Of a stretch of 64,000 nucleotides of DNA, positions 1 through 64,000 are shown in pieces. Source of the DNA: Candidatus Eremiobacteraceae bacterium (GTDB lineage: Bacteria > Vulcanimicrobiota > Vulcanimicrobiia > Eremiobacterales > Eremiobacteraceae). The notes beneath the pieces are model-generated. The model was not told the origin of the DNA, did not search any database, and saw only the letters and a list, made by a program, of their open reading frames with translations. The stretch is from assembly GCA_036511855.1 (NCBI GenBank), contig DATCBN010000044.1, positions 1 to 64,000 of the forward strand, given 5' to 3'. A program made the position numbers and the translations under genes. Numbering within the stretch: the stretch's first letter is position 1; the number at the start of each line of letters is the position of its first letter.

Positions 1-1
1 T

Positions 2-535
2 GACCTTGGGGTAAGCCCGGGCTCGTCGATCACCGGATTTGGTCCTGGAGAAGGCACCGTCGTCGGCGGTTCGATACACGACAACGATCCCGTCGCGGCG
101 CAAGCCCAGCTGGATTTGACCACGGCGTTCAACAACGCGGCCGGACGAACCGGCGCGCATGGGATTCCCGCCGAAATCGGCAGTACGGTCATCCCGCCCG
201 GCATCTACAAAGCGCCGGTGTCACTTGCAATCACGGGCACCGTCACACTCGACGGCAAGGGCGACCCCAACAGCGTGTTTATCTTCCAAGTTCCATCCAC
301 GCTGACCACTGCAGTCAACAGCTCCGTCTTGTTGATCAATGGCGTCAACGCATGCAACGTGTTCTGGGAGATTGGAAGCTCGGCGACGTTGAATACGAAC
401 TCCACGTTCAGTGGCACGGTATTGGCGCAGGCGTCGATCTCCCTAGGAACCGGATCGACGGTACTTGGGCGAGTATTGGCACGGACCGGCGCAGTAACGC
501 TCCTCAGCAATACGGTGACCGACACCGGCCCTTGA
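2..535 (+). CDS. DUF3494 ice-binding-like secreted protein, 3' part only
   Basis: The frame enters from the left edge and ends at TGA 533-535, so about 177 C-terminal residues are visible and the start lies outside the window. The readable part matches the DUF3494 (ice-binding-like) family: LGVSPGSSITGFGPG, then DPVAAQAQLDLTTAFNNAAG, VFIFQVPSTL, NVFWEIGSSATL and the repeat-like SGTVLAQASISLGTG near the end. Known members are secreted right-handed beta-helix proteins; some bind ice and many others are surface adhesin-like proteins of unknown role. Ice binding cannot be shown from sequence alone. A strong intrinsic terminator follows 40 bases after the stop, so this gene ends its transcription unit. 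Confidence 0.85.
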   Translation, partial: DLGVSPGSSITGFGPGEGTVVGGSIHDNDPVAAQAQLDLTTAFNNAAGRTGAHGIPAEIGSTVIPPGIYKAPVSLAITGTVTLDGKGDPNSVFIFQVPSTLTTAVNSSVLLINGVNACNVFWEIGSSATLNTNSTFSGTVLAQASISLGTGSTVLGRVLARTGAVTLLSNTVTDTGP

Positions 536-575
536 ACAAGCCGCTTCAACCCAGCGGATCTCGGTTTTTTAGAAG

Positions 576-609
576 ACGGCCCGTGAGACATCACTCACGA
601 GCCGTTTTT
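576..609 (+). terminator. Intrinsic terminator after the DUF3494 gene
   Basis: A 12-bp stem (576-587 with 594-605, one mismatch) closes a 6-base loop and is followed by five T residues (605-609). It separates the DUF3494 gene from the MFS gene that starts at 647. Confidence 0.8.
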
Positions 610-646
610 GAAGGCGGTGTTACGATAGTGCGGTAACCTCAAGGGC

Positions 647-1867
647 GTGCGTGAGCTGCTGCGCGATCGCGAGTTCCTAGCGTACTTTGCGGCACGGCAG
701 GGTGCGCAGCTGGCTTACAGCATCGAGGCGGTCGCGATCGGATGGCAGGTCTACGGATTGCGCCACAGCGCCTTCGACATCGGCCTCGTCGGGCTCGTCC
801 TCTTCATACCGCAACTTCTTCTCGTCATACCCGCCGGAACGATCGCGGACCAGTTCGATCGCCGCATCGTGTGCGTGCTGTGCACGCTCGGCGAGATGAC
901 GGCCGAGCTTATGTTCGTCGCGCTGGTTCTGGCCGGCTCGCGTTCGGTCGCGCTAAATCTTGCCGCGGTCGGCCTGATCGGCGTCGCACACAGCCTCGGC
1001 ACTCCTGCGGAACGATCCTTGTTGGCCGGAATCGTTCGCTCGGAGCGATTCGTGCGCGCTCAGGCGCTGAGCACGTCCGTCGGCCAGGTGGTGACGATCG
1101 CGGGCCCTGCGTTGGGCGGCGTATTGATCGCGATCGGCTTGCCCGTCGCATTCGCTGTAGCCGCCGCGTCGTACGGCCTTGCCGCACTTGCCTTTTCGTT
1201 CCTCACGCCGCGGTCAACCGACCGGAGCACAGTCCCGCTCGGAGCGATCGAGGGTGTGCGCTTCATCGCCCGTCATCCCGTCATTCTCGGCGCCATATCG
1301 CTGGATTTGTTCGCCGTGCTTTTCGGTGGAGCGACCGCTCTGCTACCGATCTTCGCGACACAGATCCTCCACGTCGGCCCGATCGGCTTTGGCGCCCTGC
1401 GGAGCGCGCCGGCGGTCGGTGCGGCGCTCGTCGCCGCGTATCTCGCCCGGCGGCCGGTAGCGCGGCTCGCCGGTCCGGTGCTGATGTGGTGCGTCGCCGG
1501 CTTCGGGGTCGCGACAATCGTCTTTGGCGTTTCGCACAATCTCGTGCTCTCGCTCGTCGCCTTGGCAGCGACCGGCGGTTTTGACGTCGTCAGCATGGTT
1601 ATTCGAATGACGCTCGTGCAGCTCGGCACGCCCGACGCGATGCGCGGGCGCGTCACCGCGATCGAGAACATCTTCATCGGCGCCTCCAACGAGTTGGGCG
1701 CATTTGAATCGGGCGCCCTTGCGGCGCTGGTCGGCGCCGCATCGTCCGTGGTCATCGGCGGCTTCGCAACGCTCGCCGTGATCGCGTTCTGGGCGGTCAT
1801 CTTTCCGTCGCTACGATCCTTCGACGGGATCGCCGGCGCCTCACCCGACGAGCCCAGGCCATTGTGA
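647..1867 (+). CDS. MFS transporter of the EntS-like (MFS_3) type
   Basis: A 406-residue integral membrane protein of the major facilitator superfamily. About 12 hydrophobic segments are visible and the loop motif between TM2 and TM3 reads GTIADQFDRR, the usual MFS motif A region. The N-terminal layout (LRDREFLAYFAARQGAQLAY, VAIGWQVYGL) is that of EntS-like exporters, which usually export siderophores, drugs or other small molecules; the substrate here is unknown. The start is a GTG preceded by a short AAGGG. A second GTG lies four bases downstream but in another frame. The gene stands alone between a terminator and the next gene's leader. Confidence 0.85.
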   Translation: MRELLRDREFLAYFAARQGAQLAYSIEAVAIGWQVYGLRHSAFDIGLVGLVLFIPQLLLVIPAGTIADQFDRRIVCVLCTLGEMTAELMFVALVLAGSRSVALNLAAVGLIGVAHSLGTPAERSLLAGIVRSERFVRAQALSTSVGQVVTIAGPALGGVLIAIGLPVAFAVAAASYGLAALAFSFLTPRSTDRSTVPLGAIEGVRFIARHPVILGAISLDLFAVLFGGATALLPIFATQILHVGPIGFGALRSAPAVGAALVAAYLARRPVARLAGPVLMWCVAGFGVATIVFGVSHNLVLSLVALAATGGFDVVSMVIRMTLVQLGTPDAMRGRVTAIENIFIGASNELGAFESGALAALVGAASSVVIGGFATLAVIAFWAVIFPSLRSFDGIAGASPDEPRPL

Positions 1868-1912
1868 TCTTGAAAATGGCCATAGAAAATGCCTTCGATC
1901 GCGCAACGAGAA

Positions 1913-1930
1913 ATGCTCGAGAACGAGCAT
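1913..1930. promoter_or_regulatory. Short inverted repeat in the leader of the SRPBCC gene
   Basis: ATGCTCG (1913-1919) and CGAGCAT (1924-1930) form a perfect 7-bp inverted repeat with an AGAA loop, about 30 bases before the start codon at 1959. It could be a small RNA hairpin or an operator half-site pair. No T run follows, so it is not a terminator. Confidence 0.3.
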
Positions 1931-1958
1931 GGTTCACGTCACGTTGGGGAGGAAGACG

Positions 1959-2507
1959 ATGAGCGAGAATAAGGTCACGTCCGTGGAGGCCCGAATGCCG
2001 ACTCGACGGCAACTGGTCACCGGAGCCGTAGTCGCATTGGGCAGTCTGGCCGCCGGGTCTGCGGTTTTTGGGAAGACCCCATCGGCCATGACGGAACTAC
2101 CGAGCACCGGCCCAAACAAGATGCGGTGCTCTCTCCACCAGGAAGTCGAATTCAACGCAAGCTCGCAGCGGATCTATGATGTACTCCTGAGTTCACGTGA
2201 GTTTGCCGCATTTTCCGATGCGCCGGCGCAGATCGGCCGCGAAGCGGGAAGCGAGTTCTCAATGTTCGATGGGAAAATCGTCGGACGGAACATCGAACTG
2301 GTATCCGATCAACGAATAGTTCAGGCTTGGCGGCCGATCGACTGGAATCCAGGCGTGTATTCCATCGTCAAGTTTGAACTCACGTCGCGGGGTTCGCAAA
2401 CCAACGTCGCACTCGATCACGCGGGCTTTCCGGAAGGCACGTTCGACCATCTTAACGTTGGATGGAAACTGAAATATTGGGATCCGCTTCGGAAATATCT
2501 CGCGTAA
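1959..2507 (+). CDS. Tat-exported SRPBCC (AHSA1-like) domain protein
   Basis: The chosen start is the ATG at 1959 with a good ribosome-binding site (GGGGAGGAAG, 1946-1955), giving 182 residues. The N-terminus carries a twin-arginine pattern (TRRQLVTGAVVALGSLAAG), predicting export across the inner membrane by Tat or an equivalent path. The rest is a START/SRPBCC hydrophobic-cavity fold of the Hsp90-ATPase-activator type: HQEVEFNASSQRIYDVLLSS at the start, GRNIELVSDQRIVQAWRP in the middle and a closing helix ending WGDP-like in KYWDPLRKYLA. This superfamily binds small hydrophobic ligands; exported members are poorly characterised. An in-frame ATG at 1929 lacks a ribosome-binding site. Confidence 0.75.
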   Translation: MSENKVTSVEARMPTRRQLVTGAVVALGSLAAGSAVFGKTPSAMTELPSTGPNKMRCSLHQEVEFNASSQRIYDVLLSSREFAAFSDAPAQIGREAGSEFSMFDGKIVGRNIELVSDQRIVQAWRPIDWNPGVYSIVKFELTSRGSQTNVALDHAGFPEGTFDHLNVGWKLKYWDPLRKYLA

Positions 2508-2600
2508 TCGCACGCTTTCATCGTTGGTTTCATTACTATTTCAGAACCCCAACCTATCCTACACGAAAGCACTCTTTTTCGTTTGGAATTGGGGGTCGCC

Positions 2601-3647
2601 ATGGACATGCGTCGGTTACTCGGATCGATCGCGGCTTGCGCTATGCTCGCGGGTTGCTCGCAGGGGGCGAGCCTGAATCCGCAAGGAACTGGAGCGTCCT
2701 TGGCGCTAGCGGTGACACACGAATCGTCAGTTCCTGCCCTGGTGTCAAATCTAAAGGTGAAGTTTTTCGGCACGCCCACGGCGTTTTCGTGGCCCGACTA
2801 CATCACGAAAGGAAGCGACGGCAATCTTTGGTTCTCTGAGTTCTATGCCGATCAGATCGGCCGGATCACACCGTCCGGCGCGATCAAAGAGTTCCCACTG
2901 CCGCAGCTCAACGATATCGAGGGCATCGCGACCGGACCGGACGGCAACGTATGGTTTACGGAGCCCGGAGAAAACAAGGTCGGCAAGATGACGACGACTG
3001 GCGCCGTCACCGCTTTTCCCATCGACGCCCCAAATCCGTCGCCGCGAGGCATCACGGCCGGCCCGGACGGAAACGTGTGGTTCGTCGAGTACTACGGCAA
3101 TGCTATCGGCCGCGTCACGCCGGATGGCGTCATCACACAATTCGCAATTCCGCAAGCGGAGAGTTACCCGTGGTGGATCACCACCGGGAAAGACGGGAAT
3201 CTTTGGTTCACTGAGTCCGCGACCAACATCATCGAACGCTTCAATCCACGCACGTTGAAGTTCGGAAAGCCGTTGCACCTGCCGGGAATCGGTGCGACGC
3301 CGTGGGGAATCATGACTGCCCCGGACGGCCACCTTTGGTTCACGCAGCGCCGGGCCGGCGACATCTCGGTGATCCTCAGTGGCAGCGTGAAATCGTTCCA
3401 CATCGCAAAGCACACGAGCTATCCGGATACGATCGTCACCGGACCCGATAGTAAGCTTTGGTTCACCGAAAATCAGACCAACGCGATAGGGCGCTTCGAT
3501 CCCGCCACGGGCACATTTCTGAAAGTGATAGAGCTGCCCGACGGAGATATCCCGACCGGCATCGCCGTTGGCAGCGACAACAACATCTGGTTCACGGTCG
3601 CCAACTACACGCAGCCGAACTCGATCGGCGAAATCGTTCTCCATTAG
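2601..3647 (+). CDS. Vgb-like beta-propeller lipoprotein
   Basis: A 348-residue protein starting at ATG 2601 behind GGGGG. The N-terminus is a lipoprotein signal with lipobox LAGC (Cys19), so it is probably anchored to a membrane outside the cytoplasm. The body is about seven repeats of the type GPDGNVWFTE...IGR(I/V)TPDG, the hallmark of virginiamycin B lyase-like (Vgb) and NHL-type seven-bladed propellers. True Vgb lyases linearise streptogramin B antibiotics, but most relatives in soil bacteria have no proven lyase role. I did not identify the catalytic His/Glu set with certainty, so the call is the fold, not resistance. A convergent hairpin follows the gene. Confidence 0.8.
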   Translation: MDMRRLLGSIAACAMLAGCSQGASLNPQGTGASLALAVTHESSVPALVSNLKVKFFGTPTAFSWPDYITKGSDGNLWFSEFYADQIGRITPSGAIKEFPLPQLNDIEGIATGPDGNVWFTEPGENKVGKMTTTGAVTAFPIDAPNPSPRGITAGPDGNVWFVEYYGNAIGRVTPDGVITQFAIPQAESYPWWITTGKDGNLWFTESATNIIERFNPRTLKFGKPLHLPGIGATPWGIMTAPDGHLWFTQRRAGDISVILSGSVKSFHIAKHTSYPDTIVTGPDSKLWFTENQTNAIGRFDPATGTFLKVIELPDGDIPTGIAVGSDNNIWFTVANYTQPNSIGEIVLH

Positions 3648-3688
3648 GAGGGACGAGCGGCAGCAGCCGCTTGGGCATTCGGCGTCGG

Positions 3689-3708
3689 TCCCGCACGCAA
3701 GTGCGGGA
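3689..3708. terminator. Hairpin between convergent genes
   Basis: TCCCGCAC (3689-3696) and GTGCGGGA (3701-3708) form a perfect 8-bp stem with a GCAA tetraloop between the convergent propeller and protease genes. The T tract is weak on both strands, so it is a possible bidirectional terminator or 3'-end stabiliser. Confidence 0.5.
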
Positions 3709-3724
3709 TCGACTTTATATCCCC

Positions 3725-5575
3725 TTACACGTAGTCTTTCAACGTCAGCGTCACCGCGCGCGCCGCGGCGGTCCCCGTTGTCACCGTCAGTTTCACGGTC
3801 GTCCCCGGCGGGCCGCTAAGCAGCTGGCGGATGCGCACCAAGCCGAGTTTGGAAGCGTCGACGCCGTTCACGCTCATGATGAGGTCTCTGGGACGCAGAC
3901 CAGCTTGTGCGGCGGGTGTCGACGTGAGCACGCCGAGCACGCGAATGCCCGCCTTGACTGCCGCGATGACGAGCCCGCTGCGATCCCCTTCGGTCTGCGC
4001 GAAGTCGGCGTTCCTCTGTAAGTACATGATCTGATTTCGATAGTCGAAGGTGACGGTGAATCGCTTGAGCACACCGCCTCCCAGATTGCCTGCGACGCTC
4101 GAATCGGCCATCGCGCCCATCGTATCTGTCGAGAGATTGGTTATGACGTTTGGCACGTCGACCGATCCAATCGTCAGCGCCTTGATCCGCGTCACCTGCG
4201 AGCTGGACGCGCCGCCGATGCCATATCCTGTGATGCCTGCGACGTTCGAGCCATACTTCTTCGCGAGGTCGTGCGAAGCGACGAACGGCGACATCAGCGT
4301 GAGCGATCCTCTACTGCCGGTGTCGACTTCGAAGGTTCCATTCAGACCGTCGACCGTGCCCCTGAATTGGGGTATCGTCTGATAGAATACGAACGGCACC
4401 GCCGTGCCGGGAGGACGGACGCCCGCCTGCGGCAGCGACAGCGTCATCGTCTTGTGCGCGTAGTCGATCGTGGTGAGGTAGCGCGCGACCGTTTCGTAGC
4501 CCACCATGCCGTCGATGTGCACGCCTTCTATCGCCTGCATCACCGGTCCCAACGGCAAGATTGCAAATGATTGATGCGTCAGCGTGGCCCCGCCAATCTG
4601 CAGTTTGGGAACCCATGCAAAACCGCTTTGCACAGTGCCCGCGCCCGCGCCGCCCGCCTGGAACGTGCCGACGCCGTGGATGCCAAGCGACGCCGCCACG
4701 TCCGGGTTAAGTACGCCCTGGCCGCCGGTGTCGAAGATGAAGCGGTACGGTCCCTTGCCGTCGACTCGCGCATCGAGATAGATGTGATTGTTGATCACTT
4801 CGATCGGGAAAGTCGTGCTGTGGGTGCCCGGAGCCAACGCGAAATCGCTCGGCTCAGACGTAGGCATGACAAATTTAGCAGCAACGTCTTTGTTCAAGTC
4901 GATGTGTTTGATTTCGGTAAGGGTCTCGTTGCCTTGGGAGTCCTGGAAGTGAACTTTGAAAGGCAGCACGACGCCATCTACTGTCCGGTAATCGGAGAAA
5001 TCCGAGACCGCAGACCTCGACGGCGAGAACGTGACCACTTCCCGGCCGAGAAGAAAGGTGGCCGAATCCAACCAGAGGTCGATCGGGTAGCCGCCGCGCG
5101 GCAGGGCTCGAATCACGTTGTACGTGTTGTTGCCGAGCTTCTTCTTGCCTGTGAAGACCGACGTTCCCGGCAGACGTTGCGGAAAGAGATAGGAGAACGA
5201 GGTCGTGTATGCTTGGGTGATCGCCGTCGAGATGTCGTTGCCGCTATCGTTGACGTGAGCTAGCCCGGTTGCGTCTTGCGTCCATGCATCCGTGCCATTG
5301 TAACCTTGGCGGAGCGAGATCGGACCCAACGTTGCGACCTGGAGGAAGTGACCAGTGACGAGATCATCCCATTCGTCGCCTGGACCTACAACACCCAAGA
5401 CCGTCAGACGTGCCTGTACGTGCAGCGAACGGACTCGCTCGAGCGCATCGCCACCTGCCGCTTCCTTGGCGCGTTTGAGGTAGCTCATCGCTACCGTCGG
5501 AGTTCCGCCCGTCGGCATGCCGCTGAATGGCGGCGGCGACAGTTGAAGCGCTGCGACAATGATGGCAATGAACAT
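3725..5575 (-). CDS. Secreted retropepsin-like aspartyl protease with PDZ domain
   Basis: A 616-residue protein with a short hydrophobic N-terminal signal and a ribosome-binding site GAGGGAG ahead of ATG 5575. Residues about 30-230 form a beta-rich N-terminal domain resembling LolA/LppX-like carriers. Two retropepsin-type halves follow, each with an active-site-like motif: IFDTGG in the first and EVDTGSRG in the second, as expected when two DTG loops build one site. The C-terminal 90 residues are a PDZ domain (GVLTSTPAAQAGLRPRDLIM, SVNGVD). Such proteins are common in Acidobacteria-like soil phyla; substrates are unknown. It probably acts in the periplasm or at the surface. The gene is monocistronic. 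Confidence 0.85.
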   Translation of the reverse strand: MFIAIIVAALQLSPPPFSGMPTGGTPTVAMSYLKRAKEAAGGDALERVRSLHVQARLTVLGVVGPGDEWDDLVTGHFLQVATLGPISLRQGYNGTDAWTQDATGLAHVNDSGNDISTAITQAYTTSFSYLFPQRLPGTSVFTGKKKLGNNTYNVIRALPRGGYPIDLWLDSATFLLGREVVTFSPSRSAVSDFSDYRTVDGVVLPFKVHFQDSQGNETLTEIKHIDLNKDVAAKFVMPTSEPSDFALAPGTHSTTFPIEVINNHIYLDARVDGKGPYRFIFDTGGQGVLNPDVAASLGIHGVGTFQAGGAGAGTVQSGFAWVPKLQIGGATLTHQSFAILPLGPVMQAIEGVHIDGMVGYETVARYLTTIDYAHKTMTLSLPQAGVRPPGTAVPFVFYQTIPQFRGTVDGLNGTFEVDTGSRGSLTLMSPFVASHDLAKKYGSNVAGITGYGIGGASSSQVTRIKALTIGSVDVPNVITNLSTDTMGAMADSSVAGNLGGGVLKRFTVTFDYRNQIMYLQRNADFAQTEGDRSGLVIAAVKAGIRVLGVLTSTPAAQAGLRPRDLIMSVNGVDASKLGLVRIRQLLSGPPGTTVKLTVTTGTAAARAVTLTLKDYV

Positions 5576-5807
5576 GTCAACTACTCCCTCTAGCGACGCT
5601 TATGGTGCGGATTGATAGACCGCCTCGGATGTTTAGCCAGTGGCGACACTTTCATCCTTAGTCGTCATCTGGCCGACGCATGCCAAAAACGGTGGTCATT
5701 TCCAGTCGAACAACCCGCTTGTATTCCGTATACTCTGCTGCTTCGCATTTTGTTGCAGAGGGCGGATTCTTCGAGTAGCATGACCCATTAGATGATCTCA
5801 ACATCTA

Positions 5808-6749
5808 TCAACTTTGGCGTTGCGCCGCGGCTCGCAGTCCGATGGCTGCCCCGCCGGCAAGTTCGGCAGCCACTATTAAGAAGTAGTAGTAATAGAATCG
5901 ATTCAACGACGCAAACTCCGGGTACCGAATGAGGAATACGACGCAGAGAACTATCGTTATCGCAAAATTGAGAAAGGTGAGACCCGCAATAACCCATGCA
6001 GCCACCATTTTTCTGGCAGGCGCATAGTCGGCAACAAGCGCGACGATGATGCCGGTCCCGATCACCGAAGCAAGGCTTTCTGATGAACTTCTGGGCAGGC
6101 AAGCCGGACATAGCGCGCCGACACCAACGGCAATCGCCTCAAACGCGGCTCCCAACCCGAGCGCCGCTAGGATGCCGAGCCACCATTGTAAGCCGAGGCC
6201 GCCTGGGATCGTGATGGGCACGATCGGTTCATCGATAAGTGATTTGTTTCTGGCGAGCAAGTGTGTCAAGAAGATAATCCCCATCGACGGGATCACAAGA
6301 TATAAAACGGCGATCCACGCGGGAAATACCTGGGTATGGAAAAGTAGGTCTTGCGAAGCAGCCGACACGAGTACCTTGAGGATCACGGCGAGTTCGGCAA
6401 TCGCGACGACCAGACCAACCTCGGTACGATACGACGGAGCGATGAAAGCCGCGGCTTGGGCCGCAGCGACGATTGCGATAGCCATCGCCACAGCATATAT
6501 AGCCGTGTTCGCAATGTCGTGAAATCCAGCCGACGCTAGTTGTCTTATGACGATCGCGGCTACGATCGAAACGCCTGGCAGAGCGATTAACCAACGTGCC
6601 CATGCCGGAAACTTCTCGAGCTCCCTGAGTGGATTGCCGCCCTCGTCGGGACTTTCGGAAAACGGCTCGTCGCACTCGGCGCAGTTGAGTGAGGCGGCTT
6701 CGTTTTCCGCACCGCATGTCGGACAAGTCCGCACAACTGGAAGCATCAT
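5808..6749 (-). CDS. Zinc-ribbon multi-pass membrane protein, third gene of the xfp-ackA operon
   Basis: A 313-residue protein of unrecognised family. Residues 1-30 hold a zinc ribbon (CPTCGAEN and CAECDEPF, two CxxC pairs). About seven or eight hydrophobic helices follow from residue 50, including an internal ALCPACLP (another CxxC) and a tyrosine run near the C-terminus. The start codon overlaps the ackA stop (ATGA), so the two are translationally coupled. The context suggests a role tied to acetyl-phosphate or acetate handling, for example sensing or export, but this is inference; nothing in the sequence identifies a transported substrate. The tandem ATG ATG at 6744-6749 leaves the exact start open by one residue. 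Confidence 0.7.
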   Translation of the reverse strand: MMLPVVRTCPTCGAENEAASLNCAECDEPFSESPDEGGNPLRELEKFPAWARWLIALPGVSIVAAIVIRQLASAGFHDIANTAIYAVAMAIAIVAAAQAAAFIAPSYRTEVGLVVAIAELAVILKVLVSAASQDLLFHTQVFPAWIAVLYLVIPSMGIIFLTHLLARNKSLIDEPIVPITIPGGLGLQWWLGILAALGLGAAFEAIAVGVGALCPACLPRSSSESLASVIGTGIIVALVADYAPARKMVAAWVIAGLTFLNFAITIVLCVVFLIRYPEFASLNRFYYYYFLIVAAELAGGAAIGLRAAAQRQS

Positions 6750-7915
6750 TTTGGGCCGGTCTTCGCCAGCAGCGAACGTACGTGCCGAGCTATCATCAGG
6801 CTCTCGTCTGTCGGGATGACTCGCACGGCGACTGCGCTGTCGTCGTGTGAGATGACGTTCGCGTCGTCCGCATTTCGCGCTGGATCCAGTCGGATGCCAA
6901 AATGCGAAAGGCCGTCGGCGACAAGAGCTCGGATTTTTGCGGCGTGCTCGCCGATGCCGCCGGTGAACACCACGGTGTCCAACCCGCCCAGGACAGCGAT
7001 CATGGCCCCGGCATGCTTCACGATCTGATAGACAAAGAGATCGATCGCTTCAGCGGCCCGCGGTTCATCTGCGGCACGAAGCAAAAGCGCCTCCATGTTC
7101 GGGCTCGATTCGGAGACACCAATCAATCCCGATTGCTCGGTCAGCAACTCAGTGAGGTCCGATGCCGACGTTCCGGATGCGACGAGGTACAGCAGCACCC
7201 CGGGATCCATATCGCCTGGCCGGGTGCTCATCATCAAGCCGCCGAGCGGAGTAAATCCCATCGTCGTGTCCAGAGAATGGCCATCTCGAACGGCCGCAAG
7301 ACTTGCTCCGCTTCCGAGATGCGCGATCAACACGCGCCGGCCGGCCCCTACTCCAAGCACGGACATGATGTATTCATAGGATAGTCCATGGTAACCGTAT
7401 CGCCGGATTAGCGGCCCCACGGATCGAGGCAGCGGGATGCGCTGGGCGACCGCCGGCATATCATGATGAAACGCGGAGTCGAAACATAAGACTTGTGGCG
7501 TATTGGGAGCCTGCGACGTCACTGAATGCACGAGATCCAGTTGCGATCGAAGATGCATAGGATCGAACGGCACGAAGCGCTCGAGGTCGTCCAACAATTC
7601 CGGTTTGACGAGGGCCGGCGACACATGATCGGGGCCGCCAAAAACGATTCGATGTCCGATCGCCGCGGGTTCTCCCGCATCCGATGAAGCGATCGTCTTG
7701 AATATCCGCGCCAGCACCGTCGCGAAATCGACGGCAGCGTTCTGCGCGGTGTGGCCTTGGCGAGCCCCGTCCGCGTCCTCGATCCAAAACGTGGTGGAGG
7801 ATTGACCCAGGCCTTCTGCGGCGCCACGCAGCAGGCGGCGCTGCGTTATATCTTCCGTCGCGTAATACGCAAACTTGAGCGAGGACGAACCGCCGTCGAG
7901 GCAGAGAATGTTCAC
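6746..7915 (-). CDS. ackA: Acetate kinase (acetate/propionate kinase family)
   Basis: A 389-residue kinase that would convert acetyl-phosphate and ADP to acetate and ATP, downstream of phosphoketolase in the cytoplasm. I chose the GTG at 7915, which overlaps the xfp stop as GTGA. Visible family motifs are GSSSLKF near residue 9, the catalytic Asp in [16 protein letters not shown], the phosphate loop [24 protein letters not shown] with the conserved Arg, and TGGIGEHA with the metal-binding Glu. Three usually conserved positions differ: Asp for the first Asn (LDGGSSS), Phe for His in GHRIVFGG, and Tyr for the second His in YHGLSY. The fold is clear; altered kinetics or acyl specificity is possible. 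Confidence 0.9.
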
Positions 7916-10308
7916 GTGGTCCTTGGCTGCGCGGCACGCCATTGCCAATCGCGGATCTCGGGCATGTCCTCGCCGAATTCGCGGACGTAGATGGAATGCT
8001 CGACGAGCTTGTCGCGAATGAGCTGTTGGACGTGAGCCGCGCGGTCTTGAAACATCGGCAGCCGATCGATCGCATCGTTGGCCAGATGAAAGCGGTCGAT
8101 CTCGTTGCGGACGGCCATGTCGAAGGGCGTCGTCGTCGAGCCTTCTTCTTTATACCCGCGAACGTGGATGCCCGAGTGATTGGTGCGTCTATACGTCAGC
8201 CTGTGGATGAGTGTGGGATATCCGTGGAAAGCGAAGATGATCGGCGCGCTCTTTGTGAATATGGAATCGAACTCATGATCGGGCAGCCCGTGGGGATGTT
8301 CGGACTGAGATTGCAGAGTCATGAGGTCCACGACGTTGACGACGCGGATCCTCAAATCCGGCAAGTGCCGGTCAAGGAAATCCACGGCGGCGAGCGTTTC
8401 CAGTGTGGGAACGTCGCCGGCGCAGGCCATGACCACGTCGGGTTCCACGCCGTCATCGTTGCTCGCCCAATCCCATATGCCGATGCCTTCCGTGCAATGT
8501 TGGATCGCCGCCGTCATGTCCAGCCACTGCCACTCCGACTGTTTGCCCGCAATGATGACGTTGACGTAGTTCCGGCTTCGAAGGCAATGATCCGCGACCG
8601 AGAGCAGCGTGTTGGCATCCGGAGGAAGGTAGACGCGAACCACGTCGGCCTTCTTGTTGACGACGTGGTCGATGAATCCGGGATCCTGATGACTGAATCC
8701 GTTGTTGTCCTGGCGCCAAACGTGCGATGTGAGCAGATAGTTGAGCGATGCGATGGGCCGGCGCCACGGAATGTACCGCGTGACCTTGAGCCACTTCGCG
8801 TGTTGATTGAACATCGAACTGATGATGTGGATGAAAGCCTCGTAGCACGAAAAGAATCCGTGGCGGCCGGTCAAGAGATATCCTTCGAGCCATCCCTGGC
8901 AAAGATGCTCGCTCAACACTTCCATCACCCGGCCGTCGGGCGCGACATGGTCGTCATTCGGGTAGATCTCGGCTGTGGAGCACCGGTCTGTGAAATCGAA
9001 CAGCGCGTCGAGCCGATTAGAGCTCGTCTCGTCGGGTCCGACCACGCGAAAGTTATCCGCATTGAGGCGCATGACGTCGCGCAAGAACGTGCCCAAGACA
9101 CGAGTGGCCTCGGCGCGACACCCGCCGGGAGCCGCCACTTGCACGGCGTGATCGCGAAAATCGGGCATCACGAGATCGCGGAGCAGGAGCCCGCCGTTTG
9201 CATGAGGATTTGCGCCCATTCTGCGCTCGCCGGCAGGAGCGAGCGCAGCCAGTTCCGCCTTCAACTTTCCGTAGTCGTCGAAAAGCTCGGCCGGACGATA
9301 GCTTCGCATCCATTCTTCTAGTATCCGAAGATGTTCCGGATTGGCCCGCACGTCGCTCACCGGAACTTGGTGCGCGCGAAAAGTCCCCTCTACTTCCTTC
9401 CCGTCCACAATCTTTGGACCGGTCCATCCTTTGGGTGACCGCAACACGATCATCGGCCATGGGCGCCGCTTTGTGAATCCCTTGGATCGCGCCTCGCTTT
9501 GAATCGACCGGATTTCCGCGAGTACGATTTCGAGCGTCGCCGCCATCTTGCGATGCATCGGCTCCGGTTCGTGTCCTTCTACTATATAGGGCGTGTATCC
9601 ATATCCGGAGAGCAGGTTCATAAGCTCATCGTTGGAGATCCGCGCGAGGACGGTCGGGCCTGCGATCTTGTAGCCGTTCAGATGCAATACCGGCAAAACC
9701 GCACCGTCGCGAACAGGGTTGAGGAACTTATTGGAGTGCCAACTCGTGGCGAGCGCACCGGTTTCGGCTTCGCCGTCACCGACGACCGCGACGGCGATGA
9801 GGTTTGGATCGTCGAACACTGCTCCAAACGCATGCGTGAGAGCGTACCCAAGCTCTCCGCCTTCATGTATAGAACCCGGCGTTTCCGGCGAAGCGTGGCT
9901 GGGGACGCCGCCCGGAAATGAGAACTGCTTGAACAGAACTTGCATGCCTTTGGTGTCTTGCCCGACCCCTGGGTAAAGTTCGCTGTATACTCCCTCCAGG
10001 TACGTGTTCGCGACGACCGCCGGCCCGCCGTGCCCGGGCCCTGCGATGAAGATCATGTCGAGATCATGCTTTTTGATCGCACGGTTCAAGTGCGCGTAGA
10101 GAAAGTTCAAGCCCGGCGTGGTACCCCAGTGCCCCAATAGCCTCGGCTTCACGTGCTCGGGTTTGAGCGGCTGCTTCAGCAGTGGATTGTCGAGCAGATA
10201 AATCTGACCGACGGAGAGATAATTCGCCGCTCGCCAGTAGGCGTCGATGCCTTGTAATTCTTCGGGCGAAAGTTCGCCGTGACCGGTCGTGGCGCTCGTC
10301 GATAGCAT
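7912..10308 (-). CDS. xfp: Phosphoketolase
   Basis: A 798-residue thiamine-diphosphate enzyme, full length for the family (about 790-800). It cleaves xylulose 5-phosphate and/or fructose 6-phosphate with phosphate to acetyl-phosphate plus glyceraldehyde 3-phosphate or erythrose 4-phosphate. Motifs seen are [22 protein letters not shown], the diphosphate/Mg motif GDGEAETG, and in the C-terminal half [20 protein letters not shown] and NVVDLMTL. It is the first gene of a coupled operon with ackA, which together give a short route to acetate with ATP formation. Whether both sugar phosphates are used cannot be decided here. The divergent CPBP gene starts 123 bases upstream. Confidence 0.97.
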
Positions 10309-10431
10309 GGGTTCACCACATTATTTGAAGTAAGAGGCAAGGTTCGATGAGACGCGCCGTGATTCGACTTCGCGCCGACATTTACCCGTGCTCCGCAGGT
10401 TGGCTAAGCCTCAAGGCGATAATCTCGACCG

Positions 10432-11118
10432 ATGAACGACGCTTACTCAACGGCGACCGGCCCCGGCGATCGATTCGCCAAAGAGCTGCGCGGATTCGGG
10501 CCGCTCGGTGTCGTCGCGATCGTCGTCATCCTTGCGAGTCAAACGCTCGCGCCCCTCAGCGCCATTCTGGTGCTGCTCTGGGTCACGCTATCGCGCACGC
10601 CGTGGGCCGAAATCGGCTACGTACGTCCTCGAAGCTGGCTCGTCGAGGCTACCGCCGGCATTGCCCTCGGCGTTGTGCTCAAATTCCTACTCAAGATCAT
10701 CGTCATGCCGCTTCTGGGCGCCGATGCCATCAATCGAACGTATCACTACATCGTGGGAAACCCCGCAGCCGCCATTTCGGAGATTCTGCCGTTGATCATC
10801 GTCGGGGGCTTTGCCGAAGAGACCGTGTTCCGCGGATATCTGTTCGAACGATTCGGCAAACTTATCGGCAAGAGCATCGTCGCAAAATCGGGCACCGTGC
10901 TCGTTACCGCGCTGTTCTTCGCGTCGCTCCACTTTTACGATCAAGGCTTCGCGGGCGTCGAACAGGCCATTTTCACCGGACTCGTCTTCGGAACGGTTTT
11001 TTCGTCAACCGGCCGGATCTGGATCGTGATGTGTGCGCACGCTGCGTACGATCTCACCGCGCTTGCGATCATTTATTGGAACCTCGAATCCGAGTTCGCT
11101 CACCTCGTGTTCAAGTAA
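10432..11118 (+). CDS. CPBP-family intramembrane metalloprotease
   Basis: A 228-residue protein with about six membrane segments and the full Abi/CPBP signature: EExxxR as EETVFR (E129-R134), the second motif FASLHF with His167, and the third AHAAYD with His203. These residues form the intramembrane metal site in Rce1-like glutamate proteases. Bacterial members process or degrade membrane proteins, and some give immunity to bacteriocins; the substrate here is not apparent. The start is ATG 10432. The gene is divergent from xfp and convergent with ppk2, with only 17 bases between it and ppk2, so it looks monocistronic. Confidence 0.85.
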   Translation: MNDAYSTATGPGDRFAKELRGFGPLGVVAIVVILASQTLAPLSAILVLLWVTLSRTPWAEIGYVRPRSWLVEATAGIALGVVLKFLLKIIVMPLLGADAINRTYHYIVGNPAAAISEILPLIIVGGFAEETVFRGYLFERFGKLIGKSIVAKSGTVLVTALFFASLHFYDQGFAGVEQAIFTGLVFGTVFSSTGRIWIVMCAHAAYDLTALAIIYWNLESEFAHLVFK

Positions 11119-11135
11119 GTCGCGCGAGACGATGC

Positions 11136-12002
11136 TTATGGTTTCGCCAGCTCCGCCCGCAGGCTGCGTAGCTTCGACTTCAACTCCTTCGGCAGGCTCG
11201 GGTATTGCAGGTGCAATGATTTCATCTTGCTCACGAGGATGTCGGCGACCGCCACGCGCGTGAACCATTTATGGTCGGACGGAACGATATACCACGGAGC
11301 CCAGGACGAGCTCGTCTTGCCCAACATCCCTTCGTACGCGGCGCGGTAATCGTTCCAGAACGCGCGTTGCTGCACGTCTCCGAGCGAGAACTTCCACTGC
11401 TTTTCCCGGTCGTCGAGGCGCGCGAGCAATCGCTTTCGCTGCTCTTCTTTCGAGATATGTAAGAAGAACTTCACGATGTGCGTGCCGTTCCTGACGAGGT
11501 AGCGCTCGTAGTCGTTTATCTCGGCGTAGCGGTGCCGCCAGAACGTTGCCTGCCCGGCGTGCGATTTTGGGAGCGCACTTCCCAACAACTCGCGGTGCAC
11601 CCGCGTGACGATGACGTCTTCGTAGTACGACCGGTTGAAAATCCCGATGCGCCCCCGCTCGGGCATGGATTTCGCGCAGCGCCAAAGATAATCGTGGCGG
11701 AGCTCTTCTGGCGATGGCTGTTTGAAACTCGTCACGCTCACGCCTTGAGGGTTCATGCCGGACATCACGTGGCTTACCGCGCTGTCCTTTCCGGCAGTGT
11801 CCATCCCCTGAAAAACGACGAGCAGCGCGTAGCGCCCAGCGGCGGTGAAAGTGTTCTGCACGCCGCGGAGTCGCTCGATATCCCGTTCGAGCTTTTGACC
11901 GGCTCTTACTTTGTCGGGGAAGCCGCCTGTGCCGCCCGGATCGATCGATTGAAGGTCTACCGGCCGCGAGGGATGCGCCCGCAACGTGCTTTGATACTTC
12001 AT
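11136..12002 (-). CDS. ppk2: Polyphosphate kinase 2 family protein
   Basis: A 288-residue cytoplasmic P-loop kinase of the PPK2 family, which moves phosphate between polyphosphate and nucleotides. Motifs seen are Walker A GMDTAGKD (residues 66-73), SGMNPQGVSVTSFKQPS, the lid region WRCAKSMPERGRIGIFNRS and YYEDVIVTRVH. The size and single domain fit class I (NDP-level) or class III enzymes; I cannot separate them safely. The frame stays open to 12056, but ATG 12002 matches the usual N-terminus and leaves 87 bases for promoters shared with the divergent DtxR-type gene. The product may use or regenerate polyphosphate for energy storage, fitting the ATP-yielding operon nearby, though no ppk1 is in view. 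Confidence 0.88.
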   Translation of the reverse strand: MKYQSTLRAHPSRPVDLQSIDPGGTGGFPDKVRAGQKLERDIERLRGVQNTFTAAGRYALLVVFQGMDTAGKDSAVSHVMSGMNPQGVSVTSFKQPSPEELRHDYLWRCAKSMPERGRIGIFNRSYYEDVIVTRVHRELLGSALPKSHAGQATFWRHRYAEINDYERYLVRNGTHIVKFFLHISKEEQRKRLLARLDDREKQWKFSLGDVQQRAFWNDYRAAYEGMLGKTSSSWAPWYIVPSDHKWFTRVAVADILVSKMKSLHLQYPSLPKELKSKLRSLRAELAKP

Positions 12003-12089
12003 TCGCGAGCCGTTCTCGTCTTCGCATTCGCAATCTTTCCCGCGTCGACGATGCAAGGGAAATTCGCCCGTTTTCGCAAATAGTTAGAC

Positions 12090-12779
12090 ATGGTTAACAA
12101 CCAGGCCGACCGCTCCCGGCAGCGTGCGCACGAAGACTATGTGAAGGGCATCTATCAGTTGGCCGGCAACGCGCCCGTGCGCGCCGTGGATCTCGCCAGA
12201 TACTTGCACGTCTCGCGGCCATCGGTCACAAAGCTGCGCCGCAGCCTAGAATCGTCAGGGCTCGTGCAGACATCGAAGGGCCGCACGGACCGGATTTCGC
12301 TCACTTCAAAGGGCACCGACCTGGCCGCTCGCATCCTTCGCCGGCACCGGCTGATCGAGACGTTCTTGCATAAAATATTGAAGGTGCCGCTCGAGCGGGT
12401 GCACGCCGACGCAGAACGCATCGAACATACCATTTCCGACGACATCGCCGCTCGGCTTTCCAAATTCCTCGGCAATCCGTCGGCCGATCCGCACGGTCAC
12501 CCCATCCCGTCGCCGGCAGTGAAGCCCGCCGCGAAGTCGCTGACCTGTCTCGCCGACACACGAGCCGGCGACCTCGTGGTCGTGAAGACACTCGACGATC
12601 GCGATGAAGCGGCCGTCAAGTACCTCTCGGCGCGCAGCATATTGCCGGGGATGCGGGCGCTGATCGAAGGCAACGTTCGGGGGGTTGTCCGGTTGCGCGT
12701 GGGCCGCACATCGGTTCGCATCGCAAAGGCTGCCGCGGAACGGGTCTGGTGCGTGGCGGCTCAAGGCGGCGCGCGATGA
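12090..12779 (+). CDS. DtxR/MntR-family metal-dependent repressor
   Basis: A 229-residue regulator. Residues 10-75 are a winged helix (HEDYVKGIYQL, ARYLHVSRPSVTKLRRSLES). The dimerisation and metal domain follows with the conserved ligands in RRHRLIETFL (His) and DAERIEHTISDD (Glu, Glu/His), so the primary metal site seems intact. The C-terminal part is a FeoA/SH3-like domain. Family members bind Mn(II) or Fe(II) and repress uptake genes. The stop overlaps the start of the downstream Nramp-related transporter (ATGA), so the regulator probably controls its own operon. No Shine-Dalgarno motif is visible before ATG 12090; an AATAGT-like -10 lies about ten bases upstream, so a leaderless transcript is possible. 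Confidence 0.9.
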   Translation: MVNNQADRSRQRAHEDYVKGIYQLAGNAPVRAVDLARYLHVSRPSVTKLRRSLESSGLVQTSKGRTDRISLTSKGTDLAARILRRHRLIETFLHKILKVPLERVHADAERIEHTISDDIAARLSKFLGNPSADPHGHPIPSPAVKPAAKSLTCLADTRAGDLVVVKTLDDRDEAAVKYLSARSILPGMRALIEGNVRGVVRLRVGRTSVRIAKAAAERVWCVAAQGGAR

Positions 12780-14116
12780 GCGGCGCCGGCGTCGCCGAAC
12801 ATCCGAATCGCGAAGAGCAACTTCGCGCGATCGACCGCGGCCGCGTCGAAGCGGCACGGAGCGGTGGGCGGCCGTTTTCTCTCTTCTTCCTTTTGGCCGG
12901 TCCGGGCATCTTGGTCATGTTGGGCGAGAACGACGGTCCGAGCATGCTCTCGTACGCGACCACGGGCGCCACGTTCGGCATCGGCTTTTTCATCCCGTTC
13001 ATCATCCTCACGTTCTTGATGGCGTTCACCGTCCAGGAGATGACCGTGCGCCTCGGGATCGCCACGCGCCGCGGCCACGCCGAATTGATCTTCGACCGGT
13101 TCGGCCCCTTTTGGGGTTACTTCTCGATGCTCGATCTCGCCGCAGGCAACGTCCTCACGCTGATCACGGAGTTCATCGCGATCCGAGCAGGCGCGGCTTT
13201 CTTCGGCATTCCGGCCCAGTTTGCGGTTTCGGCTGGCGTCGCGTTTGTGATCATCGCGATCAGCATGCGGCGCTATTTCACGTGGGAGCGCGCCGCCATG
13301 GCGCTTGCGGCGTTCAATCTTCTATTCGTGCCGGCCGCTCTTCTGGCACATCCGGATTGGGCGGGGCTGGCCCACGCGCTCGGCACCTGGAGTCCGTTGC
13401 CCGGCGGCGTGTCGGCCTCATTCATGACGCTCCTGCTAGCAGACGTCGGCGCCACCGTCACGCCGTGGATGATCTTCTTCCAACAAAGCGCCGTCGTCGA
13501 TAAAGGGATGGGGCGGAACGATATCCCGCAAGGCCGGTTCGACACACTGTTCGGCGCGACGATCGCGGCCACGGCGGCCATCGCCACAGTGGTCGCCGCT
13601 TCGGCGCTATTCGTGAATCACGTCAGCGTGATTTCGTTTTCCGACGGCGCGGATTTCGCAACGGCGCTGCAGCCGTTCATCGGCCACACGGGTGCATCGC
13701 TGTTCGCACTTGGCATCATCGAGGCCGGCCTCGTCGCCGCGATGACGATTTCGGCTAGCTCCGCCTACGCGCTTGGCGAGGTGCTGCACACAAGACACAG
13801 CCTGAACGCCAATTTCCGCGATGGAAAGGCGTTCTACACCTGTGCGATCGCATCGGTGGTGTTCGCCGCGGCGATCGTCCTGATCCCGAATGCGCCGCTG
13901 CTCGCCATCACATTGGCGGTAAACGTCATCGCAACGTTGCTCATGGCGCCGGCTCTGCTGTTCCTGTTGCTCTTAGCAAACGACCGCGAGATCATCGGTC
14001 CGCTTGCGAACAATGCGCGGAGCAATTGGTTCGGGGGCGCGATCGTGGTGGCGATCGCCCTCATGGGATCGGCATACGGGATCATCTCCGTTTTTCCAAA
14101 TCTCATTCCGAAGTGA
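12776..14116 (+). CDS. Nramp-related divalent metal transporter with non-canonical metal site
   Basis: A 446-residue, roughly 11-helix transporter of the Nramp (COG1914) superfamily, starting at the ATG that overlaps the DtxR stop. In canonical Nramps TM1 carries DPGN and TM6 carries MPH, which select Mn or Fe. Here TM1 reads LGENDGPSM and TM6 reads TVTPWMIFFQQSAVVDKG, so both signatures are replaced. This matches the Nramp-related branch, in which a member has been shown to transport Mg2+ (established for NRMT proteins). The substrate here may be Mg2+, Mn2+ or another ion. Coupling to a DtxR/MntR-type repressor argues for a transition metal, so the two lines of evidence disagree. Confidence 0.85.
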   Translation: MSGAGVAEHPNREEQLRAIDRGRVEAARSGGRPFSLFFLLAGPGILVMLGENDGPSMLSYATTGATFGIGFFIPFIILTFLMAFTVQEMTVRLGIATRRGHAELIFDRFGPFWGYFSMLDLAAGNVLTLITEFIAIRAGAAFFGIPAQFAVSAGVAFVIIAISMRRYFTWERAAMALAAFNLLFVPAALLAHPDWAGLAHALGTWSPLPGGVSASFMTLLLADVGATVTPWMIFFQQSAVVDKGMGRNDIPQGRFDTLFGATIAATAAIATVVAASALFVNHVSVISFSDGADFATALQPFIGHTGASLFALGIIEAGLVAAMTISASSAYALGEVLHTRHSLNANFRDGKAFYTCAIASVVFAAAIVLIPNAPLLAITLAVNVIATLLMAPALLFLLLLANDREIIGPLANNARSNWFGGAIVVAIALMGSAYGIISVFPNLIPK

Positions 14117-14130
14117 AGGAGCCGCGCCGC

Positions 14131-14325
14131 ATGAATCGTGACGCACCAACCGTTCCGGCACCCGACGAGTCCGTCGAATGGTCCCGCCGGCTTCGCGAGC
14201 CGCTGCCGCGCCGAACCTTGAGTCCCGGCATTCTGGCGCTGCTCTGGATCCTCCGAATCTATGTGATGATCGCGGTGCCGCTCGTCATCTATGCTTTCGT
14301 CACCGCCCTCCAGCAGCGTCATTGA
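14131..14325 (+). CDS. Small single-span membrane protein
   Basis: A 64-residue protein starting at ATG 14131, with GAAGGA 11-16 bases upstream and 14 bases after the transporter stop, so it is probably the third gene of that operon. The first 35 residues are polar and rich in Pro and Arg. Residues about 38-58 form one hydrophobic helix (GILALLWILRIYVMIAVPLV) and the tail is short (TALQQRH). I do not recognise a family. Small proteins of this shape often act as transporter subunits or modulators, and the position next to the Nramp-related gene suggests such a partner. That is inference from context. Confidence 0.55.
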   Translation: MNRDAPTVPAPDESVEWSRRLREPLPRRTLSPGILALLWILRIYVMIAVPLVIYAFVTALQQRH

Positions 14326-14401
14326 ACGGACACTAAGTAAAGGAGATTCGGGTGACTATCCGACGAACCGATGCGGGCATGCTTGTGCGCTGGAGGTAAA
14401 T

Positions 14402-15169
14402 GTGGACTTAGGAATTCGCGGACGCGTGGCGCTCGTCACCGGCGCCAGTTCGGGGATCGGCGAGGCCGTCGCGCTTGCGCTCGCGGAGGAAGGCGCCACC
14501 ATCGCGGTCGCCGCGCGCCGCCGCGACCGGTTGGAGGCAGTCGCGCTCGAGGCGAAAAAGCGCGGTGCGAGTGCAGCCCATGCGTTTGAGGTGGATCTCG
14601 ACGATCCTGAAAGCATCACCGGCATGCTCATGCGAGTGCGTGAGACGTGCGGCGACATCCAGATCCTCGTCGCCAATAGTGGAGGTCCAAAACCCGGCAC
14701 GTTCCTCGAACTGAAGTTGGATGATTGGGACGCCGGCTACCGCGGCACGCTGCGAAGCATGTTGGCATTGGTCTATGCTGTGGTGCCGGCCATGACGGCG
14801 AGCGGCTGGGGCCGCATCGTTGCGCTCACGTCATCGTCGGTCAAGCAGCCCATCCCCAACATCGCTCTTTCTAACGTCTTCCGCATCGCATTGGTGTCAG
14901 CGCTGAAGACGCTTTCGGGCGAAGTGGCTCGCGGCGGCGTCACCGTCAATTCCATCGCCACGGGTCGCGTGCTCACAGACCGGCTGCGTCATCTCTATCC
15001 GGATGAAAAATCGATTCATAAAGCGGCGGAAGCAGATGTTCCCGCGGGCCGAGTGGCGATGCCTTCGGAGTTTGCGCCGCTCGTCGCCTTTTTGTGCGGC
15101 GAGCCCGCCCGATACGTCACGGGCCAGACCATCGCAATCGACGGCGGTCTGATCAAAGCGCTGTTCTAG
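14402..15169 (+). CDS. Short-chain dehydrogenase/reductase lacking the YxxxK pair
   Basis: A 255-residue Rossmann-fold protein. The start is GTG 14402 with a strong GGAGG five bases upstream; the frame is open further up without a better site. The dinucleotide-binding motif TGASSGIG (residues 13-20), the VDLDD loop and the C-terminal IAIDGGL match classical SDRs. The catalytic segment is unusual: after the Ser run (TSSSVKQPIPN) the expected Tyr and Lys are replaced by Ser157 and Arg161 in LSNVFRIAL. NSGG replaces the common NNAG. A recognised FabG-like subgroup shares the KQP...LSN..R pattern and its reaction is unclear. It may be a reductase with altered chemistry or a binding protein. Confidence 0.88.
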   Translation: MDLGIRGRVALVTGASSGIGEAVALALAEEGATIAVAARRRDRLEAVALEAKKRGASAAHAFEVDLDDPESITGMLMRVRETCGDIQILVANSGGPKPGTFLELKLDDWDAGYRGTLRSMLALVYAVVPAMTASGWGRIVALTSSSVKQPIPNIALSNVFRIALVSALKTLSGEVARGGVTVNSIATGRVLTDRLRHLYPDEKSIHKAAEADVPAGRVAMPSEFAPLVAFLCGEPARYVTGQTIAIDGGLIKALF

Positions 15170-15323
15170 TCTATTTTCACTTTGTAATCCACACCGTACC
15201 CGCGACCAAAGTCCCCATCGACGCCGCATATCGAGGGCGCCCATGACGGCTCGTGGAATTGCGCGCGATGCTTGGCGCATCCACATACTTTCGCCGGCGC
15301 CGGGCACGAATGGAGAAGCAGAC

Positions 15324-16946
15324 GTGAAATTTCTCGCCCATGTCGCATCCCTTGCGGCGATCGTCGCCTGCACGGCCATGCCCGCCGTCGCGGCGCCGCA
15401 ATCGTCCGTCCTTGTCGCCAACGCCGTTCACGAGCCCGGCATCCGCGATCTCGGACGCGCCAACCCGCAACAGACAGTTACCTTATTGGTGTCGATGCGC
15501 TATCGCAACGACGCGCAACTCGATCAATTCGTCGATGCCGTCAGCAATCCGCGCTCTCCCGTGTATCGTCACTTCCTAACGAACCAACAATTCAATTCCT
15601 ATTTCTCACCGACGGTGCGCGACTATAACCGCGTCGCAAGCGCGCTCGTCCGCGCGGGATTCCGCGTCACGCCTTCTGCAAACGGCACCATCATCGACGC
15701 GACCGGACCCGCGGCGGCGGTCGAACGCTACTTCAACACTGAGATCCACATGGTGCGCCAGGCCGGCGTTCCCGACGTGCGTTATGCGAATTCGCGGCCG
15801 GCGAGCATGCCCGCCGAGATCGCGGACGCCGTGGAAAGCGTTATCGGCTTTGACAGCCTGCGCGCCGCAACGCCCGACCATTTCATCGGCAAGAACGAAA
15901 CCGACCCGGACAAACTAGGCGGCCCGATCCACGGCAAGGCGGGCGGCTACAGTCCGTTTGCGATCGCGCAGGCGTACAACTATCCCGTCCAGCATGGGTT
16001 CGACGGCACCGGCCACGCGATCGGCATTGCTATTGACTACGATAGTTCAGACGCCGATCTCAATGGCTTCTTGGCGTTCTTCGGGGAAACGCGGACCGGA
16101 CAGAACTTTCACGTTCCGGTGGATGGCGGCCAACCCTACGATCCATCCGGCGGCAGTGAGGAGTCCACGCTCGACACCGAGACGGTGGGCACGCTCGATC
16201 CCGGCGCCGACCTGTATGTCTACAACTTCGGCGCGTCGTTCACGTTCACGGAGATCGGCGACGGCTACAACCGCGCGGTCTCCGACAACAAGGTCGACGT
16301 CGTGAGCTCAAGCTTTGGCTTGTGTGAGAACAATTCGCCGGCCAGCTTCAACACGACCGTGAACCATATCACGAAGCAAGGCGCCGCCAAGGGCATCAGC
16401 TTTGTGGCGAGCACCGGCGACTTCGGCCGTGGCGGCAAATGCTCCGACCACACCGGTCAAGACGTCCCCGCGGTGCTGAAGTTCTTCACCTCGGTGGGCG
16501 GCGCTGACCCGAACATCGGCAACATGGGCAAACTCAAGAGCGAGCTCGAGGACCGTGGTTCCGGCGGCGGACCCTCGGACATCTTCGCGATTCCGAGCTA
16601 TCAAGTGGGCGTGCCCGGAATGTTCTCGACGACAAAGCGCAACATCCCCGACGTGTCCGGGCCGTACGAACCGGATGCGTTCTTCTTCGCCGGCCGTTGG
16701 GGCACCATCGGCGGCACTTCGTGGGCCGCGCCGGCTACCTCGGCGTTTCTCGCGGAAGCCAACCAGGTCGCGGGCTCGCGGGCCGGCTTTGCCAACCCCG
16801 CGATCTATGCGGCGTTCAAGGTTTCGGGCTACGATCTATTCCACGACGTGACCACCGGCAATAACGGCATCGCCTGTTCGACAGGCTACGACGACTGCAG
16901 CGGCATCGGCACGCTGAAGGCCTTCGCTCTCGCGAAAGCCCTCTAG
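15324..16946 (+). CDS. Secreted S53 (sedolisin/kumamolisin) peptidase 1
   Basis: A 540-residue pre-pro-peptidase starting at GTG 15324 with GGAGA upstream; the frame remains open to 15243. Residues 1-24 are a signal peptide. A Pro-kumamolisin activation domain (about 45-185) includes VYRHFLTNQQFNSYFSP. The catalytic domain has the S53 set: Glu280 and Asp284 in EESTLDTE, the oxyanion Asp366 in STGDFG, and the nucleophile Ser466 in GGTSWAAP. A C-terminal calcium-binding motif (DVTTGNNG, GYDDCSGIG) is present. S53 enzymes are acid-active endopeptidases that work outside the cell after removal of the prodomain. A close paralogue with the same layout lies at 46174-47814. Confidence 0.93.
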   Translation: MKFLAHVASLAAIVACTAMPAVAAPQSSVLVANAVHEPGIRDLGRANPQQTVTLLVSMRYRNDAQLDQFVDAVSNPRSPVYRHFLTNQQFNSYFSPTVRDYNRVASALVRAGFRVTPSANGTIIDATGPAAAVERYFNTEIHMVRQAGVPDVRYANSRPASMPAEIADAVESVIGFDSLRAATPDHFIGKNETDPDKLGGPIHGKAGGYSPFAIAQAYNYPVQHGFDGTGHAIGIAIDYDSSDADLNGFLAFFGETRTGQNFHVPVDGGQPYDPSGGSEESTLDTETVGTLDPGADLYVYNFGASFTFTEIGDGYNRAVSDNKVDVVSSSFGLCENNSPASFNTTVNHITKQGAAKGISFVASTGDFGRGGKCSDHTGQDVPAVLKFFTSVGGADPNIGNMGKLKSELEDRGSGGGPSDIFAIPSYQVGVPGMFSTTKRNIPDVSGPYEPDAFFFAGRWGTIGGTSWAAPATSAFLAEANQVAGSRAGFANPAIYAAFKVSGYDLFHDVTTGNNGIACSTGYDDCSGIGTLKAFALAKAL

Positions 16947-16960
16947 ACCACAATCATCGC

Positions 16961-16988
16961 GGACGCTCGGAGCGATCTCCGGGCGTCC
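16961..16988. terminator. Hairpin between convergent S53 and aldo-keto reductase genes
   Basis: A 12-bp stem (16961-16972 with 16977-16988, one G-T pair) closes a CGAT loop. It is followed by ACGATTT on the plus strand. It likely ends transcription from the S53 gene and perhaps also from the minus-strand operon that stops at 17005. Confidence 0.6.
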
Positions 16989-17004
16989 ACGATTTCAAAA
17001 GCCC

Positions 17005-17962
<958 letters not shown>

Positions 17963-17985
<23 letters not shown>

Positions 17986-19441
17986 GACTGTCCTCCACTG
18001 ATGCCTGAGATTTTCGCGGTAGGGTCTTCGCTAAACCGTCGAGCCGCGAAATGGTCTCGGCGATGTCTTCGTCGGTCGTGCGCGGATTGAGCGTGCACAT
18101 CCGGACGACGATTCGTCCGGCAATTTTCGTCGTGAGGATCGCCGCGTAGCCATTTTCGGTCAGCGCCAGCGCAATGCGACGGTTCAAGTCGTCGGCGACG
18201 AGCGCATCCATACCAAGAGTAGCGTACCGGAACGTCACGACGCCCATGCACGCGGGCGAAGATATCTGCCAACCGGGCAGACGGCGCACCTCGCGCTCGG
18301 CCAATTCCGCCAACTCGAAGCCTCGATCCACCGCTGCGCCGAACGCATCCGCACCGAACACCTGCAACGACATCCAAAGCTTCAGCGCCCGGAACGGCCT
18401 CGTCAGTTCGGGGCTCAACTCCCAATAGTTGACTTCGCCCGGATCCACATGCGCGTCCTTGAGATATTCCGGTACGATCGAAAACGCCTGATGCAGGAGG
18501 ATCCGATCCCGCACGATGACGCACCCGCATGGATACGGTTGGAATATCCATTTATGAGGGTCCACCGAAAACGAGTCGGCCCGGCCCAGACCGGCGAGCA
18601 ATGCGCGGCCGGTCGCGCTGAAGATCGCCCCCGCTCCGAACGCGCCGTCGACGTGATGCCACAGTCCCTCTCGTCCGCACAGATCGGCCAACGCTTCGAG
18701 GGGATCCACCGCCCCGGTGTTGGTCGTGCCCGCGTTGGAGATGAGACAGAACGGAAGCCGCCCGGCAGCGCGGTCTGACGATATGGCTTCGGCAAGCGCG
18801 GCCATGTCTATGGTGAACGCGCCGGTGGAAGGAACCTGATGCATCTGGTCGCTCGCGAAGCCCAAAATGCGAAGGCCGCGCTCGATCGACGAATGCGTCT
18901 GATCGGAAAAGTAGATCACGGCCCGCCGGCGATCGTCGGGAGCGAGACGGGACTCGCGCGCGGCGTGAAGCGCGGTGAGGTTGGCGATCGAGCCGCCGCT
19001 CACGAAGACGCCGCCTGCGGAACTCGGCATGCCGGCTAAACCCGCCAACCACTCGATCGTCGTCGACTCGATCGCGGCGGGTCCGGAACCTTCGAGCCAG
19101 GTTCCAGCGAACACGTTGAATCCGGAGGCCATCAGATCGGCGAGCACCCCGACGATGTTGCTCGGGCCCGGCACAAACGCGAAATAACGCGGGTGGTCCG
19201 GGCGGCCCATGTACGGCAGAACGTCGTCGATGACGCGGCGCACGACATCGGCCGGATCTTTGGGGCCCGATGGCAGCGGTTCGCGCAGCGCGGGATCGAG
19301 CGCGACAGAACTTGCGCGCTGCAAGGCCGGCAGGTCGCGAAGTCGGCGGCGGTATTCAACGACTGCGTCGATCAGTTGGTAGCCAAGCGCCTTCGCGACG
19401 TCCGGCTCGAGGTCGAGAGCGAAGTCGATCTCAGGCTTCAC
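17963..19441 (-). CDS. PLP-dependent group II (aromatic-type) amino-acid decarboxylase
   Basis: A 492-residue enzyme related to aromatic-L-amino-acid, tyrosine and glutamate decarboxylases. I chose GTG 19441, which forms a GTGA overlap with the upstream stop; the frame continues to 19540 without a better start. Motifs seen are [26 protein letters not shown], the PLP ring-stacking and Asp region [11 protein letters not shown], and the Schiff-base Lys in [12 protein letters not shown]. The mature length is typical. Likely chemistry is amino acid to amine plus CO2; the substrate is not determined, although a mostly hydrophobic pocket and general similarity favour an aromatic one. It lies between a small unknown gene and an aldo-keto reductase in one operon. 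Confidence 0.9.
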
Positions 19442-19809
19442 GCCGGCATCCCGCGCTTTTTGAACGCCTTGAACCCCGCGTCGACGACATCGGACAGTTC
19501 TGCGAAGAGCGCCGGGTCCGGTGCGGTGAAGTTGAAGCAACCTTTTCCTTGCATTCGCTTCTTCAATGCAGGCGACATGTTCGACAGAAGGTCCGGGTAC
19601 ATGTACACGAGCACGAAGTGAAAACTCACGTAGTTCTTGTTCGTCTTCACAGCCGCGACGAACAGGCGCTTGCCTTTCCAGAGCGGCTCTTTGGTTTCGA
19701 CATAGTATTCGCCGGGTGCATCCCGTTTGACGTAAAGATTTTGCGCGCGTGTTGTCAACAGCCGCCGCAGACCCTTGAACGCGCCGTCAAAATCGTTCTT
19801 CTTTGGCAT
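19438..19809 (-). CDS. Small conserved protein of unknown function
   Basis: A 123-residue soluble protein, first gene of the decarboxylase/aldo-keto reductase operon, ending in a GTGA overlap. Recognisable stretches are NKNYVSFHFVLVYMYPDL, LSNMSPALKKRMQGKGCFNF and a C-terminal AGFKAFKKRG. This arrangement recurs in a small conserved bacterial family, similar in style to DUF1801/YdhG-like proteins, whose members have no established reaction. No signal peptide, membrane segment or catalytic triad is seen. The start ATG 19809 follows a 254-base divergent intergenic region that must hold the operon promoter. Confidence 0.75.
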   Translation of the reverse strand: MPKKNDFDGAFKGLRRLLTTRAQNLYVKRDAPGEYYVETKEPLWKGKRLFVAAVKTNKNYVSFHFVLVYMYPDLLSNMSPALKKRMQGKGCFNFTAPDPALFAELSDVVDAGFKAFKKRGMPA

Positions 19810-19912
19810 GTCGCGGACTATTCAAAATGTTCCGGCGCCCCGCCTTGTCCCGGTCTCTGCCAAATGGTAACGTCGGTGTTGCTTGCTTGCTATTTTATAT
19901 GAAGTTTTCTTC

Positions 19913-19998
19913 GAGTGCACCAAGTCTAGTATACGCATCGCGAAGATTAAATCGCGCGTTCGATTCGCCGGTGCGAGAGGCGACGATATGAGTGCACC
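19913..19998. promoter_or_regulatory. Pair of GAGTGCACC direct repeats in a divergent promoter region
   Basis: GAGTGCACC occurs at 19913-19921 and again at 19990-19998, 77 bases apart, inside the 254-base region between the minus-strand unknown/decarboxylase operon and the plus-strand phosphoesterase gene. Each contains the palindrome GTGCAC. The spacing of about seven helical turns could suit a looping regulator. The evidence is only the repetition. Confidence 0.25.
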
Positions 19999-20063
19999 GA
20001 AGGTCCGCATCGTTTTCCGATTCGGTGCTCGCAATTTCCACATGCAACTAAGGAGTGTGCGAC

Positions 20064-21404
20064 ATGTTGAGAAAAATCAAATTCGCTATTCCGTTGTGCG
20101 CGCTCGTCGTGCTCGTGAGCGGATGCGGTGGGGGAAATGCCCCGGCCGCAGTTCCTCACGGAGCCGGCTTGCAAGCGCGGTCTAAGGCGCTCACGTTGCC
20201 GCAGTACGTCATCGTCATGGTGCAGGAGAACCGCACTGTCGACAATCTCTTCCAGACGCAACCGGGTGTCGACACGCGAAACTTCGGAATCGATTCGCAC
20301 AATCATCGCGTGCCGCTCAAGCAGGTCGCGTTGGGCGCACCGTGGGGGTGCAGTCACGCGCATTCGGCATTCGTCACTGAAGTCACAAAGGGCTTCGATT
20401 TGGAGCCGTGCGGCAAGAACGCGCCCGCCGATGCAGCCTTCTCGTATGTCGATCCGTCGCAGATCACCCAGTACACCGCGCTCGCGTCGCAGTACGCCAT
20501 CGCCGACCACGTGCTGCAAAGCAACGAAGGTCCGAGTTTTCCGGCGCACCTCTACTTGATCGCGGCCACCTCCGGAACGCCCGGCTCGCATTGGAACATC
20601 TCGGAGAACGACGGCGGACACCCGCGCACCGCCGCGGGATGCAATGCGCCCCCTGGAAAGACGGTCACGACGATCGATATGACGAGCGCGTTTCCGGGCA
20701 TCGAAGATAATCCGATTTTCCCGTGCATCAACCCGCTGACCATCTTCAACGAACTCGATAGCGCCAACATCTCCTGGAAATACTACACGCCGAGTGTCGG
20801 CAGCATATGGACTGCGCCGTATGCGGTCCAATCGCTCTACACAAACGACAAGGCGAACGTGATCGTGCCCGAAACCACCGTCTTGTCGGACATCCAAAAC
20901 GGCACGCTGGCGCACGTGAGTTACGTCATCCCGAGCGGCGACAACTCCGACCACCCAGGCAAGGGCAACAACGGCGGGCCGACCTGGGTCGCATCGGTCG
21001 TGAACGCGCTCGGTGCTTCGCAGTATTGGAACCAGTGCGAGATCATCGTGGTCTGGGACGACTGGGGCGGCTGGTACGACCACGTCGCCTACCGTCATCC
21101 GGCCTCAAGTCCGGACGACCCGTATGAATATGGCCTGCGCGTCCCACTGCTGGCGATCGGCCCATTCGCAAAATCGAATTGGGTCGGACACGAGCAGCGA
21201 GATTTCTCAGCCATCCCGCACTTCATCGAGGATGTGTATGGGCTGAACTCGCTCGGCCAGTTGGACGCGCAGACCGATGACCTGTTCCAACTCTTCGATT
21301 TTCACGGACAGCCGCGGAAATTCACACACATTCCCACCGGCAACGTGACGATCAAGGGCCTCATCAACCGTCCGCCCGATCTTTCGGACGTGGACGACGA
21401 CTAG
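20064..21404 (+). CDS. Phosphoesterase-family (phospholipase C/acid phosphatase-like) lipoprotein
   Basis: A 446-residue exported protein. ATG 20064 has AAGGAG 8-13 bases upstream. The signal ends in a lipobox (VSGC, Cys21), followed by a Gly-rich linker. The mature part belongs to the PF04185 phosphoesterase family (alkaline phosphatase superfamily): VIVMVQENRTVDNLF supplies the nucleophile region, GPSFPAHLYLIAATSG follows, and VVWDDWGGWYDHV and LRVPLLAIGPFAK carry metal-binding and closing motifs. Relatives are phospholipases C and acid phosphatases acting outside the cytoplasm, often in phosphorus acquisition. The exact substrate is unknown. It is the first of three consecutive genes for exported proteins. 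Confidence 0.88.
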   Translation: MLRKIKFAIPLCALVVLVSGCGGGNAPAAVPHGAGLQARSKALTLPQYVIVMVQENRTVDNLFQTQPGVDTRNFGIDSHNHRVPLKQVALGAPWGCSHAHSAFVTEVTKGFDLEPCGKNAPADAAFSYVDPSQITQYTALASQYAIADHVLQSNEGPSFPAHLYLIAATSGTPGSHWNISENDGGHPRTAAGCNAPPGKTVTTIDMTSAFPGIEDNPIFPCINPLTIFNELDSANISWKYYTPSVGSIWTAPYAVQSLYTNDKANVIVPETTVLSDIQNGTLAHVSYVIPSGDNSDHPGKGNNGGPTWVASVVNALGASQYWNQCEIIVVWDDWGGWYDHVAYRHPASSPDDPYEYGLRVPLLAIGPFAKSNWVGHEQRDFSAIPHFIEDVYGLNSLGQLDAQTDDLFQLFDFHGQPRKFTHIPTGNVTIKGLINRPPDLSDVDDD

Positions 21405-21486
21405 GACGGAAGACGGTAGGGCGAGCGGGGCCGGCCATAAAAGTCGGCCCCTACTGGTATTGCGCCATGCTTTGAAGGAGATATAG

Positions 21487-23634
21487 ATGTATTCCACCCG
21501 GGGAGCCGGCGGCGGCCGTAAGATTCGGTTCGTATCCGCCGCCATCGCGCTCATCGCGCTCGTCATCATTCTCGTGAACATACCGGCGCACGCGCAACCG
21601 GTCGCGTCGGAAATACAGTGGCTGTCGCTCGGACCTGCGGGTTCGCAGATCGGTTCGGGCAAGATCAATGCGTTTGCACAAGTCCTGAGCAACCCGAATA
21701 TCATGTACACCGGTGGAGGCTGGGGCAATACCCCGCGCGAGTCGCCGGCGGAGGGAGGAATCTACGGCACAACCGACGGCGGCGCCACATGGACGCCGAT
21801 GAACAACGGGCTTATCGGCCCCGACCGGACGATTTCGTCGGTCGTCAACGGGCTCTGGCTCGATCAGTCAAATCCGTCCGTGATGCTCGCCTCCACGGAG
21901 TTCGGCGGCACGTTCCGCTCGACGAACGGCGGCCAGAAATGGACCAATGTCGACGCTTCGGAAGCGACCCAATTCGACCAGGTAGGCGCCAAGGTTTATC
22001 TCGCGTCGCGGCGCGGCGTGCTGGTTTCCAGTGACGACGGCGCCACGTGGACCGTCTCGCTCGCCGACATTTCCGGAGCCAACACTGTGGTCACGGCGGG
22101 CGGCGCCACGTTCGCCGGAACAACGGCGGGAGACGTTTTCAAACTTAAGTCCGGCGGCTGGACCAAAACCGGACATCCCGGCACGGGGCCCATTCACGAT
22201 TTGGCGGTGGATCCGTTCAACACCAAAATCGTGTACGCTAACGTCGACGACCCGTCGGCGTGGAATCAAAACCTGTACGGGTCCATCGACGGCGGCGTCA
22301 CGTGGACTTTCGTCAATTGTCAGTGTTCCATCGGCCCACAAGCGATCGCGTTCAGCCTTGTGGTGCCGGACCGGCTCTACATGGGCGACGACGGCAGCGG
22401 CGTCATCTTCTACTTCACCGCCAATGGAAGCTCCCGTCCCACTCTGAACTTCGGTGCGGAGCCGTTCGGCGTCGACATGCGCTACATCATCCCGCTCCCG
22501 GCGCAGGTCAAGACCGACGATGCCTGCATGCTGCTCATGGACCAAGGCCTTTTCTACGCGCCGAGGTGCACGTCCGGAACGGCGCCGCCGCTTAACGAAA
22601 ATGTCCCCAACACGCTCGCGTACGACGTGAAAGTGACGCCGAATGGAAAGGCGGCGACCGTGCCGCTTCAAGATAATGACGAAGCGAACAGCGTCGACGG
22701 CGGCAAGACTTGGAGCTACAGCGACGCCTCCAACGCAGGCGAAGGCGGCGAGTCGTTCATCGATCCTACGAACCCGGCGAATTGCTATTTCGCGCATCCT
22801 GATTCCGGACTATGGGTATCGTCCGACGGCTGCGCCAACTTCTCGGGTCCCGTCGTCGGTGGTATCGAATCGCTCACGTTCGACCAAGCCGTCCCCGGGA
22901 AGCTGTACTCGGTCCTCAACGCCGATGTCAGTTCGGCATACGTCGCCGTCAGCACGAATGCCGGGAACTCGTGGGCTCAAACCGGGTGGACATTCACCAA
23001 TCCTTATCTGGTCGTCGTCTCACCCACCGACTCGAAGACCATCATCGTCGCCACCGGCACGGCCATGACCACCCCACATCTGTTCTACACACACGATGGC
23101 GGCACGACGTGGATTGAAGCGCACGGACTTCCGTCGCAAGTCCAACGCAACTCGACCATCTACTATCCTACGCATCGCTACTACGCGACGTTCGAACCGG
23201 GCAAGCCGAAGTCCATTCTCCTCGCCGATCACGACCCGACCACGGACAACGTGTTGATCTTCCGGAGCACCGACAACGCGAAGACGTTTTCGAAACTGAA
23301 GACGTTCCTGCAGCCGGTGCCGCCGCGCCCGTGGCCGTTCCTCATCTTCCAGAACAGTCACGAGCACGCTTCGAAGGACGTACCATACTACGCCACACGA
23401 TTCTTCGGAAACCGGCTTGCGTTCAACCCTCAGGCTCGGACCGGCGAGACGCCGGCCGTCGTCCTGACGACGCGATTCGGCGCCTATGTCTCCTACAACG
23501 AGGGCACGTCGTGGTTACGGATCGACAACTTCTCGATCGCGCATCACTTCATCGGCGTTGATTGGAACAGCGGCTACGTGTTTCTCTCGACCTTCGGCCA
23601 AGGAGTAATTCGAAGCGTCGCCCGATTGCAGTAG
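21487..23634 (+). CDS. Secreted BNR/Asp-box multi-propeller protein
   Basis: A 715-residue secreted protein with a clear ribosome-binding site (GAAGGAGA) before ATG 21487 and a signal peptide ending near AHA-QP. At least seven Asp-box motifs of the form S-x-D-x-G-x-T-W are visible (for example STNGGQKW, SSDDGATW, SIDGGVTW, SVDGGKTW, THDGGTTW), spread over the whole length. Such proteins form sortilin/Vps10-like or xyloglucanase-like seven-bladed propellers, often two in tandem at this size. No catalytic pair typical of GH74 was identified, so binding or scaffold roles are as likely as glycosidase activity. The gene ends in a strong terminator. Confidence 0.82.
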   Translation: MYSTRGAGGGRKIRFVSAAIALIALVIILVNIPAHAQPVASEIQWLSLGPAGSQIGSGKINAFAQVLSNPNIMYTGGGWGNTPRESPAEGGIYGTTDGGATWTPMNNGLIGPDRTISSVVNGLWLDQSNPSVMLASTEFGGTFRSTNGGQKWTNVDASEATQFDQVGAKVYLASRRGVLVSSDDGATWTVSLADISGANTVVTAGGATFAGTTAGDVFKLKSGGWTKTGHPGTGPIHDLAVDPFNTKIVYANVDDPSAWNQNLYGSIDGGVTWTFVNCQCSIGPQAIAFSLVVPDRLYMGDDGSGVIFYFTANGSSRPTLNFGAEPFGVDMRYIIPLPAQVKTDDACMLLMDQGLFYAPRCTSGTAPPLNENVPNTLAYDVKVTPNGKAATVPLQDNDEANSVDGGKTWSYSDASNAGEGGESFIDPTNPANCYFAHPDSGLWVSSDGCANFSGPVVGGIESLTFDQAVPGKLYSVLNADVSSAYVAVSTNAGNSWAQTGWTFTNPYLVVVSPTDSKTIIVATGTAMTTPHLFYTHDGGTTWIEAHGLPSQVQRNSTIYYPTHRYYATFEPGKPKSILLADHDPTTDNVLIFRSTDNAKTFSKLKTFLQPVPPRPWPFLIFQNSHEHASKDVPYYATRFFGNRLAFNPQARTGETPAVVLTTRFGAYVSYNEGTSWLRIDNFSIAHHFIGVDWNSGYVFLSTFGQGVIRSVARLQ

Positions 23635-23667
23635 CCGGGCAATCGTAAACGCGGCGCGGAATCCGCG

Positions 23668-23705
23668 GCGGCGGTCGGGCTAATCCCCGGCCGCCGCGTT
23701 TTTTT
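23668..23705 (+). terminator. Strong intrinsic terminator after the BNR protein gene
   Basis: A 12-bp GC-rich stem (23668-23679 with 23686-23697, one G-T pair) with a six-base loop is followed by G and seven T residues (23699-23705). Confidence 0.92.
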
Positions 23706-23878
23706 CACGCCGGCAGCCGTGCGGCACGTGAAAGCGCGGCGATGAGAGGACTATCGGACGAAGGAGCGAGCCGAATTCGAGCCGTAAAATCCAATCGCGC
23801 CGATAGCCTCTATCGACGCTTCCCAACGTTCGTGATCGGATAGCGATCGCACAACTTTCTGCGCGCGGGAGGATTCGG

Positions 23879-25540
23879 ATGAGGACCAGCACCGTTGCCG
23901 CGGGAGCGACAGCTCTCGCCTTGGCTAGCTTGACGTTTGCCAGCCCTGTCTCTGCCCAGGGGTCTGTCGTGAGAGCGTTTCACGCGCCAACGCCGGTATT
24001 CTCAAAGGCGGTAGCCTTTGACGTATCCCGCCCGGTGCGGAGTCTGCCGCGCTATTTGGGCGTCACCCCGTTGCAAGGCGTTCAACAAGAGATCCGGCCG
24101 GAGAATAACGACGGGCCGTTCGTCAGACCGGTCAACGTGTTCCAAGACCCGGTCGTCCAAAGATATTTCGGCAACGACCCGACCGATAGATTGTTGATGA
24201 ACTTCGAGGGTTTGAAAAACGGCAACAATCCGTTTCAGGTGGCACCGCCGGACCCGGACGGCACGATCGGGCGGAACAATTACGTCGAAATAGTCAATCT
24301 CGTTTTCGGCGTCTACGACAGACACGGAAACCTTCTCGCCGGACCAACGCAAATCGGCACCCTCTGGCAAGGATTCTCAGTGCCGGATTGCACCGACGAA
24401 TCGGGCGACCCGATCGTGCTCTACGACCGGCAAAACAATCGCTGGATCCTTTCGCAATTCACGACCAGAGGACCGAATTTTTACAATTGCGTCGCGGTTT
24501 CGCAGACGGCGGACCCCGCGGGCGCATACTTCCGGTACGCATTCGCCGAGGGTCCGAATTTCCCGGACTATCCGAAATACGGAGATTGGAGCGACTCGTA
24601 TTTGCTCAGCTCGCGTGATTTTGGAAACGACGGCAGCTACGGAATCAGCATCTACGGCCTCGAGAAGAGAAAGATGGTCCAGGGCGACCCGAACGCTCGA
24701 AGCGTACACTTCTTCCTCGACTCGAGCATACTGCCCATCGCACAGCTCGGAGACGGGCTGCTGCCGGCGGACGTGGACGGACCGCCGCCCGCGAACGGCG
24801 CTCCGGCTCCGCTTGTCGGAACGCAGAACATACTCGGCCCCTACGGCGCCACCACCGATGCGCTCAACATCTACGATTTGACGATCGATTGGCCCAACGG
24901 AACCGCGTCGCTCAGCAACGTTCTGCAGCTTCCGGTTGCCACGTTCAACTCCACGTTCCCGTGCGGCGCAAGCGGGCGCGCGTGCATTCCCGAGCCGGGC
25001 ACTACGGCGAAAATCGACTTCCTGGGATACCGGCAGCGACCGACTTGGCGCCTCGCCTTCCGCAAGTTCCCCACGTACGAAACGATGGTCACCAATCAAT
25101 CGGTGCAGGTGAGCGCCGGTGTGGCCGGAGTTCGCTGGTATGAAATCCGAAGAAACCACGGTGTCTACTCGCTCCACCAGCAAGGCACGTACGCGCCGAA
25201 CGATGGCGTCAACCGCTGGATGGCGAGTGCGGCGATGGACAAACTCGGCAACATCGGATTGGGCTTTAGCGTATCGGACGGGACGAGCGTGTTCCCGGGC
25301 ATCCGCTACACCGGCCGCAAGCGCACCGACCCGCTCGGCACGATGACCGCGCGCGAGCAAGTTCTAATGGCCGGCAGCGGATCACAGACTACGACCAACA
25401 ACCGCTGGGGTGACTACACCTCGCTGAACATAGACCCTCTAGACGACTGCACGTTCTGGTACGTCAACGAATATTATCAGGCCACGTCGAGCGAAGGTTG
25501 GCAGACGCGGATCGGAAGCTTTAGACTCAGCGGCTGCTGA
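23879..25540 (+). CDS. Large secreted protein of unknown function
   Basis: A 553-residue protein with a Sec-type signal peptide (cleavage near SAQG) and GGAGGA before ATG 23879. I do not recognise a named domain. Features include DPDGTIGRNNYVEIVN and VLYDRQNNRWILSQFTTRG early on, then YPKYGDWSDSYLLSSRDF, a Pro-rich stretch (DGPPPANGAPAPL), and a C-terminal NNRWGDYTSLNIDPLDDCTF. The alternation of short strand-like blocks with Trp and Gly suggests a beta-propeller or similar beta fold. Homologues of this style are annotated as hypothetical exported proteins in soil bacteria. At least three Cys occur in the C-terminal half, and disulfides are possible. It ends in its own terminator. Confidence 0.8.
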   Translation: MRTSTVAAGATALALASLTFASPVSAQGSVVRAFHAPTPVFSKAVAFDVSRPVRSLPRYLGVTPLQGVQQEIRPENNDGPFVRPVNVFQDPVVQRYFGNDPTDRLLMNFEGLKNGNNPFQVAPPDPDGTIGRNNYVEIVNLVFGVYDRHGNLLAGPTQIGTLWQGFSVPDCTDESGDPIVLYDRQNNRWILSQFTTRGPNFYNCVAVSQTADPAGAYFRYAFAEGPNFPDYPKYGDWSDSYLLSSRDFGNDGSYGISIYGLEKRKMVQGDPNARSVHFFLDSSILPIAQLGDGLLPADVDGPPPANGAPAPLVGTQNILGPYGATTDALNIYDLTIDWPNGTASLSNVLQLPVATFNSTFPCGASGRACIPEPGTTAKIDFLGYRQRPTWRLAFRKFPTYETMVTNQSVQVSAGVAGVRWYEIRRNHGVYSLHQQGTYAPNDGVNRWMASAAMDKLGNIGLGFSVSDGTSVFPGIRYTGRKRTDPLGTMTAREQVLMAGSGSQTTTNNRWGDYTSLNIDPLDDCTFWYVNEYYQATSSEGWQTRIGSFRLSGC

Positions 25541-25564
25541 TACTGCTACAACACCGTAGTTCGC

Positions 25565-25599
25565 ACGTAACGGTCGAGATTTCTCGGCCGTTACGTTTT
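25565..25599 (+). terminator. Intrinsic terminator after the large secreted protein gene
   Basis: A 14-bp stem (25565-25578 with 25583-25596, one G-T pair) has a four-base loop and ends in TTTT (25596-25599). Confidence 0.85.
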
Positions 25600-25709
25600 G
25601 CTGCGGCCCTTGAGAGCGCGCGCCAAAACGTAGGAAGCATCGGACCGTGCGAGGCTAATAATATCTTCAGTTCCGCGGGTGGCTATTGGTGGCTGTCGAA
25701 GCTCTAAGG

Positions 25710-26006
25710 ATGCCTAGAACAAATAGCGCGCCATCCCACAATGGGAAGTCACACATATCAGCGGTTCTCGTCGCGCCGGGGAAGCCAGTCTCACTTGTCG
25801 ACAAGACGCAGAGTCATTCGCGGCTCTCCGTCTCGCTCGACGTCGATACCGCCCTCAAGGTTCGAGACCTTGCGTTCAAGGAACGCACCAGCGACAGCGC
25901 CGTCGTCGAGGCCGCGTTGCGTGGTTTTTTCGATTCCGGAAATTCGTTGAACCTGCACGCCATTCTCGAACGCTTGGGAATCGCTCCGCGGCGTAGAAAA
26001 GCCTAG
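25710..26006 (+). CDS. Small ribbon-helix-helix-like protein
   Basis: About 98 residues from ATG 25710; in-frame TTG or GTG starts at 25686 and 25689 are possible and none has a good ribosome-binding site. The N-terminal third is polar and probably flexible. Residues about 38-75 (SRLSVSLDVDTALKVRDLAF and the following RTSDSAVVEAALRGFF) look like a strand followed by two helices, the pattern of CopG/Arc ribbon-helix-helix DNA-binding domains, with an alternating R-L-S-V-S-L strand. The C-terminus is basic (RRRKA). If this reading is right it is a small dimeric regulator; no toxin partner is obvious nearby. The family match is by eye and tentative. Confidence 0.5.
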   Translation: MPRTNSAPSHNGKSHISAVLVAPGKPVSLVDKTQSHSRLSVSLDVDTALKVRDLAFKERTSDSAVVEAALRGFFDSGNSLNLHAILERLGIAPRRRKA

Positions 26007-26059
26007 CGCATCGTTTCTCGGCGGGGACGTCTCCATTTCGTGCGGAAGTCCGGGCACGT

Positions 26060-26503
26060 ATGCCAGGCAAGAATATCATCGTGCAAATGGCCGATCGGCT
26101 GCGCGCCGGCAAAGCCGCCGGCCCTGAAGGCGCAGCGCGACACGCCGCTTCTGAATCGTTTGCGTCGCGTCAATACATCCTCGCGCAGCTTGGAAAACGT
26201 CTGACCGAACGCATCGCCGCCGACCTCCGTTTCGCCAAGGTCAGATGCCTCGCAAAGCCCTCCTCCGACGAACCCGAACGGATCATGCTCGTTCGTAACG
26301 AACGCGTCGTCACGGTTCGCATTTCACCCGACAGCGAATATTTCAGCGTGGGCGGGTTCGGTCTGGGAAAACGATTCTCTGCAAATCCGGCTCATCTGCA
26401 AGGCGACGATATCGTTCTTTTAGTAGCCGATGAATCCAGCGTCAGCCCGTTCGGCACAGAAGTCACGGCTCTGGATTTTCTCGAAGACCTGCTGCCTAGT
26501 TAG
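26060..26503 (+). CDS. Conserved-looking small protein of unknown function
   Basis: A 147-residue soluble protein with no recognised family. It begins with a basic amphipathic region (MPGKNIIVQMADRLRAGKAA), contains an Ala- and Glu-rich helix, then a beta-rich core with RIMLVRNERVVTVRISPDSE and GGFGLGKRF, and ends in an acidic helix (ALDFLEDLLP). No ribosome-binding site of note precedes ATG 26060. The gene lies 53 bases after the ribbon-helix-helix-like gene and may share its transcript. Its last eight bases overlap the end of the convergent cyanophycinase-like gene. Codon use resembles neighbouring genes, supporting real coding. Confidence 0.55.
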   Translation: MPGKNIIVQMADRLRAGKAAGPEGAARHAASESFASRQYILAQLGKRLTERIAADLRFAKVRCLAKPSSDEPERIMLVRNERVVTVRISPDSEYFSVGGFGLGKRFSANPAHLQGDDIVLLVADESSVSPFGTEVTALDFLEDLLPS

Positions 26504-27569
26504 AGCAGGCCGCGCTGCGGCTGCCTGCCGGAGCCACGTAGGGATCCGCCGGCGAATAGATCTGCTTCGCGTCGCCGTTCACGTCGACGGAATATTCTCT
26601 CCCCGCGCCGCACCAGCGCCGCAGATCGAACGTCGCGCCGTTTCGATCGAGCAAGATCACGTCGAGCCCGCGAAACTCTAAGGGCCGGCCCGATTGTAGC
26701 CGTTCGACCGTGCCGCCGCGCACGAATAGCGCCCGGCCGCCGCTGCCCTGAAGAAGCAACGTCGCGTTGCCGCTGCGGTCCACGGCTAGCGCCGAGCGCG
26801 CGTCCACACCGATTCCGCGAACGTCGTGGCCGCGCCGGCGCAGAAGCGCCAAGAATGCGGCGAGCCGCCCGAAGCGATCGCGCTGATGAAAGTGCGTGTC
26901 GGTGATGACATCGCGCAATGGCGGAAAGGACAAGAAATTCTCGGTGAAGCTGATCGCCGGCTCCTGCGGATCGGGCACGGCATCTGCCGTGTGCACGTCG
27001 TGCGTTCGATCCCCCGCGACCGCGTCGAAGGCATATTGGCCCAGTATCGCGAGTCCTGCGCTCGTGCCGCCCACGATGCCGCCGCGATCGTAGACTCTTT
27101 GCACGGCCGCCGCGAGCGGCCCGCCTTTCCAGATCACATAGTTCGCTTGATCCCCGCCTGCGAAGAACACGTTCTGTGCGCGCGACACGATCGATGCAGC
27201 GCGAGCGATCGCGCCGGCTTGCGAACATGGCGGCAGCAAGATGGTGCGCACCGAATTGAAGTGGGCGAGGCCGTGGATATACGTGTCGTAGTCGTTGCCG
27301 CCGCTCGCCCGCAGAACGACGACATCCCCGGCGTCACCCGCCGGCGATCCGGCTGCGTTGACTCCCATCCAGTGAAACGCAGCGTCGACGTCGGTGCCGC
27401 CGCCCATGAGCACGAGGCCCGGACCGCGCGGGGCGATCGACGACGGCTTCGCATTTCCCGCAGGCGGATAGAACGTCACCGGACACGCTGCGGCTCGCGC
27501 CGGAATGGGCGTCCACATCGCCAGCGCGGCGATGAGGATGATGACGAACGACTTCGCCGCGATCGTCAC
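26496..27569 (-). CDS. Exported cyanophycinase-like S51 peptidase
   Basis: A 357-residue protein starting at GTG 27569 in a GTGA overlap with ribF. The first 27 residues are a signal peptide (SFVIILIAALAMW, cleavage near ARA-AA). The body is a class I glutamine-amidotransferase-like S51 fold: LVLMGGGTDVDAAF, NVFFAGGDQANYV, the nucleophile elbow GGTSAG with Ser170, and ITDTHFHQRDRFGRLAAFLA with conserved His. Cyanophycinases cleave the Asp-Arg storage polymer to a dipeptide; extracellular versions occur in bacteria that feed on it. No cyanophycin synthetase is in the window, so an external substrate or another peptide is possible. Coupling to ribF is probably only operon position. Confidence 0.85.
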   Translation of the reverse strand: MTIAAKSFVIILIAALAMWTPIPARAAACPVTFYPPAGNAKPSSIAPRGPGLVLMGGGTDVDAAFHWMGVNAAGSPAGDAGDVVVLRASGGNDYDTYIHGLAHFNSVRTILLPPCSQAGAIARAASIVSRAQNVFFAGGDQANYVIWKGGPLAAAVQRVYDRGGIVGGTSAGLAILGQYAFDAVAGDRTHDVHTADAVPDPQEPAISFTENFLSFPPLRDVITDTHFHQRDRFGRLAAFLALLRRRGHDVRGIGVDARSALAVDRSGNATLLLQGSGGRALFVRGGTVERLQSGRPLEFRGLDVILLDRNGATFDLRRWCGAGREYSVDVNGDAKQIYSPADPYVAPAGSRSAACSN

Positions 27570-28477
27570 GCGTTCGCAACCGCCTCGACGTCGCGCCGGA
27601 TCGCCGCCGCAAGCTCGTCCTTGCTCGCAAACCATTGTTGTTCGCGCAAAAAGCGCCAATCGCGCACGCTCACGAGTTCGCCGTAGATGCTCCGCGAGAA
27701 TTCCAACAAGTGCACTTCGACGACGCTTTCGGAACCGCCGAACGTGGGCTTGTCGCCGATGCTCACAGCCGCGCGGTAGTCGCGGCCGTCGTGGTGCGCG
27801 AGGGCGGCATACACACCCGCGGGCGGCACGAGTTTACCCGACGGCACGGTCAAGTTGACCGTGGGGAATCCCAACACGTGGCCTTGCCCATCGCCGGTCC
27901 GCACCAAGCAGTTGAGCGTATACGGCGAGCCCAACAATTTGTCGGCCAGGACGAACTCGCGCTGCTCGATCAGATTGCGGATTCGAGAGCTCGAGACTTT
28001 ATCGCCGTCCGATTCGAGAAGGGGCGCGGCTTCAAACGCGCTGCCGGCTTCTTTGAAGACGCGTTGCGCAAGCGCGCAATCGCCGGTCCGATTGCGTCCG
28101 AACCGCCAATTGTCACCGACGACGAGAAGCTTCGTCCGCAGCCGCGTCAGCAGCAGGTCGCGCAGAAAGATCTCTGCCGGAATCGACTGGATGCGCTCGT
28201 CGAATGGCAAGAGAAACAGCACGTCGAGCCCACAGGCGTCGAGTAGATTGATCTTCTCTTCGACCGTCGTCAATAACCACGGCGCGTGACCGGGGTGCAA
28301 GAACGCCTGCGGGTGATGATCGAAAGTCAGGGCGCCGGCGACGACGCCCGGCCGCCGCTGCGACAGCAGTTTTTGCAGCACCGCGCGATGACCGGCGTGC
28401 ACGCCGTCGAAAACGCCGATGGACAGCAACAGGTCGGCGTCGGCCGAGTAACTTTCAAGGTTACGGACGATAAGCAT
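27566..28477 (-). CDS. ribF: Bifunctional riboflavin kinase/FMN adenylyltransferase
   Basis: A 303-residue cytoplasmic enzyme that makes FMN from riboflavin and FAD from FMN. The N-terminal nucleotidyltransferase half has GVFDGVHAGHRAVL (the GxFDGxHxGH motif) and VVGDNWRFGRNRTGD. The C-terminal flavokinase half has GQGHVLGFPTVNL (the GxxxGxPTAN-like motif) and VSIGDKPTFGG, with the terminal Glu-rich helix expected. Length is typical. In most bacteria ribF follows truB; here truB is 10.9 kb away in the same orientation, so the usual cluster has been split. The gene is translationally coupled to the exported S51 peptidase behind it. Confidence 0.95.
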   Translation of the reverse strand: MLIVRNLESYSADADLLLSIGVFDGVHAGHRAVLQKLLSQRRPGVVAGALTFDHHPQAFLHPGHAPWLLTTVEEKINLLDACGLDVLFLLPFDERIQSIPAEIFLRDLLLTRLRTKLLVVGDNWRFGRNRTGDCALAQRVFKEAGSAFEAAPLLESDGDKVSSSRIRNLIEQREFVLADKLLGSPYTLNCLVRTGDGQGHVLGFPTVNLTVPSGKLVPPAGVYAALAHHDGRDYRAAVSIGDKPTFGGSESVVEVHLLEFSRSIYGELVSVRDWRFLREQQWFASKDELAAAIRRDVEAVANA

Positions 28478-28567
28478 AGAGCGGCCGACGTTCGCGCAGG
28501 CGGCCCGAGCGCCCTATGCCGCTATCGATTGGCGGGCTGGCCGGCACCTCTGACGAACGGGCGGACC

Positions 28568-29095
28568 ATGGTTTCTCGACCGCCGGGCGACAGGGAGAGC
28601 GCACGGCTCACTTCCCTGCCGATCGTCATCGGACCGATCGTGCTCGCGCTGTGTTGGACAACGCTTGGGCTCGTCGCGCAAGCACAACACGCGTCATGTT
28701 GGGACGGATTCAAACTTGCGCGAGTCGCGGGTCCGCTCGCGCTGGACTACAAGTTCAATGATAATGTTGGCCCCGCGTTACCGCTTTTGACGTACGCGAT
28801 GCAAGCTGTGTCCGCATACGTGCTCCTCTTCGTATTTGGGGTCGTCGCGGCGCAGCGAAGCGCACGGGCGATTCTCGTCGCGATCTCGCTCATCGGCACG
28901 ATCGTCGTCTCACTCTTCTTCTGCGCCGCCTACGTCGCGACGTACGCCGATTTGGCGCGCGGCGGCTTCTTATGCGACCTGGGTTTTGAGCTGATCCCAT
29001 TCGGCGGCTTTGCGTTAGCGGTAATCGTTGTCGCTGCCGGATGGCTGATCGGGTGGCTTGCCGGCCGCCGGCCTACGAAAGCAGCCGGCCGATGA
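28568..29095 (+). CDS. Four-helix membrane protein coupled to an amino-acid permease
   Basis: A 175-residue protein of unrecognised family, starting at ATG 28568; the frame is open upstream but that part is antisense to ribF. Four hydrophobic segments are seen: about 17-38 (IVIGPIVLALCWTTLGLVAQ), 75-95, 103-125 and 145-165, with two Cys in loops. There is no clear ribosome-binding site. Its TGA overlaps the ATG of the APC-family permease (ATGA), so the two are co-translated. It may be an accessory subunit, but no published pair of this kind comes to mind. The call of function is left open. Confidence 0.6.
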   Translation: MVSRPPGDRESARLTSLPIVIGPIVLALCWTTLGLVAQAQHASCWDGFKLARVAGPLALDYKFNDNVGPALPLLTYAMQAVSAYVLLFVFGVVAAQRSARAILVAISLIGTIVVSLFFCAAYVATYADLARGGFLCDLGFELIPFGGFALAVIVVAAGWLIGWLAGRRPTKAAGR

Positions 29096-30507
29096 CCGAC
29101 GGTCAGCCCGAACTGCGCCGGAGTCTCGGGCTTGCCGACATCGCCTTTTTCTTCGTGGTGGCAGGTTCGAATCTGCAGTGGGTGGCGACCGCCGCGGCCG
29201 CCGGGCCAAGCTCGCTGCCCGTGTGGGTCATCGGATGCGGCGCGATGTTCATCCCGCTCTCGATCGTGGTAGTATATTTGTCTTCACGTTATCCGGATGA
29301 GGGCGGCATCTACGTGTGGGCGAAGCGCGCATTCGGCCCGTTCGCCGGATTCATGACCGGTTGGACGTACTGGTGCGCCAATCTCCCATATTTTCCGGCG
29401 CTGCTCTACTTCACCGCCGGCAATGCGCTGTTCATCGCGGGCAGCAATGCAGGGTGGCTCTCGACGTCGCCGCTTTACTTCATCGGCGTCAGCATCTTCG
29501 GTCTCGCGCTGGGCACGTTCGTCAATGTGCTCGGCCTCGACGTCGGTAAACTGCTCAACAACGCCGGCGCGATGAGCCGCTGGACCGTGACCATCCTTCT
29601 CATCGCCCTCGGCGCGCTGATCTGGTGGAAGGCCGGCCCCGCCACGCCCATCACGATGTCCACGATGCGCCCCGGCTTCCACATCAAGGACTTGATATTC
29701 TGGTCGACGATCGCATTTGCGTGGACCGGGCCGGAAGCCGCATCGTTCATGGCGGGCGAGATCAAGAATCCGCGGCGCACCATTCCGCTCGGTTTGATCA
29801 TCGCAGCGCCCGTCATCGCCGCTATCTACATCCTGGGCACCGCGAGCGTGCTGGCGGCTCTCCGGCCCGCCAACACGAGCGCACTGTACGGCGTCATGCA
29901 AGCGATCGGGCAAGTGGCGAATCACTTCGGCTGGGCATTTCTCACGCCGGTCGCTGCCGTGCTGGTGACCGTCAGCTGCTTCGGCAGCGTCGGCGCGTGG
30001 CTTGGCGCCGTCGCGCGTCTGCCGTTTGTCGCCGGACTCGACAAGTTTTTACCGGCTTCATTTGGCCGCATGCATCCGCGATGGGGATCACCGGTCACGG
30101 CGCTTTTAGCGCAGGCCGCGATAGCGGCGGTCTTCATCTTGCTGGGTCAAGGCGGCACCTCGGTGAAGGGCGCTTATGACGTGCTCGTCAGCACGACCGT
30201 GGTCATCACACTGGTGCCGTTCGCCTATGTCTTCGCGGCAGCGTTCAAGCTTCACGGGCGTGACGATGCGCAAGCGATCCGGATCCCGGGCGGAACGTTG
30301 ACGGTGAGAATCGCCGCGTCGATTGGCCTAGTGACCACGCTCGGCTCGATCGTGCTCGCCGTCTTTCCTGCCGACGACGAGCCCAACAAGGTTCTCGCGG
30401 TGACAAAGGTATTGGGTCTCACGGCATTGATGATCGTGAGCGGCGTGGCCGTCTATCTTCGCGGCGCGCGCCGCATCACTCGTGACGCAGCGCTTCGATC
30501 GGATTGA
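29092..30507 (+). CDS. APC-family amino-acid permease
   Basis: A 471-residue, about 12-helix transporter of the amino acid-polyamine-organocation superfamily. TM1 begins GLADIAFFFVVAGSNLQWVA, with SRYPDEGGIYVWAKRAFGPF as the APC signature between TM2 and TM3 and WSTIAFAWTGPEAASFMAGE in TM6. Substrates of such proteins are amino acids or polyamines taken up with protons or by exchange; the specific one is not evident. It is translationally coupled to the four-helix protein upstream and converges with the MacB-like permease gene, overlapping its 3' end by 32 bases. No terminator fits in that overlap. Confidence 0.88.
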   Translation: MTDGQPELRRSLGLADIAFFFVVAGSNLQWVATAAAAGPSSLPVWVIGCGAMFIPLSIVVVYLSSRYPDEGGIYVWAKRAFGPFAGFMTGWTYWCANLPYFPALLYFTAGNALFIAGSNAGWLSTSPLYFIGVSIFGLALGTFVNVLGLDVGKLLNNAGAMSRWTVTILLIALGALIWWKAGPATPITMSTMRPGFHIKDLIFWSTIAFAWTGPEAASFMAGEIKNPRRTIPLGLIIAAPVIAAIYILGTASVLAALRPANTSALYGVMQAIGQVANHFGWAFLTPVAAVLVTVSCFGSVGAWLGAVARLPFVAGLDKFLPASFGRMHPRWGSPVTALLAQAAIAAVFILLGQGGTSVKGAYDVLVSTTVVITLVPFAYVFAAAFKLHGRDDAQAIRIPGGTLTVRIAASIGLVTTLGSIVLAVFPADDEPNKVLAVTKVLGLTALMIVSGVAVYLRGARRITRDAALRSD

Positions 30508-31693
30508 GCTGCGACGCCCGCTGCGCCGGATAGAATCCGAACGCGATCCCGACCAACGCCGCGAACACGAACGAGAGTACGATGGACGACGGCGCGATCT
30601 GGATAGGCCAGCCAGCGCCCGCCGACGTGCCGAAAGCCGCTCCGATGCCGATGAACACTCCGATGATGCCGCCGGCGCACGAAAGCGCCACCGCTTCGAC
30701 GAGGAATTGCATCAGAATGTCGCGCTCCCGCGCGCCGACCGCCATCCGGATCCCGATCTCGCGCGTGCGCTCGGTGACCGATACGAGCATGATGTTCATG
30801 ATTCCGATGCCGCCGACGATGAGCGACACGGCGGCGATCCCAGCGAGCAGTTTGGATTGCACGTCAGCAGTGGCGCTCGCGGCCGCCTGGACGTCGGCGA
30901 TGTTCCGCACGGAGAAGTCGTCGGGCGCTCGCGTCGTCAAGGCGTGGCGCAATCGAAGCAATGCTTCCGTCGACGAAACAACGCTTGCAACCGCATCGGG
31001 CGATTGGGCGGAGACGAAGATCGTCCCTAACCAACTCTGGCCGTTCAGCCGCAATTGCATGGCCGAAATCGGCACGACGACCTGGTCGTCCTGATCGCGC
31101 CCGAATCCGCTCTGTCCCTTGGCCGCAAGCACGCCGATCACCGTGAACGGCACGCTTTTGATGATGACCGAGCTTCCGACGCCGCCGCCGGATGGGAACA
31201 GATTCGACTGCACGGTCGCGCCGAGCACCGCCACTTTCGCGCCGCTTTTCACCTCATCGTCGCTGAAGAATCGCCCCTGACTCATCGTCCAGTTCTGAAC
31301 CGACATCCACGAAGGCGTCGTGCCGACGATTGACGTGGCCCAGTTGTTGCCGCCCGCGACCACCTGGGAATTGGTGGAAGACATAGGTGCCACGTACGCG
31401 ACGCCGGGCACGTCCGCCTGAATCGCCGTCGCGTCGCCTAGCTTGAGTGATTGACGGGCGCCGGCTCCCAACTGCACGCCGCCGGTGATGCTGCTGCCGG
31501 GCACCACGACGATGAGATTGCTGCCGAGGCGGGCTAATTGCGCCTGGACCGCCGCTTGCGCGCCGCTGCCGATGGCCATGGACGTGATGACCGCTCCCAC
31601 GCCGATGATGATGCCGAGCATGGTGAGCAGCGACCGGAACGCATTGCGCACCAACGACTGAAACGCGACGCGAAGCAATCCGGCGGTATTCAT
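30476..31693 (-). CDS. MacB-type ABC transporter permease
   Basis: A 405-residue permease, third gene of an adaptor-ATPase-permease operon, starting in an ATGA overlap. TM1 is followed by a large periplasmic domain (MacB_PCD, residues about 45-240, with VPGSSITGG and DQVVVPISAMQLRL). The FtsX-like core has three C-terminal helices (IVGGIGIMNIMLVSVTERTR, EIGIRMAVGARERDI). In E. coli MacB the ATPase and permease are fused; here they are separate, as in many bacteria. The complex would move antibiotics, peptides or lipids through an outer-membrane TolC-like channel, which is not encoded in this window. Unlike flippases, this family works by mechanotransmission from the periplasm. Confidence 0.93.
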   Translation of the reverse strand: MNTAGLLRVAFQSLVRNAFRSLLTMLGIIIGVGAVITSMAIGSGAQAAVQAQLARLGSNLIVVVPGSSITGGVQLGAGARQSLKLGDATAIQADVPGVAYVAPMSSTNSQVVAGGNNWATSIVGTTPSWMSVQNWTMSQGRFFSDDEVKSGAKVAVLGATVQSNLFPSGGGVGSSVIIKSVPFTVIGVLAAKGQSGFGRDQDDQVVVPISAMQLRLNGQSWLGTIFVSAQSPDAVASVVSSTEALLRLRHALTTRAPDDFSVRNIADVQAAASATADVQSKLLAGIAAVSLIVGGIGIMNIMLVSVTERTREIGIRMAVGARERDILMQFLVEAVALSCAGGIIGVFIGIGAAFGTSAGAGWPIQIAPSSIVLSFVFAALVGIAFGFYPAQRASQLNPIEALRHE

Positions 31694-32436
31694 GCGTGCG
31701 CTTCCGTCGACGCCCGAGCCGGCGTGGGCTGATCATCGAGCACGTGCCCGTCACGGAATGTGACGATGCGCTGCGACCAAGCGGCGACATCGGGTTCGTG
31801 CGTCACCAGCACGATCGTGATGTGGCGCTCTTCGTTGAGCGAGTGAAAAATGGCCATGATTTCCTGAGTGCTGTGGCTATCCAAGTTGCCGGTGGGTTCG
31901 TCGGCGAGAATGAGGGAGGGATCGTTCACGAGCGCACGCGCGATGGCGACGCGCTGCTGCTGGCCGCCCGAAAGTTCGGAAGGCGTGTGATTGAGGCGCT
32001 TGCCGAGGCCGACGGCTTCGAGCGCTTTTCGAGCGCGTTCGTGGCGCTCCTCGGCCCGAACGCCGGCGTAGGTCAGCGGCAATTCGACGTTCTCGATGGC
32101 CGAGCTGCGCGACAGCAAGTTGAAACCCTGGAACACGAAACCGAGTTTTCCGCTTCGAACCGCGGCAAGCGCGTCGCGCGAAAGATGCGAGACGTCGTCG
32201 CCTTCGAGGAGATACGTGCCTGACGTGGGCTGGTCGAGACAGCCGATGATGTTCATGAAGGTGGACTTGCCGGATCCGGACGCGCCCATGACCGCCAGGA
32301 ATTCGCCGTTGTCCACGTGCAGCGTCACACCGTCGAGCGCCGCGACGTCTTCGGCGCCAACGCGGTAGACCTTATGCAGATCGCGGACGTCGATGACGTG
32401 CCGAAGAACGTTGTGCACCGCTCCATTGGTGTTCAT
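31690..32436 (-). CDS. MacB/LolD-type ABC transporter ATPase
   Basis: A 248-residue ATPase. ATG 32436 overlaps the adaptor stop and its stop overlaps the permease start, so all three genes are translationally coupled. Walker A is GASGSGKST, the Q-loop lies in [10 protein letters not shown], the signature is LSGGQQQR, Walker B is [12 protein letters not shown] and the switch His is in VLVTHEPDV. These are complete, and the LDQPTSG and [11 protein letters not shown] segments are typical of the MacB/LolD/FtsE group. It powers the neighbouring permease. The N-terminal frame is open to 32616 but that part lies inside the adaptor gene. Confidence 0.95.
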
Positions 32437-34112
32437 CGACCAAACCCGGCGCCTCCCGCGATGGGGTTGGTTCCGCTGTATTGCTGCGTCAGCAGTTGTC
32501 CGACGATGACCTGGTCGGTCGGCAGAAGTTCGCCGCTCAGCACTTCGTAGTTGCGACTGTCCGAGATTCCGATGACGATCCGCACGGGAACCGCTTTGCC
32601 GCCGCGCAGAACCCACACAGTTGCATTTGAGCCGACGGCTCCTGCCACTGTGGACGTGCCCGAGGGCGCGGCACCGCCGCCGCCCGCCGCCGCGCCGCCC
32701 GATGCGCCGCCGCCCGGTGCTGCACCCGCCGGCGCGCCGCCCGGTGCTGCGCCCGCCGCTGCGCCGCCTGGCGCTGCGCCGCCCGCCGCGCCGGATCTAG
32801 ACCCTCTTGTTCCGCTACTGCCGGCTAAGCCGGTCGGCTTGAACAGCAACGCCGCCGCCGGAATGGAGAGCACGTGACTGTGCGTCGTCAGAGCGATGAT
32901 CACATCGGCCGTCATGCCTGGCTTGAGCCGGGATGAGTCGTCGTGCACGGCGACGATCGCGTCGTAGGTCACGACGTTTGAGACCGTTGTCGGGTTGATC
33001 CGGACTTGCTGAACCGTGCCCTGGAAGTTGACGTTCGGAAACGCCGGCACCGAAATCTGTGCTTGCGCGCCCGTCTTGAGCTGACCGACATCCGCTTCGC
33101 TCACCGATACATCGACTTGCATGTCTTTCAGGCTCGACGCGATGACGAAGAGGGTGGGGGTTTCAAGTGACGCGGCAACTGTCTGCCCCACGCTTACCGC
33201 GCGCGACACGACGATGCCGTCGATCGGGCTCGTGATGACCGCGCGCTGAAGATTGTATTCCGCCTGTTGCACTTGACCTTGAACGGCCGCTGCTTGCGCT
33301 GCCGCTGCGCTCGCCTGATACAACGCTGCGGCGTGCTGATCCGACGCCGAGCCGATTTGAATCGTGGTAGCGGAAGCCTGAGCGCGAGCTGCCGTAAGCG
33401 CGGCCTGCGTGGCGCTGACATCGGCGACGTTCGCGTTGTAGGTGGAGCGGTCGGTGTCCATCTGGCTCTGCGAGATATAGCCCTGCGCGAGCAGATTGAC
33501 ATCGCGCGTGATCGTGCTCTGCGAAAGTGCGAGCGCGGCCTGCGCTTTGGCGACGTTCGCCGCGGCCGATTTCACGTTGGCCAGTGAAACGTTAGCGGTG
33601 GCGACCGCCGCCGCGATCGCGGCCGAAGATTGCGACGCGGTGCTTGACGCGGCCGATGCGTTGGACTGCGCGGCCGCCAACTGACCGTTGACCTGAACCG
33701 CTGTGGCCTGAAGACTTGTCGGATCCAGCGTGGCGAGGACCTGGCCTTTGTGAACGATCGAATTGTAATCCACCGACAAGCTGTTGATCGTGCCGGACAC
33801 CTGCGTGCCCACGGCTACCTCGTTCACCGGGTTGACCGTACCCGTCTCTTCCACCGTGCTGCTTATGTCCGCGTAGGCGACCGGCTTTGTGATATAGCGG
33901 GGAGCGGCGGCGCCGTTTGTCAGCGTCCGCACGATGGCCCAAATCCCAAAAATGAGCAGCACGACGCCGGCCCCGATGATCCACGGGCGCAGCGCAGGCG
34001 GCAGTTGTCGTTTGGCCGGCTTCCGTTCATTTACGGGGGAGTCAAATTCGGGACGCTCTTGCGATGGCTTGGTAGGTTCGGTTTCCGGGTAAGCGGGATT
34101 TTGTGTTATCAT
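32433..34112 (-). CDS. MacA-type periplasmic adaptor (HlyD family)
   Basis: A 559-residue adaptor, long for MacA (about 370-390). ATG 34112 follows AAGGG; an upstream ATG at 34148 lies beside the operator palindrome. One N-terminal helix (IIGAGVVLLIFGIWAIVRTL) anchors it. A lipoyl half (VGTQVSGTINSL) is followed by a very long Ala/Ser/Gln coiled-coil hairpin (residues about 130-290), the second lipoyl half (VITSPIDGIVVSRAVSVGQT) and a beta-barrel. The C-terminal domain carries a Gly/Ala/Pro-only insert of about 50 residues (32660-32810), highly GC-rich DNA that could vary in length. It would link the MacB-like permease to an outer-membrane channel. Confidence 0.9.
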   Translation of the reverse strand: MITQNPAYPETEPTKPSQERPEFDSPVNERKPAKRQLPPALRPWIIGAGVVLLIFGIWAIVRTLTNGAAAPRYITKPVAYADISSTVEETGTVNPVNEVAVGTQVSGTINSLSVDYNSIVHKGQVLATLDPTSLQATAVQVNGQLAAAQSNASAASSTASQSSAAIAAAVATANVSLANVKSAAANVAKAQAALALSQSTITRDVNLLAQGYISQSQMDTDRSTYNANVADVSATQAALTAARAQASATTIQIGSASDQHAAALYQASAAAAQAAAVQGQVQQAEYNLQRAVITSPIDGIVVSRAVSVGQTVAASLETPTLFVIASSLKDMQVDVSVSEADVGQLKTGAQAQISVPAFPNVNFQGTVQQVRINPTTVSNVVTYDAIVAVHDDSSRLKPGMTADVIIALTTHSHVLSIPAAALLFKPTGLAGSSGTRGSRSGAAGGAAPGGAAAGAAPGGAPAGAAPGGGASGGAAAGGGGAAPSGTSTVAGAVGSNATVWVLRGGKAVPVRIVIGISDSRNYEVLSGELLPTDQVIVGQLLTQQYSGTNPIAGGAGFGR

Positions 34113-34150
34113 GACGCCCTTATCGTACCCTTCTTTCCTTAGAGACATAC

Positions 34151-34184
34151 GTGGGTTCGATGAGAACGTTCTCATCGAAGCCAC
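34151..34184. promoter_or_regulatory. Long palindrome upstream of the MacAB-type operon (likely operator)
   Basis: The core 34156-34179 is a perfect 24-bp palindrome centred on GAACGTTC. It extends to 34 bp with one mismatched pair, ending in GTGG on the left and CCAC on the right. It lies about 40 bases before the adaptor start, where a repressor would block transcription. Perfect palindromes of this size are typical binding sites of dimeric regulators such as TetR or PadR types. No such regulator gene is adjacent. Confidence 0.6.
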
Positions 34185-34222
34185 ACGATTGTCCCAGGCG
34201 ACGGCCTTATGCTTGCAGCGAT

Positions 34223-34462
34223 ATGTCTAATGCGCATCAGGAACTCGATGCCGACGTCCAAGCCATCGGCCGGGTATTCACGAAGATCTATAGCCGGAAT
34301 TACGACCGCCACGGCCGCGGGGGTTTGACCGCCGCGCTCAAGCTTCTCGCCGAAAACGATCGCCGGGTCCTTTTGTACGCACTTCGGCGGCTGCTCGCTG
34401 TGCGGATCGATGTCGCCGCGGAAGCGCGGCTAGACCGCCATCTTGATGAAGTGCGCGGATAG
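34223..34462 (+). CDS. Small hypothetical protein divergent from the efflux operon
   Basis: Seventy-nine residues from ATG 34223 (in-frame GTG/ATG further upstream would read through the palindrome). It is mostly helical and charged: MSNAHQELDADVQAIGRVF, then YSRNYDRHGRGGLTAALKLL and VLLYALRRLLAVRIDVAAEA. No membrane segment and no recognised family. Its 3' end overlaps the convergent GGDEF-EAL gene by 33 bases. A small helical protein next to an operator could be a regulator, but no helix-turn-helix is convincing. It may also be a chance frame; the absence of a ribosome-binding site lowers confidence. Confidence 0.4.
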   Translation: MSNAHQELDADVQAIGRVFTKIYSRNYDRHGRGGLTAALKLLAENDRRVLLYALRRLLAVRIDVAAEARLDRHLDEVRG

Positions 34463-36382
34463 GTATTTGCCCCACGTGTGCAGATCCGCCGCATCAAAGC
34501 ACCCGATGCTCGGCCGCCCGAGCAGATATCCTTGAACGCCGCGTATTCCCTTGGATATGCCGCCGATCTGCGCCCCTGTCCGGCAGGCGAACTCGAGAAT
34601 TTCAGCGTTTTCGACACCTTCGGCGATGACGTAGCTGTTCGCGCTCTGCGCGATCGCCACGATTTCCGCTATCATGCTTCGCGCTGCCTCATCGGTGAGC
34701 GCCTTTTTCATAAGCGAATAGTCGATTTTCACGTAGGCGAACGTCATTGTGCTCAGGATTTCGAGTCCTGACTTGTCCGAAACGTTGTCCAGCGCGAGCC
34801 TGACGCCAAGTGCGTTTAGGGCTGCCGCACGCGCGGCGAGCAGAGCGGCATTCAATGCCCCGGGTTTTGCGATCTCGATGACGATCTGTTGCGGCTGCAA
34901 ACCCGCCGAGCGGCCCATGCCGACGAATTCGTGCGCGCTGAATTCGGGATGCGCGAGCGATTTCGGCGTGATGTGCACGAAGACCGTGGAGCCCGGCGGC
35001 AAGTTCGCGCTTGAGGCAAATGCCTTTTGTATGCAGCACCGGTCGAGTTCCGGAAGCATGTTCAAAGATTCGGCCGACTCGAATAGCTCGGCAGGCCCGT
35101 TCAAGCCGAGTTCGATGTGCGGACGCGTCAGCGCCTCAAATCCGAACGGACGACAAGTCGCGATATCCCAAATCGGTTGGAAGGCGACGTCGAGCAAACC
35201 CTCATCGATGAATCGTTTGAACGTCGCCGCCTTACGCGTGGAATTGACCCGCGCGGGCGCATCGATTTCATCGAAGCAAACGACGTTGTTTCGCCCGCGT
35301 TTCTTCGCCTCGTAGAGCGCGGCATCGGCGAGCTCGTATGGTTCGGTCGCCAGGTGCGCGGCGTCAAGAGCCACGTAGCCCACGCTTATGGTGGCGCCGA
35401 GCATGCTGCTTTGCGCCTCGACTCGAAGCCGCTCGAGCGCTGCCCGTGCGATGTCTCCACCCGTGTCGACGAAGATGATCGCGAATTCATCGCCTCCGAC
35501 GCGGTACGCGCGATCTTCTCGCCGCAGCGTTCGGAACAGGCGCGCCAAGCGGGTGAGACAATCGTCACCGTGCTTGTGTCCGTGTTTGTCATTGAGAATC
35601 TTGAAGCCGTCAATATCTATGAGGGCGAGCGTCAGCGGGTGGCCATGCCGGTGAGCGCGGGCGACTTCTCTCGCGAAGTCGTCCGAGAATGCGCGGTGGT
35701 TGCCGAGCTGCGTTAGGCTGTCCGTGAGCGCGACGCGTTCCAGCCCCTCGATCCTCGCCGTCGTCGTCTGCTCGGTTCTCCGCCTCGATGCTTCGAGCTC
35801 GATGTTCGCGGCGGCCAATTCTTGCGTGCGCTCCACGCTCATGAACAGCTTACGCAGTTGCGACACCGCCCAGATGAGCACCCCGCATTCGACGCCGACC
35901 ATGATCGCGTGCAGCGCGACGCGGCCCAAGCCGCCCTCGGTCGGGAACACGCGGCTTGGAGCGATGTAATTGAATAGAAGGTGATGGATCGATGTCAGCG
36001 CGGCGGAGATGGCGATCGGACGCCAATCGCAGAATGCGATGAGCATCGCGAATACCACGAAGAAGTACATGTGGTAGTCTATTTGAAGCCGGCCGGTGTT
36101 ATCGAAGACGAAGAAAATTGGCATGGCGGTGAGCGCGACCGCGATGAGATTTCGGGTGGCGAGGCCGGAGGGCTTTGTGATCGCAAAGATCGTCGGCGGG
36201 ATCAAGATGACCGTGAGTAGGATCAATTGCGGTCGCCAGTCGAGGCCGTTTAGCGCAGCCATGACGAGAATCACCGGCAAATGAAGCCACAGCAAGACGA
36301 CGTAGAGTTTCGCTGCTCTCGTCCGAAGGATGACGAGTTCGCGGCAGTCGTCGATGGTCAGCTCCGAAGATCGCTTAGTCAA
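34430..36382 (-). CDS. Membrane GGDEF-EAL protein (c-di-GMP)
   Basis: A 650-residue protein. Residues 20-180 hold about six helices with a His pair in SIHHLLFN (133-134) and a CDWRP motif, a membrane sensor layout also seen in some chemoreceptors. A short coiled coil (183-205) leads to a GGDEF domain with intact GGDEF (296-300) and an RxxD inhibitory site (RRED, 287-290), so it should make c-di-GMP and be product-inhibited. The C-terminal EAL domain keeps Glu416 (EAL), Glu503, Lys552 and Glu588, but has His470 where Asn is usual and DNVSD in place of DDFG(T). Phosphodiesterase activity is therefore doubtful. Confidence 0.92.
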   Translation of the reverse strand: MTKRSSELTIDDCRELVILRTRAAKLYVVLLWLHLPVILVMAALNGLDWRPQLILLTVILIPPTIFAITKPSGLATRNLIAVALTAMPIFFVFDNTGRLQIDYHMYFFVVFAMLIAFCDWRPIAISAALTSIHHLLFNYIAPSRVFPTEGGLGRVALHAIMVGVECGVLIWAVSQLRKLFMSVERTQELAAANIELEASRRRTEQTTTARIEGLERVALTDSLTQLGNHRAFSDDFAREVARAHRHGHPLTLALIDIDGFKILNDKHGHKHGDDCLTRLARLFRTLRREDRAYRVGGDEFAIIFVDTGGDIARAALERLRVEAQSSMLGATISVGYVALDAAHLATEPYELADAALYEAKKRGRNNVVCFDEIDAPARVNSTRKAATFKRFIDEGLLDVAFQPIWDIATCRPFGFEALTRPHIELGLNGPAELFESAESLNMLPELDRCCIQKAFASSANLPPGSTVFVHITPKSLAHPEFSAHEFVGMGRSAGLQPQQIVIEIAKPGALNAALLAARAAALNALGVRLALDNVSDKSGLEILSTMTFAYVKIDYSLMKKALTDEAARSMIAEIVAIAQSANSYVIAEGVENAEILEFACRTGAQIGGISKGIRGVQGYLLGRPSIGCFDAADLHTWGKYLSAHFIKMAV

Positions 36383-36567
36383 ATGTCTTCTTCCTTACAT
36401 GTGCTCCATAATATGTATCGGCCATCCAGCGTCTCAGCCCCGGCCTTCCATAGGTCAAGCCGCAGCCTGCCGTCTCATTTGTTCAGGCAGGTCGTTCTGG
36501 CCGCGGCCACAGCAAAGGCGCCGGCATTCCTACGTACGCTCAGCGCCTTAGCGGTATCAAGTGCCGT

Positions 36568-37638
36568 TCAGCGGGATTTTAGCGCCGACCGCTCCATGTC
36601 TATGAGGGTCCGCTTCCTATCCAATCCCCACTTGTAGCCTCCGAGTTCGCCCGTGCTTCGAATCACCCGGTGGCATGGGATTGCGATTGCGACGACGTTG
36701 CTGGCGCAGGCGCGCGCGACCGCTCGGGCCGCGCCCGGCTCGGCGATCCCCGCCGCGACCTCGCCGTACGAGCGCACCTCGCCGTAAGGAATCGTTTGAA
36801 GATAATTCCATACCCGCATCTGGAACGCGGTATGGAGAATGTCCAGCGGCAGATCGGTGAGAGGCTGGCCGCCCGATAGGTGCCGATTGAGCGCGTCGAC
36901 CCACTTCTCAAATTCGGGATGTCGCGGCTCTCGCATCGGTCCGATCTCGGCCTGGGGATATTCGCGCTGAAGCATCTGGAGAAGCTCGGCAGCGGTGGCG
37001 CCGAATTGCACGAAGCACAGCCCGCGATCTGTGGCGCCGACCATCATGAGACCCACCGGGGAGTGGATCGTCGCGTACGTGATCTTCACATCTCGTCCGC
37101 CCGAGCGGTATTGACGCGGCGTCATGCCTAGGCGCGTGTCCGCTTGCTCGTAGACGCGGCTCGAAGATCCGTACCCGGCGTCGTAGACCGCCGTGGTGAC
37201 GTCCTTCGCGCTCTTCAGATGCGCGCGGAGGTTGCGTAGCCGGATAGCGTTCGCGTATTGCTTGGGAGAAACGCCGACGATCGCTTTGAACCGGCGTTGG
37301 AAATGAAACGGGCTCAGGTTCGCGCGCTTTGCAAGCTCACTTAAGTTGAGCGAGGCGCCGCCCTGCGCTTCGATATAGTCGCAGACCTCCCGGATTCGAT
37401 TTGAAGTCGCATCAACGGCTATGGCGGCTTGCGGCTTACAACGACGACATGCGCGAAAGCCGGCCTTTTCCGCGTCCCCGGCCGAACTGAAGAAGCGGAC
37501 GTTTTTGCGGCTCGGATGGCGTGACGGACACGATGGGCGGCAATACACCCCCGTCGTGGAGACGCCGAAGTAGAACTCCCCATCTTGGCTTGGGTCTCTG
37601 CGTATGACCGCATCCCAGCGGCGCTTTTCGTCTAACAA
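36568..37638 (-). CDS. ada: Ada-type bifunctional DNA repair methyltransferase/regulator
   Basis: A 356-residue protein. I chose TTG 37638 because GGGAGGAAG lies just upstream; the frame is open to 38517 but that part is antisense to another gene. The N-terminal Ada zinc domain has the Cys set in YCRPSCPSRHP and FRACRRCKP, with the first Cys accepting methyl groups from phosphotriesters. An AraC-type helix-turn-helix pair follows (LSELAKRANLSPFHFQRRF, YDAGYGSSSRVYEQ). The C-terminal O6-methylguanine transferase has the active-site IPCHRVIR and the GGYKWGL turn. Methylated Ada activates its own and other alkylation-repair genes; the protein repairs DNA stoichiometrically. Confidence 0.93.
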   Translation of the reverse strand: MLDEKRRWDAVIRRDPSQDGEFYFGVSTTGVYCRPSCPSRHPSRKNVRFFSSAGDAEKAGFRACRRCKPQAAIAVDATSNRIREVCDYIEAQGGASLNLSELAKRANLSPFHFQRRFKAIVGVSPKQYANAIRLRNLRAHLKSAKDVTTAVYDAGYGSSSRVYEQADTRLGMTPRQYRSGGRDVKITYATIHSPVGLMMVGATDRGLCFVQFGATAAELLQMLQREYPQAEIGPMREPRHPEFEKWVDALNRHLSGGQPLTDLPLDILHTAFQMRVWNYLQTIPYGEVRSYGEVAAGIAEPGAARAVARACASNVVAIAIPCHRVIRSTGELGGYKWGLDRKRTLIDMERSALKSR

Positions 37639-37888
37639 ATCTTCCTCCCGAATGTTCTTCTGCAAAACCCGCCAGGCGCACTCCCATAAACGCGGGTCAC
37701 CCTCATCGTAGCCTTTACGTCGCGGCGTTTCTATCGCATTGTTGCGCTCGAATCTCGGCTCGGGCGAGCGAATTGTCGCACGCGTCGTCGATTTTAGCCG
37801 AAAGGTGGCTTTTGCAGCCACGCGAAACGACAGGTCGGCGCGCGCCTTCGAGCGAGTGCTGTCTGCCCATTGCGGTTCGGAGCAGCAA

Positions 37889-38602
37889 GTGATCGCCGTG
37901 ATCATCGCAGCGGTCGTGGTAGCCGCATCGCCTACCCCGGCGGCCGCCCCCGCCGCTCTATCGACCACGCCGCTACGAGAAGTGGTGTACAAGGTGACCA
38001 CATCCGAGTATGTCGACGACATCACCGAATCGTACGGCGGCGGCGAGGACGCGTTTGCTCCGTCTTCGACGATCGTGGGAGCAAAGAACGGAGTAGTCAC
38101 CGTCGACGTGATGGCCAAACTCGACGATGGCGTTCTCGGCGTCCAGATATCGGAGCGGTGGAGAACTCTGCCGCTGCCACAGCGGTTCACCGGTATCGTT
38201 GCGCCCGATGGCACGGTGAAATTCCCGCCGGCCACGATCGATCCGGTGACGATCGAGCTGCTACCATTCTTCGCAACGCGCTTCGCGCCGGCCGGCGCGC
38301 TCGCAAACGGCTCCCATTGGACCGTCGTCAGCACGTACGACAAATCCGTGGTGACGACCGGGTACACGGTGACGTCCGTCGGCGCAGGTTCCGTTACGAT
38401 TCGCAAACTGACGTCGATCAGTGCGCTCGGAAACGAGTCGATCGACGGCGCGATCGTCTTCGACCCGTCGACCTCGGTGCCGATTTCGGGCAAGCTCCGC
38501 GTGAAGCGCACCGACACTTTCGCCGACGGTCAAACGCAGCAGACGATCGACCTGACCTTTGAGCGAGTGTCCGACTCCGATCTAACGACGGCCACGCCGT
38601 AG
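37889..38602 (+). CDS. Exported protein of unknown function
   Basis: A 237-residue protein with GTG 37889 as the probable start (CGGAG eight to twelve bases upstream). The first 23 residues form a signal peptide (IAVIIAAVVVAASPTPAAAP). The mature part is beta-rich, Thr/Val/Asp-rich and lacks Cys, with segments such as VTVDVMAKLDDGVLGVQISE, VTIELLPFFATRFAPAG and GKLRVKRTDTFADGQTQQ. I recognise no domain; the style resembles small periplasmic beta-barrel or lipid-binding-like proteins. The gene diverges from ada across 250 bases and is followed 33 bases later by a GNAT gene, which may share the transcript. Confidence 0.7.
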   Translation: MIAVIIAAVVVAASPTPAAAPAALSTTPLREVVYKVTTSEYVDDITESYGGGEDAFAPSSTIVGAKNGVVTVDVMAKLDDGVLGVQISERWRTLPLPQRFTGIVAPDGTVKFPPATIDPVTIELLPFFATRFAPAGALANGSHWTVVSTYDKSVVTTGYTVTSVGAGSVTIRKLTSISALGNESIDGAIVFDPSTSVPISGKLRVKRTDTFADGQTQQTIDLTFERVSDSDLTTATP

Positions 38603-38635
38603 CTGCCGGCGCGAACCCCATTGCCAGTGGAACTG

Positions 38636-39223
38636 ATGAAGGCACAACCGACGACGCTGCGCGGCCGCGCGGTCCGGCTCGAGCCCTTGAGCGTGGATCA
38701 CGTAGATCCGCTGACACGCATCGGCTTGGAACCGGAGCTTTGGCGCTTGAGCCCGACGCCGATGGCGTCCGCAGACGACATGCGGGCGTACGTCATGACG
38801 GCTTTGGACGAGATGCGGCGCGGCGTGTCGGTCCCTTTTGTTCTCATCGATCAAGCCACCGGGCATGTGGCCGGCAGCACTCGTTACGCCAATATAGATC
38901 CGGTTCACCACCGGCTCGAAATCGGATGGACATGGCTTACGCCGGCGCATCAGCGGACTGCGGTGAATACCGAAGCCAAGTTGCTGCTCCTCACCCATGC
39001 CTTCGAAGTCTTGGGAGCGATCCGCGTTGAATTGAAAACCGACGCTCTCAACGACCGGTCGCGCGCCGCAATTCTGCGAATCGGCGCCACCGAAGAGGGC
39101 ACGTTTCGAAATCACATGATCACTTCGACGGGGCGCATCCGGAACTCGGTCTATTTCTCGATCATCGACGCCGAATGGCCGGCGGTGAAAGCGAAATTGC
39201 AGGCCCTTCTCGGCTCGTACTAG
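38636..39223 (+). CDS. GNAT-family N-acetyltransferase (RimJ/RimL type)
   Basis: A 195-residue acetyltransferase, starting at ATG 38636 (a TTG at 38621 is the alternative). It opens with LRGRAVRLEPLSVDHVDPL, the RimJ/RimL-like N-terminus, then GHVAGSTRYANIDPVHHRLE, IGWTWLTPAHQRTAVNTEAK as the acetyl-CoA-binding region and VELKTDALNDRSRAAILRIG as the last conserved block. Acceptor may be a protein N-terminus, an amino sugar or another small amine. The gene's last three bases, TAG 39221-39223, are the start of a partial copy of the dispersed palindromic repeat, so the repeat supplies the stop codon. Confidence 0.88.
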   Translation: MKAQPTTLRGRAVRLEPLSVDHVDPLTRIGLEPELWRLSPTPMASADDMRAYVMTALDEMRRGVSVPFVLIDQATGHVAGSTRYANIDPVHHRLEIGWTWLTPAHQRTAVNTEAKLLLLTHAFEVLGAIRVELKTDALNDRSRAAILRIGATEEGTFRNHMITSTGRIRNSVYFSIIDAEWPAVKAKLQALLGSY

Positions 39224-39277
39224 GGCAAGCCGTACTAGGGCAAGCATCGCTTGCCCATGGGTGAGCAATGCTCACCC
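39221..39277 (+). repeat. Dispersed palindromic repeat, locus 1 (tandem arrangement)
   Basis: A partial unit (TAGGGCAAGC, 39221-39230) is followed by a full unit at 39231-39256: CGTACTAGGGCAAGC, ATC, then GCTTGCCC, giving an 8-bp stem. A second hairpin follows at 39259-39277 (GGGTGAGC, AAT, GCTCACCC). A degraded half unit, GGGGCAAGCGATG, lies at 39295-39310 after a run of A residues. The unit lies between the GNAT gene and the end of truB. Confidence 0.8.
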
Positions 39278-39339
39278 TCTACGGAGGAAAAAAATGGGGC
39301 AAGCGATGTCGGGACTCCGGACCTAGATTACAGGGCGCG

Positions 39340-40221
39340 CTACGTGAAAACGCGCGCTGGTTGCAGTCGCGTACCAGTGGACTGGGCGGTTGCGACTGCC
39401 GTGCCCGAAATGCGTCCGTTTGAGGTGACGAGCACGTCGCCGGCCACCGATTCGTCCGCAACAATCACCACGTTTCCGTGACCGAACTGATGCGCGTCGT
39501 CCGGATTCAACGAGATACGAGGTTGCGTCAAGACTTCGAGTGGGTCGATGAGATAGGAAAACGGATCGGCGAGCAGCGCTTCTTGCGCGCACGCATCGGC
39601 AAGCACGAATGGCCCTGCAGCAGTCCGGACAAGCGAGTCCATGTGAGCTGGGATGCCGAGCAGGCTGCCGATCTCTTCGCACAAGGTGCGGATGTAGGTG
39701 CCGGCGCTGCATTCTACGGCGAGTCGCGCTCCCGAATGGCCGTACTCGAGGACACGTAACGAATATATCTCGACGGTGCGCGCCGGCCGCGCCACTTCTT
39801 CTCCACGGCGCGCGCTCTTGTACAAAGGTTGACCGCCGACTTTGACCGCGGAATACATGGGCGGGACTTGTGATAGAGGACCGACGAGGCCAGCGATCGT
39901 TTCCGGAAATGCGTCGCGCCAACCGGCGGGAAGTGCGCTTGAATGAGTCACCGCGCCCGATGCGTCGGCGGTGTCGGTAGCGGCTCCCAAGACGAGGTCG
40001 AATTCGTATTTCTTGCGGCCATCGCCTAAGAGCGGCAACAGCTTTGTGGCATGACCTACCGCGAGAACGAGCACGCCTTTGGCGTCGGGATCCAACGTTC
40101 CCCAATGTCCGAGAGGGATGCGACCCAAGGCGCGGCGCACGCGAGAACCAAACGCTGTGGACGTGATACCCGCTGGCTTGTTGGCGTTGATAAACCCGAA
40201 GGGGACGCTAGTGCCCGGCAC
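39340..40221 (-). CDS. truB: tRNA pseudouridine-55 synthase
   Basis: A 293-residue cytoplasmic enzyme that makes pseudouridine 55 in the T loop of tRNAs. GTG 40221 (CGAGG upstream) was chosen; it overlaps the end of nrnA by 14 bases. Motifs seen are GFINANKPAGITS, the catalytic block GHWGTLDPDAKGVLVL with the nucleophile Asp, QVPPMYSAVKVGGQPLY, and the RNA-binding CSAGTYIRTLCEEIG with a small C-terminal PUA-like part. It is the last gene of the ylxR-infB-rbfA-nrnA-truB cluster. In most bacteria ribF follows directly; here it does not. Confidence 0.95.
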   Translation of the reverse strand: MPGTSVPFGFINANKPAGITSTAFGSRVRRALGRIPLGHWGTLDPDAKGVLVLAVGHATKLLPLLGDGRKKYEFDLVLGAATDTADASGAVTHSSALPAGWRDAFPETIAGLVGPLSQVPPMYSAVKVGGQPLYKSARRGEEVARPARTVEIYSLRVLEYGHSGARLAVECSAGTYIRTLCEEIGSLLGIPAHMDSLVRTAAGPFVLADACAQEALLADPFSYLIDPLEVLTQPRISLNPDDAHQFGHGNVVIVADESVAGDVLVTSNGRISGTAVATAQSTGTRLQPARVFT

Positions 40222-41212
40222 GAGCCTCGGCTGCCATTTCAACGCGAATGGCGGCGAGCAAGGCGGCGAGTGCGGCGTCGAGCGGACCCGCGACGGTTGC
40301 GCCCGCCGCGCGAAAGTGGCCGCCGCCGCCGAGCAATGCCGCGGCCGCCATGACATTGACGCCTCCCCTCGATCGCATGCTCACGCGAAACGTGCCGTCG
40401 GGCGCTTCTTTGAGCAGCGCCGAGACCTCGCACTTGTCCACTGCACGCAGCGCGCCGACCACGTCTTCGAGATCTTCGTACGCGGCGCCGAATTCCGCCA
40501 ACATGGCCCGCGTGACCACCGAGTAGCAGATGCCGTCATCGGTGAGCATGGCTGTGTCCAGCGCGCGCCCGAGCACTTTTTGGCCGGAGAACGTGCGCGT
40601 TTGATAGAGCTGTTCGTTGATGCGGTCTTTGTCGGCGCCGGCCTCCATAAGTGAGGCACAAAGCCGGACCGTGTGAGGATCGGCGTTGGAGTACATGAAA
40701 CAGCCGGTGTCGGAAATGAGCGCCGTGAGCAGACACGTGGCGATGTCGGGCGTGACCGAAACGCCGAGAGCGACGACCAATCCGAGGACGATGCTGCCTG
40801 TGGCCGCCTCGGATTCCATGACGTAATTCCAACGTCCGAAGCGCTGATTGCCAAGGTGGTGGTCGAGATTGATGATGCGGTCGCGCGGCACCCATTCGAG
40901 CGCCTTGCCGGCGCGCCACTGATCGCTCATATCCATGAACACGAAGATGGCGTCGTCCGCAACGCCCTCGAACGTGCGCTGCGGGAGATCGGATTCGGGT
41001 AAGAAGCGCAGATTGTTCGGCACGTCGTCGTCGAGGAAGTAGACGACGTCCTTGCCGAGACTCTTGAGCGCGATGCCAAGGGCAAACCCGCTGCCAAGCA
41101 CATCGCCGTCGGGCTTTTCGTGCGCGCACATGACGAACTGGCGCTTGCTTCGCAAGCATTCCAGCGCGCCTTTCGCGCCCTCCGGCACGTCGCTCGATCC
41201 GTTAGGCTTCAT
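40208..41212 (-). CDS. nrnA: DHH-family phosphoesterase (nanoRNase/pAp phosphatase NrnA)
   Basis: A 334-residue enzyme that degrades short oligoribonucleotides and dephosphorylates pAp. I chose ATG 41212, eleven bases inside the rbfA 3' end, with GAGAG upstream; ATG 41227 is the alternative. Motifs seen are HEKPDGDVLGSGFAL (metal-binding Asp), VFMDMSD, the DHH triad in NLDHHLGN, ALISDTGCF, and the C-terminal DHHA1 motif GGGGHFRAAGA. The order rbfA-nrnA-truB is a common one in Firmicutes and other phyla. The length is close to Bacillus NrnA (about 313). Confidence 0.94.
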   Translation of the reverse strand: MKPNGSSDVPEGAKGALECLRSKRQFVMCAHEKPDGDVLGSGFALGIALKSLGKDVVYFLDDDVPNNLRFLPESDLPQRTFEGVADDAIFVFMDMSDQWRAGKALEWVPRDRIINLDHHLGNQRFGRWNYVMESEAATGSIVLGLVVALGVSVTPDIATCLLTALISDTGCFMYSNADPHTVRLCASLMEAGADKDRINEQLYQTRTFSGQKVLGRALDTAMLTDDGICYSVVTRAMLAEFGAAYEDLEDVVGALRAVDKCEVSALLKEAPDGTFRVSMRSRGGVNVMAAAALLGGGGHFRAAGATVAGPLDAALAALLAAIRVEMAAEARAGH

Positions 41213-41624
41213 TATGCTCTCGCCGCTCATCCTTTCGCTGTACCTCGTCCAACATGTTCGCCATCCGCACACCGCGCGCAATCGATTCGTCGCGGATGAA
41301 TGTCAAAGTGGGCGTGCGCCGCATGCGCAGCCGTTTTCCCAATTCGACGCTGAGGAATCCGGCGGCCGACTGCAAACCGGTGATCGTGGCCGCCGATTGC
41401 CGGCGGTCACCCATCGGACTTGCGAAGACCTTAGCCGTTCGCAAGTCGGGGCTCACTTCGCACTTCACGATCGTGACGAAGCCGACGCGCGGATCCTTCA
41501 ACGATTCGTGGATGAGTTCGCTCAACTCGCGCACGACTTCGTGCTCGACCCGCTCCAGCCGTTGGCTCTTCGCGCCGGTCCGTTCAGGCATCTGGTTTTT
41601 CACCGCACGCGTGTTCGATGTCAA
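41202..41624 (-). CDS. rbfA: Ribosome-binding factor A
   Basis: A 140-residue KH-like protein that helps mature the 16S rRNA 5' end in 30S subunits, important in the cold. The core QRLERVEHEVVRELSELIHE, DPRVGFVTIVKCEVSPDLRT, AKVFASPMGD and LRMRRTPTLTFIRDES is typical. ATG 41624 overlaps the upstream stop (ATGA), so it is coupled to the TPR-like gene. The N-terminal 18 residues are an extra polar extension. The C-terminus is highly charged and overlaps the beginning of nrnA. Confidence 0.95.
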   Translation of the reverse strand: MTSNTRAVKNQMPERTGAKSQRLERVEHEVVRELSELIHESLKDPRVGFVTIVKCEVSPDLRTAKVFASPMGDRRQSAATITGLQSAAGFLSVELGKRLRMRRTPTLTFIRDESIARGVRMANMLDEVQRKDERREHNEA

Positions 41625-42175
41625 GGTGCATCGGCGTCGGCGTCCTCCTCAATCAACCAAGCTCGGCCCTTCTCATCGGCGCAGGCCGCCAGCGCCCAAG
41701 TCCTCACCGCCGTCGCGCGCTCGGCATCGCCGCACTCGTTGAGCGCGTCGATGAACTGCGACGCCGCGATCGCCCACTGTTCGTCGGGATCGTCGATGCC
41801 GAGCAGCACGGCGGCTGCGAAATGCGACACCGACTGCGGCCAGCGGTTCAGATTCGCGTAGGCGGCCGCAAGATCCGAATGCAGGCCCGCGGCCGTAGGA
41901 AAGCGATCCAAGCCGGCGCGCAAGAGATGTTCCTCGCGCTCGTCGTTGCCGAGCTCAAGGCAGAGCGACGCCATCAACTGCACGCCTTCGGGTCCGAGCT
42001 CGCCGCTCGCATCGAGCGGTTCGAGCATGGACAGCGCGCGCCGCAACTCAATGCGCTGTTCGGCCGACCACGGTCCATCCGCGCCGCCGTTTGCGATGAT
42101 GACGTTGAAGTAGATCTCGTGTGCTTGCTCGACGACGTCGCGGTCCATCAGTTCTTTCCGGGTAGCGGTCGACAT
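41621..42175 (-). CDS. TPR-like protein inserted between infB and rbfA
   Basis: A 184-residue, all-helical, acidic protein. Paired helices of tetratricopeptide style are visible (LMASLCLELGNDEREEHLLR, AGLDRFPTAAGLHSDLAAAY, NLNRWPQSVSHFAAAVLLGI), suggesting two to four repeats and a scaffold role. No signal peptide or catalytic motif is seen. It sits where many bacteria have ylxP-like small genes and is translationally coupled to rbfA, so a role linked to ribosome assembly is possible but unproven. It begins 76 bases after the infB stop, beyond two strong hairpins, at ATG 42175, which lacks a good ribosome-binding site. Confidence 0.75.
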   Translation of the reverse strand: MSTATRKELMDRDVVEQAHEIYFNVIIANGGADGPWSAEQRIELRRALSMLEPLDASGELGPEGVQLMASLCLELGNDEREEHLLRAGLDRFPTAAGLHSDLAAAYANLNRWPQSVSHFAAAVLLGIDDPDEQWAIAASQFIDALNECGDAERATAVRTWALAACADEKGRAWLIEEDADADAP

Positions 42176-42187
42176 CGCTTTTGAGGC

Positions 42188-42228
42188 GGTCGATTTTAGT
42201 CGACCGGCGAACCCGAAAGGTTCGCCGG
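42188..42228 (-). promoter_or_regulatory. Tandem hairpins between infB and the TPR-like gene
   Basis: In the minus-strand transcript a perfect 10-bp stem with a 5-base loop (42204-42213 with 42219-42228) is followed by a 6-bp stem with a 6-base loop (42188-42193 with 42200-42205); the two share two bases. No T run follows, so it is more likely a processing or stability element than a terminator. The plus strand reads GGTTCGAATCC at 42227-42237, like a tRNA T loop (see rejected items). Confidence 0.5.
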
Positions 42229-42251
42229 TTCGAATCCAAGCCTGAATGAAA

Positions 42252-44873
42252 TCACGCGCCGACCGCGGCGAACTGCTCCATCATATAGGCCTCGATCACG
42301 TCGCCCTCTTTCAAGTCGTTGAAGTTCTCCACCGAGAGGCCGCACTCGTATCCGGCGGCCACTTCGCGCGCGTCATCCTTGAAGCGTTTGAGCGAACCCA
42401 GCTTGCCGTCGTAGATGACGACGCTGTCGCGAAGGACGCGCACGCGCGAGTCGCGCGTGACCTTGCCGTCTTTCACGTACGCGCCGGCGATCGTGCCGAC
42501 TTTGCTGACCTTGAATATCTTGCGCACTTCCACTTGACCGAGCACCACTTCCCGCTCTTGCGGCTTGAGCATGCCCGTCATCGCAGCCTTGACTTCATCG
42601 ATGACGTTGTAGATGACCTCGTACAAGCGGACGTCGACGCCCTCTTGTTCGGCCTTGCGCGCGATGGTGGCGTCGGGCCGGATGTTGAAGCCGATGATGA
42701 TCGCGCTCGACGCGCTTGCCAACATGACGTCCGATTCGTTGATGCCGCCGACGCCCGTATGGATAACGCGCGTGCGCACTTCTTCGTTGGTGAGCCCGTC
42801 TAGCTGCGAACGCAAGGCCTCGACCGAGCCTTGGGCATCGGCCTTGATGATGAGGTTGAGGTCCCTGACGCCGCCCTCTTTGGCTTGCGCCAAGAAGCCG
42901 TCGAGAGTGACCGGGCGCCGCGCCGTGGCCATGCGCTGCTCGCGCTTGCGCTGCGACCGCTTGGCCGCCAGCTCGCGCGCATCGCGCTCGTCGGAAACGA
43001 CTTCAAGCACGTCGCCCGCAGCCGGCACGTCTGACAAACCCATGATCTCCGCCGCGATCGACGGACCGGCGCGCTTGATGGCCGTACCCGCGTCGTCGAA
43101 AAGCGCACGAACCCTACCAAACGTCGCGCCGACCACTGCGATGTCGCCCACGCGCAATGTGCCGTTTTTCACAAGCACGGTGGCCACCGGGCCGCGCGTC
43201 TTATCCAATTGCGCTTCGATGATGACGCCGGACGCGCGACGATTCTTATTGGCCTTCAGTTCTTGCAGGTCGGCATTGAGCAACACCATTTCGAGCAGTT
43301 CGTCGATGCCGGTCTTCAGTTTCGCCGACACCGGAATGAACTGCGTGTTGCCGCCCCAATCTTCGGGTGTCAGGCCGAGTTCGGAGAGCTGCTGCTTCAC
43401 GCGGTCGACGTTCGCGTTGGGCTTGTCGATTTTGTTGACCGCGACCACGATCGGCACGCCGGCCGCTTTCGCGTGGTTCATGGCTTCGATCGTCTGCGGC
43501 ATGACGCCGTCGTCCGCCGCCACCACGAGAATCGCGACGTCGGTCACCTTCGCGCCGCGCGCGCGCATTTCGGTGAACGCTTCGTGGCCCGGCGTGTCGA
43601 TGAACGTGACTTTGCGGTCGTTCGTCTCCACCGTATAGGCACCGATGCGCTGCGTGATGCCGCCGGCTTCGCCCGCTGCGACTTTGGTGGAGCGGATCGC
43701 ATCGAGCAGCGACGTCTTTCCGTGGTCCACGTGACCGAGCACCGTGACGACCGGCGGACGCGTGGTGAGCGAACCCGGCGGATCGGCTTCGGTGAGGATC
43801 TCGACGGTCTCTTCGTCGGCTTCTTTGACGAGCGCGTTGAAGCCAAAGCGTCGTGCGACTTGCGCGGCGACGTCGGACGGCACGTGCTGATTGATGGTGG
43901 CCATCGTGCCCATCTTGATGAGTTGGCCGATGACTTGACCCGCGGGAACGCTCATCGCCGAAGCGAGCTGCTGCACTGTGAGAAGGTCGGGGATCTCGAG
44001 ATCTTTGAGGACCGTGGGCTCGACCATGGGCCCAGGCGCCGACTTGTGCCTCGGCTGCGATTTCTTGAGAAGCTCTTCGCGCTGACGCTCTTTGCGATCG
44101 CGCTCCAATTCCTCGCGCGTCTTCTTGCGGCCGCCGGGTTGCGGACCGCTGCTGGGCGCACCGGGTTGCTGCACGCCGGGGGTACCGGGTCGACCCGGCA
44201 TAGGCCGCCCCGCAACGCCGGGTCCATTCGCAGGCCGGCCGGGCATCGGACGGCCTTGCATGCCCGGACCGCCGGGCCGCGGCTGAAATCCGACGCCGCC
44301 GGTTCGCACGGCGCCGGCGCCCGGCCGCTGCTGAATCGGAGCGGTGATGGGTAGTTTTGGCACGGTCGGAATCGGCGCGGTGGGATCGGCAGAAGCCGCC
44401 GGAATAATTTTCGGATGATGCGCCGGACGAACGGTAGCCTGTCGTTTCGGCGCGGTGGTGGCGACGGCGCGCAATCGCGGCACCGGCGCATGAACGGCTT
44501 CGCTCGCGGCCGGCGCCGGGCGCGCTTGCTCGACAGCTGCGGTCTCGGTCTTCGGCTCGACGGCCGGAATATCGATCTTCGGCAATGGCCGGACTGGCTC
44601 GACGACTGCGGATTCGGCAGCCTTCACATCCGGCAACGGCCGCGCTTGCTCGACCGCGGCCCCATTTGCGGCAACGGATTTTTTGACCGCCGGCTTGTGC
44701 GTCTTCGCGGTCTGCGCGAGATCGCCGACCAGCACACCGCGGACGATGCGGGCCCGATGCTCGTCGATCACGCTCATGTGCGTGGACGCTCGAATCCCCA
44801 CTTTGCTCAGCAGGGTGATCGTGTCTTTGCTCGACAAGTTGAGCTCTTTCGCGAGCTCGTGAACGCGTACCAT
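42252..44873 (-). CDS. infB: Translation initiation factor IF-2
   Basis: An 873-residue GTPase that brings fMet-tRNA to the 30S subunit and promotes subunit joining. ATG 44873 gives the canonical VRVHELAKELNLSSKDTI N-terminal IF2N domain. Residues about 60-300 are a low-complexity Pro/Ala/Gly/Arg linker (for example PGRPANGPGVAGRPMPGR). A second IF2N domain precedes the G domain with G1 GHVDHGKTS, G3 DTPGHEA, G4 NKID and G5 SAK. Domains II to IV follow (DKTRGPVATVLVKNG, GVGGINESDVMLASASS). Length and order match the bacterial norm. It follows ylxR by only eight bases. Confidence 0.98.
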   Translation of the reverse strand: MVRVHELAKELNLSSKDTITLLSKVGIRASTHMSVIDEHRARIVRGVLVGDLAQTAKTHKPAVKKSVAANGAAVEQARPLPDVKAAESAVVEPVRPLPKIDIPAVEPKTETAAVEQARPAPAASEAVHAPVPRLRAVATTAPKRQATVRPAHHPKIIPAASADPTAPIPTVPKLPITAPIQQRPGAGAVRTGGVGFQPRPGGPGMQGRPMPGRPANGPGVAGRPMPGRPGTPGVQQPGAPSSGPQPGGRKKTREELERDRKERQREELLKKSQPRHKSAPGPMVEPTVLKDLEIPDLLTVQQLASAMSVPAGQVIGQLIKMGTMATINQHVPSDVAAQVARRFGFNALVKEADEETVEILTEADPPGSLTTRPPVVTVLGHVDHGKTSLLDAIRSTKVAAGEAGGITQRIGAYTVETNDRKVTFIDTPGHEAFTEMRARGAKVTDVAILVVAADDGVMPQTIEAMNHAKAAGVPIVVAVNKIDKPNANVDRVKQQLSELGLTPEDWGGNTQFIPVSAKLKTGIDELLEMVLLNADLQELKANKNRRASGVIIEAQLDKTRGPVATVLVKNGTLRVGDIAVVGATFGRVRALFDDAGTAIKRAGPSIAAEIMGLSDVPAAGDVLEVVSDERDARELAAKRSQRKREQRMATARRPVTLDGFLAQAKEGGVRDLNLIIKADAQGSVEALRSQLDGLTNEEVRTRVIHTGVGGINESDVMLASASSAIIIGFNIRPDATIARKAEQEGVDVRLYEVIYNVIDEVKAAMTGMLKPQEREVVLGQVEVRKIFKVSKVGTIAGAYVKDGKVTRDSRVRVLRDSVVIYDGKLGSLKRFKDDAREVAAGYECGLSVENFNDLKEGDVIEAYMMEQFAAVGA

Positions 44874-44881
44874 TGCCAAAA

Positions 44882-45184
44882 CTAGACTATTTCCTCATTC
44901 TTCCGATTAGACGCGACATCGTCGTGCGACGCCCCAAGTTGGTCGGCATCCTTGACTTCGGCCAAACCCCGAAATCTCTTGTTCTTCCTTACCTTATCCC
45001 GACAGGCCGCAGAACATAAATATGCCCCACGCCCCGGCGCCCGCGCGGCAGGGTCAGCCCGCCATCCGCCTTCTGACAGGTGGACGAAGCGTACCAACGA
45101 CTTCTTTGGAAACCGGGCGCGGCAACCGACGCACTGTCGGAACGGCACGTGCGGGGAAGGGCCCTGGGGAGCGGAATTCGGCAC
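44882..45184 (-). CDS. ylxR: YlxR-family RNA-binding protein
   Basis: A 100-residue basic protein of the YlxR/DUF448 family. Starting at GTG 45184 (AGGA upstream), it contains QCVGCRARFPKKSLVRFV and the diagnostic GRGAYLCSAACRDK, with four Cys that may hold a metal in some members. YlxR is encoded between nusA and infB in many bacteria and binds RNA or RNase P in some studies. Here nusA is 4.6 kb upstream, so ylxR now heads its own transcription unit, divergent from an msrA gene. Its promoter must lie in the 126 bases before the start. Confidence 0.92.
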   Translation of the reverse strand: MPNSAPQGPSPHVPFRQCVGCRARFPKKSLVRFVHLSEGGWRADPAARAPGRGAYLCSAACRDKVRKNKRFRGLAEVKDADQLGASHDDVASNRKNEEIV

Positions 45185-45310
45185 CTGTCCTGATTATTCG
45201 CCACGGGGGTGCGGCCGACCTGGGACGGCCTGCGCATCCATCGCGCACTTCCATGCGTATACCAACTAGCAACTAGACCGATACCGACATCTTGTATAAG
45301 AAGGAATCCA

Positions 45311-45967
45311 ATGCACTTCACGCACCCCGTCCGCACGCTTTTCGCCGGCCTCATCGTCGCCCAGCTCGTCCTGATCACTGGCTGCATGAGTCTTGCCGAC
45401 ACGTCGACCGCGAAACCCGCGCAGCCGGGTTCCGGAGAGACGGTCGTCCTTGCAGGAGGTTGTTTCTGGGGCATGGAGGCGGTATTTGAAAAGCTGAAGG
45501 GCGTCTCAAATGTCGTGGCGGGATACTCGGGCGGCGACGCGGCGACGGCCCATTACGATATGGTGAGCACCGGCACGACCGGTCATGCAGAATCCGTCGA
45601 AGTGACGTTCGATCCGAAACAAGTCTCGTTCAACCAATTGCTCGCGGTGTATTTTCTCGTCGCGCACGATCCGACGGAACTGGATCGGCAAGGCCCCGAT
45701 GACGGCACGCAGTACCGCTCGGAGATCTACTATACGACCACCGCGCAAAAGAACGCCGCAGAATCGTACATCAAATCGCTCACAGATCAGAAGACGTTTA
45801 GCGATAAGATCGTCACGCTGGTCGCGCCGTTACACGCTTTCTATCCCGCCGAAGATTACCATCAACATTTCGTCGATCGAAACTCCTACTACCCGTACGT
45901 CGTGATCAACGATCTGCCGAAGCTCGTCGCACTCAAACACAAATTCCCGGATATGGTCAAGCAATAA
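45311..45967 (+). CDS. msrA: Peptide methionine sulfoxide reductase A, lipoprotein form
   Basis: A 218-residue enzyme that reduces methionine-S-sulfoxide in proteins. ATG 45311 has AAGGA upstream. Unlike cytoplasmic MsrA, it carries a signal peptide ending in a lipobox (LITGC, Cys25), so it should act on envelope or secreted proteins. The catalytic Cys51 is in GGCFWGMEAVFEKLKGV; the substrate-binding GYSGGDAATAHYD, TGHAESVEVTFDP and YHQHFVDRNSYYPY motifs are present. The electron donor is unknown here; a thioredoxin-like system would be needed outside the cytoplasm. A palindromic repeat with a T run follows the stop. Confidence 0.93.
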   Translation: MHFTHPVRTLFAGLIVAQLVLITGCMSLADTSTAKPAQPGSGETVVLAGGCFWGMEAVFEKLKGVSNVVAGYSGGDAATAHYDMVSTGTTGHAESVEVTFDPKQVSFNQLLAVYFLVAHDPTELDRQGPDDGTQYRSEIYYTTTAQKNAAESYIKSLTDQKTFSDKIVTLVAPLHAFYPAEDYHQHFVDRNSYYPYVVINDLPKLVALKHKFPDMVKQ

Positions 45968-45990
45968 CTCGCGCATCGTAGGAGGGCAAC

Positions 45991-46025
45991 CGTACTAGGG
46001 CAAGCGGCGCTTGCCCCGTTTTTTT
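45991..46025 (+). terminator. Palindromic repeat, locus 2, acting as a terminator for msrA
   Basis: A full repeat unit spans 45991-46016 (CGTACTAGGGCAAGC, GGC, GCTTGCCC) and is followed by CG and seven T residues (46019-46025). The preceding GTAGGAGGGCAAC is also shared with other copies. The hairpin plus T run fits an intrinsic terminator 24 bases after the msrA stop. Confidence 0.8.
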
Positions 46026-46173
46026 GCGTCGACTCCGCTTACCCTATTTTTTCGCATTAATATCGCGGATGCGCTGAGATTATAGAGGAGCTGCATCGAG
46101 CGAATTGGGCCTTGTCAATATCCGCGCCTCCGGCGTACACTTGGTTGTATCCCATGCTTGCAACGGAGGAACC

Positions 46174-47814
46174 ATGGCCAGATTCACTCAGTTCGTCGTG
46201 CCTGCCGCCGCCGCGCTCGTCCTAGCCGTCGCGCCGCAGAGCGCGAACGCGCAATCGATGCAGTCTAACGTCGCGGCCGGCGTACCCACGCGCGCCGATG
46301 TGCGCGATCTTGGTGCTGCGAAGCAAACGCAAACGGTCAAGCTCGCGCTGACGCTGCATTATCGCCACGAAGGCGAGCTCTCACAGCTCGTCGAGGCCCA
46401 AGCGGATCCGTCGTCCGGATATTACGGACACTTCCTCAACAACCAGCAGTTCAACGCCTACTTCGCGCCGTCGCAGTCCGACTACACGCGACTCGCGCAA
46501 CAGCTTCAGCGCGCCGGATTCCGGGTCGTCGGCACGTACGACAACCGGACGGTGCTCGATGTCGCCGGTCCTGCAAAGGCTGTCGATAGCTACTTCGACA
46601 CCGAGATCCACTCCGTGTACCAATCGGGCTACGGCTTGCGCTACGCCAACGCGCGGCCCGCCATCATGCCCGCCGAGTTGCAGAATGAGCTCGTCGCGAT
46701 CTCAGGCTTCGACAACATCAACAAGGCGCGCTATCAGTATCTCCGCGGCCGCCGGCAGCCGGTCACGCCCGACAACGTCGGCGGCATGCTGCACGGACCC
46801 GACGGTGGGTTCGGCCCTGTTGCACTCGCGACCGGTTTCGACTTTCCGGTGCAGCACGGATTCGATGGCACCGGACATGCGGTTGCCAACGTCGCGGGCA
46901 CTGTGAAGAATTCGGACATCAAAGGGTTTGTGAGTTTCTTCGGTGAGACGCGCACGGGAACGATCCACCGCAAGATCATCGAGGGCAACGGGCAATGGAG
47001 CTCCGGCGATCCGGCTGTCATCGAGGCGACGCTGGATGTGGAGACCATGGGTTCGCTGGCGCCCGGAGCCGACGTGTACCTTTACATCCTTGAAAACCCG
47101 GTCGACCAACCGGGAGAGGACGCCTACAACGCGATCGTCTCCGACAACAAGGTCGATATCGTGAACTCCAGCTTTGGCGTTTGCGAGACCGACGACCAAC
47201 CGTACGCGAAGTCCGCAAATCATATCGCCACGCAGGGCGCAGCCAAAGGCATCACGTTTAGCGCATCATCTGGCGACGGCGGATCCTCAGAATGCGGCAA
47301 CCCGAACGATCAACTCGCACCTGGAGTTGAACCGCATTTCGTCTCGGTCGGAGGCACGTCGCTTTTCGTGAACTCGCATGCCAAATACCAATCCGAAAGC
47401 GTTTGGAACGGTTCGGGCGGCGGCGTATCGGCGTTCGTGCCCATTCCGAGTTACCAAAAAGGCGTGTCCGGACTTGCTTCCAGCACGAATCGAAACGTGC
47501 CCGACATCGCCTTCCCCGCAGATCCAAACACCGGCTTCTCGTTCTTCTTCGGCGGTTCATTCGAAGGACCCATCGGAGGAACGTCGTGGTCGTCGCCCAC
47601 CTATTGCGCGCTGCAAGTGACGATCAATCAGAAAGACGGCAAGCGCTTTGGCTGGGTCAACAAGAAGATCTACAAGGCTTTTGCCGCCAACGGCTACACG
47701 GTGTTCCACGACATCACCACCGGCTCAAACGGCAATTTCAACGGCAAACCAGGCTACGACAACGCGACCGGGATCGGCTCGATCAAGGGCTTCAAATTCG
47801 CCGGCGTCGAGTAA
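46174..47814 (+). CDS. Secreted S53 (sedolisin/kumamolisin) peptidase 2
   Basis: A 546-residue pre-pro-peptidase. ATG 46174 has CGGAGG upstream. The layout matches the other S53 gene in the window: signal peptide (to about residue 26), activation prodomain (YGHFLNNQQFNAYFAPS), and a catalytic domain with Glu284 and Asp288 in EATLDVE, Asp368 in SSGDGG and Ser471 in GGTSWSSP. The calcium motif DITTGSNG and GYDNATGIG closes it. Residues of the two proteins align almost one to one, so they are paralogues with independent positions. The product should be an acid-active extracellular endopeptidase. A palindromic repeat with T run follows the stop. Confidence 0.93.
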   Translation: MARFTQFVVPAAAALVLAVAPQSANAQSMQSNVAAGVPTRADVRDLGAAKQTQTVKLALTLHYRHEGELSQLVEAQADPSSGYYGHFLNNQQFNAYFAPSQSDYTRLAQQLQRAGFRVVGTYDNRTVLDVAGPAKAVDSYFDTEIHSVYQSGYGLRYANARPAIMPAELQNELVAISGFDNINKARYQYLRGRRQPVTPDNVGGMLHGPDGGFGPVALATGFDFPVQHGFDGTGHAVANVAGTVKNSDIKGFVSFFGETRTGTIHRKIIEGNGQWSSGDPAVIEATLDVETMGSLAPGADVYLYILENPVDQPGEDAYNAIVSDNKVDIVNSSFGVCETDDQPYAKSANHIATQGAAKGITFSASSGDGGSSECGNPNDQLAPGVEPHFVSVGGTSLFVNSHAKYQSESVWNGSGGGVSAFVPIPSYQKGVSGLASSTNRNVPDIAFPADPNTGFSFFFGGSFEGPIGGTSWSSPTYCALQVTINQKDGKRFGWVNKKIYKAFAANGYTVFHDITTGSNGNFNGKPGYDNATGIGSIKGFKFAGVE

Positions 47815-47836
47815 ACAAAAAGCACCCAGGGGCAAC

Positions 47837-47871
47837 CGTACTAGGGCAAGCATCGCTTGCCCTATTTTTTT
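47837..47871 (+). terminator. Palindromic repeat, locus 3, acting as a terminator for S53 peptidase 2
   Basis: A full unit spans 47837-47862 (CGTACTAGGGCAAGC, ATC, GCTTGCCC), followed by TA and seven T residues (47865-47871). It lies 23 bases after the S53 stop codon, and its context matches the copy after msrA. Confidence 0.85.
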
Positions 47872-47884
47872 CCTTTCCTTATCC

Positions 47885-47925
47885 GTAGTAGGAGGCAACT
47901 GTACTAGGGCAAGCACCGCTTGCCC
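47885..47925 (+). repeat. Palindromic repeat, locus 4
   Basis: A second copy, 38 bases downstream of locus 3, in the same orientation: the GTAGTAGGAGGCAACT lead then GTACTAGGGCAAGC, ACC, GCTTGCCC (47901-47925). No T run follows on the plus strand. It lies seven bases beyond the 3' end of the minus-strand gene at 47932. Confidence 0.8.
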
Positions 47926-47931
47926 GCGATT

Positions 47932-48504
47932 TCAATCTTCGTTATGCGCGAGCCAAATTGAGACCACATGACCATCATGAAAAACAATCGTTGAGAAATC
48001 GAAGTAGCCGTGAGTATCTCCTGCATGAACCACGGACTTAGCAAGGTTTAGGAATTGACGGCGATCCGTCGGCCGGGTGATATCAGAGAGTGGCACTTTC
48101 AAGGCCGCGACAACTTGCTTGGGAGTGTCGCCAAGGCGAAGGCCACGAACGGTCGACACGTGTGAAAGATCACGGCTCGGTAACTTCACAGGCGGAGTGC
48201 CAATATAGAGAATCATTTCCGGCCCGCCGTCGAAGCCCGCCGCAATGTGGTGAGCGTAATCGTATATCCACCTTGACCCAGAACAGGCGGTGTCCGCTTT
48301 CATCCCGTTAAACGCAAGTCTTTCGGTAAAGTGATCTTCGATCACCATCGGCTGCCTTTGGCGGTCGGATGGGCCCGCAATTTCTTGTGCCGACTGTGCC
48401 CATGCCGCAAGCTCATCGTGTGCTTTCGCCGGCCCGAGCACCAATGCGGCGACGGCGCAGAAACCGACGATGAAGCTTATAAGAGTGCGAGTTCTTGCCA
48501 ACAA
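47932..48504 (-). CDS. Exported protein of unknown function
   Basis: A 190-residue protein that appears to start at TTG 48504, with AAAGG upstream. Residues 1-28 form a signal peptide (LISFIVGFCAVAALVLGPAKA). The mature part has no recognised domain; segments are HFTERLAFNGMKADTACSGS, IAAGFDGGPEMILYIGTPP, VRGLRLGDTPKQVVAALKVP and a C-terminal YFDFSTIVFHDGHVVSIWLA. The GDTPKQVV phrase resembles short lipoprotein-like BamE/SmpA repeats, where a similar G-x-T-x-x-x-V motif occurs, but this is weak. One Cys is present in the mature chain. It probably acts in the envelope. Confidence 0.65.
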   Translation of the reverse strand: MLARTRTLISFIVGFCAVAALVLGPAKAHDELAAWAQSAQEIAGPSDRQRQPMVIEDHFTERLAFNGMKADTACSGSRWIYDYAHHIAAGFDGGPEMILYIGTPPVKLPSRDLSHVSTVRGLRLGDTPKQVVAALKVPLSDITRPTDRRQFLNLAKSVVHAGDTHGYFDFSTIVFHDGHVVSIWLAHNED

Positions 48505-48548
48505 ATCGTACCGACCTTTGTGCTCACGTCGCCGTTAGCCGATATGAT

Positions 48549-49109
48549 CTAATGCTTTGGTTGGCCCAAAAACGTCAGCGTCTTGATCACCGCCCGATAG
48601 GCGGCGATGTCGCTGTCGGACGCACGCTGCTTCGGCGGCGGATCCAACGATACGATGAAGTAATAATCGATCGTGTGGCCAGGATTTACGTAGGAGACAT
48701 ACTCATCGGCCCGTTTCAGGCCGTATATCTTTGCATAAACAGTGCCGCCTGGGTATTCGGCGGAGAAGTCGGAGAACTTGATGTCCGGCGTCGCCGTCTT
48801 GTAACGCGCCATGTCGGTGGTAAGATCGCGGCCGACGTCGTCGCCGAAATCTTTGGGAAGAATCGAAACGCGGATGATCACTCCGTCTTGGCCGAATTTT
48901 TGACCTATCGGCAGAAAATATACATTTGACCCGATCTCGTCGCTATGCTCAGTATAGCCGGTCCAGCCGTCCGGCTCATGGGCGCCGAACATCCAGCCCT
49001 TGCCATACGCGAGAAGCGAATGCATATCGCTGGGGATGGGCGAAGGTTCTGGGGTTGGTGCGAGCAAGACCGCCGCCGCGACCACCGCACTCTGCAATAT
49101 CATAAACAT
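48549..49109 (-). CDS. Exported protein of unknown function
   Basis: About 186 residues from ATG 49109 (ATG 49103 and an upstream GTG at 49124 are alternatives; none has a clear ribosome-binding site). A hydrophobic start (FMILQSAVVAAAVLLAPTPE) acts as a signal peptide. The mature part is a compact alpha/beta protein with GKGWMFGAHEPDGWTGYTEH, IIRVSILPKDFGDDVGRDL, GTVYAKIYGLKRADEYVSYV and a C-terminal helix (DIAAYRAVIKTLTFL). This pattern resembles PsbP/LpqN-like periplasmic domains in length and helix placement, but I do not claim it. It diverges from the lipoprotein gene at 49157. Confidence 0.65.
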   Translation of the reverse strand: MFMILQSAVVAAAVLLAPTPEPSPIPSDMHSLLAYGKGWMFGAHEPDGWTGYTEHSDEIGSNVYFLPIGQKFGQDGVIIRVSILPKDFGDDVGRDLTTDMARYKTATPDIKFSDFSAEYPGGTVYAKIYGLKRADEYVSYVNPGHTIDYYFIVSLDPPPKQRASDSDIAAYRAVIKTLTFLGQPKH

Positions 49110-49156
49110 ACGATGCCATTTGACGCGCGCGCCGAGGGTTCCCACGGAGCAAGGCC

Positions 49157-49813
49157 TTGAGACTTTTTCGTTTGGCGTTGTCTTCGGCGTTAATAGCGTC
49201 TGCGCTGGTTGTTGCCGGATGCACGAGCGTTCGAACTCCCCCACTGGCTCAGCTATCTTCGCCTATCCCGCTTTTGCCATGGGACTACGAGTCGTATGTG
49301 CTATTCACGGATCCGTGTTACGCGCCCGTGATCTCCGAGGCGATCAAAACATTCGGTGAAGTACCGCCAGGTGTTTCGCACACTTGGCCCGGGCTGTATA
49401 AGGCCTCCATGTCTCGCGGAGACATCACGGTGCTCTTTCCGCAAACGGCTCGCGGTGTTGACTGCGCCAAAATCGGCGTTCTCTCGATCATACCAGTAAA
49501 GTATGCGTCGCCGCTGACGATCAATCTCCCGGATTTCGACGCTCGGACGATAACCATCTACCCGTCCAACGTCGACAGGAGCGCATTCATAAAGGTCACC
49601 GACAAGTTTGGACGATCGTTCTCGAAAAAACTCGTGCTTCGACCATTCGGATTTGAGGTGGACTACCACCAACACATGCTGGTGATCGTAGCTCACGGCT
49701 CAATGCGGTTCGGCACCGACTTCCAAACCTCAATCGAGCGTGGCGACAGGACCACCTATTTCGTGACCTTTAGACCCTACCTGTTGATAGAGGGACCGGT
49801 CTACGACGACTAG
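49157..49813 (+). CDS. Lipoprotein of unknown function
   Basis: A 218-residue protein starting at TTG 49157, with GGAGCAAGG upstream. The lipobox VAGC (Cys22) ends the signal. The mature chain is a beta-rich domain with two Cys (FTDPCYAPVISEAIKTF and GVDCAKIGVLSIIPVKYA), NLPDFDARTITIYPSN, KVTDKFGRSFSKKLVLRPFG and a C-terminal TTYFVTFRPYLLIEGP. I recognise no domain. Lipoproteins of this size are often part of outer-membrane complexes. It converges with nusA, leaving 16 bases between the stops. Confidence 0.7.
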   Translation: MRLFRLALSSALIASALVVAGCTSVRTPPLAQLSSPIPLLPWDYESYVLFTDPCYAPVISEAIKTFGEVPPGVSHTWPGLYKASMSRGDITVLFPQTARGVDCAKIGVLSIIPVKYASPLTINLPDFDARTITIYPSNVDRSAFIKVTDKFGRSFSKKLVLRPFGFEVDYHQHMLVIVAHGSMRFGTDFQTSIERGDRTTYFVTFRPYLLIEGPVYDD

Positions 49814-49829
49814 GCCGTGAGGCGTAGCG

Positions 49830-51158
49830 TTATTCCGCGATCTCCGGCTCGGCGTCGGGAGTGGCCTCTTCTTCCTCTACCTCGTCTTCGCCAAGCGTCA
49901 TCCGCTGCAGTTCCTGAAGTTTGCGGATGAGCTCTTCGTCTTGCGCGAGCATTTCGGCGGTGAGTTCCACGCCGCTCTCCTCGGCTGCGACTTCGGCCAT
50001 GGCCGCGAGTTCCTCGCGCTCCTTGTCCTCGTCGACCCGCTGCGACATGACTTCCGCCCACTGCTCTTCGTTGTGGATGTCGATGCGCCAGCCGGTGAGC
50101 CGCGCGGCAAGCCGGACGTTCTGACCTTCTTTGCCGATCGCAAGCGACAATTGATAGTCGGGCACGACCGCCTCCGCCAAGTGCTCGCGCTCGTTGAGAT
50201 GCACCGAAATCACTTTGGCGGGCGCCAACGCATTGGCCACGTAGGTGGCCGGATCGGGCGACCATTGGATGACGTCGATCTTCTCGCCGCGCAGCTCTTC
50301 GCCGATGTTGTTCACGCGAGATGAACGCGGCCCTAGGCACGCACCGACTGCGTCGATGTCCTCTTCATTCGTCCACACCGAGATCTTCGAACGGGCGCCA
50401 GGCTCGCGCGCGACGTCCTTCACTTCGACAATGCCCTGCGAGACTTCGGGAATTTCTTGCTCGAAGAGGCGCCGGACGACATTGGGATGGATGCGCGACA
50501 GTATGATCTGCGGACCGCGATTCGTCTTGCGGACTTCCATGACGTACGCGCGGACGCGTTCGTTGATGCGAAACGACTCGTGGGCCACTTGCTCGGACAC
50601 GGGCAAGATGGCCTCGGCCTTTCCCAGGTCGACGAACATGTTGCGCTGCTCGTAGCGCAAGACTTGACCGCCGACCAGCTCGTCGAGCCGGTCGTTGTAT
50701 TCGTCGAAGACCATGTCGCGTTCGGCCTCGCGGATGCGCTGCACGATGACCTGCTTGGCCGTCTGCGCCGCGATGCGCCCGAATTCTTTCGGCGTGATCT
50801 CGACGTCGAAGTTCTCTCCGGCCGCTTTTCCGCCGGCGTCGGCGACCGAGATCTCGATCGCGGGATCGGTGACTTCCGCCACGACGGTGCGCCGGGCGAA
50901 CACGCGATACGCGCCGTTCTCCCGGTCGACGATCACTACCGGATTGCCGACGGCTTCAGCTTCGCGAACGAAGTTGCGCTTGTATGCCGAGACGAGCGCG
51001 GCTTCGAGCGCTTCCATCAGCACTTCGGCCGATAGGTTGCGGTCGCGTTCGAGCTCTTTCAGTGCGGCGATGAGTTCCGGATTTGCCACTGACGGCGTCG
51101 CGACGCCGGCCGGCGCCGAACCGTCGGCGTTCTTCTTGACTGTTTTTCTTACTGCCAT
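49830..51158 (-). CDS. nusA: Transcription termination/antitermination factor NusA
   Basis: A 442-residue RNA-polymerase-associated factor that controls pausing, termination and antitermination. The N-terminal polymerase-binding domain (ELIAALKELERDRNLSAEVL, SAYKRNFV) is followed by S1 (DELVGGQVLRYEQRNMFVDL), KH1 (GPQIILSRIHPNVVRRLFEQ) and KH2 (VVPDYQLSLAIGKEGQNVRL, AARLTGWRIDI). The C-terminus is short, highly acidic and lacks the two AR repeats of E. coli, as in many phyla. Normally rimP precedes and ylxR follows; here both are several kilobases away although on the same strand. A promoter and a leader hairpin are predicted upstream. Confidence 0.97.
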   Translation of the reverse strand: MAVRKTVKKNADGSAPAGVATPSVANPELIAALKELERDRNLSAEVLMEALEAALVSAYKRNFVREAEAVGNPVVIVDRENGAYRVFARRTVVAEVTDPAIEISVADAGGKAAGENFDVEITPKEFGRIAAQTAKQVIVQRIREAERDMVFDEYNDRLDELVGGQVLRYEQRNMFVDLGKAEAILPVSEQVAHESFRINERVRAYVMEVRKTNRGPQIILSRIHPNVVRRLFEQEIPEVSQGIVEVKDVAREPGARSKISVWTNEEDIDAVGACLGPRSSRVNNIGEELRGEKIDVIQWSPDPATYVANALAPAKVISVHLNEREHLAEAVVPDYQLSLAIGKEGQNVRLAARLTGWRIDIHNEEQWAEVMSQRVDEDKEREELAAMAEVAAEESGVELTAEMLAQDEELIRKLQELQRMTLGEDEVEEEEATPDAEPEIAE

Positions 51159-51181
51159 AACGTCTCTCGTTAACGTTGAAA

Positions 51182-51203
51182 GGAGCGGGCGTCAACCCAC
51201 TCC
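51182..51203 (-). promoter_or_regulatory. Leader hairpin of nusA
   Basis: In the minus-strand leader, GGAGTGGG and CCCGCTCC (51203-51196 with 51189-51182) form an 8-bp stem with one G-T pair and a 6-base loop, followed by TTTC. It lies about 24 bases before the nusA start. It could be a weak attenuator or a simple stability element. Confidence 0.35.
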
Positions 51204-51224
51204 TCTCTGAGGAACACTATGGAA

Positions 51225-51253
51225 ATGTTAGCATATTCGGGAGTCTCGCGCAA
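51225..51253 (-). promoter_or_regulatory. Predicted sigma-70-type promoter of nusA
   Basis: On the minus strand TTGCGC (51253-51248) is separated by exactly 17 bases from TAACAT (51230-51225), with an extended TGC before the -10. The site is about 67 bases upstream of the nusA start, consistent with nusA now having its own promoter. Consensus use in this organism is unknown. Confidence 0.4.
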
Positions 51254-51319
51254 GGGGGTGGGCTTCGGCTGAAATGCGATCACAGGGCAACCTGGCGCCC
51301 GCCCGCAACACCTCTGCCG

Positions 51320-52294
51320 ATGAGCACGACAAATCCAGAGCATCTCGGCAGAACCGCGCGGTTCATCAGACTGCTCAAAGAGATCGATGAAAAGCGGGCG
51401 GTCTCGAAGGCTCGATTGCACGAGATCCTCACCACCTCGTCGGAAGCGACATTCAAACGAGTCAAAGCAGAATTGCGCGAAGCCGGATATCCACTTTCAT
51501 ACAACAGCAAGGATAAACTCTATCACGTTTCGGCACGAGCCGCGCTCTCGCGGCCGAAGCTCGATCCGCGCAGCCGCGCGCAACTCGCGCTGGTGAGGAC
51601 CGCGATCGCGGGTCTTGGCGCGCCCTACGTCGCCGCGCTCGGTGAAGTGCTCGACATCCTCGATGCCCGGATCGCCATCGAAGATCCGGAAGCCGCTGCA
51701 ACGCTCTCGTCGCGACGGCCTCAGCCGCGCGCGGATCGCGCGTTTTACGAACGGCTCGATAACGTGGACACGGCGATCCGCGAAAGCCGGCTCATACAAT
51801 TCGACTACACCCACACCGCGGGCGGCGCCACCGACCCGCGCTGGGCGAAGCCCCTTGCGATGCACGATCACGACGGGCGCATCTACTGCTGGGCGATCGT
51901 CGAAGGCGAAGACCGCCCGAAGCTGTTCGCGCTGGACCGCATGGGAGACGTCGAACTGCTCGAACCGTTCGATCCAGACAGTAGATGGAAGCTCGACGAC
52001 GATCTGCGCTACAGCTTTGGCATCATGATCGGCCGGGACGCACCGCAAAAAGTGGCGATCGACATCGACGCAAGAGCCGCGGCGAACGTGCGCGCCCGGC
52101 GCTGGCCCGCTGAGACGGCTTGCGAAACACTTTCCGGCGGCACCCTGCGCATGACGTTTGAAGTCACGATGACCGAAGAGCTGATCTCGTGGGTCTTGGG
52201 TTTTGGCGGGCTCGCTACGGTCGTAGAGCCGTCGAGCGTGGCAGATGAGGTGCGAAGCCGCGCTGCAGCTATGGCATCACAACACGCGCGATAG
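51320..52294 (+). CDS. WYL-domain transcriptional regulator
   Basis: A 324-residue protein starting at ATG 51320; the frame is open upstream, overlapping the nusA leader, but the ribosome-binding site is weak. The N-terminal winged helix (RTARFIRLLKEIDEKRAVSK, ARLHEILTTSSEATFKRVKA) is followed by a WYL domain (ESRLIQFDYTHTAGG, GRIYCWAIVEGEDRPKLFAL) and a WYL C-terminal extension (IDIDARAAANVRARRWP). WYL proteins sense nucleic acids or other ligands and regulate DNA-damage, phage-defence or metabolic genes. No defence genes are nearby, so its targets are unknown. It converges with the DUF202 gene, overlapping it by 18 bases. Confidence 0.88.
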   Translation: MSTTNPEHLGRTARFIRLLKEIDEKRAVSKARLHEILTTSSEATFKRVKAELREAGYPLSYNSKDKLYHVSARAALSRPKLDPRSRAQLALVRTAIAGLGAPYVAALGEVLDILDARIAIEDPEAAATLSSRRPQPRADRAFYERLDNVDTAIRESRLIQFDYTHTAGGATDPRWAKPLAMHDHDGRIYCWAIVEGEDRPKLFALDRMGDVELLEPFDPDSRWKLDDDLRYSFGIMIGRDAPQKVAIDIDARAAANVRARRWPAETACETLSGGTLRMTFEVTMTEELISWVLGFGGLATVVEPSSVADEVRSRAAAMASQHAR

Positions 52295-52639
52295 GTTCAG
52301 GATGACCAGCGCGCCGGTGACCACGGTTGCCGCTCCGACGACGATGGCAAGCCATGGCGCCGAATGGTATTGGTCACGTTTAAGCTCGATATCGACCACG
52401 ACGAAGCGCCACGATCCCAGCGCGCCGAGCGCGACGCCCAGCGCCGCGAAGGCGATGCCCAAACGGTGACCGGACATCACTGCCCACGGTCCGACGCTGA
52501 CCTGGGTTCCCGGCATGGCGTGCGCGAGCACCGCGAACTTTGCGATGACAAATCCGAACGCCATCAGCGACAGCGACGTCCGCACGTAGGCGAGAAACGT
52601 CCGCTCGTTGGCCAGATGATCGGTGACGCGCAGATTCAT
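52277..52639 (-). CDS. DUF202 (YidH-type) inner-membrane protein
   Basis: A 120-residue protein with three membrane helices, starting at ATG 52639, which gives the typical DUF202 N-terminus NLRVTDHLANERTFLAYVRT. The helices are about 20-38, 60-80 and 92-115. The family (E. coli YidH and YidG) is widespread and of unknown function; links to stress and redox have been suggested but not established. The frame extends to 52714 without a better start. It is divergent from the cation/proton antiporter gene, 212 bases away. Confidence 0.85.
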   Translation of the reverse strand: MNLRVTDHLANERTFLAYVRTSLSLMAFGFVIAKFAVLAHAMPGTQVSVGPWAVMSGHRLGIAFAALGVALGALGSWRFVVVDIELKRDQYHSAPWLAIVVGAATVVTGALVILNLSRVL

Positions 52640-52810
52640 GATGGTGGAAGCTTGATTGGGACGTCCGTCTTTGGTATTCCTCGGCGGCTGCGGCCGCAAA
52701 CTCGACGTCTGCACACTGCAAGGACGTCGGCCGAGCGCGGTGGAAACCCATCGGACGTGGCGGTGGAGTCCGCCCGGCAGCGATGCAAAACTGCTCCGAT
52801 GTGGGAGCCG

Positions 52811-52850
52811 ATGACTCCTGACCGCGCTCTTAGAGCGCCAGGAGAATCAT
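52811..52850 (+). promoter_or_regulatory. Hairpin that sequesters the ribosome-binding site of the antiporter gene
   Basis: The 40 bases directly before ATG 52851 fold back on themselves. ATGA (52811-52814) pairs with TCAT (52847-52850), CTCCTG (52815-52820) pairs with CAGGAG (52839-52844), and GCGCTC (52824-52829) pairs with GAGCGC (52833-52838), with a TTA loop and small bulges (AA and ACC). The Shine-Dalgarno AGGAG (52840-52844) is entirely inside the stem. Sixteen pairs in total suggest that translation is controlled by opening this structure. Confidence 0.65.
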
Positions 52851-54065
52851 ATGCACGCTGTATTTGACGTGTCCGCGCTTCAGAACATGTGGCTCATCGC
52901 CGCGATCTGGATGGCGCTGGCGTTCCTCGGTTCGCTCATCTCGATCCGATTCGGCATAGCGGCCGCCCTGATCGAGATCATGCTCGGCATCCTCGCGGGA
53001 AACTTCATCGCCTTACGATCCAACGTCTGGATCGATTTCATCGCGGGCTTCGGCAGCATCATGCTCACGTTTCTCGCGGGCGCCGAGATCAATCCTACGA
53101 ATTTCAAGCGCCAGTGGCGCCCTGCCGTCTCAATCGGGCTCTTGTCTTTCGGCGCGCCCTTTCTTTGCGCGATGGTTTACGCTTACTTCTTCGCGCATTG
53201 GGACGCCAACGCTGCAAAGATCGCGGGCATCGCGATGTCCACAACGTCGGTGGCCGTTGTCTATGCGGTCATGATCGAATCGGGACTCGCGGGCACGGAG
53301 TTCGGCCAACTCATTTTGGCCGCGTGCTTCATCACCGATCTCGGCACCGTAGTGGCTCTCGGACTGCTCTTCGCGAACGTCAACGCGTGGCTCGCGATCT
53401 TCCTAGGCGTGAGCATCGCGGTGATCGCGTTCGCTCCGCGGTTCGTTCCGAATCTCTACGTTCGGCTTGGCGATCGTGTCAGCGAACCCGGCGCCCGCTT
53501 CCTCTTCCTCATCATCTTCATGCTCAGCGGCCTCGCCACGATGGCCAATAGCGAAGGCGTTCTGCCAGCCTACTTCCTCGGCTTTTCGTGCGCCGGCTTT
53601 CTGTTGAGCCACACCGAGTTTTCGCGCGGCCTGAGGCGCACGACCATGAGCCTGCTAACACCGTTTTATTTCATCAAGGCGGGTACGTTCGTGTCGCTGA
53701 CGCAAGCGGCGACGGCGATCTGGGCGATCTTGGCGTTCTTTCTCGTCAAGGTCGTGGCGAAAATAATTGCCGTCTATCCAGCAGCCCGGGCGATGCGCTA
53801 TAAGACGAGCGACGCCGCCTACCTCACGCTTATGATGGCGACCGGTCTGACGTTCGGCACGATCTCGAGCCTCTACGGACTGATGCACGGCTACATCACG
53901 CAGGGGCAGTACACGACGCTCGTCACCGTCGTCATCTTGACCGCGATCGTGCCTACGCTGATCGCGCAGCGTCACTTCCCGCCGAGTCAGGAAGTGCAAG
54001 AAGCGGAGTCCGGAGGTCTGGCAGAGATCGAGGTCCGACTTTCGAAGGCGGCGCCTCCCGGCTAG
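52851..54065 (+). CDS. Cation/proton antiporter (CPA2, Na+/H+ exchanger family)
   Basis: A 404-residue membrane protein with about 12 helices of the PF00999 family. ATG 52851 follows AGGAGAA at six bases. Early helices read LGSLISIRFGIAAALIEIML, then FIAGFGSIMLTFLAGAEINP; the central MSTTSVAVVYAVMIESG and LAACFITDLGTVVAL regions carry the Asp (TD) expected near the ion site. It would exchange Na+ or K+ for protons to control pH or salt. The C-terminus is short and lacks KTN/RCK domains. Its start codon region lies at the foot of an RNA hairpin, so translation is probably regulated. Confidence 0.9.
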   Translation: MHAVFDVSALQNMWLIAAIWMALAFLGSLISIRFGIAAALIEIMLGILAGNFIALRSNVWIDFIAGFGSIMLTFLAGAEINPTNFKRQWRPAVSIGLLSFGAPFLCAMVYAYFFAHWDANAAKIAGIAMSTTSVAVVYAVMIESGLAGTEFGQLILAACFITDLGTVVALGLLFANVNAWLAIFLGVSIAVIAFAPRFVPNLYVRLGDRVSEPGARFLFLIIFMLSGLATMANSEGVLPAYFLGFSCAGFLLSHTEFSRGLRRTTMSLLTPFYFIKAGTFVSLTQAATAIWAILAFFLVKVVAKIIAVYPAARAMRYKTSDAAYLTLMMATGLTFGTISSLYGLMHGYITQGQYTTLVTVVILTAIVPTLIAQRHFPPSQEVQEAESGGLAEIEVRLSKAAPPG

Positions 54066-54106
54066 TCCCACAGGACTCCGGCACATGGCCGAGAATCGGC
54101 GCGCGT

Positions 54107-54322
54107 ATGAACGATCCGGCCGCGCGCCGTAATCCGCGGCGCTTCGCTTATTGGCTGCTCGCGATCCCTATCGTCGCGACTTTGTGGCCTCCGCTCTACG
54201 CGCACGCCGACCCTGAGATCGCCGGCATTCCATTTTTCTATTGGTATCAATTCATCTGGGTCGTGCTGAGCAGCGTCGTCACCGTAACCGTCTATCTGCT
54301 CACGCGCGAGGATAAGACGTGA
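54107..54322 (+). CDS. DUF3311 small membrane subunit of an SSS transporter
   Basis: A 71-residue protein with two membrane helices (FAYWLLAIPIVATLWPPLY and FFYWYQFIWVVLSSVVTVTV). The pattern, with a Pro-rich loop and WYQF before TM2, is that of DUF3311 proteins, which are encoded next to sodium:solute symporters of the MctP/monocarboxylate type and are thought to be partner subunits. The TGA overlaps the GTG of the symporter gene (GTGA), so the two are co-translated. The ribosome-binding site before ATG 54107 is weak. Confidence 0.88.
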   Translation: MNDPAARRNPRRFAYWLLAIPIVATLWPPLYAHADPEIAGIPFFYWYQFIWVVLSSVVTVTVYLLTREDKT

Positions 54323-55881
54323 TCCTGTGGACCGCGGTCGCGGTCTTCCTCGCGCTCTTCATCCTCGTCAGCGTGATGGGCTTCATGGCCACACGCTGGC
54401 GGCCGAGCAATCTCGACGACATCCACGAATGGGCGCTCGCCGGCCGCGGCTTCGGCACGTTCACCTCGTGGTTCTTGATCGGCGGCGATATCTACACCGC
54501 CTACACGTTCATCGCTGTGCCGGCGTTGGTCTACGGTGCCGGCGCCCTCGGCTTCTTCGCGCTGCCCTACACAACGATCGTCTATCCGATCGTCTTCGTC
54601 TTCGCGCCGCGCTTTTGGCTCGTCGCGAAGCACCGCGGCTATATCACGTACGCCGATTTCGCGCGCGAGCGCTTCGACAGCCGCAGCCTCGCCTTTGCGG
54701 TGGCATTCACGGGCATTTTGGCCACCATGCCGTACATCGCGCTGCAGCTCGTCGGCATGCAAGTCGTGATCGCCGGACTCGGCTTCACCGGCCAGGGTCT
54801 GTTAGGCGACCTGCCGGTCATCGTGGCGTTTGCCATTCTCGCGATCTACACATATCGGGGAGGCCTCCGCGCGCCGGCTATGGTCGCATTCGTCAAGGAT
54901 GCGCTTATCTACATCACCATCATCGGCGCGTCGATCGTGCTGGTCTCAAAACTCGGCGGCTTCGCGCACATCTTCCAAACCGCAAGCGCGGTCTTGGCAC
55001 AACGGCCAAAGCCCGGTACGATCATCTTGCCCCCGCAAAGCTTTACGGCGTATGCCACGCTCTCGCTCGGTTCGGGCCTCGCGTTGTTCATGTACCCGCA
55101 CGCGATCACCGGCGTGCTGAGCGCGAAGAACACGACCGTCATCAAGCGGAACATGGCTCTCATTCCGGCCTACAGCGTTTTGCTCGGCCTCAACGCGCTG
55201 TTCGGATTCATGGCGATCGCCGCCGGCGTTCACGCCGCAAGCCCGAACGCCGCGGTGCCGCTGCTGTTCGTGAAGATGTTCCCGCAGTGGTTCGTGGGGA
55301 TGTCGTTCGCCGCCATCGCGATCGGCGCGCTTGTCCCGGCTGCCATCATGTCCATCGCGGCAGCCAATCTCTTCACGCGATCGATCTACAAGGAATACAT
55401 CAAACCGGCATGCTCCGGTCCGGAGGAGACGCGCGTCGCACGTTACGTCTCGCTTGCGGTCAAGGCGGGCGCGCTGCTGTTCGTGCTCTTGCTGCCCACA
55501 CAATTCGCCATCTACTTTCAGTTGCTCGCCGGTGCGTGGATCCTTCAGACGCTGCCGACGATCCTCATCGGCCTCTACACGCGCAGGCTTCACCGGCGCG
55601 CGCTATTCGTCGGTTGGCTGGCCGGCATGATAACCGCGACGTGGATGGGCATCGTCACTGGCTACACGCCGACGATCACGCTGCACCTCGGCGGCTTCTC
55701 GCTGGCTGGGTACATCGGCCTATTCGCGCTCACGCTCAACCTCATCGTGACGATTGTGGGCACTTTCATATGCGATGGTCTTGGCGTCGGCCGGGGCCAG
55801 GATGCGACGAGCCCGACGGACTATTTAGATGACACGGGAGTAGCATCGCGAACAGTCGTTCGCAAGTTATCCGTGACTTGA
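54319..55881 (+). CDS. Sodium:solute symporter, monocarboxylate type
   Basis: A 520-residue, 13- to 14-helix SSS transporter starting at GTG 54319. Typical parts are EWALAGRGFGTFTSWFLIGG near the N-terminus, FVFAPRFWLVAKHRGYITYA, DFARERFDSRS, GLRAPAMVAFVKDALIYITI (the SSS signature) and AIAIGALVPAAIMSIAAANL with the Ser-rich helix 8. Together with DUF3311 it resembles MctP, which takes up lactate, pyruvate or acetate. Acetate uptake would fit the xfp-ackA pathway, but the genes are far apart. The end of the gene is followed by an AT-rich stretch that probably holds the pilin-cluster promoter. Confidence 0.9.
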   Translation: MILWTAVAVFLALFILVSVMGFMATRWRPSNLDDIHEWALAGRGFGTFTSWFLIGGDIYTAYTFIAVPALVYGAGALGFFALPYTTIVYPIVFVFAPRFWLVAKHRGYITYADFARERFDSRSLAFAVAFTGILATMPYIALQLVGMQVVIAGLGFTGQGLLGDLPVIVAFAILAIYTYRGGLRAPAMVAFVKDALIYITIIGASIVLVSKLGGFAHIFQTASAVLAQRPKPGTIILPPQSFTAYATLSLGSGLALFMYPHAITGVLSAKNTTVIKRNMALIPAYSVLLGLNALFGFMAIAAGVHAASPNAAVPLLFVKMFPQWFVGMSFAAIAIGALVPAAIMSIAAANLFTRSIYKEYIKPACSGPEETRVARYVSLAVKAGALLFVLLLPTQFAIYFQLLAGAWILQTLPTILIGLYTRRLHRRALFVGWLAGMITATWMGIVTGYTPTITLHLGGFSLAGYIGLFALTLNLIVTIVGTFICDGLGVGRGQDATSPTDYLDDTGVASRTVVRKLSVT

Positions 55882-55962
55882 ATCACTAATTTAGGGTATT
55901 ATTAGAGAATAACGGCGCTCATGGCGTCAGTACCTATTTTCTTACCATTCGAAGGCGGCTCC

Positions 55963-56400
55963 ATGGACGGTAGACGTCATCGCGGCACACGCGGTTTCAG
56001 CGTAGTCGAGGCCTTGATCGGCATAACTCTTTTCGCCATGGCGCTCATGGCGTTCTTTGCAATTTTCCCATATTCGCTTGCCACCACTTCTCACGACGAC
56101 GAATACCTTCAGGCGATATCGGCGGGGCAAGAGTATTTGGATTCGCTTCGCTCTGCGGTCGAGCAATCGAAGCCGCTCCCGGGTTCGCCAAATCCGCCGA
56201 TAAGAATCGACGGCGGCTTCTCGGTTCTGGGCAACGGCGTGCGGAACGCTTCGCCGGGTAACTTCACGATCAAAGGCGGCTGTACTTTGGTTACGGGCTA
56301 CACGCGTCTTGAATTGTGCACCTCCACGGTCCAGTGGACCGAGGCCGGCCTTACTCGCACTTATCAGGTCCAATCGTATGCGACACAGCAAGTCTCGTAG
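55963..56400 (+). CDS. Type IV prepilin-like protein 1 (PilV-like)
   Basis: A 145-residue protein from ATG 55963 (GAAGG upstream; ATG 55921 is the alternative). The short basic leader RRHRGTRG precedes FSVVEALIGITLFAMALMAF, a prepilin cleavage motif G/FxxxE with the conserved Glu at +5. The mature part has two Cys (GGCTLVTGYTRLELC) that may form a disulfide. It is a minor pilin or pseudopilin rather than the major one, given its short beta domain. An AT-rich promoter-like stretch (TTGAAT and TATTAT near 55880-55900) lies upstream, and the next gene overlaps its end by 23 bases. Confidence 0.8.
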   Translation: MDGRRHRGTRGFSVVEALIGITLFAMALMAFFAIFPYSLATTSHDDEYLQAISAGQEYLDSLRSAVEQSKPLPGSPNPPIRIDGGFSVLGNGVRNASPGNFTIKGGCTLVTGYTRLELCTSTVQWTEAGLTRTYQVQSYATQQVS

Positions 56401-57052
56401 CGCGCGCCTCGCGCGCGGCTTCACCATCGCCGAGATGTTGACGGTAACAGTGCTCTTCGGCCTGCTCCTCACCACCATCGCAGCCGTCATTCCAGCAGTG
56501 CTTCGTTCGCCCACGCAGATGCAGGCGCAAGTCGACGAAGTCGACGCAGGCGCGCTGGCGCTTTATAAGGTGCAGCGCGACGCCCGCCAAGGCGATGTCA
56601 ACGGTGTATTCAATTGCAGCACTGCGCCGGTCGTGATCTGCGTACAACAAACGGGTTCCACGCCGATGAACACGCAAGCTCTTGTCATCGCAGGCGACAA
56701 CGGAACGACACAGTTCGTGAACAATGTCGGACAACCCAAATGGCAAGGCTATGTCGTCTACTGGCTGGCGCCGAGCGCTGCCGGCGTCGGAATGGATCTG
56801 ATGCGTACGTTCGAGTTAATCAATATTCCAATCATAGGCGGTGTGCCGCAATTTTCTGCGAGCGACGCTGCGACTTGTGTGAATACCGCGATCGCGCAGG
56901 CGTCGCCGTCGGTTGCGGCTCCCGACGTTCGTCAACTCTTGTCAAGCGTGACGCCCGCCAATGGGATAATCGCATTGCAGATGGTCGCCGGCGTGAACCG
57001 CGGCGACGTCACCGGCATCAATCTGCAGGGTAATACCTATGCTCGCAACTAG
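56378..57052 (+). CDS. Type IV prepilin-like protein 2 (PilW-like)
   Basis: A 224-residue protein whose start, ATG 56378, lies inside the preceding gene. The leader RHSKSRSARLARG precedes FTIAEMLTVTVLFGLLLTTI, again G/FxxxE, so it should be processed by a prepilin peptidase. The mature part is larger and includes two Cys in NCSTAPVVICV, a YKVQRDARQGDV segment typical of PilW-like minor pilins, and a long Thr/Val-rich C-terminus. It overlaps the next gene by 14 bases. It probably joins the other two pilin-like proteins in a priming complex at the pilus tip. Confidence 0.8.
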   Translation: MRHSKSRSARLARGFTIAEMLTVTVLFGLLLTTIAAVIPAVLRSPTQMQAQVDEVDAGALALYKVQRDARQGDVNGVFNCSTAPVVICVQQTGSTPMNTQALVIAGDNGTTQFVNNVGQPKWQGYVVYWLAPSAAGVGMDLMRTFELINIPIIGGVPQFSASDAATCVNTAIAQASPSVAAPDVRQLLSSVTPANGIIALQMVAGVNRGDVTGINLQGNTYARN

Positions 57053-58313
57053 AGCGGCCGGCGCGGCGCGCGGCGTCGTGATGCTGATCGTCATAATCCT
57101 TGTGGCGCTTTTGATCATCATCGCGCTCTTGCTGGCGTCCGGAGCGTTCAATGCCGAAACGGCCGTTGAGGCGGTAGCCGCTAAGTATCGCGTGCTCAAC
57201 TCCGCCGAAGGCGGCGTCAACGCCGCGCTGAACAACCTCGCCGAAGATCCTTACGCTACGCCGACATGCTATCCCGGTACGCTCAACAATATGGTCTATA
57301 CTGGGTGCATCGTTTCAAACAATCTTCAACGCTCCTCGCCTGCGCCGGTATTGGATCCCGCCACCGGCGACCAGATCAACGTCCCCAAGAATTCCGCGTA
57401 CCTATACGGCGAGTCGTCGGTCGGCGGTGGCCGAAAGGTTTACATCGAGGCTATCGCCAGTCTCGCCCCGCCCCTCACGCTTCCAAACGGCGCCATTAAT
57501 GCCGTCGGTTCGGTCAACGATCTTGCGCCGGAGACGATCGCCGCCGATCCACAAGCGATGTCCCCGGACGCCAACGTCAACGCCAACGCCGACATCGACG
57601 TGAGCAGTCTGCCAAGTTCCGTGAGCGGCACCACCTCGGCCGTCGGGACCGACAACCTGCCGGGTACCGGCGACAAGACCAATTCCGGCGCGAACAGCGT
57701 GGCATTTCCGAATGCTGTGCAGTTGCAACAGGCGGCACAGAACGCTCAATCGTTGGCACGCGCGGGTTCGCATTTCACCGGCGCGTCGCTAAGCTCGGGC
57801 TCCGGCGGCACTGTCACCGGCAATGCGTTCATCGACGGGGATCTTCTGCTTAGCGCCGGCACCGTCACTCTCACCGGTGGCTCCTACGTCTATATCAACG
57901 GCAACCTCTGCGTCACGGGCTCCGGCACACTCGCTAATCTCAACACCGGTCAGAATATCGTCGTCGTGTCGGGGATGGTTTCGGTCCAATCGTCGGGCTC
58001 GTTCATGACGGCCGCTCAGCAGAATTCGCTGCTGCTGGTCATGGGTCCCGATTCGGGACAGCCAGGCGCTTGTGGGACCACCTACGCAGTCGACCTTGAG
58101 TCTGGCGCCGGCGCCGCACCAATCGGCACGATCTTCGCCGGGTCCGGTTCGCTTTACGTCGGAGGGTCATCTGCTCTTAGTGGGGCACTAGACTCCACCA
58201 ACAACATCTATATTGGTGGAAACCCCGCCTCCAGTTTCACATACGACGCCACTCAAGCGCAGACAACGCTCACCACAGGCACGCTCACGTACACCGCCTA
58301 CAACGAGTACTAG
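57039..58313 (+). CDS. PilX-like pilus assembly protein with beta-helical C-terminus
   Basis: A 424-residue protein starting at ATG 57039. The N-terminus (RAAGAARGVVMLIVIILVAL) is a PilX-type hydrophobic helix without the G/FxxxE motif, followed by AKYRVLNSAEGGVNAALNNL, also PilX-like. Most of the rest is a Gly/Ser/Thr-rich beta-helix-like region (GNAFIDGDLLLSAGTVTLTG, GSYVYINGNLCVTGSGTL) reminiscent of bactofilin or autotransporter passenger repeats. Several Cys occur. Such large PilX-like proteins may act as tip adhesins. It lies directly after the two prepilins and four bases before the next gene. Confidence 0.75.
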   Translation: MLATRAAGAARGVVMLIVIILVALLIIIALLLASGAFNAETAVEAVAAKYRVLNSAEGGVNAALNNLAEDPYATPTCYPGTLNNMVYTGCIVSNNLQRSSPAPVLDPATGDQINVPKNSAYLYGESSVGGGRKVYIEAIASLAPPLTLPNGAINAVGSVNDLAPETIAADPQAMSPDANVNANADIDVSSLPSSVSGTTSAVGTDNLPGTGDKTNSGANSVAFPNAVQLQQAAQNAQSLARAGSHFTGASLSSGSGGTVTGNAFIDGDLLLSAGTVTLTGGSYVYINGNLCVTGSGTLANLNTGQNIVVVSGMVSVQSSGSFMTAAQQNSLLLVMGPDSGQPGACGTTYAVDLESGAGAAPIGTIFAGSGSLYVGGSSALSGALDSTNNIYIGGNPASSFTYDATQAQTTLTTGTLTYTAYNEY

Positions 58314-58317
58314 CGCC

Positions 58318-59280
58318 ATGGCCCTCGCAAAAAATTCGTTGACGGCTTCTGCCGAACCGACCTACACACTCGACGTCGCACTCGAAGGGTTGGCCTCGGC
58401 CGGCTATCGTGCGGACGCCGCGACCTGGGCGCGCTTCGTCGACGCCGGACTTTTGCGCCGCTCCACCGGGCCGTCGCCGCATCTCATCTTGATCGGCGTC
58501 GCCGATCTCAAAAGATTTCGCGCCATCCTCGATCTCGAACTTCGCCTCGGACAACCGGCATCGCTCGAGAGACTGGCATTTTATCTGTGCGCTACCGGAA
58601 TGGCCGATGTCCCTGCGACAAAAGTACTCGACTTCATCGAAGCGGGCGTGGCCGCGTTCTTCTCCGCAAGCGAGTGCGAATTGCGCGCGCTGCCGAACGT
58701 GCCCGTGCAGATCGGCCTCGACGGCGAACGCGCGCTTGCCAAGCGTCTCGCTGCAAAATTGTTGGAGACGTGCGCTCAGATCGGGCGCAACGATCGCGCC
58801 GCCTTGGCTTTCCTCGCCGAGATCGGATGTACGCTGTTCTTGCGAGCAACCTGGCGCAACCGCACGTCTGGCCGCGGTCCGGTGCCTCGCATCGTCACAG
58901 ATGTGATGCTCGATCCGGAGAGCCTCTACATCTCACCCATGAGCGCCGGGAGGCCGCTAAAATCGACGGCCGCTGAGAGGCTCTTGCCTCCGGCCATGAA
59001 TATCGCGCACGTGATAGCCGAGCTGCGCCAATCGCTGTTGTTCCGCGCCGCCGATATCATCGCCGCCGCTTCGGATTCCGCGACGGTCGCCGATCGCGTT
59101 TGCCCGGGTTTGGCAGGGCCTCAGGCGCCGACGCTCTTGCAGACGCTCGTGCCGCTCCTCGCCGCGGCTTTCGCGCGCATGCGCGCGAGCGGACGGCCGC
59201 ATATGTGCGAACGCATCGCAAAATCGGCGTGGTCCGAGCCGGAAGCCATGCGCCAAGCGCTGTTGACCCACTGGTCGTAA
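58318..59280 (+). CDS. Unknown protein, last gene of the pilin cluster
   Basis: A 320-residue soluble, helix-rich protein of no recognised family, starting at ATG 58318 four bases after the PilX-like stop. Notable segments are YTLDVALEGLASAGYRADAA, TWARFVDAGLLRR, an Arg-rich RATWRNRTSGRGPVPRIVTD in the middle, and a C-terminal helix bundle (AHVIAELRQSLLFRAADIIA, AAFARMRASGRPHMCERI). The N-terminal 60 residues look like a MerR- or excisionase-like winged helix (alternation DAATWARFVDAGLLRRSTG), so DNA binding is possible. Its position suggests a pilus-linked regulator or assembly factor. A palindromic repeat with T run ends the cluster. Confidence 0.65.
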   Translation: MALAKNSLTASAEPTYTLDVALEGLASAGYRADAATWARFVDAGLLRRSTGPSPHLILIGVADLKRFRAILDLELRLGQPASLERLAFYLCATGMADVPATKVLDFIEAGVAAFFSASECELRALPNVPVQIGLDGERALAKRLAAKLLETCAQIGRNDRAALAFLAEIGCTLFLRATWRNRTSGRGPVPRIVTDVMLDPESLYISPMSAGRPLKSTAAERLLPPAMNIAHVIAELRQSLLFRAADIIAAASDSATVADRVCPGLAGPQAPTLLQTLVPLLAAAFARMRASGRPHMCERIAKSAWSEPEAMRQALLTHWS

Positions 59281-59317
59281 CCTGACCCGATTATTCGATT
59301 GTGATAGGACGGCAAGC

Positions 59318-59350
59318 CGTACTAGGGTGAGCAGCGCTCACCCATTTTTT
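59318..59350 (+). terminator. Palindromic repeat variant, locus 5a, acting as a terminator
   Basis: The unit 59318-59343 reads CGTACTAGGGTGAGC, AGC, GCTCACCC: the same lead sequence, but the stem has two compensatory changes relative to other copies. It is followed by A and six T residues (59345-59350), ending the pilin cluster. Confidence 0.8.
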
Positions 59351-59392
59351 GGGCAAGCGATGCTTGTCCTAGTACAGGTCACCCTCCTACGG
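59351..59392 (-). repeat. Palindromic repeat, locus 5b, inverted copy
   Basis: Directly after the T run an inverted copy spans 59351-59392. Its minus strand reads CCGTAGGAGGGTGACC, then TGTACTAGGACAAGC, ATC, GCTTGCCC. The stem has one mismatch. It lies just beyond the 3' end of the minus-strand GNAT gene. Confidence 0.8.
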
Positions 59393-59396
59393 CGAA

Positions 59397-59690
59397 TCAT
59401 TGGTCGAGGACGAAGATGAGCTCTTCAGTCGTTGGGGTGCCGGCACGTTTGAAGCCGCATTTTTCCAATACGCGAATGGAACCCATGTTGTCTTTCCCAG
59501 CGCGCGCATAGATCGGCCGCTCCTTCACCTCAAGTAGATACTCCGCGAGCGCTTTCGTGGCGATGCCTTTTCCCCAATGCCGCTTGTCAATCCAATAGCT
59601 GATTTCAGCATAGCCGAAGCGCTGAAAGCTCGAAATGCATCCGACCACTTCTCCGTCAACGACGATGCGTCGTTTTTCGATCGTAGTCAT
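59397..59690 (-). CDS. Short GNAT acetyltransferase-like protein coupled to rimP
   Basis: Only 97 residues, about half a normal GNAT (150-180). It starts in an ATGA overlap with the rimP stop. The visible part begins at the strand before motif A (IVVDGEVVGCISSF), then YWIDKRHWGKGIATKALAEY (acetyl-CoA-binding R/K-x-x-G-x-A type) and ARAGKDNMGSIRVLEKCGFK with the catalytic-region Asn. The first 50 residues of the fold, which shape the acceptor site, are absent and no matching frame is seen upstream because that DNA is rimP. It may be a remnant, a small dimeric enzyme, or a newly coupled minimal domain. Confidence 0.7.
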   Translation of the reverse strand: MTTIEKRRIVVDGEVVGCISSFQRFGYAEISYWIDKRHWGKGIATKALAEYLLEVKERPIYARAGKDNMGSIRVLEKCGFKRAGTPTTEELIFVLDQ

Positions 59691-60178
59691 TTTCTCTTGA
59701 AGTCTGCACTCGCATCGTAGATCAGGTTAGCGCGCTTGATCGCCGCGAGCGGCACCGGCGTGGCTCCGGCATGCGGATCATCGATGACGACCGCGATCTC
59801 ATCGGCGGTCACGATGGGTCCGCTGAACTCCACACGGTTCCCTACGGGCTGCGAGGTCACGATCTTCGCCTTGCGGCCGGCAAAGCGGCGGAAATGTGAT
59901 GCGGTGAAAAGCGGCCTGTCCAATCCGGCCGACGCCACCTCGAGATCGTAATCCGGTGCCGGGTCTGACAGCGCGTCGATGCGCATCGCGATGGACTTGC
60001 TCACCGCTTCGCAGAGCTCGGTCGACACGCCGCCCTCGCGGTCGAGCATGATTCGAAGTGAATAGCCGCCGCGCTCGCGCACGACGAGCCGCCTCACGAG
60101 CTCGACGCCTGCGAAGTCCGCGACGACGATCTCGACGATGGTCTCGATGCGTTGACGGTCGTCTCGCATAACGTTCAC
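59687..60178 (-). CDS. rimP: Ribosome maturation factor RimP
   Basis: A 163-residue protein needed for 30S maturation. GTG 60178 has GGAGG six to ten bases upstream. Typical parts are VVRERGGYSLRIMLDREGGV, STELCEAVSKSIAMRIDAL, YDLEVASAGLDRPLFTASHF and GRKAKIVTSQP. In most bacteria it heads the rimP-nusA-infB operon. Here it follows pxpA by 15 bases, as part of the 5-oxoprolinase operon, and nusA is 8.5 kb downstream on the same strand. The gene is coupled at its 3' end to a short GNAT. Confidence 0.93.
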   Translation of the reverse strand: MNVMRDDRQRIETIVEIVVADFAGVELVRRLVVRERGGYSLRIMLDREGGVSTELCEAVSKSIAMRIDALSDPAPDYDLEVASAGLDRPLFTASHFRRFAGRKAKIVTSQPVGNRVEFSGPIVTADEIAVVIDDPHAGATPVPLAAIKRANLIYDASADFKRK

Positions 60179-60193
60179 GTTCGTCCTCCAGCC

Positions 60194-60922
60194 TCACAGC
60201 TTCGCGATGCGGATCACAGCGTCGCCAAGCGCCGCGCGGACCGCGCGGGCGATGGGCACCGCCGCCTCCGTGTCGCCGTGGATGCATAGCGTGTCGATGT
60301 CGCCGCGCTGCGCGAGCCGGACGGCCTGCCGTGCGGCAAGCTCCGGGTCGTCGAACACCGCGCCGGGCAATGCGCGGGCGCGTAAAGTGCCATCGGTCTC
60401 GTACGCTCGATCGCAGAACCCCTCAGCCGCCACTTGCAAACCGGCGGCGCGCCCTGCATCGAGCAGCAGCGATCCGGCCAGGCCCACCAGCACGAGCGAA
60501 GCATTGAACGTCGCCACAGCGCCGGCGACCGCGGTCGCTATAGACCAGTCGACGGCAGCATCGTTGTACAGCGCTCCGTGCGGCTTCACATGTCTTAATG
60601 ATACGTCGCACGTATTCGCAATTTCGCGAAATGCGGTCAACTGACCGATCAGTGCGGCAGCTGCGTCGCCAGGTGATTGCGCGCGCGACCGGCGGCCGAA
60701 GTTCGCGCGGTCCGCGTACGACGGATGCGCTCCGACCGATACGCCTCGCGCGGCCGCCGCGAGAACCGTGGCTTCCATTGACGCCGCGTCGCCGGCGTGG
60801 CCGCCGCACGCGACGTTGGCGGAAGTGACGAGCGCGAGCAACTCCTCGTCGGAGGCGCGGCCCCTCGGGCCAGGCAGCTCGCCCATATCGCAATTGAGAT
60901 CGATGTGCGACGCCGGCTTCAT
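60194..60922 (-). CDS. pxpA: 5-oxoprolinase subunit A (LamB/YcsF family)
   Basis: A 242-residue protein, subunit A of the ATP-dependent bacterial 5-oxoprolinase, which opens 5-oxoproline to glutamate. It has IDLNCDMGELPGPRGRASDE, SANVACGGHAGDAASM, GVSVGAHPSYADRANFGRR and VKPHGALYN, all typical. ATG 60922 overlaps the pxpC stop (ATGA). Order pxpB-pxpC-pxpA is conserved in many genomes. It disposes of 5-oxoproline formed spontaneously from glutamine. Confidence 0.95.
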   Translation of the reverse strand: MKPASHIDLNCDMGELPGPRGRASDEELLALVTSANVACGGHAGDAASMEATVLAAAARGVSVGAHPSYADRANFGRRSRAQSPGDAAAALIGQLTAFREIANTCDVSLRHVKPHGALYNDAAVDWSIATAVAGAVATFNASLVLVGLAGSLLLDAGRAAGLQVAAEGFCDRAYETDGTLRARALPGAVFDDPELAARQAVRLAQRGDIDTLCIHGDTEAAVPIARAVRAALGDAVIRIAKL

Positions 60923-61941
60923 CCCTCGACTCCTTCGAAAAAACCCTGCGTCAGGCGCTCCGCAAAGCCGTTGTCGCGCACGGTCGAGGCTTGCGGACCG
61001 GCGCCGGTTCCGGATAGCGAGCTGACCCGCTCTGCCAACGCCGCCTCAGACTCTTCTACGCTGACCATCTCGAAGCGCACCCGCGCGCCGGGCCGCAGCT
61101 GCGCGACAATGGGCAGATCGGCGTAGATGACGCACGCGGCGACGGCGTAGCCGCCTGTCGTCTGGTGCTCGACGAGCAGCACCATCGGAGCTCCGTCGCT
61201 TGCGATCTGCACGCAGCCAGCCGTCACGCCGAACGAAACGATGTCCGACGGCGCGCCGGCCGACCCGTCGCGTCCGCCGTCCAGCATCATCGCCTGGCGG
61301 GATGAACGTGCGCTGACCGTATACGTGTTGGAAAGCAGCGACGGCGTGAGGCGGCCGTCAAGTCCGGGCAACACCCGCAGCAATGCGTCGGTCGGCAGTC
61401 GCAGACTCGGGAGCCGTCGCCCCACAAGCGAAGCGGTCCGCTTCGCGTCGGGGCCAAGTTCGAACTCGTCGCCTCGCTCGAGAATGCGGCCGCCGAATCC
61501 GGAAGTCACGTCGGTGCTCGAACTTCCGAACACCTCGGGCACGCGCAAGCCGCCGTCTAACGCGATGTAGGACCTCAACCCTCGCCGCGCCGCTCCGACC
61601 ACGATCAAGCTGCCCGCCGGCGCGGCGTGCGCCACCCAGGGCTCGCAGACGCGCTCGCCGATCGCGAGCGGCGCATCCGCCCCGCTCACCGCCACGATGG
61701 CATCGGACGAAATCTTCAACGTCGTGCCGGAAAGAGTCGTCTCGATCAGCGCTCGGCCGTCGTCATTGCCAACGAGCCTGTTGGCGGCGCGCGCCGAATA
61801 CCAATCCGCAGCACCGCACGGCGACACGCCCATCCAGCCTGCGCCGCGACGGCCAAGATCCTGCACGCACGTGAGCATGCCGGCTTCGATAGCGCGCACC
61901 GTGCGGCGCGAGGTGAGCCCGTTCTCCACCTTGTTCTTCAC
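60919..61941 (-). CDS. pxpC: 5-oxoprolinase subunit C (biotin-dependent carboxylase-like)
   Basis: A 340-residue subunit starting at GTG 61941, in a GTGA overlap with pxpB. Motifs are AGMLTCVQDLGRRGAGWMGV, SPCGAADWYSARAANRLVGN, ALDGGLRVPEVFGSSST, and RVLPGLDGRLTPSLLSNTYT, SARSSRQAMMLDGG, LVEHQTTGGYAVAACVI. These match the KipA/YbgK family. The protein works with PxpA and PxpB. Length is typical (about 310-340). No biotin-attachment motif is expected or seen. Confidence 0.94.
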   Translation of the reverse strand: MKNKVENGLTSRRTVRAIEAGMLTCVQDLGRRGAGWMGVSPCGAADWYSARAANRLVGNDDGRALIETTLSGTTLKISSDAIVAVSGADAPLAIGERVCEPWVAHAAPAGSLIVVGAARRGLRSYIALDGGLRVPEVFGSSSTDVTSGFGGRILERGDEFELGPDAKRTASLVGRRLPSLRLPTDALLRVLPGLDGRLTPSLLSNTYTVSARSSRQAMMLDGGRDGSAGAPSDIVSFGVTAGCVQIASDGAPMVLLVEHQTTGGYAVAACVIYADLPIVAQLRPGARVRFEMVSVEESEAALAERVSSLSGTGAGPQASTVRDNGFAERLTQGFFEGVEG

Positions 61942-62642
61942 GCGATGTCCGCGATCGCATCGGCGAGCCGGTCTCTCGGCTCGAAAATAACGGTGTCGCC
62001 GGGGCGCATCAGCGCGGCCGGATCGCGCTCGGGATCGAAGAGCGTGGCGGCAGTGAGCCCCAGGAGCCGCCAGCCGCCGCTTGCAGTTCGCGGATAGACG
62101 CCGCACTGTCCGGCAGCGATCGCGACGCTGCCGGCAGGCACGCGCGGACGGGGCGACGTCAAGCGGCGTGCGCCGGCAAACGCTTCAGGCAGACCCAACA
62201 AATACGGAAAACCCGCGAGAAAGCCCAAGAACGCGACCCGGTATTCCGGTTGACAGATCAAATCGCGCATGCGCCTCTCGCGCATGCCGAGGTCGTGCGC
62301 CGTCTGTTCGAAGTCGATGCCGTTTTGGCCGCCGAAACAAACGCCGAGCGTGATGCGTCGCGCGCGCGGCTGCCGGATTTCCTCCGGTGGCGAAAAATCG
62401 ATCGCGACCTGGTTCACGGCCTCGCTGACGAGCATTAGTTGCCGCGCCGGCGAAGTCGTCAACGGATCGAATCGCACGAACACCGACCTATACGCCGGCA
62501 CCACGTCGTGTGCCGCGCTTCCAAGTGCTAAGCGCAATGAGCCGGCTAGCTCCATCGCCTTCACCGCGAGGTCTGCGTTGTCGCCGTCGCCGAGGTCGAC
62601 CAAGACTCCCAAGTCCCCCAGCGGTCTGAACGAAGTTGTCAT
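61938..62642 (-). CDS. pxpB: 5-oxoprolinase subunit B (KipI/YbgJ family)
   Basis: A 234-residue subunit. ATG 62642 was chosen; the frame is open to 62759 but no convincing ribosome-binding site marks any start. Conserved parts are FRPLGDLGVLVDLGD, VVPAYRSVFVRFDPLT, ITLGVCFGGQNGIDF (the cyclophilin-like VxYGGxxGPD equivalent), EYRVAFLGFLAGFPYLLGL and GSVAIAAGQCGVYPRTASGG, WRLLGLT. In Bacillus the homologue KipI also inhibits a sporulation kinase; that role is not expected here. It is the first gene of the pxpBCA-rimP-GNAT operon. Confidence 0.94.
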   Translation of the reverse strand: MTTSFRPLGDLGVLVDLGDGDNADLAVKAMELAGSLRLALGSAAHDVVPAYRSVFVRFDPLTTSPARQLMLVSEAVNQVAIDFSPPEEIRQPRARRITLGVCFGGQNGIDFEQTAHDLGMRERRMRDLICQPEYRVAFLGFLAGFPYLLGLPEAFAGARRLTSPRPRVPAGSVAIAAGQCGVYPRTASGGWRLLGLTAATLFDPERDPAALMRPGDTVIFEPRDRLADAIADIA

Positions 62643-62802
62643 CACGATGCGCAGCGTTTCGCCCAGCGGCACCATACTTCCTAACGCATCGGCCGCGCGG
62701 CGCATGACCGTCCGTTCAATGCGCAATGGCCGGCGCCAAGTAATTACGCTCACCCGCACCGAACCGCGTCGGCGTCACAATATCGCGAAAGGTTGATGAG
62801 CC

Positions 62803-64000
62803 TTGGCCGACTTCCACTTTTCCCCACGCCCAAACCGCGCGGCTGAAATCCGCTGGCGCGAGTGGGGCGAAGCGCCGTTCGCCGAATCGGCGGAGGAAGC
62901 CAAGCCGGTTCTTCTCGCCATTTCCGCTGTGTGGTGCCATTGGTGCCATGTGATGGACGAAACCACGTACTCGACCGACGCCGTGATCGATCTGATCAAC
63001 GAGCGATTCGTCCCGGTCCGCGTCGACAACGACCGTCGCCCAGATGTGAATGCCCGCTACAATATGGGCGGTTGGCCGACGACCGCGATACTCACCGCCG
63101 ACGGTGAAATCGTGCATGGCGGAACATATATCCCACCCGACGCGATGCATCGGCTGTTGAGCCAAATCGAGCGCTTTTTCGCCGAGCCCGACAACCGTCT
63201 CGAACTCGCCGAACGCGTCGCCGAGGTCAGAGCGGAACGAGCGCGCCGCCCAAAGACCGTGGACTCTGGTCCGATCGACCGCAACACCCCCGCTCTCGTC
63301 TTCTCAATGCTGGACGAACATTTCGACGCGGACTATGGCGGCTTTGGAAACGAACAAAAGTTCCCGCAGACCGGCACGCTTCATTTCTTGCTCGATTGGT
63401 GGTCGCGGACGCGCGACGAGCGCGCCGAAACCATCGTTGTGAAAACACTGCGCGGCATGGCCGGCGCCGGCATGTACGACCACGTCGAGGGTGGGTTCTA
63501 CCGATATTCCACCACGCGCGACTACAGCGTGCCGCACTTCGAGAAGATGCTCGAGGATCTCGGCGGACTTCTGCTCGCGTGCGCGCGCGCCGGCGCGGCG
63601 TTCGGTCAAGCGGATCTCAGCAGCCTCGCGATCGATGTCAGACGTTATCTCGACGAACACCTATGGCAATCGAAGTTCGGCGCCTACGGCGGCAGCCAGG
63701 ATGCCGACGAGATCTACTATTCGCTCGATGCGGCCGGAAGGTCTGGACTTGTCGCGCCGTACGTCGATCCTACGATCTATACGTCCTGGAACGCGGAAAC
63801 CGCGCGAGCGCTGCTGCTTTCGGGACCGCTTCTAGTCCCGTTCGGCGCTGACGCGGCCGAATGGCGCAGTCGCGGATTGACCGTCTTGGAGTCGTTGTGG
63901 TCGAATCTGCTTCAAGACGGACTCATGTGCCGTTACTTCGACGGCCGCGGCCACCTTCGGGGCTTGCTCGGCGATCAGGTCTGGTCCGCCTCCGCCGCGC
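62803..64000 (+). CDS. YyaL-type thioredoxin-domain protein, 5' part (runs off the window)
   Basis: At least 399 residues are present and the frame continues past 64000; family members are about 650-700. TTG 62803 is the first possible start after an in-frame stop, with AAAGG ten bases upstream. The N-terminal thioredoxin-like domain has VWCHWCHVMDETTYS (the CHWCH motif), RFVPVRVDNDRRPDVNARY and GGWPTTAILT. It is followed by the start of the (alpha/alpha)6 barrel: YGGFGNEQKFPQTGTLHFLL, GGFYRYSTTRDYSVPHFEKM and GGSQDADEIYYS. This is the DUF255/YyaL/SPATA20 family, whose activity is not established. It may act as a glycosidase-like or redox enzyme. Confidence 0.93.
   Translation, partial: MADFHFSPRPNRAAEIRWREWGEAPFAESAEEAKPVLLAISAVWCHWCHVMDETTYSTDAVIDLINERFVPVRVDNDRRPDVNARYNMGGWPTTAILTADGEIVHGGTYIPPDAMHRLLSQIERFFAEPDNRLELAERVAEVRAERARRPKTVDSGPIDRNTPALVFSMLDEHFDADYGGFGNEQKFPQTGTLHFLLDWWSRTRDERAETIVVKTLRGMAGAGMYDHVEGGFYRYSTTRDYSVPHFEKMLEDLGGLLLACARAGAAFGQADLSSLAIDVRRYLDEHLWQSKFGAYGGSQDADEIYYSLDAAGRSGLVAPYVDPTIYTSWNAETARALLLSGPLLVPFGADAAEWRSRGLTVLESLWSNLLQDGLMCRYFDGRGHLRGLLGDQVWSASAA

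Follow-up and report, generated by a model that had tools for sequence, protein, structure and literature searches.

The leader of a cation/proton antiporter gene in the window (the 64,000-nt stretch of DNA analyzed here) is very probably a fluoride riboswitch whose expression platform acts on translation. Established in this leader are the aptamer, a hairpin that covers the ribosome-binding site, a strand common to the two, and the conservation of both elements.

An aptamer and a hairpin with a common strand

The hairpin occupies the 40 bases 5′ of the antiporter start codon (52811–52850, + strand) and comprises 16 base pairs in blocks of 4, 6 and 6, apparent in both the sequence and the computed fold. 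In the outer block, AUGA (52811–52814) pairs with UCAU (52847–52850); in the middle block, CUCCUG (52815–52820) pairs with CAGGAG (52839–52844); and in the inner block, GCGCUC (52824–52829) pairs with GAGCGC (52833–52838). The stem is closed by a three-base loop, UUA (52830–52832), and interrupted by two bulges, ACC (52821–52823) and AA (52845–52846). The Shine-Dalgarno sequence, AGGAG (52840–52844), lies inside the stem, 6 nt 5′ of the AUG at 52851, and the outermost pair adjoins this AUG. The first-pass annotation had described exactly this pairing, including the buried Shine-Dalgarno sequence and the contact of the last pair with the start codon. The minimum free energy (MFE) of the hairpin is −19.6 kcal/mol, compared to a mean of −7.3 for shuffled sequences (z = −4.9), and none of 200 shuffles was as good. 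The MFE, the z-score and the covariation among orthologues described below support the assignment of this element as the expression platform. A weak match to the Rfam family Mu-gpT-DE over the hairpin, at 18.8 bits where the cut-off is 49, was taken as chance.

Directly upstream, and sharing the 5′ arm of the hairpin, cmscan and the consensus alignment placed a fluoride riboswitch aptamer (52750–52827, + strand) that matches the full length of the Rfam model RF01734 at 35.0 bits (E = 7.9e-8), a mere 1 bit over the gathering score of 34. It is the sole RF01734 match in its own genome. This element was absent from the first-pass annotation, which covered only the last 40 bases of the leader and saw no obvious match to a named riboswitch class, a statement that the RF01734 match overturns. 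The first aptamer stem, GGCG/CGCC (52759–52762 with 52771–52774), follows from the Rfam structure line, and its loop carries the 5′ pseudoknot strand GGAGUC (52765–52770), for which the pseudoknot pairing was assigned by homology. The second stem, GCUCC/GGAGC (52793–52797 with 52804–52808), is seen in both the fold and the Rfam alignment.

The conserved 3′ strand of the aptamer, GAUGACUCCU (52810–52819), doubles as the 5′ arm of the hairpin. Within it, the switching strand (52811–52819, + strand) includes GACUCC (52813–52818), which is at once the 3′ pseudoknot strand and part of the hairpin arm. GGAGUC and GACUCC form six of six possible pairs, with a U-A to C-G exchange among relatives. A40 and U48 have been described as a linchpin pair in the Bacillus cereus fluoride switch (PMC8752731); by position, A52811 and U52819 correspond to these sites and flank the 3′ pseudoknot strand. 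The leader thus shares with RF01734 (the crcB motif) the aptamer architecture, the conserved 3′ strand and a downstream platform that competes for that strand, but differs from the consensus by an 11-nt insertion after the first stem and by its modest score.

In 52300–53200, no other Rfam family matched at its curated score, and no match to a Li+/Na+ riboswitch was found up to an E-value of 10. Li+/Na+ riboswitches, which control nhaA and presumably work through the ribosome-binding site (PMC9646797), are likewise ion-sensing leaders of a cation/proton antiporter gene, but they have a different aptamer, with no match in the leader described here. Fluoride is the ligand of the riboswitch class to which the leader is assigned by sequence, and binding together with Mg2+ and a change in expression are predicted. 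By the same assignment, the hairpin is the output half of a fluoride riboswitch, and not an orphan element.

Conservation in orthologues and distant homologues

A search of 61 related genomes recovered full-length orthologues of the antiporter (57–86% identity) in 20 genomes, not counting that of the window, and the organisms with close matches were mostly Candidatus Eremiobacterota. An RF01734 match was present just upstream and on the same strand in all 21 of the 21 Eremiobacterota orthologues, in some cases under the gathering score. Among 50 distant homologues from other phyla (46–57% identity), 33 were preceded on the same strand by the aptamer at a distance of no more than 600 nt; for most of the remaining 17, it was located farther upstream, in some cases separated from the antiporter by crcB, or in another part of the genome. 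Three distant genomes gave no match in the aptamer screen, one of which (L093) yielded a sub-threshold match of 28.8 bits when scanned singly.

The pairing of the hairpin was also followed across the orthologous leaders, a check that the first-pass annotation had proposed and that came out in favor of the stem. With the alignment anchored on the Shine-Dalgarno sequence only, and with three variable positions after CUCCU counted, 51 of 60 variable cells were paired, compared to a permutation mean of 34. None of 100,000 permutations reached 51, a figure that is not a strict probability, as the permutations ignore relatedness. When the register was slid by 1–2 bases, 13–25 cells were paired. The covarying exchanges include G-C/A-U/C-G and U-A/A-U. 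Since the aligned pairing is conserved with compensatory changes in the orthologues, the hairpin is more than a chance fold.

Six of the leaders (L008, L011, L013, L015, L018 and L020) have a run of U residues directly 3′ of the stem that bears the Shine-Dalgarno sequence. In these class-level relatives, the sequences suggest that one hairpin may both terminate transcription and block the ribosome-binding site.

Proposed switching mechanism and its alternatives

The hairpin arm overlaps the pseudoknot strand, and the two folds are therefore mutually exclusive. In the absence of fluoride, AUGACUCCUG would pair with CAGGAG...UCAU, hiding the Shine-Dalgarno sequence, and the antiporter would barely be translated. 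Binding of fluoride and Mg2+ to the newly transcribed aptamer would lock GACUCC and GGAGUC together as the pseudoknot. Of the hairpin, no more than the inner 6 bp would then remain, leaving the Shine-Dalgarno sequence exposed and allowing the antiporter to be made, which would aid survival under fluoride. The inner hairpin (GCGCUC/GAGCGC) lies off the aptamer core and is able to form in either state. When the pseudoknot strands were blocked, the computed accessibility of the Shine-Dalgarno sequence in the window rose from 0.00 to 0.68; the test imposes a constraint and computes no energy for the pseudoknot or for fluoride binding. The gain was above 0.2 in 12 of 20 leaders, including that of the window, and at or below 0.2 in the other 8.

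Translational platforms have been presumed for some members of the fluoride riboswitch class (PMC8814607). The sequence, fold, terminator scan and covariation agree with such a platform in this leader, in that the Shine-Dalgarno sequence is base-paired to a strand of the aptamer and the stem is not followed by a terminator. The characterized B. cereus member, in contrast, has an intrinsic terminator (PMC8752731), and a U run right after the stem, such as AGGAGUUUUU, occurs in several class-level relatives. It is nevertheless improbable that the riboswitch in the window acts mainly on transcription, through termination, since its stem is followed not by a U-tract but by AAUCAUAUG, and the terminator scan found no + strand site. 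A plain intrinsic terminator was dropped for lack of the U-tract.

The first-pass annotation had proposed a regulatory leader switched by pH, ions or temperature, among other signals. The translational on/off control by burial of the Shine-Dalgarno sequence has gained comparative support, and an ion is still the likely signal, but the class senses fluoride, and not pH, Na+, Li+ or temperature. A stable fold over the Shine-Dalgarno sequence of an antiporter gene would suit a stand-alone hairpin that responds to pH, Na+/Li+ or temperature. However, the 5′ arm of this hairpin is a conserved aptamer strand, the aptamer is kept upstream of all close orthologues, and the Li+/Na+ riboswitch families had no match, making this reading highly unlikely; it was dropped because of the identity of the arm and the aptamer strand. 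Even less credible is control through translation of a short leader frame, which would open at the AUG at 52811 and run to the TGA at 52865–52867, overlapping the antiporter start. This AUG belongs to the aptamer consensus GAUGACUCC and is retained on that account, which led us to drop the leader peptide; furthermore, no Shine-Dalgarno sequence was noted 5′ of it. We retain the fluoride riboswitch with a translational platform as the preferred reading.

The antiporter and its possible role in fluoride resistance in the family

The gene downstream of the leader (52851–54065, + strand) encodes a CPA2-like cation/proton antiporter of 404 residues, as the first-pass annotation had supposed. It matches Pfam PF00999 (E = 8e-37) and the NapA and KefC profiles, and its AlphaFold model (pLDDT 84) is most similar to NapA, the top PDB match, and KefC; the Pfam match and the NapA/Kef fold place it with CPA2. 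However, it scored only 87.6 bits against a cut-off of 238.3 for the NCBIfam CPA2 subfamily TIGR00932, and it was therefore filed as CPA2-like only, as a divergent branch. The fold and overall sequence profile are shared with NapA and KefC at about 16–20% identity. K304 aligns with the conserved lysine of NapA, while the Asp-Asp motif of electrogenic members, such as NapA, is replaced by T162-D163, and this branch has two further basic residues, K276 and K300, that are near-invariant. We found no literature linking the branch to Eremiobacterota or to CPA2.

On the upstream side lies a divergently oriented gene for a DUF202 membrane protein (52277–52714, − strand). Downstream, a pair of genes encoding DUF3311 (54107–54322, + strand) and the monocarboxylate permease MctP (54319–55881, + strand; 688 bits, cut-off 625) begins 41 nt 3′ of the antiporter.

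No CrcB/Fluc and no CLC of any kind was found in 14 genomes of the window's family, while the same searches were positive in 10 and 12, respectively, of 14 control genomes. The family genomes are drafts, mostly 92–97% complete, which makes single absences weak, but the joint absence of CrcB and CLC across all 14 is not easily explained as an artifact. All eight family genomes with a full-length antiporter have a fluoride riboswitch and all six without the antiporter have none (Fisher p = 0.0003, with ancestry ignored). In 8 of the 14 genomes, the riboswitch of the antiporter is the only one detected.

Neither CrcB nor CLC was present in 24 of the 50 distant genomes with a homologue, as counted by hand. 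The antiporter sat directly behind the riboswitch in 25 of 30 genomes without CrcB, compared to 9 of 20 with CrcB (Fisher p = 0.006, with L093 counted as direct and shared ancestry ignored). In two relatives, G020 and G049, the antiporter is immediately followed, in the same orientation, by a partial match to crcB.

Three genomes of the same class (G056, G032 and G014; loci L146, L147 and L148) lack such an antiporter and have 6–7 fluoride riboswitches each, mostly clustered within about 8–25 kb. Nearby genes encode cyclopropane-fatty-acid synthase-like enzymes, dynamin-family GTPases, DUF190 proteins with CrcB, MutS-like proteins, a Nudix protein and NADH dehydrogenase/Mrp-like subunits, and the cluster looks like a fluoride-response island.

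Fluoride riboswitches, their use 5′ of Na+/H+ antiporters (PMC11139923) and presumed translational platforms (PMC8814607) have been published already. Na+/H+ antiporters are a reported class of fluoride riboswitch-linked genes (reviewed in PMC11139923), and the arrangement described here is the same, with a fluoride riboswitch 5′ of a cation/proton antiporter, except that this riboswitch is the only one found in its genome, where searches for CrcB and CLC were negative. What seemed to be an orphan regulatory hairpin becomes a known fluoride switch, and its signal is thereby named.

The conservative view of the antiporter is also the simplest, namely that it serves pH and ion homeostasis and that cation/proton exchange would shift the internal pH and, by weak-acid chemistry, the extent to which HF is trapped as F−; alternatively, the antiporter may export fluoride directly. 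Judging from gene content, the antiporter may be the main fluoride-resistance transporter in the window's family, and possibly an exporter. Rather unlikely is a broader proposal, in which the branch with Thr-Asp and the extra lysines would be a stand-alone fluoride-resistance transporter, perhaps an exporter, that replaces Fluc/CrcB and CLC-F where both are missing. This proposal draws on the missing CrcB and CLC in the 14 family genomes and in 24 of the 50 distant ones, and on the more frequent position of the antiporter directly behind the riboswitch where CrcB is absent. In this bacterium, and apparently across its family within the Eremiobacterota, where no known fluoride exporter was detected, no gene other than the antiporter seems to respond to fluoride. 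A lineage without known exporters would offer a clean background for the role of riboswitch-linked antiporters in fluoride resistance.
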